DNA of 41,478 bases from Aeromicrobium sp. (GTDB taxonomy: Bacteria > Actinomycetota > Actinomycetes > Propionibacteriales > Nocardioidaceae). Each line of letters opens with the position of its first letter. Position 1 is the first letter of the stretch. Both the position numbers and the translations under genes were made by a program. The stretch covers positions 1 to 41,478 of the forward strand of contig JAOPXY010000095.1 of assembly GCA_025964895.1 (NCBI GenBank), written 5' to 3'. Below, one piece after another: positions 1 to 41,478 of this stretch. The notes under the pieces are model-generated. The model did not search any database. It was not told where the DNA came from and saw only the letters and a program-made list of their open reading frames with translations.

Positions 1-434
1 GCCCGCGACCCGCGATCATCGCCGCGGCCGCCATGGCCGTCTCCGCTGGCCTGACCGTCGCAGTCAAGACGACATTCGGTCGTGCCCGACCGGGCGCCAC
101 GGACCGGCTCGGCCCATTCGACAGCACGTACTCCTTCCCTTCGGGCCACACGCTCAACTCCGCTGTGTTCCTCGGTCTGGTGTGCCTGCTGCTCGTCCCA
201 CTCCTGTCCAAGCGGCGCGCACGACTCGGCGCCTACGGGCTCGCCGTGGCGTTGGCCGTCGGCGTCGGCGGTAGCCGCATCTACCTCGGGTACCACTGGA
301 CGACCGACGTGCTGGCCTCCTGGACCATCGCGACGATGCTGCTCACCGTCGTGCACGTCGTCAACCGGCACCTGACAAGACGTGCGCGGCAGTCAGGCAA
401 CGTGCAGGTCGACCGGGCCACGGTGGACTCATGA
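1..434 (+). CDS. PAP2-family phosphatase, 5' end outside window
   Basis: Membrane-associated phosphatase of the PAP2 (type 2 phosphatidic acid phosphatase) superfamily, which removes phosphate from lipid phosphates or prenyl diphosphates. The frame is open from base 3, so the gene begins upstream; the Met at 33 is internal. Numbering from that Met, all three family motifs are present: KTTFGRARP at residues 12-20, PSGH at 36-39 with the catalytic His39, and SRIYLGYHWTTD at 81-92 with Arg82, His88 and Asp92. Hydrophobic segments surround them. The stop overlaps the start of the DedA gene as ATGA, so the two are probably co-translated. A DedA protein and a broken uppP follow, which suggests a lipid-carrier or envelope-phosphate theme. 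The exact substrate cannot be read from the sequence. Confidence 0.88.
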   Translation, partial: PRPAIIAAAAMAVSAGLTVAVKTTFGRARPGATDRLGPFDSTYSFPSGHTLNSAVFLGLVCLLLVPLLSKRRARLGAYGLAVALAVGVGGSRIYLGYHWTTDVLASWTIATMLLTVVHVVNRHLTRRARQSGNVQVDRATVDS

Positions 435-1072
435 TCTCGACCTTCACGCCTCTGCTCTACTCGCTCGGCCCGGCAGCGCTCTTGCTCGTGATGGCCATCG
501 TCTTCGTCGAGAGCGGACTGCTCATCGGCTTCTTCCTGCCCGGCGACTCCCTGCTCTTTCTCGCCGGAGCCCTCGTGGCCTCGAACGTCATCAACCTGCC
601 CATCTGGGTCCTCGCGATCGGCGTCTTCGTCGCAGCAGTGGCCGGTGACCAGGTCGGCTACCTGATCGGGCGCCATTTCGGACCCCGGCTCTTCTCCCGT
701 CCTGACTCCCGCGTCTTCTCACAGGCCAACGCCGACCGTGCCCAGCACTTCTTCGACCACTACGGGCCGAAGGCCGTCATCCTGGCCCGCTTCATCCCGG
801 TGGTGCGGACGTTCGTGCCCGCGACCGCCGGGGTCGGCCGCATGGACCGACGACGCTTCACGATCTACAACCTCATCGGCGCGTCCCTATGGTCGATTGG
901 CATCGTCGCCGCCGGCTACTTCTTCGGTGGCATCCCCTTCGTCGCCCACCACATCGAGCTGATCACGATCGGGCTAGCCGCGTTCTCCATCGTTCCGGCC
1001 GTCATCGCCTACTGGCGCAACCGCTCGGCCCGTGACGACCAGGCCGAGGCGGCCATGAACGCGGCGCCGTGA
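431..1072 (+). CDS. DedA family (VTT domain) membrane protein
   Basis: Integral membrane protein of the DedA/VTT (SNARE-associated) family. Some members flip undecaprenyl phosphate or phospholipids across the inner membrane. The 213 residues match the family's usual size. Visible hallmarks are an N-terminal hydrophobic stretch with [17 protein letters not shown] at about 28-44, the [13 protein letters not shown] block at about 72-84, and the [20 protein letters not shown] block at about 117-136 with the conserved F-x-P-x-x-R-x-x-x-P pattern. The start overlaps the PAP2 stop by four bases, and the stop overlaps the broken uppP start. A lipid-carrier recycling role fits a PAP2-DedA-UppP trio, but that is inference. 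Confidence 0.9.
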
Positions 1073-1712
1073 ACTACCTGGACGCAACTGTCCTCGGCAT
1101 CGTCGAGGGCCTCACCGAGTTCCTGCCGGTCTCCAGCACCGGCCACCTGATGATCGCCGAGAAGGCACTCGGTCTCCCCATCGACGATCGCGGTGTCGGG
1201 GCCTACACCGCAGTCATCCAGATGGGCGCGATCGCTGCCGTCCTGGTCTACTTGTAGAAGGACACCGCGCGCATCGCGGGCGCCTGGTTCGGTGGCATCA
1301 CCACATTTGACCGGCGTGCCGACGCCGACTACCGCATGGGCTGGTTCGTCATCGTCGGCTCGATACCCGTCGGTGTCGTCGGCTTCGCCGCCCAGTCACT
1401 CATCACCGGCTCGCTCAAGAGCCTGTGGGTCGTCGGGCAGCACTGGTCGCGTGGAGCGCCGTCCTGCTGTACGCAGATCGGTCTGCCGCCCAGTCGCGCG
1501 ACGAGTCCGAGCTGACGTTGCGAGACGCCGTCACGATGGGACTCGTCCAGTGCGCGGCACTGGTGCCCGGCGTCTCCCGCTCCGGAGCCACGATCTGCAG
1601 GTCTCCTGCGCGGTCTCGACCGGGTCGCCGCGACCCGGATGGCGTTCGTCCTCGGGATCCCGTCACTGACCGCCGCCGGTCTCTACGAGCTCAAGACGTC
1701 TCCGGCATCGGA
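1069..1712 (+). pseudogene. uppP: Undecaprenyl-diphosphatase (UppP/BacA), broken
   Basis: An intact UppP would dephosphorylate undecaprenyl diphosphate at the membrane for cell-wall carrier recycling. The N-terminus is clear ([14 protein letters not shown] at residues 13-26), but an in-frame TAG at 1255-1257 stops it after 62 residues. The same frame continues with recognisable sequence to about 1435. Similarity then moves to another frame, which carries the LVPGVSRSGATI motif up to about 1600, and returns to the first frame for MAFVLGIPSLTAAGLYELK at 1639-1695. Similarity ends near 1700, so the C-terminal third is missing. One nonsense mutation, two frameshifts and a truncation make this a decayed gene unless the assembly is faulty. 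The start overlaps the dedA stop by four bases. Confidence 0.85.
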
Positions 1713-1782
1713 GCGGGTCCCGCCGTCGTCGGCTGTGCTGAAGACTCTGGCCCGACGCGCACAGGGTCGGTTGCCTGCCCTC

Positions 1783-2769
1783 ATGTCGATTTTCCCCGAA
1801 GATCCCGTCACCTCCCGTCGCAGCCTGTTCGCGCTGGCGGCCGGCGGCACCCTGCTCGCGGACTGCGGCAGCTCCGGCAGTGACTCCGGCGTCCCCGGAG
1901 CATCGACGGAGGACTCGGCACGATCGACGTCCCCGTGAATCCCGAGCGCGTCGTGTCGGTCGGCCAGTACCGCGACACCGACGCCGCCGTCGCCCTCGGC
2001 GTCGTCCCGCTCATCAGTCCCGATCTCAGCGGCTTCATCCCCGGCGGGATCTCGCCGTGGGTCAAGCAGGCATTGGACGACAAGAAGCTCAACATCGTGC
2101 AAGTCGACGAGCTGCCGTACGAGGACATCCTCGGCCTGCACCCTGACCCGATTCTCGCCATGGACCGCAGCGCGCTGAAGGACGAGTACTCGAGGCTCTC
2201 CAAGATCGCACCCACGATGTCGTGGGACGAGGGCTACAACATCGACGACTGGCGCACCACGACCACCCGCATCGGCGAAGCACTCGGCAGGCAGAGCGAG
2301 GCCGCTCGCCAGATCGCGATGACTGACCAGGCGATCGACCAGGCCAAGAAGGCCAACCCCGAGTTCGAGGGTACTGACCTTCTCGCTCGGGCCCGTGCAG
2401 CCCGACGGCACCGTCACCGCCATCAACAGCACGAAGGATGCCTCTGCCGAATTCATGGCTCCGATCGGCCTGGTCCTCTCGGCCTCGGTGACCGACCCGC
2501 CCGACGCCGCGTTCCATGGCCGGGCGCTCGTCAGCGCGGAGAATCTCGACCTGATCGATGCCGATGTCGTCCTGCTGACCTACAACTCCCCAGAGGCACA
2601 AACCGAGATTGAGGCGAACGCCGTGTTCAACACCATCCCGGCCGTGAAGCGCGGCGCCTACGTGGCACTGGACCTTCCCACCGCGTTGGCCATCGCGTTC
2701 CCGTCCGCACTCAGCATCCGCTATGGACTTGAGCAGATAGTCCCGAAGATTCGTGCCGCCATCGCTTGA
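1783..2769 (+). pseudogene. Iron-siderophore ABC transporter binding lipoprotein, broken
   Basis: Remnant of a periplasmic-type binding protein of the FepB/FhuD class, which captures ferric siderophores outside the membrane for an ABC importer. The candidate start at 1783 gives a twin-arginine-like, lipoprotein-like leader (SRRSLFALAAGGTLLADC) that ends at 1938. The body continues in another frame from about 1890: TIDVPVNPERVVSVGQY, then a long domain to about 2375. The last third (LTFSLGPVQPDGTVTAINS onward) lies in the first frame again up to the stop at 2767-2769. At least two frameshifts are therefore needed. No permease or ATPase partner is nearby, but efeU and FetB pieces follow, so the setting is iron transport. 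Confidence 0.82.
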
Positions 2770-2789
2770 CGACCTGACCTTGGATTGAA

Positions 2790-3608
2790 TCATGCCGAGA
2801 TCGGCTTGCCTGACGTCGACTGCGGACGGAGGTACAGGGCGAGCACCGGGATGATGAACGCCAACCACGCTCCGACCTGGAGCCACGAGGGGTTCGGCTG
2901 GAAGTTGATCGTGCCCTTCAAGAAGGTGCCGTACCAGCTGTCGGGAGGGATGACCGAGGTGACGTCGAACGCCAGCGAGCTCACACCCGGCAGGACTCTC
3001 GCCTCCTGCAGGTCGAACACGCCGTACGCAAGCACACCGGCCGCCACCACGATGAGCAGCGCCCCAGTGACCGTGAAGAACTGGCTCAGGTTGATCTTGA
3101 GCGCGCCGCGGTAGATCAGGTAGCCGAGGATCACGGAGATGACGAGCCCCAGGGTGGCGCCGACGAACGGACCCGGCGTGTAGGCGCCGGTCACGGTCGA
3201 CCACATGATCGCCGCCGTTTCGAGGCCCTCACGTCCGACCGTCAGGAACGCGACGGTCACAAGGGCCGCCGGGCCCAATGACACCGCCTTCTCCATCTCG
3301 CCCTCCAGCTCGCGTTTCAGGGTGCGGGCGGTGCGACGCATCCAGAAGATCATCCAGGTGACCAATGCGGCGGCGAGGACTGAGAGGACGCCGCCGGTGA
3401 TCTCTTGAGCGCGAAAAGGGAGCTGGTCGAACGCGGCAGTCACCACCGCGAAGACCGTAACGACGAGGGCGAGTGCGGCCCCCACGCCGATCCAGATGTA
3501 CTTCAGCTCGGAGCGGCGGTCGGTCTTGACGAGGTAGGCGATCAGGATGCTGACGACGAGACTGGCCTCGAGGCCCTCACGCAGGCCGATGAGCAGGTTG
3601 GCGAACAT
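2790..3608 (-). CDS. efeU: FTR1-family high-affinity iron permease EfeU
   Basis: Polytopic membrane iron permease of the FTR1/EfeU family, which moves oxidised iron across the membrane. It has 272 residues from the ATG at 3608. The frame is open further upstream, but that extension has no membrane or family character, and residue 1 (MFANLLIGLREGLEAS) aligns with the usual family start. Both REGLE iron-binding motifs are present, at residues 10-14 and 126-130, with about seven hydrophobic segments. The usual efeO and efeB partners are absent from the window, so either another oxidase system serves it or it stands alone. A DtxR/IdeR-like site lies 16-34 bases upstream. Unlike its neighbours it shows no lesion. 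Confidence 0.9.
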   Translation of the reverse strand: MFANLLIGLREGLEASLVVSILIAYLVKTDRRSELKYIWIGVGAALALVVTVFAVVTAAFDQLPFRAQEITGGVLSVLAAALVTWMIFWMRRTARTLKRELEGEMEKAVSLGPAALVTVAFLTVGREGLETAAIMWSTVTGAYTPGPFVGATLGLVISVILGYLIYRGALKINLSQFFTVTGALLIVVAAGVLAYGVFDLQEARVLPGVSSLAFDVTSVIPPDSWYGTFLKGTINFQPNPSWLQVGAWLAFIIPVLALYLRPQSTSGKPISA

Positions 3609-3623
3609 ACGACCGACCCTAGA

Positions 3624-3642
3624 TGAGGTAAGCCTTGCTTGG
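3624..3642 (-). promoter_or_regulatory. Candidate DtxR/IdeR iron box upstream of efeU
   Basis: Read on the minus strand, this 19-mer matches the DtxR/IdeR consensus TTAGGTTAGGCTAACCTAA at 12 of 19 positions by hand alignment. The central AAGGCTTACCT is the best-conserved part. It lies 16-34 bases upstream of the efeU start, where a bound repressor would block transcription when iron is plentiful. The function is inferred from sequence and context only. Confidence 0.5.
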
Positions 3643-3650
3643 CGGCTCTG

Positions 3651-3671
3651 AACCTGACTGCAACCTGACTG
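3651..3671. repeat. 10-bp direct repeat, one base apart
   Basis: AACCTGACTG occurs at 3651-3660 and again at 3662-3671, exactly. It sits between the iron box and the fetB remnant, in the region shared by the two divergent promoters. It may be a small duplication or part of a regulatory site; there is no further evidence. Confidence 0.6.
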
Positions 3672-3740
3672 ACGAAGATCCTTGGCACCTGGGACCGTGC
3701 ACCCCGCCGCAACCACACGTCTTTGAAGGAGACTGCAGGC

Positions 3741-3990
3741 ATGAGCAGCACAGGACTCGACCGGACGTGCACTCATCCCCGCCATCGACCAGACCCGTAG
3801 CGCGGGGCTCGTCACCCTTCCGGGAGCGTTCGTCGGTCTGCTGCTGGGCGGCGCGTCACCCGCCGAGGCAGCGGAGGTGCAGCTGCTTGTGCTGGCCGGC
3901 CTGCTCGCCGCCGAGACGGTCGCGGCCGTCCTCACGGCCCGGCTGCTCGGCGGCTGGCTCGGGACCACCCGACCGGAGCTGGTTGAGTAA
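3741..3990 (+). pseudogene. Deletion remnant of a FetB-type permease
   Basis: A good ribosome binding site (AAGGAG) precedes ATG 3741, and the first codons (MSS) match the start of the intact fetB at 8061. Within about 25 bases the sequence jumps to the last ~73 codons of the same gene, in another frame, ending at TAA 3988-3990. This implies an internal deletion of roughly 500 bp plus a frameshift. Over the shared last 207 coding bases I count about 34 differences from the intact copy (about 84% identity), yet only about five of 69 residues differ. The two copies therefore diverged under protein-level selection before this one broke. Confidence 0.85.
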
Positions 3991-4035
3991 TTTGGTGCCG
4001 TCTTGAGAGATTTGCAGTAGCCGGCTCCGGTCCTC

Positions 4036-4057
4036 GAGATTCCGCAGAGATTCCGCA
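4036..4057. repeat. Exact 11-bp tandem duplication
   Basis: GAGATTCCGCA occurs twice head to tail (4036-4046 and 4047-4057). It lies in the non-coding, comparatively AT-rich stretch 3991-4320 between the fetB remnant and the mobile-element remnant. No gene is visible in that stretch. It may be a replication-slippage scar or part of an attachment region. Confidence 0.7.
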
Positions 4058-4320
4058 GGAGAATCGAAAGAGACCGAAACCGACCAACCGGATCAAGTAG
4101 CGAACTCATTGCCATTTCAATGAATCAACGGCTCCCAATCACGGCCGAAACTCCTTCGACTGTTCGAGCTGTACTACGGCATCTAAATCGAGGGGCTGAA
4201 ACCCGCCCTGACCTGCACCAAAGCGCAGCCCTCGTTGAGACTTCCCCCGGGATTCCCCCAGCGGGGGCTGCTTGCGTGTGCACGGTTGCGTCCTCGCTGA
4301 CCCTTCGGACGGTCCCGGTC

Positions 4321-4643
4321 ATGAACATCGACCTGAACTCACCCATCTGGACCATCGAGCACGTCGCAGCGGCCTTCTACGTGAGCAGCGACCGTGCGCA
4401 CAAGCACTCCTACTCCCCCGGCTTGCCCGCCCCGCGGAATGGCTTCTCCCGGAACCTGTGGCTCCGGGAGAAGGTCCTCGCGTGGTTCGCAGGGCTACCG
4501 CCCGCCGACCGTAGCTGCTCGAAGCGCCAGCAGCACGCCTCTGCCGCAGAGGGTCGAACGACCTTCCTGCCGTCCCGTCCATGTCGCCCTTGGTGCGCCG
4601 TCCGAAGTCGTACGCCCCGAAGACCAAGGCGGGCGCGTGGTGA
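4321..4643 (+). pseudogene. Helix-turn-helix excisionase-like protein, frameshifted
   Basis: The reading frame from ATG 4321 gives an N-terminus of the small HTH/excisionase type: IWTIEHVAAAFYVSSDRA, then a wing-like section ending in LWLREKVLAWFAG (to about residue 59). Such proteins bind DNA and often control excision of integrated elements. Beyond about 4510 the frame turns into arginine/proline-rich shadow sequence. In another frame a lysine-rich tail (MSPLVRRPKSYAPKTKAGAW, 4581-4640) ends at TGA 4641-4643. If these belong together, the gene has one frameshift and its stop overlapped the GTG start of the integrase remnant at 4640, the usual excisionase-integrase coupling. The family assignment is by pattern only. 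Confidence 0.6.
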
Positions 4644-5542
4644 CGAGCAAGCGCAACCAGCCGGAGGAGTTCGTCGGTGACGTCGCGGTGTACACGCCGC
4701 GCGACCCCATGAAAAACCCCTACTTCAGACTGAAGTGGACCGAACCTGACGGGCGCCCCGCGACACATCCGGCGGCAAGGACCTGGACGGAGCGCGTTGG
4801 TAAGCAGGCGTCAGCCCCTTCACCGACCAGCCCTGGAAGGACTCGTAGAAGAGGCAGTTGGTGAGGACGCTGTACCGCTCCATTCGCGGCCACGAGACGG
4901 TACGCGCCATGGATGTAGATCGCGCCAGACTCGACATTATGCGCGCGCAGGGCGAAACGAAGAACATGGTTCGCAGCAACACGGGCGCACTGCGCGGGCT
5001 GCTCGTCTGGGGCTACCAGGCCTACGGGACCTACTTCACAGGACGCAGGCGGAGCTGCTTCCCGAAGGCTGCTCGATGCCGAGTCCCTCCATCAAGGGAA
5101 CAGCCATGCCAAGGCGGAAGAAGCGTGCCCGCAAGAGCGGAGACTCCGGGGAGTTGATCCGGCCCGAAGACGCCCCGACCGTCGGCAGGTTCCCGTTCTG
5201 GGCGAGCAGCTTGACCTGCGTTGCCCGCTCTGGGGATGCCTCGCCGTCGAGCTAGCCGCCAACAGTGGACTGCGGTGGGGAAAGCAGTTCCAGCTCACAG
5301 TCGAGGACGTTCACCTGGACGGCTGTTCCGAAAGCCAGATGTCGCACGTCCACGTGGACTAGCAGATCTGCTCCGGTAAGAGAGCCGGGAGCGACCGTCG
5401 CGCTCTCCCGAAGGGAGACAAGACGCGGCTCGCACCGGTGGCGACCCTGTCATTCACCGGGTTTGCCCTGAAGGACGCACTCAGGAAGCAGGTCGCCCCT
5501 GCGCGCTTCGAGCGGGCTCAAGGGACCAATCCCCAAGGCTGA
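4640..5542 (+). pseudogene. Tyrosine recombinase/integrase, degenerate and truncated
   Basis: Remnant of a phage/ICE-type tyrosine integrase, which would insert and excise DNA. From GTG 4640 the N-terminal domain reads GDVAVYTPRDPMKNPYFRLKW and then loses frame at about 4755. Core-binding sequence resumes in a second frame at about 4930-5040 (RSNTGALRGLLVWGYQAYG), moves to a third at about 5040-5190 (TQAELLPEGCSMPSPSIKG), and moves again by 5263. There the catalytic-domain motif NSGLRWGKQFQLT contains the first catalytic Arg. An in-frame TAG stands at 5360-5362. The last part ends at TGA 5540-5542, before the HxxR and catalytic Tyr boxes. The enzyme must be inactive, and it marks an old integration event. 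Confidence 0.75.
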
Positions 5543-5583
5543 CAGGGCCCCACGCTCCGCGAACCCGACGTAACGTCGAAGCC

Positions 5584-6524
5584 ATGAGCGAACACGACCC
5601 CCGCGCGGCGCACCGGACCGAGATCCGTGAGTTCCTCACGTCCCGGCGCGCCCGCATCACACCCGACCAGGCCGGCCTGCCCGCCTACGGCGGCAACCGC
5701 CGCGTCAAGGGCCTGCGTCGCGAGGAGGTCGCGATGCTGCCGGGCGTCTCGGCGGACTACTACGTCCGGATGGAGCGCGGCGGCCTGTCCGGCGCGTCGG
5801 ACAGCGTCCTGGACGGACTCGCCACCGCACTCCAGCTCGACGAGGCCGAGCGCGACCACCTCTTCGCGCTGGCCCGCGCCTCCGGCCCGGGCCGGACGCG
5901 ACGCAAGCCCACGGCCAGGACGGTGCGGCCCGCGGTCCAGCAGGTCCTCGACGCGATGTCGGACGCACCTTCCTGGGTGCGCAACGGCCGCCACGACACC
6001 ATCGCGATGAACCCGCTCGCCGCCGCCCTGTACTCACCCGTGCTCGATTCCCCCGTCGCAGGCCGATCCGGACGGCGATCTGCGAACACGACGCGCTTCG
6101 TCTACCTCGACCCCGCCGCCCGCGACTTCTTCGTCGACTTCGACACCATCGCCAAGGATGCCGCAGCTATGCACCGGCTCGAGGCCGGCCGCAACCCCCA
6201 CGACCGCGAGCTCATCGCCCTCGTCGGCGAGCTGTCGACGCAGAGCGAGCTGTTCCGCCAGCGGTGGGCGTCACAGGACGTAAAGTTCCACCGCAGCGGC
6301 ACCAAGCGCCTGCGGCACCCCGCCGTCGGGCAGCTCGACCTCGACTTCGAGGCCATGGACCTGCCGTCCGAGCCCGAGCTGAGGCTCAACGTGTACACCC
6401 CCCTCATGGCTCGCCCACCTCGGACGGACTGCGTCTCCTCGCCAGTTGGGCCGCCAGCCGCGAGACGTCCACCGACCAGTCTGACACCGCCCGCGCGGGT
6501 CAACCCACCGACTAGGAGCACCTC

Positions 6525-6534
<10 letters not shown>
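5584..6534 (+). CDS. XRE-family HTH regulator with MmyB-like domain, altered C-terminus
   Basis: DNA-binding regulator of 316 residues. An N-terminal XRE helix-turn-helix (about 12-85, with the GLRREEVAMLPGVSADYYVRME pattern of this subfamily) is followed by an MmyB-like ligand-binding domain (about 110-270, ending LDLDFEAMDLPSEPELRLNVYTP). After YTP, near 6400, the expected C-terminal sequence (GSPTSDGLRLLASWAA) lies in another frame ending at TAG 6513-6515. The real frame runs into proline-rich sequence and stops at 6534. A one-base indel in the C-rich stretch at about 6397-6410 explains this. The altered tail may still be tolerated because the core domain is complete. The gene leads a cupin-aldo/keto reductase run that it probably controls. 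Confidence 0.8.
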
Positions 6535-7968
<1,434 letters not shown>

Positions 7969-8060
7969 TGGCCTCGGATAGCGCGGACGGTTGATGAGCC
8001 ATCCCGCGCGGGAGAACCTGGTGGCCGTCCGTCAGCAACGCGATGGAGCAGACTTCAGCC

Positions 8061-8813
8061 ATGAGCAGCGTCGACCCCCTGCAGTCCGGCCTCGCCGTCG
8101 TGCTGCTGGTGGCGGTCGCGATGGCGACGTTGAGCGTCGCCGGCGTGCGGATCCACCGGGACGCCCTGGTGGCGATCGCGCGAGCGGCCGTTCAGCTGGT
8201 CGTCGTGGCCCTGGTCATCGCCTGGGTCTTCCGGCACCCTGAGGGCGCTGTGGTGTACCTCGGAGTCATGGTCGTCGCCGCGACTGCCACGTCCGTGCGT
8301 CGCATCCGATGCGGTTGGCGTTTGGCGCCGCAGGTCGGGCTGTCCATCGCGCTCGGCGCCGCGATCGCCGTCGGACTCGTGCTGGGCAGTGGGGCGTTGC
8401 GATTCAGCTCCGAGACCATCGTGCCGTTCGCCGCGCAGATCGTGGGCGGAGCGATGACCGTCACGTCTCTCACCGGCTCGAGACTCCGTGACGACGTCTC
8501 GCAGGACTGGTCGCAGGTCGAGGGCTGGCTGGCACTCGGCGCCACTCCTCGGCAGGCCGTCGCCGGATTCGGGCGGGTGGCCATCGCGAGGGCCCTGATC
8601 CCTGCCATCGACCAGACCCGCAGCGCCGGCCTCGTCACGCTGCCAGGTGCGTTCGTGGGTCTGCTGCTGGGCGGCGCATCTCCTGCGGAGGCCGCAGAGG
8701 TGCAGCTGCTCGTCCTGGCCGGGCTGCTCGCCGCCGAGACGGTGGCCGCGGTGCTCATCGGTCGTCTCCTCTCCGGCTGGCTCGGCACCACCCGACCGGA
8801 ACTGCTCGACTGA
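8061..8813 (+). CDS. fetB: FetB-type (UPF0014) ABC permease
   Basis: Membrane permease of the UPF0014 family, whose E. coli member FetB works with the ATPase FetA in iron export and oxidative-stress resistance. It has 250 residues with about seven hydrophobic segments. The family's conserved cytoplasmic block (GSRLRDDVSQDWSQVEGWLALGATPRQA) and the SAGLVTLPGAFVGLLLGG motif are present. I chose ATG 8061 over 8043 because the broken copy at 3741 begins with the same MSS after a strong ribosome site. No FetA ATPase gene is adjacent, which is unusual. The copy appears complete. The gene is convergent with the ABC importer operon. Confidence 0.87.
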   Translation: MSSVDPLQSGLAVVLLVAVAMATLSVAGVRIHRDALVAIARAAVQLVVVALVIAWVFRHPEGAVVYLGVMVVAATATSVRRIRCGWRLAPQVGLSIALGAAIAVGLVLGSGALRFSSETIVPFAAQIVGGAMTVTSLTGSRLRDDVSQDWSQVEGWLALGATPRQAVAGFGRVAIARALIPAIDQTRSAGLVTLPGAFVGLLLGGASPAEAAEVQLLVLAGLLAAETVAAVLIGRLLSGWLGTTRPELLD

Positions 8814-8843
8814 CCGGCTGCCAGGTGCTCGCGGTTCGACCGA

Positions 8844-9908
8844 TCAGGCGTCGCTGCTCGCGACCAGGACCGTCCGTGCAAGCAGCGAGACCGTGACGGC
8901 CGTCCCCACGGTGAGATCGGAGACGGTCGCAGCCGGCACCTGCGCGAGCAGCTCGACACCGCCGGCCTGACGGATCGTGATCCTGGAGTACGACCCCAGG
9001 AAGCTCAGGTGGACCACTGTCGACGTCGCCCCGGGGGCGGCCGCCACGGTGAGCTGCTCAGGACGCACGAGTGCGTCGCCCTGGCCTTCGGCGATCGACC
9101 CGTCGAGGGTCCCGACCCGGGATCCGAGCACGTCGGCCGTCCCCCCGGTGACCGTCGTCGGGACGCGGTTCATGAGTCCCACGAAGCCTGCGACGAAGGC
9201 GCTGGCCGGCCGCGAGTAGAGGACCTCCGGGGCATCGAGCTGCTCCAGCCGGCCCCTGTTCATGACGCCCACCCGGTCGGCGATCGCGAGGGCCTCCTCC
9301 TGGTCGTGAGTGACGAACAGCGTCGTCGTGCCGACCTCGAGTTGCACCCGGCGGATCTCGTCGCGCAGCTGAGCGCGCACCTTCGCGTCGAGCGCCGACA
9401 GCGGCTCGTCGAGCAGCAGCACCGACGGCTCGATCGCGAGGGCGCGGGCCAGCGCGACGCGCTGCTGCTGCCCGCCGGACATCTGGCTCGCGAACTTGTC
9501 CTTCTGGTCCGACAGCCCGACGAGCTCGAGCATCTCGATCGACCGGGTGCGACGTTGGCCGCCGTCCTGTCCGCGCAGCTTGAGGCCGAACTCGACGTTC
9601 TGCTGCGCTGTCATGTGCGGGAAGAGGCTGTATGCCTGGAACACCATGCCCATGTCGCGCTTGCTCGCCGGCAGCGTCGTGACGTCGTCACCGTCGACCA
9701 CGACCCGACCGGAGTCGGGCTCGTCGAGTCCGGCGACGATGCGCAGCGCCGTGGTCTTGCCGCACCCCGACGGACCGAGCAGCGCGACGAGCTCGCCCTG
9801 ACCCAGCGTGAGGGACAGCCCGTCGAGGGCCGGCACGCCGCCGAAACTGCGACGCAGCTCGTCGAGGCGGACCTCGAGCCCGGTGCGGGTGGCAGATGTC
9901 GTGACCAT
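8844..9908 (-). CDS. ABC importer ATP-binding subunit (PotA-like)
   Basis: Energises a binding-protein-dependent importer at the inner face of the membrane. It has 354 residues, starting at ATG 9908 just after the second permease stops. Motifs in order: Walker A GPSGCGKTT (45-53), Q-loop Gln91, signature SGGQQQR (144-150), Walker B LLLDEP (164-169), switch His201, and a C-terminal TOBE-type regulatory domain (about 280-350). Length and TOBE region match the PotA/FbpC/CysA group used for polyamines, ferric iron, thiamine or phosphonates. It is the last gene of a four-gene minus-strand operon (binding protein, permease, permease, ATPase). The substrate is uncertain. Confidence 0.93.
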   Translation of the reverse strand: MVTTSATRTGLEVRLDELRRSFGGVPALDGLSLTLGQGELVALLGPSGCGKTTALRIVAGLDEPDSGRVVVDGDDVTTLPASKRDMGMVFQAYSLFPHMTAQQNVEFGLKLRGQDGGQRRTRSIEMLELVGLSDQKDKFASQMSGGQQQRVALARALAIEPSVLLLDEPLSALDAKVRAQLRDEIRRVQLEVGTTTLFVTHDQEEALAIADRVGVMNRGRLEQLDAPEVLYSRPASAFVAGFVGLMNRVPTTVTGGTADVLGSRVGTLDGSIAEGQGDALVRPEQLTVAAAPGATSTVVHLSFLGSYSRITIRQAGGVELLAQVPAATVSDLTVGTAVTVSLLARTVLVASSDA

Positions 9909-9910
9909 GG

Positions 9911-10756
9911 TCAGGCCTCTCGGGGGGTGGTGGTGGATGTCGCCGGCGCCGGCGCGACCGTCGCGGTGACGCGACGCGACGACCGGCGGCCCACGAACGA
10001 CAGGAGCACGAGCAGGACGAACGCGAACAGCAGCGACGCCAGCGACGCCGCGACCGCGGTCTGGGCATCGCTCTTGCCGAGCAGATTGATCACGACCTGC
10101 AGATTCTCGTAGTTCAGCAGGGAGGCGATCGTGAACTCTCCCAGCACGAGAGCCACCGAGATGAACGCCGCCGACAGCAGCGCCGACCCGATGTTGGGGA
10201 CGATGATCCGCACGATGACGGTGAACCAGCTCGCCCCGAGGCTGCGCGCGGCCTCCGAGAGCGTGACGACGTCGATCGAGGCGAGACCGGCATCGATCGA
10301 CCGGTAGGCGTACGGCAGCACCAGCACCGTGTAGGCGAACGTCAGCGTCAGGCTGCTGTCGCCGAAGAAGTAGGTGACCCACGCGTACACCCCCTCGAGG
10401 CCGACCACCAGCACGATCGCCGGGATCGTCAGGGGCAGCAGGCACAGGAACTCCACGATCCGTGACAGGCCCGGGACACGCAGGCGCACCCACACCATGG
10501 TCGGCACCAGCAGCACGAGCATCAGCGCAACGGTCAGGGCGGCGAGCTCGAGCGACGTCACGATCGCCGACCGCAGCTCGGGGTTCTCGCCCAGCTGCTT
10601 CCAGTAGTCGAGCGTGCGGCCCCTGGCCGGCACCCGGACGCTGAAGCTCGCCATCGACAGCAATGGGACCACGAAGAACGCGCCGAGCACGACGAACACC
10701 GTGATGCGGAAGGCCGCGAGGCGACGTCGGGCGCGCACGCGTGGCGAGGCGGTCAT
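9911..10756 (-). CDS. ABC importer permease, second subunit (PotC-like)
   Basis: Inner-membrane permease of 281 residues, about six transmembrane segments, in the binding-protein-dependent transport family. The cytoplasmic coupling loop is clear: EAARSLGASWFTVIVRIIVPN near residues 180-200, the EAA motif that docks onto the ATPase. ATG 10756 overlaps the stop of the first permease by four bases (ATGA), which indicates tight translational coupling. Its stop is two bases from the ATPase start. It forms the translocation pore with the 284-residue permease upstream. Confidence 0.92.
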   Translation of the reverse strand: MTASPRVRARRRLAAFRITVFVVLGAFFVVPLLSMASFSVRVPARGRTLDYWKQLGENPELRSAIVTSLELAALTVALMLVLLVPTMVWVRLRVPGLSRIVEFLCLLPLTIPAIVLVVGLEGVYAWVTYFFGDSSLTLTFAYTVLVLPYAYRSIDAGLASIDVVTLSEAARSLGASWFTVIVRIIVPNIGSALLSAAFISVALVLGEFTIASLLNYENLQVVINLLGKSDAQTAVAASLASLLFAFVLLVLLSFVGRRSSRRVTATVAPAPATSTTTPREA

Positions 10757-11607
10757 CGCAGCCACCGCGAGGTGCGGCGCACGAGCAGGACGTACAGCGT
10801 CATGACGATGACGACCACGACGATCATGTCGAGCGCCAGCGCGAAGGCCAGGTGCTGCTGACCGAGCACGATCTCGCTGGTCAGCGCGTTGCGCACCAGC
10901 AGCGGCATGATCGGGCTGCCCTGACTCACGAGCGCTGCCGCCGTCGCGTAGGCCGCGAAGGCGTTGGCGAACAGCAGCAGGGTCGAGCCGAGGAAGGCTG
11001 GCAGCAGCAGCGGACCCGCGACGTGGCGCCAGAACTGCCACGTCGACGCGCCGAGGCTCTCGGCGGCCTCGCGCCACTGCGCGCGCATCCCGTCGAGCGA
11101 CGGCAGGAAGACGATGACCATGAGCGGGATCTGGAAATACGTGTAGACCAGCGTCAGGCCTTTGAGCCCGAACAGCCAGCCGCTGCCGAACAGATCGATG
11201 CCGAAGGTGTCGCGGCCGATCTCGGTGATGACACCGGAGAAGCCCAGCGTCGCGATGAACGCGAACGCGAGCGTGACGCCGCCGAACTGCGCCAGGACTC
11301 CGCAGGCGGCCGTGACCGACCTGCGCAGGAGTCCGTCGGGACGCCCCGTCACCACGGCGTACGCCAGCAGCGCGCCCAGCACGGCACCGATGATCGCGCT
11401 GCTTCCCGACAGCACGACGCTGTTCCAGAGCGTCCGCATCACGACGTCGTCGAACAGCGCCTGGATGTTGGACAGACTCGGCTGATCCTCTTCGACGAAG
11501 GCGCCGACGACGACAGCGATCGTCGGAACCAGCAGGAAGATCGCGAGGAAGCCGAGGAACGGCACCAGGCCCAGGGCTGGGGCCAGGCGCCGCACCACGC
11601 GACTCAC
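10753..11607 (-). CDS. ABC importer permease, first subunit (PotB-like)
   Basis: Inner-membrane permease of 284 residues, with about six hydrophobic segments and an EAA coupling loop (EAAESLGASTWQFWRHVAG, about 180-198). It begins 29 bases after the lipoprotein gene stops and overlaps the next permease by four bases. The family includes PotB, AfuB and the 2-aminoethylphosphonate permeases; nothing in the sequence fixes the substrate. There are no lesions. Confidence 0.92.
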   Translation of the reverse strand: MSRVVRRLAPALGLVPFLGFLAIFLLVPTIAVVVGAFVEEDQPSLSNIQALFDDVVMRTLWNSVVLSGSSAIIGAVLGALLAYAVVTGRPDGLLRRSVTAACGVLAQFGGVTLAFAFIATLGFSGVITEIGRDTFGIDLFGSGWLFGLKGLTLVYTYFQIPLMVIVFLPSLDGMRAQWREAAESLGASTWQFWRHVAGPLLLPAFLGSTLLLFANAFAAYATAAALVSQGSPIMPLLVRNALTSEIVLGQQHLAFALALDMIVVVVIVMTLYVLLVRRTSRWLR

Positions 11608-11636
11608 GGGTGGTCACCCAGGAGACGCGGACTCAT

Positions 11637-12752
11637 TCAGCCGGCGACCTTGGACCAGTTCTTCGACAGGTACTCACCCGCGGTCTTGGTCTGCTCCTGC
11701 GTGGGAAGCACCGGGTCGCCCTCGACCTGCGGCAGCTTGCCGTACAGATCTTCGTCGAGCGTGCCGTCGGCCTGCATCGCGTCGGCACGGACTGGCCGCG
11801 CTCCGCCGCCGAGGAACAGGTTCTGGCCCTCGTCGGAGTAGAGGTACTCCTGCCACAACCGGGCGGCGGCCGGGTGCGGCGCATCCTTGTTGACCGCCTG
11901 GTAGTAGTAGCCGCCGACGGCCGCGCCCGAGGGGACGACGACCTTCCACGACGGCAGCTTGGCGGTCTCGGCGGCGTTCGTGTAGTCCCAGTCGATCACG
12001 ACGGGCGTCTGGCCGGACTCGATCGTCGCGGGGGTCGGGTCCAGCGGCAGGAAGTTGCCGGCGTCCTTGAGCTTGCCGAAGAAGTCGACGCCCGGCGCGA
12101 TGTCGTCGGCCGAGCCGCCCGCGGCTACTGCTGCCATGACGACGCCGCTGAACGCGGCGCCGGCCTGGGTCGGGTCACCGTTGAGCGCGACCTTGCCCTT
12201 GAACTCCTTGCCCAGGAGATCGTTTAGGCTCGTGACCTCGGGGACCTTCGCGGAGTCGTAGCCGATCGACATGAATCCGCCGTAGTCGTTGACCCAGGTG
12301 CCGTTCTCGTCCTTGAACTCCGCCGGGACCGAATCGAACGTCTCGACCTTGTACGGCGCGAACATGCTCGTGTTGGCGAGGGCGACCGCCTGGCCGAGGT
12401 CGAACACGTCGGGCGCCCGCTTGGTGCCCTTGAGGCTCGTGGCGGCGTTGATCTCGTCCTGGCTCGCGGCATCGGGCTGGGCGGAGTTGACCGTGATGTC
12501 GTACTTGTTCTCGAAGCCCTTGATGATGTTGCCGTAGTTGGCCCAGGTGGGAGGCAGGGCGATGACGTTGAGCTCGCCCTCCTTCTCCGCGGCCTTCACG
12601 AGCGCGTCCATGCCCCCGAGGTCCTCTGCGGAGGTGGCGCCGGCGGCCTCGGTGTCGTTGCCGGCGTCCTTGTCGGGCGGTCCCCCGCACGCCGCGCCGA
12701 GCGACAGTGCTGCGACGGCGAGGATGCTGACGGTGGTCTTGGCGAGCTTCAC
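11637..12752 (-). CDS. ABC importer substrate-binding lipoprotein (PotD/AfuA-like)
   Basis: Extracytoplasmic solute-binding protein of 371 residues from the GTG at 12752, chosen because it gives a normal lipoprotein signal (positive n-region, hydrophobic core, Cys22 in LSLGAAC). The residue three before Cys is Gly, a relaxed lipobox. A two-lobed binding domain follows (ELNVIALPPTWANYGNII, then PVVIDWDYTNAAETAK and GGYYYQAVNKDAPHPAAARL). This is the class 8 layout shared by polyamine, iron and phosphonate binders. An acidic spacer rich in Asp and Glu follows the Cys. It is the first gene of the importer operon. The 205 bases to the divergent hydrolase at 12958 must hold its promoter, but no operator stands out. 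Confidence 0.92.
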   Translation of the reverse strand: MKLAKTTVSILAVAALSLGAACGGPPDKDAGNDTEAAGATSAEDLGGMDALVKAAEKEGELNVIALPPTWANYGNIIKGFENKYDITVNSAQPDAASQDEINAATSLKGTKRAPDVFDLGQAVALANTSMFAPYKVETFDSVPAEFKDENGTWVNDYGGFMSIGYDSAKVPEVTSLNDLLGKEFKGKVALNGDPTQAGAAFSGVVMAAVAAGGSADDIAPGVDFFGKLKDAGNFLPLDPTPATIESGQTPVVIDWDYTNAAETAKLPSWKVVVPSGAAVGGYYYQAVNKDAPHPAAARLWQEYLYSDEGQNLFLGGGARPVRADAMQADGTLDEDLYGKLPQVEGDPVLPTQEQTKTAGEYLSKNWSKVAG

Positions 12753-12957
12753 TTCTGTTCCCCGATCTTCACGACTCCACGGTGGGTCGGAGGTACCTTC
12801 GCGGCCGCAGGCGTCCGGGTGTCCACATGCGTCCGTCTTTGGAGTGAACAGCAGAAGGCAAGCCAGCGCAAACTCGGTACCGTGCGTCCCTCGTCGGGCG
12901 GTCGCCCCTCGCGTGCCCACAGGTGTCCGCGGGCCGGCAGGATGAGATAGTTCGATC

Positions 12958-13716
12958 GTGACGAGCTATCACCGCTACGCGGCTGTCGGGGACTCGTGGA
13001 CCGAAGGCGTCGGCGACCCGGACCCCACCCGTCCGAACGGCCTACGGGGGTGGGCCGATCGTGTCGCCGAGGTGCTCGCGACGAGATCGGCGGAGTTCGG
13101 CTATGCCAACTTCGCGATCCGCGGCCACCGGATCGGCGAGATCATCGACCAGCAGCTCGATCCCGCACTTGCTCTGCAGCCCGATCTGCTCACGTTCCAG
13201 GGTGCGGGCAACGACATTCTGCGCACCCGGGTAGACCTCGACACCTTGGTCGGCGACATCGACATCGCTGTGGGCCGCGCCAACGAGGCGGGCGCGACCG
13301 TCGTCCTGTTCACCCACGGCGCTGCCGCATCCGGACCGTTCGCGGCCCTGCGTGGACGCATCGCGATCTTCAACGAGCTGATCCGCGAGGTCGTCGACAC
13401 GCGCGACGCCGTGCTCGTCGACAACTGGCGCATCCGCGAGGCCCCCGACAGCCGCCTGTGGGACACCGACCGCGTGCACCTGTCACCCCTCGGGCACCAT
13501 CGTGCGGCCCTCGAGGTCCTCGACAGCTTGGGTGTCCCCCACGCGCACCCGATCTTCGACCTGCCCGAGACCGAGGCCACCTCACGGCGCTCGCAGCTGC
13601 GCACCGATCTGGAGTGGGCACGGACGTTCGTCGGGCCCTGGGTGTACCGCCGCGTCACCGGACGGTCGTCCGGCGACGGAGTCCTGCCCAAGCGGCCGGA
13701 GCTGTCGTCGATCTGA
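12958..13716 (+). CDS. SGNH/GDSL-type hydrolase
   Basis: Serine esterase or lipase-like enzyme of 252 residues with the SGNH fold. The blocks are visible: GDSWTEG with nucleophile Ser13, Gly56 in AIRGHR, GAGND with Asn85, and DRVHLS with Asp171 and His174. The start is a GTG at 12958. There is no signal peptide, so it is probably cytoplasmic. The natural ester is unknown. It is divergent from the ABC importer lipoprotein and convergent with the SRPBCC gene, with a small hairpin between the stops. Confidence 0.9.
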   Translation: MTSYHRYAAVGDSWTEGVGDPDPTRPNGLRGWADRVAEVLATRSAEFGYANFAIRGHRIGEIIDQQLDPALALQPDLLTFQGAGNDILRTRVDLDTLVGDIDIAVGRANEAGATVVLFTHGAAASGPFAALRGRIAIFNELIREVVDTRDAVLVDNWRIREAPDSRLWDTDRVHLSPLGHHRAALEVLDSLGVPHAHPIFDLPETEATSRRSQLRTDLEWARTFVGPWVYRRVTGRSSGDGVLPKRPELSSI

Positions 13717-13726
13717 GACCGTCCGT

Positions 13727-13749
13727 ACGACGACGTCACCCTTCGTCGT
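13727..13749. terminator. Weak hairpin between convergent genes
   Basis: ACGACGA (13727-13733) pairs exactly with TCGTCGT (13743-13749) around a nine-base loop. It lies between the hydrolase stop (13716) and spans the SRPBCC stop (13736-13738). It could act as a shared terminator. There is no T-tract, as is usual at high GC. Confidence 0.4.
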
Positions 13750-14536
13750 GCCGGGCCGCGAGCCCCTCCAACCAGGCCCGCCAGGCGGGTTCCTCGCGCC
13801 GCACGTGATCGGCGGCGTCTTCGGAGAACAGGTACGCCCTCGCACCCGCCATGGACGTGCCCTCGCCCTCGTCGAACGTGAAGAGGCTCAGTATCCCCGG
13901 CACGGGGGACGTGATGCGGATCAGCGCCTGCCGCTCCCCCGCCCGCTCGACCGTGCCGGTCGTGCCGAGCACCTCGACCGTCGAGCCCTCTTCGCCCAAC
14001 CCCACCGACTCGTGCAGGGTCTTCCAGAGGGCCTCCGCGTCGCGGGGGTGGGAGGCGGTGACCTCCAGCTGCGTGGCCTCCTGGCCCGGGAAGTACCCCA
14101 GGTACAGGCGCAGATTGTCGAAGAAAGGCATCCAGTTGGCGCCCATCTCGTCCCAGAACTCCGATTCCCAGTCGGCGCCGGTGCCGAAGCCGCTGCTGGT
14201 GACCCGTACGACGCACGTGCCGCCGGACTGCGCCTCGACGAGGAACTCCGACCTCAGCGGACTGAGCGCGTCCGGCTCCTTGCCCATGAGGGCGGCCCAG
14301 TCCTCCTCGTAGACGAGGCGGCGCGGCGGCTCCCAGTCGGTGACCCGACCGTCGGAGCCCATCTCCGGGCCCATGCTGAAGTGCAGGGAGCCGCCCTCGT
14401 GCTCCTCCATGTCGGTCGGCAGGAACCAGGCGCTCATGCCCTTCGCCGTGGCGATGGCCTGCCAGACCTCTTCGGCGGTGCCTGGAACCTCGACGGCGAA
14501 CTCGAGACGGTACGGGACGTTCGGTGTCGTGCTCAT
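13736..14536 (-). CDS. SRPBCC/AHSA1-domain protein
   Basis: Protein of 266 residues with two START-like (SRPBCC/AHSA1) halves: about 1-155 (LEFAVEVPGTAEEVWQAI, then SMGPEMGSDGRVTDWEPPRRLVYEEDW) and a more divergent second half. Such domains form a hydrophobic pocket for a ligand; the partner here is unknown. ATG 14536 overlaps the stop of the ArsR-like regulator (ATGA), the common regulator-AHSA1 pairing in actinobacteria. It is therefore probably co-expressed from the palindrome-bearing promoter at about 15125-15150. Confidence 0.88.
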   Translation of the reverse strand: MSTTPNVPYRLEFAVEVPGTAEEVWQAIATAKGMSAWFLPTDMEEHEGGSLHFSMGPEMGSDGRVTDWEPPRRLVYEEDWAALMGKEPDALSPLRSEFLVEAQSGGTCVVRVTSSGFGTGADWESEFWDEMGANWMPFFDNLRLYLGYFPGQEATQLEVTASHPRDAEALWKTLHESVGLGEEGSTVEVLGTTGTVERAGERQALIRITSPVPGILSLFTFDEGEGTSMAGARAYLFSEDAADHVRREEPAWRAWLEGLAARHDEG

Positions 14537-15111
14537 CTGATCTCCTCGGGAAGCGGGTGTGCGGCGACGACGAGCCGGTGCGGGCGCCCGTCGTCGTGGT
14601 GGTACCGAGCGGCCAGGTCGAGCACCGCGGCGGTCAGGTCGTCGGCGAAGGCAGCCCGATCGGCGGCGGACCGGAAGCCGATCTGCGTGTCGATCGTCAG
14701 CGTCGGCAGGCGCCTGCCGGACGCATCGGCCCGGCGCGCCAGGGCGCCGACCTCGCGCACGACCCGGCCTGCCAGCGCGACGAGGTAGCCGGCCGAGAGG
14801 TGGTCGGGGTTGGCGTCCGGGTCGGCCGCGACCGCGCTCACCGCGGCGGGCGACACGACGTACGACGTCGCCGAGGCCTGCAGCACCCGCTCGGTGATGC
14901 CGCCGTGGCGACGCTCCTCGGTCAGCTCGACCAGTCCGTGCGCCTCGAGGGCCTTCAGGTGGTAGTTGATCTTCTGCCGCGTGATGCCGATCCGGGCGGC
15001 GAGGGCCGAAGCCGATGCCGGCACGGTGAGCTCGCCGAGCAGGCGGGCCCGGACCGGGTCCAGAGCCGCCGCTGCCGCACTCGCGTCCTCGATGACCTCG
15101 ACGTCGTTCAT
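14533..15111 (-). CDS. ArsR-like winged-helix regulator
   Basis: Transcriptional regulator of 192 residues with a winged-helix domain at about 15-85. ALDPVRARLLGEL, a recognition helix IGITRQKINYHLKALEAHGLVEL and a wing with RRHGGITERVL are visible. The C-terminal half (about 95-192) is predicted to be mostly helical and has no recognised motif. ATG 15111 was chosen because the upstream extension crosses the promoter palindrome. It is the first gene of a two-gene operon with the SRPBCC protein. A perfect 9-bp inverted repeat lies 14-39 bases upstream and fits autoregulation. The effector is unknown; no metal-binding Cys pair is seen. Confidence 0.88.
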   Translation of the reverse strand: MNDVEVIEDASAAAAALDPVRARLLGELTVPASASALAARIGITRQKINYHLKALEAHGLVELTEERRHGGITERVLQASATSYVVSPAAVSAVAADPDANPDHLSAGYLVALAGRVVREVGALARRADASGRRLPTLTIDTQIGFRSAADRAAFADDLTAAVLDLAARYHHDDGRPHRLVVAAHPLPEEIR

Positions 15112-15124
15112 AGGCACCACGATG

Positions 15125-15150
15125 TGCTTGACAATAATGTTTGTCAAGCA
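15125..15150 (-). promoter_or_regulatory. Palindromic operator upstream of the ArsR-like gene
   Basis: TGCTTGACA (15125-15133) and TGTCAAGCA (15142-15150) are perfect inverted repeats with an eight-base AT-rich spacer. Both arms contain TTGACA-like hexamers in opposite orientations, so the site could overlap -35 elements of divergent promoters. Its position directly before the regulator start suggests that this protein binds it. Confidence 0.6.
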
Positions 15151-15161
15151 TCGGACAGAGA

Positions 15162-15200
15162 ATGATGCATCCTGGCCAGATACCGGTCTCGATGCATCAT
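15162..15200. promoter_or_regulatory. Paired GATGCATC palindromes, 10-bp inverted repeat
   Basis: ATGATGCATC (15162-15171) and GATGCATCAT (15191-15200) are perfect inverted repeats 19 bases apart. Each arm also contains the self-complementary octamer GATGCATC. The pair lies between the regulator's operator and the exonuclease start at 15239. It may be a second operator or an RNA hairpin in the exonuclease leader; the role is unknown. Confidence 0.5.
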
Positions 15201-15238
15201 CTTTCGTCGCTCCGGACCGGACGTACGATGGGACCGCG

Positions 15239-16243
15239 ATGCCAGCTCCCGACGACCGTCCCCGCAGGCTGCTGCTCGTGGTCGACGCCCCCTCGCTGCT
15301 GCACCGCAACCACCACGCCCGGGCGCACACCGCGATCACCGATCGGTCCGGACGTCCGGCGTGGGCGCTGCACGGGATGCTGCGCCAGATCCTCGAGGCG
15401 ATCGACGGCTTCGCCCCCGATGCGGTCATCTTCGGGCTCGACGACCGGATCGCGTCCGACCGGCGCGACTTCTATCCCGACTACAAGGCCGGCCGCGCCG
15501 AGAAGGACGCGGCCCTGGTCGAGCAGCTCGACCGCGCCGGCGCACTGCTCGACGCGCTGGGGCTCGCGACGCTGACTCCGCCGGGCCTCGAGGCCGACGA
15601 CGTCAGTGCGTCGGGGGCCCGGTGGGCGGTCGACCACGGCTGGGACTGCGTCATCATCACGTCCGACCGGGACGCGTTCGCGCACATCAGCGACCACACG
15701 CAGGTGCTGCGCCTGATCAACGGCGGCATCAACGGCTCGCCCATGCTCAACCCGGCCCGGCTCGTCGCCCTGTACGGCGTCGCGGCCGAGCACTACCTCG
15801 ACTTCGCCGCGCTGCGCGGGGACGCGAGCGACAACCTGCCGGGCGTCAGCGGCATCGGCGAGAAGACCGCCGCCGCGCTGCTCACTCAGGTCGGGTCCAT
15901 GCGCAGTGTCTGGGCGGACGTCGACCACAACGCGGGCCGCATCGTCGCGGCGACCCTCGACTCCTGGGCGGAGGAGACCGGATCGCGGCGGATGGGGGCC
16001 ACCGTCGTGCGCCGTCTCACGACCTCGGCCGCCCGAGAGCGCTTCGACTTCAACCTGCGGCTCATGGCGGGGCGCGACGACCTCGACCTGGGCCTCACGC
16101 CGGACGTTCCCGGCACCCCCGGGCTGCTGCCCCTCGATGCCGAGCGGGTCAACCGCGTCGTGGGCTATCTCGGTGTCGAGGCGACGACGTCGCTGGCGAT
16201 CCGGGTCCTCAGCACGGACCCGGCCTCTGCCGCGTTGCGCTGA
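15239..16243 (+). CDS. 5'-3' exonuclease (FEN / Pol I N-terminal type)
   Basis: Structure-specific 5' nuclease of 334 residues, homologous to the N-terminal domain of DNA polymerase I but stand-alone. Metal-binding acidic residues are visible: Asp16 (LLVVDAPS), Glu118-Ala-Asp120-Asp121 (GLEADD), and Asp143 and Asp145 (TSDRDAF). The DNA-binding helix-three-turn region contains Asp195 and Asp198 in GDASDNLPGVSGIGEKT. It would remove RNA primers or flaps. The prfC GTG is 18 bases beyond its stop, so the two may share a transcript. The start was chosen at ATG 15239 because upstream in-frame codons cross the operator region. Confidence 0.92.
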   Translation: MPAPDDRPRRLLLVVDAPSLLHRNHHARAHTAITDRSGRPAWALHGMLRQILEAIDGFAPDAVIFGLDDRIASDRRDFYPDYKAGRAEKDAALVEQLDRAGALLDALGLATLTPPGLEADDVSASGARWAVDHGWDCVIITSDRDAFAHISDHTQVLRLINGGINGSPMLNPARLVALYGVAAEHYLDFAALRGDASDNLPGVSGIGEKTAAALLTQVGSMRSVWADVDHNAGRIVAATLDSWAEETGSRRMGATVVRRLTTSAARERFDFNLRLMAGRDDLDLGLTPDVPGTPGLLPLDAERVNRVVGYLGVEATTSLAIRVLSTDPASAALR

Positions 16244-16261
16244 GACCGGTAAATTCACCAG

Positions 16262-17827
16262 GTGCCCGACAACCGCCCCCGCCGCACCTTCGCGGTCATC
16301 AGCCACCCCGACGCCGGCAAGTCCACGCTGACCGAGGCCCTTGCGCTGCACGCCCGTGTGATCACCGAGGCCGGCGCCGTGCACGGCAAGGGCGACCGCC
16401 GCGCGACGGTGTCGGACTGGATGGCGATGGAGAAGGCCCGCGGCATCTCGATCACGTCCGCGGCGCTGCAGTTCGTGTACCGCGACCACGTCGTCAACCT
16501 CGTCGACACCCCAGGCCACAGCGACTTCTCCGAGGACACCTACCGCGTGCTGTCGGCCGTCGACTCCGCCGTCATGCTCGTCGACGCCGGCAAGGGGCTG
16601 GAGCCCCAGACCCTCAAGCTGTTCCGGGTGTGCGCACTGCGCGGCATCCCCGTCATCACCGTCATCAACAAGTGGGACCGTCCCGGCCTCTCGCCGCTGG
16701 GCCTAATGGACGAGATCGAGCAGCAGATCAAGCTGCGCCCGACCCCGCTGACGTGGCCGGTCGGCGAGGCCGGTGACTTCCGTGGCGTCCTCGACCGCCG
16801 CACGGGCGAGTTCGTCAAGTACACGCGCACCGCCGGCGGCGCCACGCGCGCGCCCGAGCGCCGCATGGACGCGTCCGAGGTCGAGGACGTCGACGCCGAG
16901 GCGTGGGCAGCGGCGTCGGACGAGCACGAGCTGCTCGCGCTCGACGACTACGACCACGACCAGGAGCGGTTCCTCGCCGGCGAGACGACACCGGTCATGT
17001 TCGCGTCCGCCCTGCAGAACTTCGGCGTGGCCCAGCTGCTCGACCTGCTGCTCGACCTCGCGCCGGCCCCGAGCGAGACCGCCGGAGTCGACGGCACCGT
17101 CCGGCAGGTCGACGACGACTTCAGCGCCTTCGTCTTCAAGGTGCAGTCCGGCATGAACAGCTCACACCGCGACCGCATGGCCTACGCGCGCGTGGTGTCG
17201 GGGACGTTCGAGCGCGGCATGGTCGTGACGCACGCCTCGACCGGACGTCCGTTCGCGACGAAGTACGCCCAGGCCCTCTTCGGCCGCGAGACCACCTCGG
17301 TCGAGCATGCGTCGCCGGGCGACATCATCGGCTTCGTCAACGCGCAGGCGCTGCGGGTAGGCGACACGGTCTACGACGGCGCGCCCATCGACTACCCGCC
17401 GGTGCCGAGCTTCGCGCCCGAGCACTTCATGACCGTGTCGGCCCGCGACATCGGCCGGTACAAGCAGTTCCGCCGCGGCATCGAGCAGCTCGACCAGGAG
17501 GGCGTCGTCCAGGTGCTCCGGTCCGATCTGCGCGGCGACCAGAGCCCCGTCCTCGCCGCCGTCGGCCCCCTGCAGTTCGAGGTCGTCGAGGAGCGGATGA
17601 CCCACGAGTTCACCTCACCGATCCGCCTGTCACGCCTCGACTACCAGGTGGCCCGCCGCACCGACGCCGCCGGCGCCGAGGAGCTCAAGGGCCTGCGCGG
17701 CGTCGAGGTGCTGCAGCGCACCGACGGCACGTACCTGGCGCTGTTCACCGACAAGTGGCGCGCCGGCCACACGGCCCGCGAGCACCCGGACGTCCTGCTC
17801 GAGGAGCTCCCCGCCGGAGGCAGCTGA
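16262..17827 (+). CDS. prfC: Peptide chain release factor 3
   Basis: GTPase RF3, which ejects RF1/RF2 from the ribosome after peptide release. It has 521 residues, the normal RF3 length, with a GTG start. GTP-binding motifs: SHPDAGKST (14-22), GISIT switch region (61-65), DTPGHSDF (82-89), NKWD (136-139). The EF-Tu-like domain 2 and the RF3-specific C-terminal domain follow (VQVLRSDLRGDQSPVLAAVG, PLQFEVVEERM). The stop codon lies inside a hairpin shared with the convergent molybdenum hydroxylase operon. Confidence 0.96.
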   Translation: MPDNRPRRTFAVISHPDAGKSTLTEALALHARVITEAGAVHGKGDRRATVSDWMAMEKARGISITSAALQFVYRDHVVNLVDTPGHSDFSEDTYRVLSAVDSAVMLVDAGKGLEPQTLKLFRVCALRGIPVITVINKWDRPGLSPLGLMDEIEQQIKLRPTPLTWPVGEAGDFRGVLDRRTGEFVKYTRTAGGATRAPERRMDASEVEDVDAEAWAAASDEHELLALDDYDHDQERFLAGETTPVMFASALQNFGVAQLLDLLLDLAPAPSETAGVDGTVRQVDDDFSAFVFKVQSGMNSSHRDRMAYARVVSGTFERGMVVTHASTGRPFATKYAQALFGRETTSVEHASPGDIIGFVNAQALRVGDTVYDGAPIDYPPVPSFAPEHFMTVSARDIGRYKQFRRGIEQLDQEGVVQVLRSDLRGDQSPVLAAVGPLQFEVVEERMTHEFTSPIRLSRLDYQVARRTDAAGAEELKGLRGVEVLQRTDGTYLALFTDKWRAGHTAREHPDVLLEELPAGGS

Positions 17828-17847
17828 CCCGCCGGGCCCCGGTCAGC
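17823..17847. terminator. Hairpin spanning both convergent stop codons
   Basis: GCTGACC (17823-17829) and GGTCAGC (17841-17847) are perfect inverted repeats around an 11-base GC-rich loop. The left arm contains the prfC TGA and the right arm the complement of the hydroxylase TGA. It probably ends transcription from both sides. Confidence 0.6.
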
Positions 17848-19939
17848 GGACCGGCAGCCTCGACACCAGTGCGTCCGGCTGGACGGGCAGGTCCCTGACC
17901 CGCACGCCCGTGGCGTGCCAGACCGCGTTCGCGACGGCCGCGGCGGCCCCCACGATGCCGATCTCGCCGATGCCCTTGCCGCCCACGGGATTGAGGTGGG
18001 AGTCCTGCTCGTCCAGCCACTCGACCTCGATCGGCGGGATGTCGGCACTCGCCGCCACGTGATACGTCGCCAGGTCGTGGTTGGCGTAGTCGCCGTGACG
18101 CGCGTCCATCACCCCCTGCTCGTGCAGCGCCATCGACACCCCCATCGTCATGCCGCCGATGAACTGCGAGCGGGCAGTGCGGCCGTTGAGGATGCGGCCG
18201 GCGGCGAACACGCCGAGCATGCGCGAGATCGCGATCTCGCCGGAGTCCAGATCGACGCGGACCTCGACGAACTGGGCTCCGTAGGCATGACGGTCGACGT
18301 CGTCCATGGCCTCGACGTCATCCGTGGTGTCGGCGTCGGCGACGAGCCCGTCGTGAGGGATCTCGGTGCCCGACGCCAACTTCTCGGTCAGGGACCGGCA
18401 CGCCTTCGTGACGGCCCACCCCCACGAGGCGGTGCCGGACGAGCCCCCGGCGATCGCGCCGAGGGGGTGCACGGAGCTGCCGATGCGGATGTCGATCCTG
18501 TCCACGACCGTGCCGAGCGCATCGGCCGCGATCTGGGCGAGCACCGTGCGAGCGCCCGTGCCGATGTCGGTCGCGTTGATCTCGACCCGGTAGGAGCCGT
18601 CGCGGTGCGCGGTGGCGCAGGCGCTGCTGGGTGCCGTCATCGCGGGGTACAACGAGGACGCCATACCGGTGCCGACGAGCCAGCGTCCTCCCTCCCGGCG
18701 CGTGCCCGGCGTTCGGGCGCGTCCGTCCCAGCCGAAGGCCTCGGCTCCACGCCGCAGGCAGTCGACGAGATGGCGGCTGCTGAACGGCTTGCCGGTCTCG
18801 GGGTCGCTGGCCGGCTCGTTGAGCACCCGCAGCTCGACGGGGTCGATGGACAGCTCGTGGGCCAGCTCGTCGATCGACGACTCCACCGCGTACATGCCCG
18901 GGCACTCGCCGGGCGCCCGCATCCACCGCGGGGTCGGCACGTCGAGCGCCGCGACGCGATGGGTCGTGGACCGATGGGGGGCGGCGTACATGTGCCGCAC
19001 CGCTTCAGCCGTCTGCTCGGTGAACTCCTCGATCGTCGACGTCTGGGAGAAGGCGTCGTGCGAGATGCCGAGCAGGCGCCCGTCGCGGGTCGCCGCGAGG
19101 CGCATGCGCGAGACGGTGGGGGTCCGGTAGCCGGCGATCGAGAACATCATCTGCCGCGTGTAGGCGATCTTGACCGGGCGGCCGACCCGCCGCGCCGCCA
19201 TGACGGCCAGCACGACATTGGGACGCGGCGAGCCCTTCGACCCGAAGCCGCCGCCCACGTGCTCCGCCCGCACGACGATGTCGTCGACGGGGATGTCGAA
19301 CAGCTTCGCCAGGATCTGGACGGTCGACGTCGTCCCCTGCGACGACTCCACGACGTCGAGTCTCCCATCGGCCCACGTGACCACGGACGCGTGCGGCTCC
19401 ATCGGGTTGTTGAACAGTGCCGGGGTCGTGTACGTCCGATCCACCACGACATCGGCCTCGGCCAGCGCCTGGTCGATGTCGCCCACGGCGGTGTCGGTCG
19501 CGAAGCCCGCGTTGACCGTCTCCGGCGCGTACAGCTTGGGGTGGTCGCCCGTCAGCACGACATCGGGCCCGACCTCACCGGTCAGGTACTCGACGCGCAG
19601 CGCACCGGCCGCCTCGCGGGCGGTCTCGAGCGACTCGGCGACGACGAGCGCCACGACCTGGCCCCGGTAGGCCACGTTGCGCGACTGCATCACGAGCAGC
19701 TCACCGTCATCGGCGTCGTTCAGGTGCTCAGCGTCGTCGGCCGTGATGACGTCGATGACGCCCGGCATGGCCAGCACCGCGTCGACGTCGATCGACTCGA
19801 CGCGCCCGAACGCGACGGTCGACTGCACCGGCCAGGCGTGAACGCAGCCCTCCGGCGTGTGCTCGAAGGCGTAGCGCGCGCTCCCCGTGACCTTGTCGCG
19901 TCCCTCGAGGCGCCGCAGCGGCGTGCCCAGCGCGCTCAT
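17843..19939 (-). CDS. Molybdenum-binding subunit of aldehyde oxidoreductase (PaoC-like)
   Basis: Large subunit of 698 residues of the xanthine oxidase family, holding the molybdopterin cofactor where an aldehyde or heterocycle is hydroxylated. The N-terminal aldehyde-oxidase a/b hammerhead region (RLEGRDKVTGSARYAFE) is followed by cofactor-binding loops (EHVGGGFGSKG, MRAPGECPGMY). The C-terminal GGKGIGEIGIVG carries the catalytic Glu659. The start overlaps the FAD-subunit stop by four bases. With the two smaller subunits it forms a complete three-subunit enzyme. The FAD partner's extra cysteines point to the PaoABC aldehyde oxidoreductase branch. No XdhC/PaoD-type cofactor-insertion chaperone is in the window. 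Confidence 0.93.
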   Translation of the reverse strand: MSALGTPLRRLEGRDKVTGSARYAFEHTPEGCVHAWPVQSTVAFGRVESIDVDAVLAMPGVIDVITADDAEHLNDADDGELLVMQSRNVAYRGQVVALVVAESLETAREAAGALRVEYLTGEVGPDVVLTGDHPKLYAPETVNAGFATDTAVGDIDQALAEADVVVDRTYTTPALFNNPMEPHASVVTWADGRLDVVESSQGTTSTVQILAKLFDIPVDDIVVRAEHVGGGFGSKGSPRPNVVLAVMAARRVGRPVKIAYTRQMMFSIAGYRTPTVSRMRLAATRDGRLLGISHDAFSQTSTIEEFTEQTAEAVRHMYAAPHRSTTHRVAALDVPTPRWMRAPGECPGMYAVESSIDELAHELSIDPVELRVLNEPASDPETGKPFSSRHLVDCLRRGAEAFGWDGRARTPGTRREGGRWLVGTGMASSLYPAMTAPSSACATAHRDGSYRVEINATDIGTGARTVLAQIAADALGTVVDRIDIRIGSSVHPLGAIAGGSSGTASWGWAVTKACRSLTEKLASGTEIPHDGLVADADTTDDVEAMDDVDRHAYGAQFVEVRVDLDSGEIAISRMLGVFAAGRILNGRTARSQFIGGMTMGVSMALHEQGVMDARHGDYANHDLATYHVAASADIPPIEVEWLDEQDSHLNPVGGKGIGEIGIVGAAAAVANAVWHATGVRVRDLPVQPDALVSRLPVR

Positions 19940-20925
19940 CGTCCGCCTCCGGCCAGCTCGAGCAACGTGCCGGTGACCAGTCGCGTCACGAGGTCGACCT
20001 TGAACCGGTTCTCCTCGGTGGGCGTCGCCGCTGCCATCTCCGCCTCGGCAGCGGCACGGAAGCTGTCGGCCGTGGCGGGCGCACCGCGCAGGAGCTCCTC
20101 GGCGACCCGAGCCCGCCAGGGCCGGTGGGCCACGCTCCCGATCGCCAGTCGCACGTCGCGCACCTCGTCGCCTTCGACCTGGACGGCGGCCGCGACGGAG
20201 GCCAGGGCGAAGGCGAAGGAGCGTCGGTCGCGCGCCTTGCGGTACGTCGACGTCGGGCCGAAGGCGAGGGGCGGGATCTCGACACCGGTGATCATCGCCC
20301 CGGGCGGCAGCTCGGTGTCGCGTGACGGGTCGTCGCCCGGGAGGCGGTGGAACCGGTCCATCCCGATCGTCGCCGCGCCGTCTGCGGTGACGTAGTGGAC
20401 GACCGCGTCGAGCGCCGTGAGCGCCACGGCCATGTCGCCTGGATGGGTCGCGATGCACTCGGTGCTCGTGCCCAGCACACCGAGCTCGCGCGAGGCGCCC
20501 TCGATGGCGGGGCAGCCGCTGCCCGGGACCCGCTTGTTGCACGGCTTGGTGGCGTCCATGAAGTACACGCACCGCGTGCGCTGCAGCAGATTGCCCCCCG
20601 TCGTGGCGACGTTGCGGATCTGCGCCGAGGCCGCCGACAGCAGCGCCCGCGCCAGCACCGGATAGCGCTCCCGCACGCGCGGATCGGCCGCGAGGTCGCT
20701 GTTGCGGACGGTCGCCCCGATCATCAGGCCACCGTCGGCGGTGTCGTCGATCTCGTCGAGACCCAGATGGGTGACGTCGACGAGAAGGGTGGGCGACTCG
20801 ACCCCGAGCTTGAGCAGGTCGACCAGGTTGGTGCCTCCCCCGAGCAGCCGCACCGGTCCGGGGCGTCCCATCAGGGCGACGGCTTCGTCGACGCTGGACG
20901 CGCGCCGGTAGTCCAGGGGCCTCAT
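19936..20925 (-). CDS. FAD-binding subunit with [4Fe-4S]-type cysteines (PaoB-like)
   Basis: Medium subunit of 329 residues, a FAD-binding domain of the CO dehydrogenase/xanthine dehydrogenase family. FAD contacts are visible in [15 protein letters not shown] (26-40) and [14 protein letters not shown] (104-117). An inserted segment carries four cysteines: Cys119 (RTRCVYF), Cys129 (KPCNK), Cys138 (GSGCPA) and Cys157 (STECIATHP). E. coli PaoB uses cysteines in the same kind of segment for an extra [4Fe-4S] cluster. It is coupled by ATGA overlaps to both neighbours. The electron acceptor is unknown. Confidence 0.92.
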
Positions 20926-21446
20926 GCGATCGACTCGATCGCCGAGACGATGTTGACGTACGCCCCGCAGCGGCACAGGTTGCCGCTCATCCGCTCCCGG
21001 ATCTCGGCGGCGTCGACGGGCGCGGCGGTCGTCAGGTCGTCCGTCACCGCGCTGGGCCACCCGCGTCCTGCCTCGTCGAGCATGCCGATCGTCGAGCAGA
21101 TCTGACCGGGCGTGCAGTAGCCGCACTGGTAGCCGTCGTGCTCGAGGAATGCCTCCTGGACGGGGTGGAGTCCGTCACGGTCGGCGATGCCCTCAATCGT
21201 CGTGACCGAGCTGCCCTCCACCGCGACCGCCAGCTGCAGGCAGCTGTTGACCCGCCGGCCGTCCACGAGGACCGTGCAGGCGCCGCACTGGCCGTGGTCG
21301 CACCCCTTCTTCGAGCCGGTGAGGTCGAGGTGCTCGCGCAGGGCGTCCAGGAGCGTGGTGCGGGAGTCGAGCTCGCACTTGTGGCTCGAACCGTTCACAT
21401 CGAGTCGTACCGTCTGCGTGCGAGGTGCGTCGCCGGGATGCGTCAT
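20922..21446 (-). CDS. [2Fe-2S] subunit of aldehyde oxidoreductase (PaoA-like)
   Basis: Small iron-sulfur subunit of 174 residues passing electrons from the molybdenum site to FAD. The plant-type ferredoxin cluster uses Cys49, Cys54, Cys57 and Cys69 ([13 protein letters not shown] and NSC). The second cluster uses Cys108, Cys111, Cys158 and Cys160 (CGYC, CRC). ATG 21446 was chosen because it leaves a normal 12-residue lead to the ferredoxin domain. There is no twin-arginine signal, unlike E. coli PaoA, so the enzyme is predicted to be cytoplasmic. It is first of the three subunit genes, 60 bases after the RibD-like gene. Confidence 0.93.
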
Positions 21447-21506
21447 GCCCGCAGGGTTACCCCGGGTGCCGGCCGCCAACCGCACCGTACGGCGACCGGG
21501 CGGCGG

Positions 21507-22052
21507 CTACCGAACCGGCTCGTAGCGCAGCGCCACCGCGCCGCCGCCGAACTCGTGGCGGCCCACGAGCCGCAGCTCGAGTCGCTCCGGCAGGCCCGCG
21601 AACAGCGTCGGCCCGTGACCGACGACTCGTGGCTGCACCAAAAACTCGTACTCGTCGATGAGCCCCAGCGCGGCGAGCGCGAGGGGTAACTGCACCCCGC
21701 CGGTGTACAGGCTCTCCCCCGGCTGCTCCTTCAGCGTCCGGACAGCGTCGGCCAGGTCGCCGCGGACCAGCTCGGCGTTCCAGTCGACACGGTCGAGCGT
21801 CGTCGACACGACGTGCTTCGGTGCCGCGTCGATCGCTCGCGCAAACGGCTCGGTCCACGCGGCCTTGTCCGCCGCAGCGGGCGGACGCCAGGCTTCCTCC
21901 ATCATCTCGTACGTGACGCGGCCGAACAGGAGGGCGTCGGCCCGGGCGATCGTCTCCGCCGCGTAGCGGTGGAGCTCCTCGTCGGGGACCCCCTGCCGGT
22001 GGTCGACGCACCCGTCGAGGGAGATGTTGATGGAGTAACGGAGCGTCCGCAT
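21507..22052 (-). CDS. Dihydrofolate reductase / RibD C-terminal family protein
   Basis: Protein of 181 residues in the RibD C-terminal/dihydrofolate-reductase-like family (YwjB/YyaP type), a probable NADPH-dependent reductase of unknown substrate. Visible family features are RYSINISLDGCVDHRQG at the N-terminus, ADALLFGRVTYEMMEEAW (38-55), and GESLYTGGVQLPLALAALGLIDEYEFLVQPRVVG in the C-terminal half. ATG 22052 was chosen over 22088 because the family begins with this beta-strand. It lies upstream of the hydroxylase operon with a 60-base gap, so co-transcription is possible. Confidence 0.85.
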   Translation of the reverse strand: MRTLRYSINISLDGCVDHRQGVPDEELHRYAAETIARADALLFGRVTYEMMEEAWRPPAAADKAAWTEPFARAIDAAPKHVVSTTLDRVDWNAELVRGDLADAVRTLKEQPGESLYTGGVQLPLALAALGLIDEYEFLVQPRVVGHGPTLFAGLPERLELRLVGRHEFGGGAVALRYEPVR

Positions 22053-22163
22053 GGCGCGACGATACCGACAAACCGGCTTGGCGCACATCAGGTCGCGAAC
22101 CCCCGGGGCACGGCAGGATCAGCCGCGACCCCCGCCACTACCCGTTCTGACCGGTGGTGCCCG

Positions 22164-23414
22164 TCACGACGTACGGGCCGGATCCGGCACGGGCGCCATA
22201 GCGGGAACGATCAGCAGCGCCAGCACCGCGATGGCGGCCGCCGCCGCGAAGACGTAGAAGCCCCACGGGTAGGCGATGCCCGCCGACACCAGCGCGCCGG
22301 TGATGGTCGGGCCGAGGATCGCGCCGAGGCGTCCGATCCCGGCCGAGAAGCCGAGCGCCGTCCCCCGGACGTCCGTCGGGTAGAGCAGGCCCACGAAGGC
22401 GTACACGAGCACCTGCGCGCTGAAGACGAAGAAGCCGGTCACGAACACCGCGACGTAGACCAGCGTCTCGCTCTCGAGCTTGATGCTGAGCCCCGCCAAG
22501 AACACCGCCGCGAGCGCGAACCACGCGAGCGCGCTCGGCTTGTTGCCCCGGCGGTCGGACACCCAGCCGCCCACGACAAGCCCGGCGACCGCCCCGACGT
22601 TCAGCACGAGCAGCAGCGTCAGCGCGGCACCGACCTCGTAGCCCGCCTCGCGCATGATGGTCGGTAGCCAGGTGTTCAGGCCGTACACCAGCAGCAACCC
22701 CATGAACGACGCGATCCACAGGCCGATGCTGATGCGCAGGTAGCTGCCCTGGACCAGGCCCCTGATCGACGCCGACGTCGACTGCGTGCCCTCGGCACCC
22801 GAGGCGCGGGCCGCCTCGTACGCGCCCGACTCCGGCAGCTTGGCCCACAGCAGCGGCACCACCACCAGGCCCGCGACCCCGCCGGCGATGAACAGCGAGT
22901 GCCAGTCCCACCCGAGGTGCTCCATGAACCACAGCGCCAGCAGCGCCGTCAGCACGGCACCCACGTGATATCCGGTCATCGTCCGGGTCACCGCCGTGCC
23001 GGCCCGTCCCTCCCGGGACGCCTCGCTCATGTAGGCCAGCGCGATCGGCAGCAGCCCGCCCAGCGACAGTCCGGCGAGGAAGCGCAGCCCGATGAAGACC
23101 TCGACGGAGGGCGATGCCGCGACCAGCAGGGTCATGAGGGACGACCACGCGAGGCAGCCGATCAGGGTGATCCGTCGACCGTGCCGGTCCGTGATCGGGC
23201 CGATCGCGAGCGCCCCGATCCCGACACCGCACAGCCCGATCGTCGCGGCGGCGGTGGCGGCCTCCGGCGTGAAGCCCAGGTCGCCGGAGTCGAGCAGGCG
23301 GGGGATCACGGCGCCCAGCACCACGAGGTCGAAGCCGTCGAAGGCGACCGCGAGCCAGCACAGCGCGACGGGCCAGAAGGTAGGGGCGGACGGGGTCTGC
23401 GTCGTCGAGGTCAT
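22164..23414 (-). CDS. MFS transporter, aromatic acid:H+ symporter type
   Basis: Twelve-segment major facilitator of 416 residues, most like the AAHS family that imports benzoate-, protocatechuate- or hydroxybenzoate-type acids with protons. The family's acidic motif DGFDL is at 26-30 in the first helix, and the loop 2-3 motif GPITDRHGRR is at 72-81. A second copy of the loop motif lies near the middle (GGWVSDRRGNK). An IclR regulator lies directly upstream, and a 17-bp palindrome shared with that gene's own promoter lies 43 bases before the start. No ring-cleavage genes are nearby, so the substrate is open. Confidence 0.9.
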   Translation of the reverse strand: MTSTTQTPSAPTFWPVALCWLAVAFDGFDLVVLGAVIPRLLDSGDLGFTPEAATAAATIGLCGVGIGALAIGPITDRHGRRITLIGCLAWSSLMTLLVAASPSVEVFIGLRFLAGLSLGGLLPIALAYMSEASREGRAGTAVTRTMTGYHVGAVLTALLALWFMEHLGWDWHSLFIAGGVAGLVVVPLLWAKLPESGAYEAARASGAEGTQSTSASIRGLVQGSYLRISIGLWIASFMGLLLVYGLNTWLPTIMREAGYEVGAALTLLLVLNVGAVAGLVVGGWVSDRRGNKPSALAWFALAAVFLAGLSIKLESETLVYVAVFVTGFFVFSAQVLVYAFVGLLYPTDVRGTALGFSAGIGRLGAILGPTITGALVSAGIAYPWGFYVFAAAAAIAVLALLIVPAMAPVPDPARTS

Positions 23415-23456
23415 CGCTCCACCGTCCGTCAGGCAGTGGGCGTGGTCCAGATCACG

Positions 23457-23473
23457 CTTTCATCCAGCGGAAG
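23457..23473 (-). promoter_or_regulatory. Candidate IclR operator upstream of the MFS gene
   Basis: The plus strand reads CTTTCATCCAGCGGAAG, identical at 15 of 17 positions to the palindrome before the IclR gene. It lies 43-59 bases upstream of the transporter start. The two-site arrangement suggests that the IclR protein controls its own gene and the transporter. Confidence 0.6.
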
Positions 23474-23510
23474 CTGCGTCGGGAGCGCGAGGACGTCCGC
23501 GCCGCGCGCA

Positions 23511-24263
23511 TCAGGTCGCGAGGCTGCGTCCAATCCCCTGCGCGGCGACCCGTAGCGCGGCCACGAGACGGGCGCGATCGCGCTTGAAGCTCGGCACGAC
23601 GATGCCCAGCGCGGCCACGACACTGCCGTCCGCGACGCGGATGGGCACCGCGACGGAGCAGGCGCCGAGGCTCATCTCCTCGGTCGTGGTCGCGTAGCCC
23701 TCGCGGAGCACGCGGCGCAGCTCCTCGCGCAGGCGTCCCGGTTGCGAGATCGTGTACGGCGTCACGCGGGTCAGGCGGTCGAGCACCGCGAGCTGGACGT
23801 CGGGCGGCGCGTACGCGAGCAGCACCTTCCCGACCCCCGTCGCGTGCAGGGGCAAACGGGAGCCGATCTGGCTGACGACGGGCACCGACGCATGGCCCGA
23901 CACCCGGTCGAGGTACAGCACCTGGTCGCCGTCGCGCACCGCGAGATGCACCGTCGCGAGGGTCGCGCCGTAGATGTCGTTCAGGAACGGCGAGGCCACC
24001 TGACGCAGCCCGGACTGGGCCGGCGCCAGCAGCCCGAGATCCCACAACCGCCGACCCACCACGTACTCGCCGGACGGCTGACGGGTCACGGCACCCCACC
24101 CGACGAGCTCGGCGACCAGGCGGTGCGCCGTGGGCAGCGGCAGATCGCTGCGGCGCGCCATCTCGCTCAGCGTCAGGGCGCGGTGGTCTGCGTCGAACGT
24201 CCCCAGCAGCGCCAGCACGCGCGACGCGACAGTCTCGCCGGGCCGGGAGGCATTGCCCGCCAT
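23511..24263 (-). CDS. IclR-family transcriptional regulator
   Basis: Regulator of 250 residues. The N-terminal winged helix (about 12-75: ASRVLALLGTFDADHRALTLSEMARRS, then PLPTAHRLVAELVGWG) precedes the IclR effector-binding domain (about 80-245: RDGDQVLYLDRVSG, LPLHATGVGKVLLAY). IclR proteins commonly sense aromatic or small organic acids. The adjacent aromatic-acid MFS transporter is the likely target. ATG 24263 lies nine bases from a perfect palindrome that recurs upstream of the transporter. Confidence 0.93.
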   Translation of the reverse strand: MAGNASRPGETVASRVLALLGTFDADHRALTLSEMARRSDLPLPTAHRLVAELVGWGAVTRQPSGEYVVGRRLWDLGLLAPAQSGLRQVASPFLNDIYGATLATVHLAVRDGDQVLYLDRVSGHASVPVVSQIGSRLPLHATGVGKVLLAYAPPDVQLAVLDRLTRVTPYTISQPGRLREELRRVLREGYATTTEEMSLGACSVAVPIRVADGSVVAALGIVVPSFKRDRARLVAALRVAAQGIGRSLAT

Positions 24264-24271
24264 GCGCCCAC

Positions 24272-24288
24272 CTTTCGTCCAGCGAAAG
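24272..24288 (-). promoter_or_regulatory. Candidate IclR autoregulatory operator
   Basis: CTTTCG and CGAAAG form perfect 6-bp inverted repeats around TCCAG, directly upstream of the IclR start. The near-identical 17-mer at 23457-23473 precedes the MFS gene. Between the start codon and the PLD stop this is the only conspicuous sequence. Confidence 0.6.
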
Positions 24289-24304
24289 CCTACCGCCGCG
24301 CGAC

Positions 24305-25882
24305 TCAGAAGCGGTCGGTGCCGCGCAAGGGTCGCGGCCGGCCGTCCGGGTCGTGGACGACGCGGTACGGGATCGCCGCGAGCGCCCGCCGGACGGGCCC
24401 GATGCGGGGTGGCTCGAGCCGGCGCAGGCGGCCTGCTGGTCGCTCGCCCGACCGTCCGCCGGCGTGCCACGCGTCGAGCCGCGCAGCCGTCGCGGCGAAG
24501 GCCTCGAACATGCCCGCGGGGTCGACGCAGTCGTGCAGCTCGTCGGTCCGGTCGAGATGCTCGCGCGCCAGCGTCAGCCGCAGGTCGCGGGCATAGGTCG
24601 CGTCCTCCGCGAGGTCGATGACTGCCGCGGTCAGCTCCGAGTCGTGCGTCCACGACCGCCGGTTGAAGTTGTCCGACCCGACGGTGGCCCACGTGTCGTC
24701 GACGATGCAGGTCTTGGCGTGGACGTAGACGGGCGTGCCCGCGTGATTCTCGATGCCGTAGACCGCGACCCGGTCGGGAGCCGCCGCCAGCATCTCGTGC
24801 ATCGCGCGCCGCCGGCCGAGCAGCTGCGCCGTCCGGGCCGAGCCCTCCTTGTCGGGGTGGATCGGCACGACGGCGATGACGTGCAGGTCCGGGTTGTCGC
24901 GGAGCGCGCGGGTGAACACGTCGCCGATGCGGGTGCCCCACAGGTACTGGTCCTCGACGTACACCAGGTGCCGCGCCCGGTCGATCGCCTTGCGGTAGCC
25001 GCGTGCCACGCTCCGCTCTCCCCCATGGGCGAAGTCGTAGTCGCGGTCGAGTCGCAGGTCCGGGTACGTGCGCAGGAGCTGGACGGCGTGGGTGCCGCCG
25101 TCGACGGCCGGCGGCGGGGGCTGCTGGTCGGGCAGCGGGTCGGGGCTGCGGTCTAGTCGCTGCACGACGTCGGCAAGGACGTTGAGCGGGTTGCGGCTGA
25201 GCGGGGTGGGGTCCAGCCAGCGCTCGCGGAAGACCGTCTCGACGTCGTGCACCGCCGGGCCCGTGATGGCGGCCTGGATGTCGTGCCAGGGCGGGGTGGG
25301 GCCGTACTCGTCCGCCAGCGACAGCGCCTGCGGGTCTCCCCCGTGGTCGGCGTCGTCGCGCCGCGAGTGGCACAGGTCGATGCCGCCGACGTACGCGATG
25401 TCGCGAGAGGCGTCGTCGCGGTGCCGGATGACGACCAGTTTCTGGTGGTGCGAGCCGCCGAGGCGGACCCGCATGTCGAGCAGCGCCTCCGCACCGCGGG
25501 ACTGCAGCTGCTGACCCAGGCGCCGGTTCTCGCGGGACGAGAACCCGATCGCTTCCGTGTGCGACCGCCACACCAGGCCTCGGACGTCGACGCCGCGCTC
25601 GTCGGCCCGGCCCAGCACTTCTGAGACCTCGCTGCCGGGCTCGCCGGTCAGCCGCTCGTCCGCATCGCCCTGCCAGTCGGTGAAGTAGATAAGGTCCCCC
25701 TCGCGGGTCGCCTCGATGCGCTCGTGGAGCTCCGCGAAGTAGGTCGAGCCGTGGATCAGTGGCCGCACACGGTTGCCGGTCGACCACGCGTCGTGGCCGG
25801 GATGGCCGTCGTCGAGGGTCGTGCGGGGGTTGCCCCGTTCGTCGTCGGTGAGGAACCAGGACACGTCGGTCGCGAGGGGCAC
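24305..25882 (-). CDS. Phospholipase D-family protein
   Basis: Protein of 525 residues with two PLD-type HKD regions. The second is canonical (VHAKTCIVDDTWATVGSDN, about residue 388 onward, with His, Lys and Asp). The first reads SHHQKLVVIRHRDD, lacking Asp at the usual spacing but followed by a conserved VGGIDLCHSRRDDADHGGDPQ block. Possible activities are phosphatidyl transfer, cardiolipin-like synthesis or hydrolysis. There is no signal peptide or clear membrane segment. The GTG start (25882) directly follows the noncoding gap facing the Nudix gene. Its stop lies 17 bases from the IclR palindrome, so it is probably a separate unit. Confidence 0.87.
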   Translation of the reverse strand: MPLATDVSWFLTDDERGNPRTTLDDGHPGHDAWSTGNRVRPLIHGSTYFAELHERIEATREGDLIYFTDWQGDADERLTGEPGSEVSEVLGRADERGVDVRGLVWRSHTEAIGFSSRENRRLGQQLQSRGAEALLDMRVRLGGSHHQKLVVIRHRDDASRDIAYVGGIDLCHSRRDDADHGGDPQALSLADEYGPTPPWHDIQAAITGPAVHDVETVFRERWLDPTPLSRNPLNVLADVVQRLDRSPDPLPDQQPPPPAVDGGTHAVQLLRTYPDLRLDRDYDFAHGGERSVARGYRKAIDRARHLVYVEDQYLWGTRIGDVFTRALRDNPDLHVIAVVPIHPDKEGSARTAQLLGRRRAMHEMLAAAPDRVAVYGIENHAGTPVYVHAKTCIVDDTWATVGSDNFNRRSWTHDSELTAAVIDLAEDATYARDLRLTLAREHLDRTDELHDCVDPAGMFEAFAATAARLDAWHAGGRSGERPAGRLRRLEPPRIGPVRRALAAIPYRVVHDPDGRPRPLRGTDRF

Positions 25883-25959
25883 GCACCCACTGTGCCCGAC
25901 GACGTACCTCGCCGCCGCCTCACCCTGCCTGCCTCACCCTGCCTGCCTAGGGTGGACGT

Positions 25960-26460
25960 ATGAGCAACGGCGCCGACGGATGGACACACTGCGATCTCGG
26001 GCACCGGCACTGGGGACTCGTGGGTGCGGCAGGCCTGTTGATCGCGCACGTGGACGCCACGGGCGTCACCCGCATCCTGATGCAGCACCGGTCGGCGGCC
26101 GTGCAGCACGGCCTGACGTGGGGCATCCCGGGCGGCGCGCTCGACCACGACGAGTCGACGGAGCGCGGCGCGTTCCGGGAAGCCCGCGAGGAGCTCAGCG
26201 GCATACCGGACGATCTGGTGGTGTGTGACGAGATCGTCGACGACCACGGCGGGTGGTCGTACACGACCGTCGTCGCGCGCGCCGCCCGGCGGTTCGACCC
26301 GGGCACGCACGGCTGGGAGACGGGCGACGGGGGCTACGCGTGGGTCACGTTCGACGAGGCCGACGAGCTGCCGCTCCACCCCGGCTTCGGGGCCAGCTGG
26401 CCCCGCGTGCGGGACCGGCTGCTGTCGGTCCCGCCGTCGTCGGCTCAGGCCTCGCGGTAG
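25960..26460 (+). CDS. Nudix hydrolase
   Basis: Hydrolase of nucleoside-diphosphate-linked compounds, 166 residues. The Nudix box lies at 59-81: GALDHDE, then STERGAF and REAREELSG, providing the metal-binding Glu residues (Glu74, Glu77, Glu78). It matches the G-x5-E-x7-RE-U-x-EE pattern, with Ser in place of Gly at the next position and Gly one later. N-terminal strands carry an RSAAVQHGLTWGIPGG segment typical of the family. The 3' end overlaps the broken oxidoreductase on the other strand by 16 bases. Confidence 0.93.
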   Translation: MSNGADGWTHCDLGHRHWGLVGAAGLLIAHVDATGVTRILMQHRSAAVQHGLTWGIPGGALDHDESTERGAFREAREELSGIPDDLVVCDEIVDDHGGWSYTTVVARAARRFDPGTHGWETGDGGYAWVTFDEADELPLHPGFGASWPRVRDRLLSVPPSSAQASR

Positions 26461-26829
26461 CCCTTCGCCTCTGCTGCCTTCTCCCGCAGCGTCGCGGCGT
26501 CCAGGCGAGGACCGCAGACCGGGGTGTCGCGCTGCGTCCGCCACCCCTCGGCGCAATAGTTGTTGGTGTCGACGACCGTCTTGCCCGCGAGCGGCGAGGT
26601 GGGCACGTCGGGGATCGCTCCGAGCGGGATCGTCACGACAGCCAGGTCAGCTGCCTCGGCCGCCTCAGCGGACGTCGCGGCGCGCGCCGTCGGTCCCAGC
26701 TCGTCCACGAGGTCGGCGAGCGCCTCCGGCCCGCGAGTTGCTCACCACGACGTCCCAGCCGCGGGCCACCGCCGCCCGGGCCAGCGCGCTGCCGATGTTT
26801 CCTGCACCGATCAATCCATGAGTCGTCAT
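26445..26829 (-). pseudogene. NADP/F420-type oxidoreductase, frameshifted with internal deletion
   Basis: Remnant of a small Rossmann protein of the NADPH-dependent F420 reductase-like family. ATG 26829 starts MTTHGLIGAGNIGSALARAA, ending in VVVSNSR. A one-base shift near 26725-26735 moves the continuation (PEALADLVDELGP, AEAADLAVVTIPLGAIPD) into another frame. After VVDTNNY the sequence jumps to what looks like the C-terminus (GWRTQRDTPVCGPRLDAATLREKAAEA). The middle ~90-100 residues of the usual ~210 seem deleted in frame. The product cannot work. The 3' end overlaps the Nudix gene. Confidence 0.75.
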
Positions 26830-26922
26830 CGGGGGGTGCAACGGGCCCCCGGGATTTCCTATTCCGGGGCAGGATGGTCCCGGGGCCGGTCCCATCCGGT
26901 CCCCCCACGACAGGAGAACGCC

Positions 26923-27351
26923 ATGACGACCGAGTCGTACGACCGCGACGGCAGGATCGTCGAGCTGACCGAGGACCACTGCCGCGAGCTCCTGACCACC
27001 ACGACCGTCGGCCGGATCGCCTTCGTCGACGCCGAAGGCCAGCAGCTCGTCCCGGTCAACTTCACGTACCTCGACGACGCCATCTTCTTCCGCACGCTCG
27101 CGGACGGCTTCCTGGCCGGGCTCGCCGGCGGCCACGACGACGTCGCGTTCGGAGTCGACCACCACGAGTCGATGTACCGGCAGGGGTGGAACGTCACGGT
27201 GCGGGGACGGGTCGAGGCCGTGCAGGACGAGGCGACGCTCGACCGTGTGCTCGCGCACGCCAGGCTCCGTCCGTGGGCCGGCGGCGAACGGACGCTCGTG
27301 ATGCGGGTGACGATCGCCGGCATCGCCGGCCGGCAGGTGCTCGACCACTGA
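26923..27351 (+). CDS. Pyridoxamine 5'-phosphate oxidase-like flavin protein
   Basis: Split-barrel flavin-binding protein of 142 residues of the PNPOx-like superfamily. Hallmarks are ELTEDHCRELLTTTTVGRIAFVDAEG (13-38), VPVNFTYLDDAIFFRT (44-59) and WNVTVRGRVEAV (82-93). Actinobacterial relatives bind FMN, F420 or heme; the cofactor here is not evident. An AGGAG ribosome site precedes ATG 26923. The C-terminus is a normal family end. It is convergent with the universal stress protein. Confidence 0.88.
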   Translation: MTTESYDRDGRIVELTEDHCRELLTTTTVGRIAFVDAEGQQLVPVNFTYLDDAIFFRTLADGFLAGLAGGHDDVAFGVDHHESMYRQGWNVTVRGRVEAVQDEATLDRVLAHARLRPWAGGERTLVMRVTIAGIAGRQVLDH

Positions 27352-27372
27352 CGCGAGGTCGGGACGCCGCGG

Positions 27373-27915
27373 CTACTCCTCCGATGAGCCCTCGACCTTC
27401 AGCTCGCTCAGCAGCGCCTGCTCCATCTGCTCCACGGTCGCCTCGACGTCGTCGGCGCTGGTGCCGCGATCGACCAGGACGCGGCACTTGGCGTACCGCA
27501 CGATCTTCTCGCTCGTCGACCCCAGCAGCAGGCCGGCGAACCCGCCGCGGCCGCGGCTGCCCACCACGATGAGATCGACGTCGCCCGACGCCTCGATCAG
27601 CTTCTCGGCCGGGTTGCCGTGCACTGCCAGCGCGGTGATCGTGACGTCAGGGTGCTCCTCGCGCACCGGCGCGACGTCGCGCTCCAGCGCCTCCAGCGTC
27701 GAGGCCTCGAAGTCCTGCAGCGGCGGCGTGTAGCCAGCCTTCCAGGACGCGGGCCGGGGCGCCGTCATGAGGCTCCAGGCACGGACGACCGTCACGTGGG
27801 TGCCGAAGGACTCCGCCCAGGACGCCGCGGTGCGCAGCGCCGATCCGGAGGCGGCCGAGCCGTCGTGGGCGACGAGGATTCCGCCGTGGGCGTCGATCGT
27901 GTCAGCAACAGTCAT
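27373..27915 (-). CDS. Universal stress protein
   Basis: UspA-like cytoplasmic protein of 180 residues. The N-terminus GGILVAHDGSAASGSALRTAASWA carries the first ATP contact. The C-terminal GSRGRGGFAGLLLGSTSEKIV matches the G-x2-G-x9-G-S/T ATP-binding signature, so it is of the ATP-binding class. An acidic tail (about 155-180) extends past the usual domain. Such proteins respond to starvation or oxygen limitation in actinobacteria; no regulator site was found upstream. Confidence 0.92.
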   Translation of the reverse strand: MTVADTIDAHGGILVAHDGSAASGSALRTAASWAESFGTHVTVVRAWSLMTAPRPASWKAGYTPPLQDFEASTLEALERDVAPVREEHPDVTITALAVHGNPAEKLIEASGDVDLIVVGSRGRGGFAGLLLGSTSEKIVRYAKCRVLVDRGTSADDVEATVEQMEQALLSELKVEGSSEE

Positions 27916-28106
27916 GCCCCGAGGGTAGCCCGGTTCCGGCGCCCCACGGATGCCGCCTGGGAGGTGCCGGGACGACGGGGACGACGTGCATCGCGTAGGA
28001 TCGGATCAGTTCCGGGCCGCCCTATCTAGCGGTTTCGGGCTCGACGTCCCCGGCCGCACCAACGGCGCGGGGACACCTTACTTTCCCCGAGGCGAGGACC
28101 GGTGCC

Positions 28107-28748
28107 ATGCAGGTCGACGACGGCACGCTGGTCGAGCAGTGGGTTGCGACGTGGCTCCACGTGCGCGGGATCACCGCCGGTCGGGTCGACGGCTGGCCGC
28201 TCGTCCACGTCGGGTCCGTCACCCGCGAGACCGAGCTGGTGTGCGTCGACCCCGGTGTGGCCGAGTTCAGGGCGCTGGCGCGGCACGTCGCCGGCGACCC
28301 GCGGGCGATGCTGACCGTCGTCGCCCACGACGTCGGTCCGTATCTCACGGCCCGTCGGCCGGCGGGCGTGCGGGTCGACCGCGACGACGAGGTGCTCATG
28401 TCGACGGCGTTCACCGCGCTCCCCGTGGACGGCCTCGACGACGGGCTCACCTTCCGGTGGGACGTCGAGGCCCACCGCCTGACCTACACCGTGGAGTCCG
28501 GCGACCGGGTCGCCGCCATCGGGACCGTCGGCGTGCTCGGATCGGTCGCGACGTTCGACGCGGTGGAGACCACCCCGCAGTTCCGGCGCCGCGGGCTCGG
28601 CCGGCACGTCATGGCGACGCTCACCGAGCAGGCGATGGGCCGCGGTGCGACGACGGGGGTGCTGGCCGCCAGCGCCCAGGGACGGCAGCTCTACGCGACC
28701 CTCGGCTGGGACGTCCGGCTGGACCTGTTCTCGGTCATGGGCGTCTGA
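28107..28748 (+). CDS. GNAT-family N-acetyltransferase
   Basis: Protein of 213 residues. The C-terminal half is a GNAT acetyl-CoA-binding domain: VATFDAVETTPQFRRRGLGRHVMATL (about 149-174) holds the R/Q-x-x-G-x-G/A motif A, and AASAQGRQLYATLGW follows (about 187-201). The N-terminal half (about 1-100) resembles the variable extension found in actinobacterial GNATs. The acceptor substrate is unknown. The 191 bases between it and the divergent stress gene hold no recognised element. Confidence 0.88.
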   Translation: MQVDDGTLVEQWVATWLHVRGITAGRVDGWPLVHVGSVTRETELVCVDPGVAEFRALARHVAGDPRAMLTVVAHDVGPYLTARRPAGVRVDRDDEVLMSTAFTALPVDGLDDGLTFRWDVEAHRLTYTVESGDRVAAIGTVGVLGSVATFDAVETTPQFRRRGLGRHVMATLTEQAMGRGATTGVLAASAQGRQLYATLGWDVRLDLFSVMGV

Positions 28749-29045
28749 GCTCACCCGGCCGCGGTCCGGCGGCACAACCTCGTCCCACGGGGTCGGCTCG
28801 AGCGAGAGTGGGGGCGGGCGGCGCTGTCGTCCAGGACACCTTTGGGGGCGGAGCGTCCCGCCGCGGCCATGACGTCGGTCAGGCCTGTCGCTGGGTCGAC
28901 GGCGTCGCCGCCCGCGTGTGGCACGACCTCGGCGGCGTGTGAACCCCATCACGCAGTGAGGAATGCCTCACGCCCGCAAAGAGGCATAAGCACCGGGTTC
29001 GCGGTTCAATGTCCAGATACCGTGTCGCCGCACCAAAGGACATCC
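28749..29045. other. Gene-free stretch with a short inverted repeat
   Basis: About 300 bases between the GNAT and SRPBCC genes. Open frames cross it but have no start, ribosome site or family sequence. A perfect 6-bp inverted repeat, GTGAGG/CCTCAC with a four-base spacer, lies at 28956-28971, 75-90 bases before the next start, and may be an operator. I see nothing else. Confidence 0.5.
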
Positions 29046-29465
29046 ATGCCGAGCATCTCCCGCCGTACGTTCGTAGCCGCCCCCGCCGATGTCGTGTGGG
29101 CCCTGGCTGGCGACTTCTCCGAGTGGCACCCCCAGCTCCGGATCTACACCAACGGGCCCGAGGCCTCCGCCGATCTCGTCGTGACGGTCGTGGCGAGGGA
29201 CGACGAGGCCATGACGCTCTCGTACCACATGCCCGACCCCCCGTTCCCGATCAAGGACCACCGCGCGACGATCCTCGTCGAGCACGCGGCGCACGCCTGC
29301 TCCTACGTCACGTGGTCCGCCGAGTTCAGTGCCGACCCGGAGCTCCTCCAGCAGCTGGAGGACTCTCTCGGCGACGACGTCTTCGCTCAGGCCCTCGACC
29401 GCCTCGCCACGGCCGCCCAGGACTCCTTCGGCGCCAAGCAGGTCGCCGCCGCCTCCGCCAAGTAG
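29046..29465 (+). CDS. SRPBCC-family protein (polyketide cyclase-like)
   Basis: START-like protein of 139 residues. It begins SRRTFVAAPADVVWALAGDFSEWHPQL, the typical ligand-pocket N-terminus of SRPBCC proteins. Central strands (VVARDDEAMTLSYHMPDPPFPIKDHRATI) and a long C-terminal helix (ALDRLATAAQDSFGAK) complete the fold. The ribosome site AAAGGA precedes ATG 29046. The ligand is unknown. It is convergent with the TetR gene across a perfect palindrome. Confidence 0.85.
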   Translation: MPSISRRTFVAAPADVVWALAGDFSEWHPQLRIYTNGPEASADLVVTVVARDDEAMTLSYHMPDPPFPIKDHRATILVEHAAHACSYVTWSAEFSADPELLQQLEDSLGDDVFAQALDRLATAAQDSFGAKQVAAASAK

Positions 29466-29471
29466 CCCCAC

Positions 29472-29493
29472 CCCAACCCAGATCTGGGTTGGG
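29472..29493. terminator. 22-bp perfect palindrome between convergent genes
   Basis: CCCAACCCAGA and its exact complement TCTGGGTTGGG join without a spacer, abutting the TetR stop at 29494. In RNA the central bases would form the loop of a strong hairpin on either strand, so it probably serves as a bidirectional terminator. Confidence 0.7.
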
Positions 29494-30126
29494 TCAGCTC
29501 TTCCAGTCTCGGAAGCCTATGACGATGAGGCGCATCTGACGGCGCGCGCCGTCCTTGATGCGCTCCTCCAGGTCGGGGCGGTGGTCGGGCATCTCCACGA
29601 CCTCCTCGGCATTCGACACCATGTTGCGGACGAACAGCCGCGACACCATCTGGACGTCGTCGGACGACCACGTCTCGATGTTGGGCAGCCGGGCCAGCAC
29701 GACCGCCAGCTCGCTGACGAACAGGTCGAGCTCGTGCTGGATCGCGCGGCGCACGGCCTCCGATCCCCCGACGCGCTCTCGCGCGACGAAGGCGAAGTGC
29801 GCCTTGCTCTGCTTGACCGCCTCGACGAGCACGTCGGCGGCCGCATCGATGATGTTGTCGAACACCTTCGGATCGCGCTGCGCCTCGCGGATCATCCGGC
29901 GCAGCGTCGAGAACGACTGCTCGACGAGGGCGAGGCCCAACTCGTCCATCGAGTCGAAGTGACGGTAGAACGCGGTCGGGACGATGCCGGCGTGCCGCGC
30001 GACCTGTCGCAGGCTGATCTGCGCGAACCCCTGCGTCTGCGCGAGCTCGAGCGCCGCGGCCAGGATCGCCTGGCGGGTGCGCCCCTTCTGCTCCTGGCGC
30101 GAGGCCGTCTGCGCCGACTCCGTCAT
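29494..30126 (-). CDS. TetR-family regulator of the lipid gene run
   Basis: Repressor of 210 residues. The helix-turn-helix lies at about 16-60: RTRQAILAAALELAQTQGFA, ISLRQVARHAGIVPTAFYRHF. The C-terminal domain (about 65-205) is helical and would bind a ligand, perhaps an acyl-CoA. ATG 30126 was preferred to an upstream Met because the HTH spacing from it is normal. It is divergent from the ferredoxin reductase-desaturase genes, with a 24-bp near-perfect palindrome in between. Family members beside DesA3-type desaturases are known to repress them in response to acyl-CoA (DesT-like logic); that role here is inference. Confidence 0.9.
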   Translation of the reverse strand: MTESAQTASRQEQKGRTRQAILAAALELAQTQGFAQISLRQVARHAGIVPTAFYRHFDSMDELGLALVEQSFSTLRRMIREAQRDPKVFDNIIDAAADVLVEAVKQSKAHFAFVARERVGGSEAVRRAIQHELDLFVSELAVVLARLPNIETWSSDDVQMVSRLFVRNMVSNAEEVVEMPDHRPDLEERIKDGARRQMRLIVIGFRDWKS

Positions 30127-30208
30127 GGCGTCAGCGTATCGCCCTGTCCCCGCAAGCCTTTCGGTGTACACCTGTGTGCCTCGTGCGCCAGGTCACCCGG
30201 CGCGCCTG

Positions 30209-30237
30209 TTGCGGTCGGCACTCACATCGGGCAGACT
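30209..30237 (+). promoter_or_regulatory. Candidate promoter for the desaturase operon
   Basis: TTGCGG (30209-30214) and CAGACT (30232-30237) have a 17-base spacing like -35 and -10 elements. The following palindrome would sit over the transcription start, a classic repressor position. The match to consensus is modest. Confidence 0.35.
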
Positions 30238-30261
30238 TTGAGTGTACGCACGTTCACTCAA
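30238..30261 (+). promoter_or_regulatory. TetR-type operator before the desaturase operon
   Basis: 24-bp imperfect palindrome: TTGAGTGTACGC and ACGTTCACTCAA match as inverted arms at 10 of 12 positions, including the outer seven bases. It lies 18-41 bases upstream of ATG 30279 and just downstream of a candidate -10 element. Length and shape suit a TetR dimer pair. A separate short palindrome, GGTGTACACC, lies at 30163-30172. Confidence 0.65.
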
Positions 30262-30278
30262 GTTCCGAGGAGGCTGTC

Positions 30279-31382
30279 ATGGGCGTCATCCGCAAGGCCC
30301 TCACCTCACGGCCCGTCACCACACTGACCTCTCCGAACACGATCGACGACTACCTCGAGCACATCCACCCGATGCTGGCGGCGGCCAACGTCCGCGCCCG
30401 CGTCGTCGCTGTCCACCGCGAGACCGGCGAGGCCAGCACCGTCGTGATGCGCCCGAACGGCGCCTGGAAGGGATTCGTCCCCGGCCAGCATGTCCAGTTC
30501 GGCGTCGAGGTCGAGGGCAAGCGCCGCATCCGCGTCTTCTCCGTGTCGAGCTCCCGCGCCGCGGGCCGCAGGAAGGGCAGGGGACGCACGTTCAGCGTCT
30601 CGGTCAAGGCCCACCCCGACGGCTACGTGTCGCAGTTCCTGCACCAGGAGCTGCAGCCCGGCACCATCGTGTACCTGTCGCAGGCCGAGGGCGAGTTCGT
30701 CCTGCCGCGCGAGGTGCCCGCCAACCTGCTCCTCGTCAGCGGCGGCTCCGGCGTCACGCCCGTCATGTCGATGCTGCGCACCCTGCGCGACACCGGCCAC
30801 CGCGGTCAGGTCACGTTCCTGCACTACGCGCGCAGCCGCGACGATGAGATGTTCACCGGCGAGCTCGACGAGATCGCCGCGACCACCGACTTCCGGGTCG
30901 TCCGCGTGTACACGCGACAGCCCGCGCCCGGCGCCGAGCTGGCCGGACGCTTCCAGGTCGACCACCTCAAGCACCTCGGCGTCGACGCGTCCGACACGCT
31001 GACCTACGTCTGCGGCCCCGCCGGTCTCATCGCGACGGTCCGCGACACGTACGACGAGCTCGGCGCCGGCGACCAGCTGCGCCTGGAGTACTTCAAGGTG
31101 CCGACGGTCGATCTCGACGCGGCGGACGCGACCGGCACCCTGTCGTTCGAGGACACCGCGATCGCGGCACCCAACACCGGCGCCACGATCCTCGAGCAGG
31201 CCGAGCTCGCCGGGCTGAAGCCCGACTTCGGCTGCCGCATGGGTGTCTGCAACACCTGCGCCATCAAGAAGAACAGCGGTGCCGTCCGCCACGTCGTCAG
31301 TGGCGAGGTCAACGCCAACACCGACGAAACCATCAAGATCTGTGTCCAGGTCCCCATCGGCGATGTCGCCGTCGCCCTCTGA
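30279..31382 (+). CDS. Ferredoxin reductase for the acyl desaturase
   Basis: Electron-transfer flavoprotein of 367 residues. A FAD-binding barrel (about 40-145, VPGQHVQFGVEVEGKRRIRVFSVSS) and an NADPH-binding domain (about 150-270, LLLVSGGSGVTPVMSML, YVCGPAGLI) are followed by a C-terminal plant-type [2Fe-2S] domain with Cys319, Cys324, Cys327 and Cys355. It would pass electrons from NADPH to the diiron desaturase encoded 16 bases downstream. This matches the Mycobacterium Rv3230c-DesA3 (Rv3229c) pair. The AGGAGG ribosome site is strong. Probable repression is by the divergent TetR protein. Confidence 0.94.
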   Translation: MGVIRKALTSRPVTTLTSPNTIDDYLEHIHPMLAAANVRARVVAVHRETGEASTVVMRPNGAWKGFVPGQHVQFGVEVEGKRRIRVFSVSSSRAAGRRKGRGRTFSVSVKAHPDGYVSQFLHQELQPGTIVYLSQAEGEFVLPREVPANLLLVSGGSGVTPVMSMLRTLRDTGHRGQVTFLHYARSRDDEMFTGELDEIAATTDFRVVRVYTRQPAPGAELAGRFQVDHLKHLGVDASDTLTYVCGPAGLIATVRDTYDELGAGDQLRLEYFKVPTVDLDAADATGTLSFEDTAIAAPNTGATILEQAELAGLKPDFGCRMGVCNTCAIKKNSGAVRHVVSGEVNANTDETIKICVQVPIGDVAVAL

Positions 31383-31398
31383 GTCCAGGAGAACCCGC

Positions 31399-32703
31399 AT
31401 GCCGTTCACGTTGAAGAAGAAGCCCAAGAACGCTCCCATCAAGCCCCGCAGCGCGAGCAAGCACAACGCGGCGCCCCTGACGCTGATCAACCCCTTCTCC
31501 GAGGAGCCGGCCACGATCGGCCTGGAGTACATGACCCGCGAGCAGCTCGACGAGTTCGGGCGCGAGCTCGACGCGGTGCGCCAGCGCGTGCTCGACGACC
31601 TCGGGCAGAAGGACGCCGACTACATCCGCCGCGTCATCAAGACGCAGCGCGCCGCCGAGGTCGCCGGCCGCATCGGCATCTTCATGCCGTTCTTCCCGCC
31701 CGCGTTCGTGGCCGGCATCGCGAGCCTCGGCGTGGCCAAGATCCTCGACAACATGGAGATCGGCCACAACGTCATGCACGGCCAGTACGACTGGATGAAC
31801 GACCCCATGGTCAACGGCGCGCGCTACGAGTGGGACAACGTCGCCCCGGCGCAGGACTGGAAGCACGGCCACAACTACATCCACCACACGTACACCAACA
31901 TCCACGGCATGGACCGCGACATCGGCTACAACCTGCTGCGCATCGACCCCGATCAGCCCTGGTACGGGACGCACCGGTTCAACCTGCCGCTCGCGACCGT
32001 CCTGATGTTCGTGTTCGAGTGGGGCGTCATGTACCACGGCGTCGAGCTCGACCAGTACCTGCAGGGCAAGATCTCCAAGGACGACTTCCAGGCCCGCAAG
32101 AAGCGCGCCATGAAGAAGATCCGCAAGCAGATCGTGAAGGACTACGTCGCGTGGCCCGCCCTCGGTCTCGCGCTCGTCCCGTTCGTCGGCTGGTGGGCGC
32201 CGCTGGCGATCCTCGGGGCCAACGTCGGGGCCAACGTCATCCGCAACATCTGGACGTTCCTCATCATCTTCTGCGGCCACTTCCCGGCCGAGGTCGAGAC
32301 GTTCGCCGAGGAGGACGCGCAGAACGAGTCACGCGGTCAGTGGTACCTGCGCCAGCTGCTCGGCTCGGCGAACATCAGCGGCAGCGCGCCGTTCCACGTG
32401 CTGACCGGCAACCTGAGCTACCAGATCGAGCACCACCTCTTCCCCGACATCCCGGCGCGCCGTTATCCCGAGGTGGCCGAGGACGTCAAGCGCCTCGTCG
32501 AGAAGTACGGCCTGAAGTACAACACCGGCCGCCTGTCCAAGCAGCTGCGCAGCGTCGCGCGACAGCTTGCCGTCTATGGCGCCAAGCCGAGCGATCCGCT
32601 GAAGGTCGGCAACAGCCCCGAGTCGAAGGCCCTGCGCCGGGCCAAGCGCGAGGAGGCCGCCCGTCGCCTCGAGCTGGCCGGTGAGACACAATTGACCTCC
32701 TAG
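31399..32703 (+). CDS. Acyl-CoA delta-9-type desaturase (DesA3-like)
   Basis: Integral membrane diiron desaturase of 434 residues that introduces a double bond into long-chain acyl chains. The three His boxes are present: GHNVMHGQYD (His123, His127), HGHNYIHHTY (His158, His162, His163) and YQIEHHLFP (His345, His346), plus His294 in CGHFPAE. Hydrophobic stretches lie at about 92-116, 197-212 and 252-292. It is co-directional with its reductase. Desaturated chains would be the natural substrate for the cyclopropane-synthase-like enzyme in the same run. Confidence 0.94.
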   Translation: MPFTLKKKPKNAPIKPRSASKHNAAPLTLINPFSEEPATIGLEYMTREQLDEFGRELDAVRQRVLDDLGQKDADYIRRVIKTQRAAEVAGRIGIFMPFFPPAFVAGIASLGVAKILDNMEIGHNVMHGQYDWMNDPMVNGARYEWDNVAPAQDWKHGHNYIHHTYTNIHGMDRDIGYNLLRIDPDQPWYGTHRFNLPLATVLMFVFEWGVMYHGVELDQYLQGKISKDDFQARKKRAMKKIRKQIVKDYVAWPALGLALVPFVGWWAPLAILGANVGANVIRNIWTFLIIFCGHFPAEVETFAEEDAQNESRGQWYLRQLLGSANISGSAPFHVLTGNLSYQIEHHLFPDIPARRYPEVAEDVKRLVEKYGLKYNTGRLSKQLRSVARQLAVYGAKPSDPLKVGNSPESKALRRAKREEAARRLELAGETQLTS

Positions 32704-32743
32704 GGCGGCGGGGAGCCTCGTCGACCGGGATGAGGAGAGCCTG

Positions 32744-32959
32744 ATGGCGCTGAGCCGGCGTGAGATCGTCAAGGACGTCGTCCAGCAGTCGGCCGAGGCC
32801 GCGATCGGCAGCGCAGGCCACGTCGTGGCGATCCTGTTCGAGACGGCACGCAAGATCACGACCGAGGTCGGCGCGTTCGGCACCGAGATCTTCGAGATCG
32901 CCGAGGCCAGCAAACGAGCGGGACAGGATGCCGAGGAAACCCATCCGGCGGCCGGGTAG
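32744..32959 (+). CDS. 71-residue predicted helical protein of unknown function
   Basis: Small protein between the desaturase and FAD oxidoreductase genes, with a good ribosome site (GAGGAGAG, seven bases before ATG 32744). The sequence is amphipathic and helical in appearance, with a short central hydrophobic stretch (GHVVAILFETA) and an acidic, disordered C-terminus ending HPAAG. I recognise no family. It does not look like a truncated copy of a neighbour. Its place in the operon suggests an accessory role in the lipid pathway, such as a membrane-peripheral helper, but this is speculation. Spacing and codon use support real coding. Confidence 0.7.
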   Translation: MALSRREIVKDVVQQSAEAAIGSAGHVVAILFETARKITTEVGAFGTEIFEIAEASKRAGQDAEETHPAAG

Positions 32960-32974
32960 CTACGAATCCTCCAC

Positions 32975-34267
32975 ATGGACACATCGTCACCCCGCCGCCG
33001 GGTCGCCGTCATCGGCTCGGGCGTCTCGGGACTCACCGCCGCCTACGTGCTCCGCAAGGAGTGGGACGTCACGGTCTTCGAGGCCGACGACCGCATCGGC
33101 GGTCACGCGCACACCCACACCGTCGACGACCTGGACGCCTCGCACCGCGTCGACAGCGGCTTCATCGTGCACAACGACCGCACCTACCCGATGCTGCGGC
33201 GCCTGTTCGGAGAGCTCGACGTCGAGGTGCACCCCACCGAGATGAGCATGAGCATCCACTGCGACGGCTGCGGCCTGGAGTACGCGGGGGGGCGCGGCGG
33301 CAAGGGCGTCTTCGCGCAGCGTCGCCGCCTGCTCGACGTGCGGTACATCGCGATGTTGCTGGCGGTCAAGCGATTCGGACGGCTCGCGCACGAGCTGCTG
33401 GACTCCCCCCAGTCGGCCACGGACCCGCAGACGTACGGCGACTTCCTGACGAGCCACGGCTTCTCGGACCACTTCGTGTCGCACTACGCGATCCCGGTCG
33501 TGTCGTGCGTGTGGTCGTCGGGTCACGAGACCGCGCTGGAGTACCCCGCGCGCTACCTGTTCGAGTTCCTCAAGCACCACGGCTTCTTGTCGATCAAGGG
33601 ATCGCCGCAGTGGTTCACGGTCGTCGGTGGCTCCGGCACCTACATCGACAAGGTGCGCTCGGCGATCGCCGGCACCGACGGCAGCAGCGTCCGCGCGTCC
33701 ACCCCCATCGTGTCGGTCGCACGCACCGCGGACGGGGTCGAGCTGACCGACGCCGCGGGCATGCTGCACCACGCCGACGCCGTGGTCATCGCGACCCACG
33801 CCGACGACGCCCTGGCCCTGCTGAGCGATCCGAGCGACGACGAGCGCGAGGTGCTGGGCGCCTTCGACTACTCCGACAACGAGGTGCTGCTGCACCGTGA
33901 TCCCCGCCAGCTGCCGACCGCGCCCGCGGCACGCTCGTCGTGGAACTACCGCATGGACGGGTGCAACGAGCGCAGCGCGCACTCGGCGGTCACCTACTGG
34001 ATGAACCGCCTGCAGGGCATCGAGAGCGCGGCGCCCTTCCTCGTGACGCTCAACGCATCGGATCGCATCGACCCGGCCACGGTCGTGGCGACGATGGCCT
34101 ACACGCATCCCATCTACACCCCGGCGTCCGTCGCGGCGCAGGGCGAGCTGAAGCGGTTGTTCACCGATCGCACGGTCTTCGCCGGGGCGTACCACGGGTG
34201 GGGCTTTCACGAGGACGGCTGCCGCTCCGGCGCCGACGCGGCCGCCGCGCTGGGCACCGCATGGTGA
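32975..34267 (+). CDS. FAD-dependent oxidoreductase (amine-oxidase-like, COG2907 type)
   Basis: Flavoprotein of 430 residues. The dinucleotide-binding motif VIGSGVSGLTAAYVL is at 12-26, followed by FEADDRIGGHAHTHT and RVDSGFIVHNDRTYPML. The C-terminus carries AGAYHGWGFHEDGCRSG. This family recurs immediately upstream of DUF1365 and cyclopropane-synthase-like genes in many bacteria, and as an N-terminal domain of plant cyclopropane synthases; its exact reaction is unsettled. The 3' end overlaps the DUF1365 gene by seven bases, so the trio is translationally coupled. Confidence 0.9.
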   Translation: MDTSSPRRRVAVIGSGVSGLTAAYVLRKEWDVTVFEADDRIGGHAHTHTVDDLDASHRVDSGFIVHNDRTYPMLRRLFGELDVEVHPTEMSMSIHCDGCGLEYAGGRGGKGVFAQRRRLLDVRYIAMLLAVKRFGRLAHELLDSPQSATDPQTYGDFLTSHGFSDHFVSHYAIPVVSCVWSSGHETALEYPARYLFEFLKHHGFLSIKGSPQWFTVVGGSGTYIDKVRSAIAGTDGSSVRASTPIVSVARTADGVELTDAAGMLHHADAVVIATHADDALALLSDPSDDEREVLGAFDYSDNEVLLHRDPRQLPTAPAARSSWNYRMDGCNERSAHSAVTYWMNRLQGIESAAPFLVTLNASDRIDPATVVATMAYTHPIYTPASVAAQGELKRLFTDRTVFAGAYHGWGFHEDGCRSGADAAAALGTAW

Positions 34268-35016
34268 CGGCCACGCTTCCGACCCTGCCGGCCCTGCCGG
34301 CCCTCGTCGAGGGCACGGTGAGCCACACCCGCCGCTCGCCCCTGCGGCACCGGTTCTCCAACCGCGTCTACCAATGGCTCGTCGACGTCGACGCCCTGCC
34401 GCGCATGCCCCGGGTGCTGCGCCCGTTCTCGACGTTTCACGCCGCCGACCACATCGGCGACCCCGCCGACACGATCCGCGCCAACCTCGAACGGTTCTGC
34501 GCCGCGCAGGGTGTCGACGTCTCCGGGCACCGTCTCCTGATGCTCGCCAACGCCCGGGTGCTGGGGCACACCTTCGACCCGCTCAGCGTCTTCTGGGCCA
34601 TCGCGCCGGACGCATCCCTGACCTGCATCGTGGCCGAGGTGCACAACACGTACGGCGAGCGCCATGCCTACCTCCTGCGCACCGACGACGCCGGCCGCGC
34701 CAGCGTCGACAAGGAGTTCTACGTCTCGCCGTTCTTCACGGTCGACGGGATGTACGACCTGCAGTTCGTGCTGACGCCCGACAAGGTCTCGTCCAGCGTC
34801 GTGCTCCGCCAGGGCGGCGACGCGGTGTTCAGCGCGACCTTCCGCGGCACCCCCCGCGAGGCCACGACCGGACGGCTGGCAAAACTTCTCATCAAAATGC
34901 CTTTGATGACCCGTCGAACCAGCTTGCTGATCCGAATACATGGTGTATGGCTCTGGATCCGCAGGCTGCCGGTCGTTCCCCGTCCGGCGCACGAACCGCA
35001 GGAAGGCACCCGATGA
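34261..35016 (+). CDS. DUF1365 family protein
   Basis: Conserved protein of 251 residues, of unknown biochemical function, found beside FAD oxidoreductase and cyclopropane-synthase-like genes. Conserved features: VSHTRRSPLRHRFSNRVYQWLVDVD, then LGHTFDPLSVFWAI and VHNTYGERHAYLL, and the closing LIRIHGVWLWIRRLPVVPRP. The last ~90 bases are locally AT-richer than their surroundings but encode conserved sequence. It overlaps the upstream stop by seven bases and the downstream start by four. It is probably part of a membrane or protein complex with the other two. Confidence 0.88.
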   Translation: MVTATLPTLPALPALVEGTVSHTRRSPLRHRFSNRVYQWLVDVDALPRMPRVLRPFSTFHAADHIGDPADTIRANLERFCAAQGVDVSGHRLLMLANARVLGHTFDPLSVFWAIAPDASLTCIVAEVHNTYGERHAYLLRTDDAGRASVDKEFYVSPFFTVDGMYDLQFVLTPDKVSSSVVLRQGGDAVFSATFRGTPREATTGRLAKLLIKMPLMTRRTSLLIRIHGVWLWIRRLPVVPRPAHEPQEGTR

Positions 35017-36242
35017 CGCAGCTCGCCACCCCCCGATGGGCCGGAATCACTCACACGCCGCGCACCCCTTTGAAGGCGCGCATCGCGAAGGCCATCCTGC
35101 GGCCGACCGTCAACTCCGTGCCGGTCCGCCTGTCGTTCGCCAACGGCACGACGTGGGGTGCCGGCGGCCCCGACTCCCCCACGATGCGCGTCGTCCGCCC
35201 GCGCGCATTCTTCGCGCGGCTCGGCGCCGACACCAAGATCGGCTTCGGCGAGGCGTACATGGCCGGCGACTGGACGGTCGCCGACGGCACCGATCTCGCC
35301 GAGCTGCTGATCCCGTTCGCACGGCGCATGGCGACGATCGTCCCGGTGCCGCTGCAGAGGTTCCGCGGCTTCGTCGACCAGAAGCTGCCGCACCACCAGC
35401 GCAACTCGGTCACGGGGTCGAGGAAGAACATCGAGGCGCACTACGACCTGTCCAACGACCTGTTCGCGCAGTTCCTCGACCCGTCGATGAGCTACTCCGC
35501 GGCGTGGTTCGAGAGCTCCGAGCAGAGCCTCGAGGCCGCTCAGCTGCGCAAGATCGACGGGATCCTCGACCAGGCCGGCGTCACCGAGGGCACCCGCGTG
35601 CTGGAGATCGGCAGCGGATGGGGCGCGCTCGCAATCCGGGCCGCCCAGCGCGGCGCCAAGGTCACGACGATCACGATCTCGGCCGAGCAGGCCGCCCTGG
35701 CCCGTGAGCGGTTCGCCGAGGCCGGGGTCGACGTCGACCTGCAGCTCGTCGACTACCGCGAGGTGACGGGCGAGTTCGACGCGATCGTCAGCGTCGAGAT
35801 GATCGAGGCGGTCGGCGAGGAGTACTGGCCGACGTACTTCGCGACGATCGACAAGCTCCTCGCCCCGGGCGGCCGAGTGTCGATCCAGGCGATCACGATG
35901 GATCACCACCGCTACCTCGCGACCCGTGACTCGTACGGCTGGATTCAGAAGTACATCTTCCCGGGCGGTCTCATCCCCTCCCTGCAGGCCATCGACTCGA
36001 CGCTCGCGACCCACACCTCGCTCGCCGTCACCGACCGCCGGTCGCTGGGCCAGGACTACGCCCGGACGCTGCGCGAGTGGCGCACCGCGTTCGACGCCAA
36101 CTGGGACACCATCAGCGCCCAGGGCTTCGACACGACCTTCCGCCGCATGTGGGAGTTCTACCTCGCCTATTGCGAGGCCGGCTTCAGCGTCGGCTACCTC
36201 GACGTGTTCCAGCTGCGCATGTCCCGTCCCGAGGAGGCCTGA
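35013..36242 (+). CDS. Cyclopropane-fatty-acid-synthase-like SAM methyltransferase
   Basis: SAM-dependent enzyme of 409 residues acting on double bonds of acyl chains in phospholipids, producing cyclopropane or methylated chains. An N-terminal SCP-2-like region (about 30-125) precedes the catalytic domain. That domain has NIEAHYDLSNDLFAQFLD (139-156), MSYSAAWF (159-166), the SAM motif VLEIGSGWG (196-204), and SVEMIEAVGEEYWPTYF. The length matches Cfa proteins. It is coupled to the DUF1365 gene by an ATGA overlap and followed after two bases by the whiB gene. Cyclopropane or 10-methyl product cannot be decided here. Confidence 0.92.
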   Translation: MTQLATPRWAGITHTPRTPLKARIAKAILRPTVNSVPVRLSFANGTTWGAGGPDSPTMRVVRPRAFFARLGADTKIGFGEAYMAGDWTVADGTDLAELLIPFARRMATIVPVPLQRFRGFVDQKLPHHQRNSVTGSRKNIEAHYDLSNDLFAQFLDPSMSYSAAWFESSEQSLEAAQLRKIDGILDQAGVTEGTRVLEIGSGWGALAIRAAQRGAKVTTITISAEQAALARERFAEAGVDVDLQLVDYREVTGEFDAIVSVEMIEAVGEEYWPTYFATIDKLLAPGGRVSIQAITMDHHRYLATRDSYGWIQKYIFPGGLIPSLQAIDSTLATHTSLAVTDRRSLGQDYARTLREWRTAFDANWDTISAQGFDTTFRRMWEFYLAYCEAGFSVGYLDVFQLRMSRPEEA

Positions 36243-36244
36243 CC

Positions 36245-36529
36245 ATGGCTGCCATCTCCCGCCTGCCCATGCCCATCCAGGAGACGTACGAGTGGCAGTA
36301 CGAGGGCGCCTGCCGCGACGCGGACCCCGAGACGTTCTTCTCCCCCGACGCCGAGCGCGGCCCGAGGCGGCGTGCGCGTGAGGCGGCGGCCAAGGCGATG
36401 TGCGCCGTGTGCCCCGTCGTCCAGGAGTGCCTGAACCACGCCCTGACCGTCCGCGAGCCGTACGGCGTCTGGGGCGGGCTCAACATCAACGAGCGCGACA
36501 GCATCCTCCAGCAGCGCGCCACCGGCTGA
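36245..36529 (+). CDS. WhiB-family iron-sulfur regulator
   Basis: Actinobacterial transcription factor of 94 residues with a redox-sensitive [4Fe-4S] cluster. The four ligands are Cys23, Cys53, Cys56 and Cys62 (EGACRDADPE, MCAVCPVVQEC). The diagnostic GVWGG turn is at 74-78, followed by a short basic or polar tail. The ATG is two bases after the methyltransferase stop, so the gene probably shares its transcript. It may link lipid modification to redox state; the subclass (WhiB1, 2 or other) was not assigned. Confidence 0.93.
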   Translation: MAAISRLPMPIQETYEWQYEGACRDADPETFFSPDAERGPRRRAREAAAKAMCAVCPVVQECLNHALTVREPYGVWGGLNINERDSILQQRATG

Positions 36530-36567
36530 CCCGTCCGCCGCCCACCAGCCCCCGGAGCGGTGCCTCA

Positions 36568-36615
36568 GGCACGTATCGACGTGGCGGGCGGTGGCACAGG
36601 CACCTATCGGCGTGG
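36568..36615. repeat. Near-identical 17-bp direct repeats
   Basis: GGCACGTATCGACGTGG (36568-36584) recurs as GGCACCTATCGGCGTGG (36599-36615), 15 of 17 positions identical. The second copy is the left arm and loop of the large hairpin that follows, so the stretch looks like a duplicated hairpin unit. Confidence 0.65.
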
Positions 36616-36640
36616 CCGATAGGTGCCTAGGTCACCGCCC
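36586..36640. terminator. Large two-tier hairpin downstream of whiB
   Basis: A perfect 12-bp stem (36599-36610 with 36616-36627) closes on a five-base loop. Outer arms GGGCGGTG (36586-36593) and CACCGCCC (36633-36640) also pair exactly, with a symmetric five-base internal bulge. It lies between the convergent whiB and DUF3152 genes and is a strong candidate bidirectional terminator. Confidence 0.75.
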
Positions 36641-36663
36641 CACCCGCGCCCAGGCTCGCACGC

Positions 36664-37791
36664 TCAGAAGCCGAAGCGTGGCGAGTAGAGCTCGCCCTTC
36701 TTGGGCCAGGGGTTGATCTTGCACCCGCCGAGGCCCTTCGACTGCTGCTGCATGACGGGGGCCAGCTGGCCCTTTCCGCCGCAGCCCACGTGACCGCGCT
36801 CGAGCCAGTGGCCGGTCTCGTGGTTGACGACCATGTGGCGGTAGTCGCGCAGCGAGCCGTTCTTGCCGTTCCACGTCGGGGTGGCGTTCTTCCAGCGAGT
36901 CTCGTTGATGACGACGAAGCGCCCGACGCGGCAGCTGTACGTCGTGCTGCACGCCGACGAGAAGCTCGGCACCTTCGAGGCCTGGCTCAGGACCAGGGTG
37001 AAGTCACCGTTCGACGACACCCGCTTGAACCTGATGCCGTTCGCCCGCCAGCCACGGGGGTCGTCGTACGTCTCCTGGGCCTGCCTCTTGAAGGTCGCCA
37101 GGCTCGCGCCGACGGAGCCGCGGGTCGTCACGGTGTACGTGACGGCCTTGCGGACGCCATGGACGTGCCGGCCCGTGACCGCCTTCGACGTCGCGACGAC
37201 GGAGGTGAACCCCGCCCGCCTCGCCCGGACCTCGAAGCGGATCTTGCTGCCCGCATCGGCCGAGCGCACCCGGTAGTGCCGCCCGGTCGCGCCGGTGATC
37301 GGCCTGCCGTCGCGCAGCCAGCGGTAGTCGACGTCGTCGACCTTGCGCGACCACGAACCGACCCGACCGGTCAGCTTCCTGCCGTACACCCCGCTGCCGG
37401 AGATGCGGGGCCGCGACGTGGCGGTGAACGTCGCCGGGGCGACCGGAGCGGTAGGCGCACTGGTGGCCGTGACGGGATCGGAGCCGGCGCGCGATCCCGT
37501 CACGCGCACCGTGAACGAGGCACCGACGTCGTCGAGGCTCGAGAGCCGGTACGTCGCGTCGCCGCCGACGGGCACGCCGCCGCGGAACCACTGGTACGAG
37601 AACGTCACGTCCGGCGGCGACCACGTGCCCGGAGCCGCCGTCAGGGTCTGCTCGAACTGCGCGGCGCCGGAGATCGTCGGCGTTCCGGGGGTGATCACGT
37701 CGGCGGCCTGCGCCGGTGCGGCCAGCAGCCAGGACGCCGCCAGCAGCACCGACGCGATGACGGCGGGCAGGCTTCGCGTGCGCGGGGTCAT
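36664..37791 (-). CDS. Secreted DUF3152 zincin-like protein with two Ig-like repeats
   Basis: Predicted secreted protein of 375 residues. A signal peptide (basic MTPRTR, long hydrophobic core, AQAA cleavage) is followed by two similar ~75-residue Ig-like repeats (PTISGAAQFEQTLTAAPGTW and PRISGSGVYGRKLTGRVGSW, each with a Tyr-x-Trp strand). The C-terminal DUF3152 domain is at about 215-375. That domain has a zincin-like NHETGHWLERGH: His324, Glu325, His328 and His334, plus likely disulfide Cys337 and Cys357. The ATG 37791 was taken because GGAG lies eight bases before it; 37809 is the alternative, overlapping the glnE stop. It is a probable cell-surface metalloprotease or peptidoglycan-associated enzyme; the activity is untested. 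Confidence 0.85.
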   Translation of the reverse strand: MTPRTRSLPAVIASVLLAASWLLAAPAQAADVITPGTPTISGAAQFEQTLTAAPGTWSPPDVTFSYQWFRGGVPVGGDATYRLSSLDDVGASFTVRVTGSRAGSDPVTATSAPTAPVAPATFTATSRPRISGSGVYGRKLTGRVGSWSRKVDDVDYRWLRDGRPITGATGRHYRVRSADAGSKIRFEVRARRAGFTSVVATSKAVTGRHVHGVRKAVTYTVTTRGSVGASLATFKRQAQETYDDPRGWRANGIRFKRVSSNGDFTLVLSQASKVPSFSSACSTTYSCRVGRFVVINETRWKNATPTWNGKNGSLRDYRHMVVNHETGHWLERGHVGCGGKGQLAPVMQQQSKGLGGCKINPWPKKGELYSPRFGF

Positions 37792-37805
37792 GTCATGTTC
37801 TCCAG

Positions 37806-40733
37806 TCATTCGTAGAAGATGCGCTCCACCACGGCGCGGGCATGCCGCGTCGTCCGGAGGTAGTCGTCGACCATCTGCTCACCGTGGTCGATGCCGTAGC
37901 CGAGGAGGTGCGCGACGCCGGCGCGCTCGCCGGCCTGCTCGACCATCGACTCGGCCGGCTTGCCGCGCATCAGCACGACGGCGTTGCGGATGCGGCTGAC
38001 CAGGCGCCAGGCGGCCTCCAGCGTCTGCGCGTCGTCGGGCGAGACCAGGTCGGCCTTGACCGCTCCGTGCAGCGCGTCGAGGGTGCGGGTCGTGCGCATC
38101 TCGGGCACCGCATGGGCGTGCTGCATCTGCAGCAGCTGTACGGTCCACTCGACGTCGGCCAGCCCGCCCCGACCCAGCTTCAGATGGGTCTTGGCGTTGG
38201 CGCCGCGCGGGAGGCGTTCGGAGTCGACCCTCGCCTTGATGCGCCGGATCTCGCGGATCTCGGTCGCGGTCGCGCCGCCCTCGGGCCAACGCAGCGGATC
38301 GATCAGCGCCGTGAAGCGCTTGTTCAGGCCAGCGTCGCCGACCGTGGCGTTGGCCCGCAGCAGGGCCTGCGCCTCCCACACCGCCGACCACTTGCGGTAG
38401 TACGCCTCGTAGGCGGCGAACGTCCGCACGAGCGGCCCGTTCTTCCCCTCCGGACGCAGCTGGGCGTCGACCTCGAGCGGAGGATCGTCGCTCGGCGCGG
38501 CGAGCATTTTGCGCAGTCCCTGGGCGACCGCCATCGCGGCGTCGGCCGCCTCCTTCGCGTCGGCGCCCTCGACGGGGTCGTGGACGAACAGGACGTCGGC
38601 GTCCGAGCCGTAGCCGACCTCGCCGCCGCCGAGACGTCCCATCAGGATGATCGACAGACGGGTCGGCATGGCGCCGCGCTCGGCCTCGACCGCCGCGGTC
38701 GACGCCGTGAGGGCCCCCGCGATCGTCGCGGTCGAGATGTCCGTCAGCGCCTCCCCCACCTCGATGATGTCGAGGCGGCCCAGGACGTCCGCGATGCCGA
38801 CCCGCGACAGCTCGCGGCGCCGCACACGCCGGACGGCCCGGATCGCGTCGGCCGGGTTGTCGTGCCGTCCGGCGGCGAGACCGACCTCGGTGCGCAGGCG
38901 CTCGCGCTCCAGGGGCCGGAGCTCGGCGTCGTCGCCGAGCAGGGCGACCGAGTCCGGAGCCCGCAGGATCAGGTCCGTCACGTAGCGGCTGGACGACAGG
39001 ACGCGCGCCAGCTGCTCGGCGCCCTCACCCTCGTCGCGCAGCTTGCGCAGGTACCAGTGCGTCTCGCCAAGGCCCTCGGAGATCTTGCGGAACGCCAGCA
39101 GGCCGCCGTCGGGATCGGGCGACTCGGCGAACCACGCCATCATGGCCGGCAGCAGCGAGCGCTGGATCGACGCGCGGCGCGACAGCCCCGACGTCAGCGC
39201 CTGGATGTGGGTCAGCGCGCCCTTCGGATCGCTGAAGCCCAGCGCCGTGAGTCGCTGCTCGGCGGCCAGCGTCGTGAGGCGAAGGCTGTCGGTGGGCAGC
39301 GACGCGACGGCCTCGAGCAGCGGCTGGTAGAACAGCTTCTCGTGCAGACGACGGACGATGCGCCGGTGCGCCTGCCACTCCTTCGTGAGGTTCTCGGCCG
39401 GATTCTGCCGGAACCCCATGCTGCGGCCGATGCGTCGCAGGTCCTCGACGTCGTCCGGCACGATGTGGCTGCGCCTGAGCCGGAACAGCTGGATCCGGTG
39501 CTCCAGGGTGCGGAGGAACTCGTAGGCCTCCTCCATCGCGGCGCCGTCGCGGCGGCCGACGTACCCGCCGTCGATCAGCGCCTGCAGCGCGTCGAGCGTC
39601 GTGGGGCTGCGCAGCGACTCGTCGGCGCGGCCGTGGACGAGCTGCAGCAGCTGAACCGCGAACTCGACGTCGCGCAGGCCGCCCGCCCCCAGCTTTAGCT
39701 GACGGTCCCGATGGGCGACGGGAATGTTCTCGATGACCCGTCGGCGCATCGCCCGCACGTCGGCGACGAAGTTCTCCCGGGTGCTCGCGAACCAGATCCT
39801 GGGCGACAGCGCGTCGAGGTAGGCCTGCCCCAGCTCCTCGTCGCCCGCGGCGAAACGGGCCTTGAGCAGCGCCTGGAACTCCCACGTGCTGGCCCACTTG
39901 TCGTAGTACGCGACGTGGCTCGCGAGGGAGCGGACGAGCGCGCCGTGCTTGCCCTCGGGTCGCAGCTCGGCGTCGACCTCCCAGATCGTCCCCTCGGCGG
40001 TGTGCTCGCGGCACAGCTTCATGACAGCGGACGCGAGGCGGGTTGCGGCCGTCGCCGCCTCGTGCCCGTCGCATCCCTCGGCCACGTCGTGCACGAAGAT
40101 CACGTCGACGTCGCTGAGGTAGTTGAGCTCACGGCCGCCGGTCTTGCCCATCGCCATGATCGTCAGCCGGCAGCGTTCGGAGCCCGGATCGTTGGCGCGG
40201 GCGATCTCGAGCGCCGCCCCGAGGGTTGCGATCGCAAGGTCCGACAGCTCGGCCGATGACTCCCTGAACGTCGTCAGCGCGGTCAGGTCGCGGGCCGCGA
40301 TGTGCAGCAGCTTGCGGTAGTACGCGACGCGCAGCTCGTCGGCGGTCGTCGCCTCGGCCATCTGGCGCCGCCGGACGTCGAGCGGGATCGGTGTCGTGGA
40401 GAGCTCGCCGGCGGCCAGGTCGCGCACGTGCTCGGGATGCCGGGCCAGGAACCCTCCGAGTGCCTCGCTCGTGCCCAGGACGACCAGCAGGCGCTGGCGC
40501 AGCTCGGCGTCGGACTGCACGAGCTCCAGCAGCTCGGCGGCGCCCATGCGGTCGGCGATGCGCTCCAGCGACGACAGCGCCGTGTCGGGGCTGGCGACCG
40601 AGGCGATCTGGTCGACGAGCTCGGGCGGGACGTCGCCCAGCGCCGTCAGCGTCGCCAGTGCCGCCTCGCCGTCCCGGAAGCCCTTCCGGGCCAGCGCGAC
40701 GGCCAGTTCACGTGCGTCGGTAGCCACCGCCAC
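37806..40733 (-). CDS. glnE: Bifunctional glutamine synthetase adenylyltransferase/deadenylylase
   Basis: GlnE of 975 residues from a GTG start, adding and removing AMP on glutamine synthetase to tune nitrogen assimilation. Two nucleotidyltransferase halves are each marked by the metal-binding signature: KTGGRELNYLSDVDVIF (about 197-213, with Asp208 and Asp210) and LGGGEVGYGSDADVLFVHD in the second half. The PII-linker regions (KLGAGGLRDVEFAVQLLQL and KLGRGGLADVEWTVQLLQM) are duplicated, showing the tandem origin. It is preceded by a GlnA2-like glutamine synthetase gene, as in Mycobacterium. The stop overlaps the upstream ATG of the DUF3152 reading frame. Confidence 0.96.
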   Translation of the reverse strand: MAVATDARELAVALARKGFRDGEAALATLTALGDVPPELVDQIASVASPDTALSSLERIADRMGAAELLELVQSDAELRQRLLVVLGTSEALGGFLARHPEHVRDLAAGELSTTPIPLDVRRRQMAEATTADELRVAYYRKLLHIAARDLTALTTFRESSAELSDLAIATLGAALEIARANDPGSERCRLTIMAMGKTGGRELNYLSDVDVIFVHDVAEGCDGHEAATAATRLASAVMKLCREHTAEGTIWEVDAELRPEGKHGALVRSLASHVAYYDKWASTWEFQALLKARFAAGDEELGQAYLDALSPRIWFASTRENFVADVRAMRRRVIENIPVAHRDRQLKLGAGGLRDVEFAVQLLQLVHGRADESLRSPTTLDALQALIDGGYVGRRDGAAMEEAYEFLRTLEHRIQLFRLRRSHIVPDDVEDLRRIGRSMGFRQNPAENLTKEWQAHRRIVRRLHEKLFYQPLLEAVASLPTDSLRLTTLAAEQRLTALGFSDPKGALTHIQALTSGLSRRASIQRSLLPAMMAWFAESPDPDGGLLAFRKISEGLGETHWYLRKLRDEGEGAEQLARVLSSSRYVTDLILRAPDSVALLGDDAELRPLERERLRTEVGLAAGRHDNPADAIRAVRRVRRRELSRVGIADVLGRLDIIEVGEALTDISTATIAGALTASTAAVEAERGAMPTRLSIILMGRLGGGEVGYGSDADVLFVHDPVEGADAKEAADAAMAVAQGLRKMLAAPSDDPPLEVDAQLRPEGKNGPLVRTFAAYEAYYRKWSAVWEAQALLRANATVGDAGLNKRFTALIDPLRWPEGGATATEIREIRRIKARVDSERLPRGANAKTHLKLGRGGLADVEWTVQLLQMQHAHAVPEMRTTRTLDALHGAVKADLVSPDDAQTLEAAWRLVSRIRNAVVLMRGKPAESMVEQAGERAGVAHLLGYGIDHGEQMVDDYLRTTRHARAVVERIFYE

Positions 40734-40864
40734 AGGCTACCCGGCAACCTGCCTCCGCGGGTTCTCGAGACGTCGTCCCCGTCGCGTCGGTGGATTCTCC
40801 ACCCTTTCGAGCCCTGACAGCGCTCAAACGGTGGACGAACCACCGCCCCCGCGCCTGAGCAGGC

Positions 40865-41478
40865 TCAGACCATCGGCATGAGGCGGTCGATCTCGAACTG
40901 CGTGACCTGCGAGCGGTAGTCCTGCCACTCGGCGCGCTTGTTGCGCAGGAAGAAGTCGAAGACGTGCTCGCCCAGCGTCTCGGCGACGAGCTCGCTGCTC
41001 TCCATCGTGCGGATCGCCTCGTCGAGGTTGCGCGGCAGCGGCGCGATGCCCATGGCCTTGCGCTCGTTCTCCGTGAGCGACCAGACGTCGTCCTCGGCCT
41101 CCGGCGGCAGCTCGTACTTCTCCTCGATGCCCTTGAGGCCGGCAGCGAGCACCAGCGCGAACGCCAGGTACGGGTTGCAGGCCGCGTCGATCGCCCGGTT
41201 CTCGACGCGCGCGGAGTTGCCCTTGTGCGGCTTGTACATCGGCACGCGGATGAGCGCGGAGCGATTGTTGTGGCCCCAGCAGACGTAGTTGGGCGCCTCT
41301 CCCCCGCCGGCCAGGCGCTTGTAGGAGTTGACCCACTGGTTCGTGACCGCAGTGATCTCCGGCGTGTGCCGCAGGACGCCTGCGATGAAGGCGCGTCCCG
41401 TCTGCGACAGCTGGTACTCCGCGCCGGCCTCGTAGAAGGCGTTCTCGTCGCCCTCGAACAGCGAGACATGCGTGTGCA
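40865..41478 (-). CDS. Glutamine synthetase, GlnA2-like, 5' end outside window
   Basis: C-terminal ~204 residues of a type I glutamine synthetase (glutamate + ammonia + ATP to glutamine). Visible catalytic-core sequence includes HTHVSLFEGDENAF at the window edge, RVPMYKPHKGNSARVENRA and DAACNPYLAFALVLAAG. The end reads SELVAETLGEHVFDFFLRNKRAEWQDYRSQVTQFE, typical of GlnA2. A Tyr lies in EEKYELPPEAED, at the position where GlnA1 enzymes carry the adenylylated Tyr. Adjacency to glnE makes it a plausible target, though mycobacterial GlnA2 is not the main one. It continues upstream beyond 41478. Confidence 0.95.
   Translation of the reverse strand, partial: HTHVSLFEGDENAFYEAGAEYQLSQTGRAFIAGVLRHTPEITAVTNQWVNSYKRLAGGGEAPNYVCWGHNNRSALIRVPMYKPHKGNSARVENRAIDAACNPYLAFALVLAAGLKGIEEKYELPPEAEDDVWSLTENERKAMGIAPLPRNLDEAIRTMESSELVAETLGEHVFDFFLRNKRAEWQDYRSQVTQFEIDRLMPMV

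Follow-up and report, generated by a model that had tools for sequence, protein, structure and literature searches.

We suggest that two linked gene modules in the window (the whole stretch of Aeromicrobium sp. DNA analysed, 41,478 nucleotides) probably make methyl-furan fatty acids: as judged from sequence comparison, a desaturase module of the DesT type would supply the chains and a trio of Ufa homologues would convert them. In the proposed pathway, saturated acyl chains would first receive a double bond, probably delta-9, from the reductase/desaturase pair. A DesT-like repressor sensing the saturated/unsaturated acyl-CoA balance would act at two palindromes, one preceding this pair and the other preceding a plsC-like acyltransferase gene elsewhere in the genome. 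The Ufa steps are expected on phospholipid acyl chains, where UfaM would methylate the double bond with SAM as the donor, UfaD would convert the methyl-branched product into a conjugated diene by desaturation, and UfaO (DUF1365) would insert an O2-derived oxygen atom, closing the furan ring. If UfaM treats oleate like vaccenate, the predicted product would be 8,11-epoxy-9-methyl-octadeca-8,10-dienoate.

The trio chemistry, described as unsettled in the initial annotation, can be assigned by homology, since the three genes correspond to ufaD, ufaO, and ufaM, encoding the methyl-furan fatty acid enzymes (PMC7380195). The UfaD homologue is an amine-oxidase-like FAD protein (430 aa, 32975-34267, plus strand, PF01593), the UfaO homologue is a DUF1365 protein (250 aa, 34264-35016, plus strand, PF07103 215.7 bits), and the UfaM homologue is a CMAS/CFA-family methylase (409 aa, 35013-36242, plus strand, CMAS 293 bits). 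The overlaps are as tight as first noted, 4 nt between the FAD and DUF1365 genes and 4 nt between the DUF1365 and CMAS genes. The Ufa reference proteins were taken from Cereibacter johrii and Luteovulum azotoformans. In a search within the ChrR locus, the window FAD protein matched C. johrii UfaD (38%, E 5e-79) and the window DUF1365 protein matched C. johrii UfaO (28% identity, E 1e-19). C. johrii UfaD searched against the genome of the window returned the window FAD protein first (2e-80, next 3e-5), and the only DUF1365 protein found in this genome is that of the trio. The window methylase has UfaM as its best match in both reference genomes (C. johrii UfaM 44%, E 8e-81, next 4e-6), and C. 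johrii UfaM searched back found the window methylase first, so that the methylase and UfaM are reciprocal best matches.

In R. palustris, genes in this order (RPA2571-2570-2569) produce furan fatty acids (PMC7380195), and in E. coli, the methylase from a contiguous trio of Halomonas yields 11-methyloctadec-12-enoate (PMC12089945). A paper on furan fatty acids of the actinobacterium Agrococcus found no UfaO homologue there (PMC9323897); this negative and the low UfaO identity of the window protein count against furan formation. The AlphaFold2 model of the DUF1365 protein (pLDDT 87.6) was compared with FABP/nitrobindin-like barrels and gave weak matches (best Foldseek E 1.4e-3, best VIA Z 7.0), from which no cofactor was readable; the search against solved structures gave no match at E 1, and 34 pattern matches for DUF1365 relatives in viral contigs yielded 0 confirmed.

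Profile searches gave a full open frame and family support for every gene named in the initial annotation. The gene positions agreed with that annotation except for the TetR frame, which had been started 45 nt early; the ATG gives a 210-aa DesT/FabR-like repressor at 29494-30126 on the minus strand (PF00440). The desaturase and its reductase are both present in the reverse of the order proposed, the reductase gene coming first. The flavin/2Fe-2S ferredoxin-type reductase (367 aa, 30279-31382, plus strand; PF00970, PF00175, PF00111) is the probable electron donor of the membrane FA_desaturase (434 aa, 31399-32703, plus strand; PF00487 109.6 bits), which has the His boxes HNVMH, HNYIHH, and QIEHH and probably inserts a delta-9 double bond; solved structures searched with the desaturase gave no match at E 0.01. 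One gene had been overlooked, encoding a small conserved protein of 71 aa (32744-32959, plus strand) with no assigned family: the Pfam and NCBIfam searches gave no match at E 0.01. Its relatives were detected in 29 fetched loci and its median pN/pS is 0.27 over 28 comparisons against the window gene, a set that omits one near-identical small gene (L236).

As first proposed, the trio is closed by a WhiB gene (94 aa, 36245-36529, plus strand), spaced 2 nt from the CMAS gene. The redox role given to it agrees with its four cysteines (Cys 23/53/56/62, C-X29-C-X2-C-X5-C) and with its closest match among solved WhiB proteins in the PDB, WhiB3 (1e-26), followed by WhiB1 (9.7e-16). This WhiB3-type iron-sulphur regulator probably couples expression to the redox state.

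Acyl-CoA sensing is known for repressors of the DesT/FabR kind. The tie of the TetR protein to acyl-CoA, suggested from the start, is supported on the sequence level by its best PDB match, DesT 3lsj (E 1.6e-32 over residues 8-209, second-best 2.3e-9), and the NCBIfam FabR model scored it at 126.3 bits, under the model cut-off of 151. An operator-like palindrome, AGTGTACGCACGTTCACT (within TTGAGTGTACGCACGTTCACTCAA), lies at 30241-30258 and ends 20 nt 5' of the reductase start. Among the loci that have a reductase start, to which the count was confined, it is exact in 28 of 41 and has one mismatch in another 12 (40/41 together); shuffled upstream stretches never reached it with one mismatch or fewer. 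The exact palindrome has one other copy in the assembly, 5' of a plsC-like gene, and it precedes the plsC-like gene in 22 of 30 loci (the best 30 of the 49 genomes with a match). With one mismatch allowed, the whole-genome search gave 3 sites in the genome of the window, not more than the 4 of the reversed control, and in the other genomes the level equalled the reversed control among the matches listed; therefore, the analysis kept to exact sites and to those at gene starts. The arrangement resembles the P. aeruginosa DesT operon in the DesT-matching TetR adjoining a desaturase and a reductase and in the conserved palindrome, and differs from it in the furan trio that follows and in the second operator-like site before the plsC-like gene, sites at which the repressor would bind.

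Among 49 genomes of the genus, the UfaM-type methylase (threshold E <=1e-75) and DUF1365 are both present in 37 and both absent from 11, and one fragmentary genome has DUF1365 alone. The desaturase and FAD-DUF1365 genes adjoin in 29 of the 49 genomes (the window and 28 others), a grouping beyond chance, and the neighbourhood is a conserved lipid-modification unit. The desaturase orthologue has no adjoining FAD-DUF1365 in 16 genus genomes, of which 14 were read and two (G016 and G048) omitted as fragmentary; a 132-base edge match (G065) was left out of the loci, and plasmid trio loci were also read for context. Four genomes keep UfaM at the locus of the desaturase and have a more distant FAD-DUF1365 pair elsewhere.

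The proposal of a single complete operon is doubtful because the second half has a promoter-like element in front of it, hairpins follow the desaturase in some loci, and the two halves occur apart in other genomes. The element GTGAGACACAATTGACC (32681-32697, plus strand) overlaps the 3' end of the desaturase gene and has no other exact copy in the assembly. Of 30 sequences taken from upstream of the small gene, 29 have its ACA[AC]T core between conserved flanks; the alignment was made by a regular expression on the core, which inflates conservation in the core columns. The element is retained in a genome from whose locus the desaturase is missing (G007, L073). In 5 of 31 loci a long hairpin lies 3' of the desaturase, and one of these ends in TTTT; this count skips the 7-9 bp stems of other loci, and the 14-bp stems of G019 and G030 lie inside the frame of the small gene. 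The Sigma-70 promoter search of the window stretch found none, and its three terminator-like matches are all on the minus strand inside genes.

These observations also favour the strongest alternative, in which the modules are independent residents of an old glnE/glnA neighbourhood, with DesT controlling the desaturase half only and the trio having its own promoter and serving another need; we regard it as a real possibility, though not the probable one. In agreement with it, glnE lies within the fetched stretch in 29 of 31 loci with both halves, in 13 of 14 desaturase loci without the full trio, and in 11 of 35 FAD-DUF1365 loci without the desaturase, and the desaturase-trio linkage may partly be old synteny near glnE/glnA. 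However, the joint retention in 29 of the 49 genus genomes fits coupling, as does the match between the desaturase product and the methylase substrate, and the plus strand of the window has no terminator-like site between the halves.

For the product of the trio, which we infer to be a methyl-furan fatty acid, the cyclopropane or methyl-branched lipid of the initial annotation now ranks lower: the chemistry is known from proteobacteria (PMC7380195), and the predicted product is therefore methyl-furan and not cyclopropane. Where the E. coli enzyme has C139/E239/H240/H266/I268/Y317, the window methylase carries A/E/A/Q/I/Y, close to the S/E/A/Q/I/Y of UfaM from both reference species and 14 further alphaproteobacterial enzymes, while cyclopropane synthases have C/E/H/H/I/Y. 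The set [AS]/E/A/Q/I/Y is present in 64 of 66 trio methylases, the other two merely being without sequence; second copies (8), a separate CFA gene, and two pieces of L099 are not among these 66. Weighing against the furan reading, the methylase match contains an in-frame TGA in three genus genomes (G013, G019, and G031), and the G034 methylase is without one stretch.

Synthesis of cyclopropane fatty acids by the trio in the manner of the plant cyclopropane synthases, with DUF1365 as an accessory, is unlikely. The plant enzymes likewise combine a FAD domain with a CFA-family methylase, and differ in being one fused two-domain protein with a cyclopropane product; cotton GhCPS1 makes cyclopropane fatty acids despite S at C139 and Q at H266, and deletion of its oxidase domain lowers the yield by about 70% (PMC3132707), so C139 and H266 alone cannot rule out cyclopropanation. 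Against this, yeast carrying Agrobacterium homologues of both plant domains formed no cyclopropane fatty acid (PMC3132707). Compared with the CFA synthases of E. coli and L. acidophilus, the window methylase has A and Q in place of C139 and H266 and also differs at H240; five of the six positions are identical to UfaM, and the remaining one has A where UfaM has S. Cyclopropanation also appears to leave DUF1365 no evident step.

Somewhat less probable still is the synthesis of 10-methyl (tuberculostearic-type) or other saturated methyl-branched acids, in which the FAD protein would reduce a methylene chain formed by the methylase, as might be argued from M. tuberculosis UfaA1, presumably a member of a like trio. 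BfaAB also pair a FAD protein with a CFA-family methylase, and differ from the window in the C/E/H/H/I/Y set, the absence of DUF1365, and the FAD_binding_4 family to which we take BfaA to belong; the window FAD protein is amine-oxidase-like (PF01593), as is UfaD. A separate FAD_binding_4 and CMAS pair of the same genome (C213) has the full C/E/H/H/I/Y set and thus both BfaAB marks, the FAD_binding_4 partner and the conserved bicarbonate-site methylase, whereas the window pair has neither, its methylase lacking the C and H residues. The C213 pair has the make-up of bfaAB as far as it is described in PMC7791843, where the bfa genes are set apart from ufaA1; UfaA1 in crude extract was reported to form 10-methylstearate from oleate (as told in PMC5660069). 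In this genome, 10-methyl branching probably has its own bfaAB-like pair.

Methyl-furan synthesis is a known pathway of distant bacteria; here the homologues of its enzymes are encoded beside desaturase, DesT-like, and WhiB genes. The window has in common with the Ufa systems of R. sphaeroides and R. palustris (PMC7380195) three homologous enzymes, the R. palustris gene order, and the active-site set of UfaM. It differs in that the trio adjoins genes for a desaturase and its reductase, the 71-aa protein, a DesT-like TetR, and a WhiB3-type regulator, and in its predicted delta-9 substrate instead of delta-11. In alphaproteobacteria, RpoE and ChrR adjoin ufaD-ufaO. The SigK-linked trio of Mycobacteriales, which we take to be represented by Rv0449c-Rv0447c, has the same FAD-DUF1365-methylase order in Tsukamurella (L103), with sigK and an anti-sigma factor downstream and no desaturase in the stretch read. 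We propose, only tentatively, that the actinobacterial furan pathway has been rewired out of the stress-sigma-factor setting, a DesT-type acyl-CoA sensor setting both the substrate supply through the desaturase and phospholipid acylation through plsC, a WhiB3-type protein giving redox input, and the 71-aa protein being a new component that might serve as a membrane anchor or as a partner of UfaO.

Methyl-furan fatty acids have been described as radical scavengers and protective lipids. Their prediction for a group of actinobacteria, with candidate genes named, offers a rival reading for the like trios of Mycobacteriales, where the evidence linking the methylase UfaA1 to 10-methylstearate is disputed. 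The FAD and DUF1365 proteins are fused in one frame in L061, and such distant, naturally varied UfaO proteins, together with the linked 71-aa protein, would provide material on the cofactor and reductant of the DUF1365 oxygenase.

The genes at 32975-34267 (FAD protein), 34264-35016 (DUF1365) and 35013-36242 (CFA-family methylase) are counterparts of UfaD, UfaO and UfaM, and the window probably holds a known furan fatty acid pathway in a setting whose regulation and substrate supply are new. The initial annotation regarded the chemistry of this trio as unsettled, yet PMC7380195 describes experimentally established roles: furan formation by a DUF1365 protein (UfaO), desaturation by the FAD protein (UfaD) and methylation by the CFA-like protein (UfaM). 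The Rhodopseudomonas palustris genes RPA2571-2570-2569 have the same order as the window, judged by locus tags (PMC7380195). Halomonas has a contiguous trio whose methylase is described as producing 11-methyloctadec-12-enoate in E. coli (PMC12089945).

The R. sphaeroides ChrR gene is reported near ufaD-ufaO (PMC3818230), and ChrR was used as the query to reach ufaD-ufaO loci. Among the best 80 of 147 confirmed loci, the two at the top were from Cereibacter johrii, with a ChrR 96% identical to the query, and Luteovulum azotoformans, with one 89% identical; C. sphaeroides does not occur in these 80. Searched within the C. johrii ChrR locus, the window FAD protein matched UfaD (38%, E 5e-79) and the window DUF1365 matched UfaO (28%, E 1e-19); the window methylase, searched against the whole C. 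johrii genome, matched UfaM at 44% and E 8e-81, well ahead of the next hit at 4e-6. In the window's genome, the top hit of the UfaM query was the window methylase (2.6e-81), ahead of two others (1.2e-50 and 4.6e-49), so UfaM and the window methylase are reciprocal best matches. With UfaD as query the window FAD protein ranked first (2.0e-80, next 3.0e-5), and no DUF1365 other than the window's was found there; for UfaD and UfaO the genome-wide search covered this one direction. Among the papers listed by our literature search, we recognised none that links an actinobacterial UfaD-UfaO-UfaM trio to furan fatty acids; for Agrococcus, a 12-carbon furan fatty acid is reported with no UfaO homologue (PMC9323897). 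PMC7380195 had already described the Ufa enzymes and noted how widely they occur, thus the novelty is the setting and not the pathway.

Opposite C139, E239, H240, H266, I268 and Y317 of E. coli CFA synthase, the residues of the window methylase are A, E, A, Q, I and Y, a set found in 18/66 trio methylases, while 46/66 have S/E/A/Q/I/Y and the other two (loci L031 and L074) have part of the sequence missing. These 66 leave out 8 second copies (mostly C/E/H/Q/M/Y), a separate CFA gene (L100) and two pieces from L099. The L031 UfaM homologue (genome G034) apparently does not have the internal stretch covering the E239 position. S/E/A/Q/I/Y was detected in UfaM of both C. johrii and L. azotoformans and in all 14 further alphaproteobacterial enzymes; C/E/H/H/I/Y is the set of the E. 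coli and L. acidophilus synthases. Bicarbonate is described as held by Glu239, His266 and Tyr317 (PMC11387697). Cotton GhCPS1 has S and Q, yet it makes cyclopropane fatty acids, which cautions against over-reading the set, and Agrobacterium homologues expressed in yeast are reported to give no cyclopropane fatty acids (both PMC3132707).

The AlphaFold2 model of DUF1365 (52 sequences, pLDDT 87.6) has strands followed by a long helix. Barrels of the FABP-like, nitrobindin and spirocyclase kinds matched this fold weakly (Foldseek E 1.4e-3; VIA Z 7.0, rmsd 4.4 over 140). A barrel that holds lipid would suit an oxygenase acting on acyl chains, but is no proof of one.

On contig C213 of the window's genome (L235:1717-4373), a FAD_binding_4 gene is followed by a CMAS gene whose product has all of C/E/H/H/I/Y; BfaA also belongs to the FAD_binding_4 family. 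The bfaAB genes are described as encoding an FAD oxidase together with a CFA-like protein whose bicarbonate site is conserved (PMC7791843); the C213 pair is probably bfaAB-like, for 10-methylstearate. Given this separate pair, tuberculostearate was judged an unlikely product of the trio. A third CFA-like methylase on C50 (L234:44-1111) has the unusual set S/E/H/Q/M/Y, close to that of second copies after the trio in several relatives.

All genes named for the 29494-36529 run were confirmed: TetR (29494-30126, minus strand) and, on the plus strand in this order, reductase, desaturase (31399-32703), a 71-aa gene, FAD protein, DUF1365, CFA-family methylase and WhiB. The 71-aa gene (32744-32959, plus strand) was missing from the earlier list; relatives of it occur in 29 of the loci fetched, with a median pN/pS of 0.27 (28 comparisons, each relative versus the window), and at E 0.01 neither Pfam nor NCBIfam gave a match for its protein. 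The tight trio overlaps also hold (4 nt at FAD/DUF1365, 4 nt at DUF1365/methylase), and WhiB starts 2 nt past the methylase end. The window WhiB is closest to WhiB3 (1e-26, versus 9.7e-16 for WhiB1), which is linked to redox and lipids.

The best TetR match is DesT (3lsj, 1.6e-32; next 2.3e-9). DesT is described as telling saturated from unsaturated acyl-CoA (PMC8872791), and we infer the same for the window TetR. A palindrome, AGTGTACGCACGTTCACT, ends 20 nt short of the reductase start. In the 100 nt preceding the reductase gene, the pattern AGTGNACNNNNGTNCACT was exact in 28/41 loci and had one mismatch in 12/41, the remaining locus, L068, having six; one mismatch or fewer was never reached in 200 mononucleotide shuffles per stretch. 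The sole other exact copy in the assembly is 11 nt before a plsC-like acyltransferase gene (PF01553; C42, L107:8578-8607). Among 30 plsC loci, those with the top scores across 49 genomes, 11 were exact, 11 had one mismatch, three had two and five had four, so that 22/30 have at most one; one mismatch occurred in 0.02% of the shuffles. When one mismatch is tolerated over the whole genome, the pattern occurs no more often than its reversed control (3 versus 4).

DUF1365 was detected in 38 of the 49 genus genomes, the window's included, and UfaM-type methylase (E at most 1e-75) in 37, all with DUF1365; 11 have neither, and only G016, a fragmentary assembly, has DUF1365 without the methylase (Fisher p 4e-10 over the 49 genomes, kinship ignored). 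The desaturase orthologue (at least 69% identity) is present in 45/49, counted from the match list. We fetched 66 FAD-DUF1365 loci, 38 from 37 genus genomes and 28 from other genera, and a FAD gene precedes DUF1365 in all 66. The neighbourhood conservation proposed as a check in the initial annotation was found, the desaturase adjoining FAD-DUF1365 in 29/38 genus loci (2/28 in other genera); the methylase follows DUF1365 in 33/38 and 27/28, and a WhiB follows in 25/38 and 4/28.

Among 14 fetched desaturase loci without the full trio, those of G020, G023, G026 and G035 retain the small gene, UfaM (83-85%) and WhiB, and their FAD-DUF1365 pair is elsewhere (about 51% and 45% identical), with no methylase beside it in the stretch read, so the three functions are retained jointly though the genes are apart. 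Nine others have TetR, reductase and desaturase and no small gene, methylase or WhiB. G029 (L236) retains the small gene and WhiB downstream of the desaturase with the trio gone, perhaps a deletion scar; a piece there resembles the DUF1365 C-terminus by eye. G007 lost reductase and desaturase and retained TetR, small gene, trio and WhiB. UfaD-like and UfaO-like domains are fused in one 668-aa frame at L061:7728-9731, after which come two CFA-family genes and DUF1295. In a genome of the same order, a MerR regulator with B12-binding domains (L038:11097-11981) is divergent from the trio; we take it to resemble LitR/CarH photoreceptors.

The single operon initially proposed is doubtful. The desaturase and small gene are 40 nt apart, with no terminator-like site on the plus strand between them, and the promoter-like element GTGAGACACAATTGACC at 32681-32697 has no second exact copy elsewhere in the assembly. 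Its core was detected upstream of the small gene in 29/30 sequences, including where the desaturase is deleted, the anchor having been picked by this core. In 5/31 loci (G034, ending in TTTT, G039, G004, G028 and G018) there are stems of 11-18 bp after the desaturase gene. From these sequence features, read-through plus an internal start is likely in the window, while in some relatives the desaturase and trio halves are likely separate units. The fetched stretch includes glnE in 29/31 loci with both desaturase and FAD-DUF1365, 11/35 without desaturase and 13/14 desaturase loci without the full trio, suggesting that the desaturase/trio linkage is partly old synteny. In the window, a DUF3152 protein gene and glnE are downstream on the minus strand (36664-40733), and glnE adjoins many trio or desaturase loci among relatives. 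ARAGORN predicted an unusually long, 98-base tRNA-Ala (ggc) at 23967-24064, within a stretch of long open frames.
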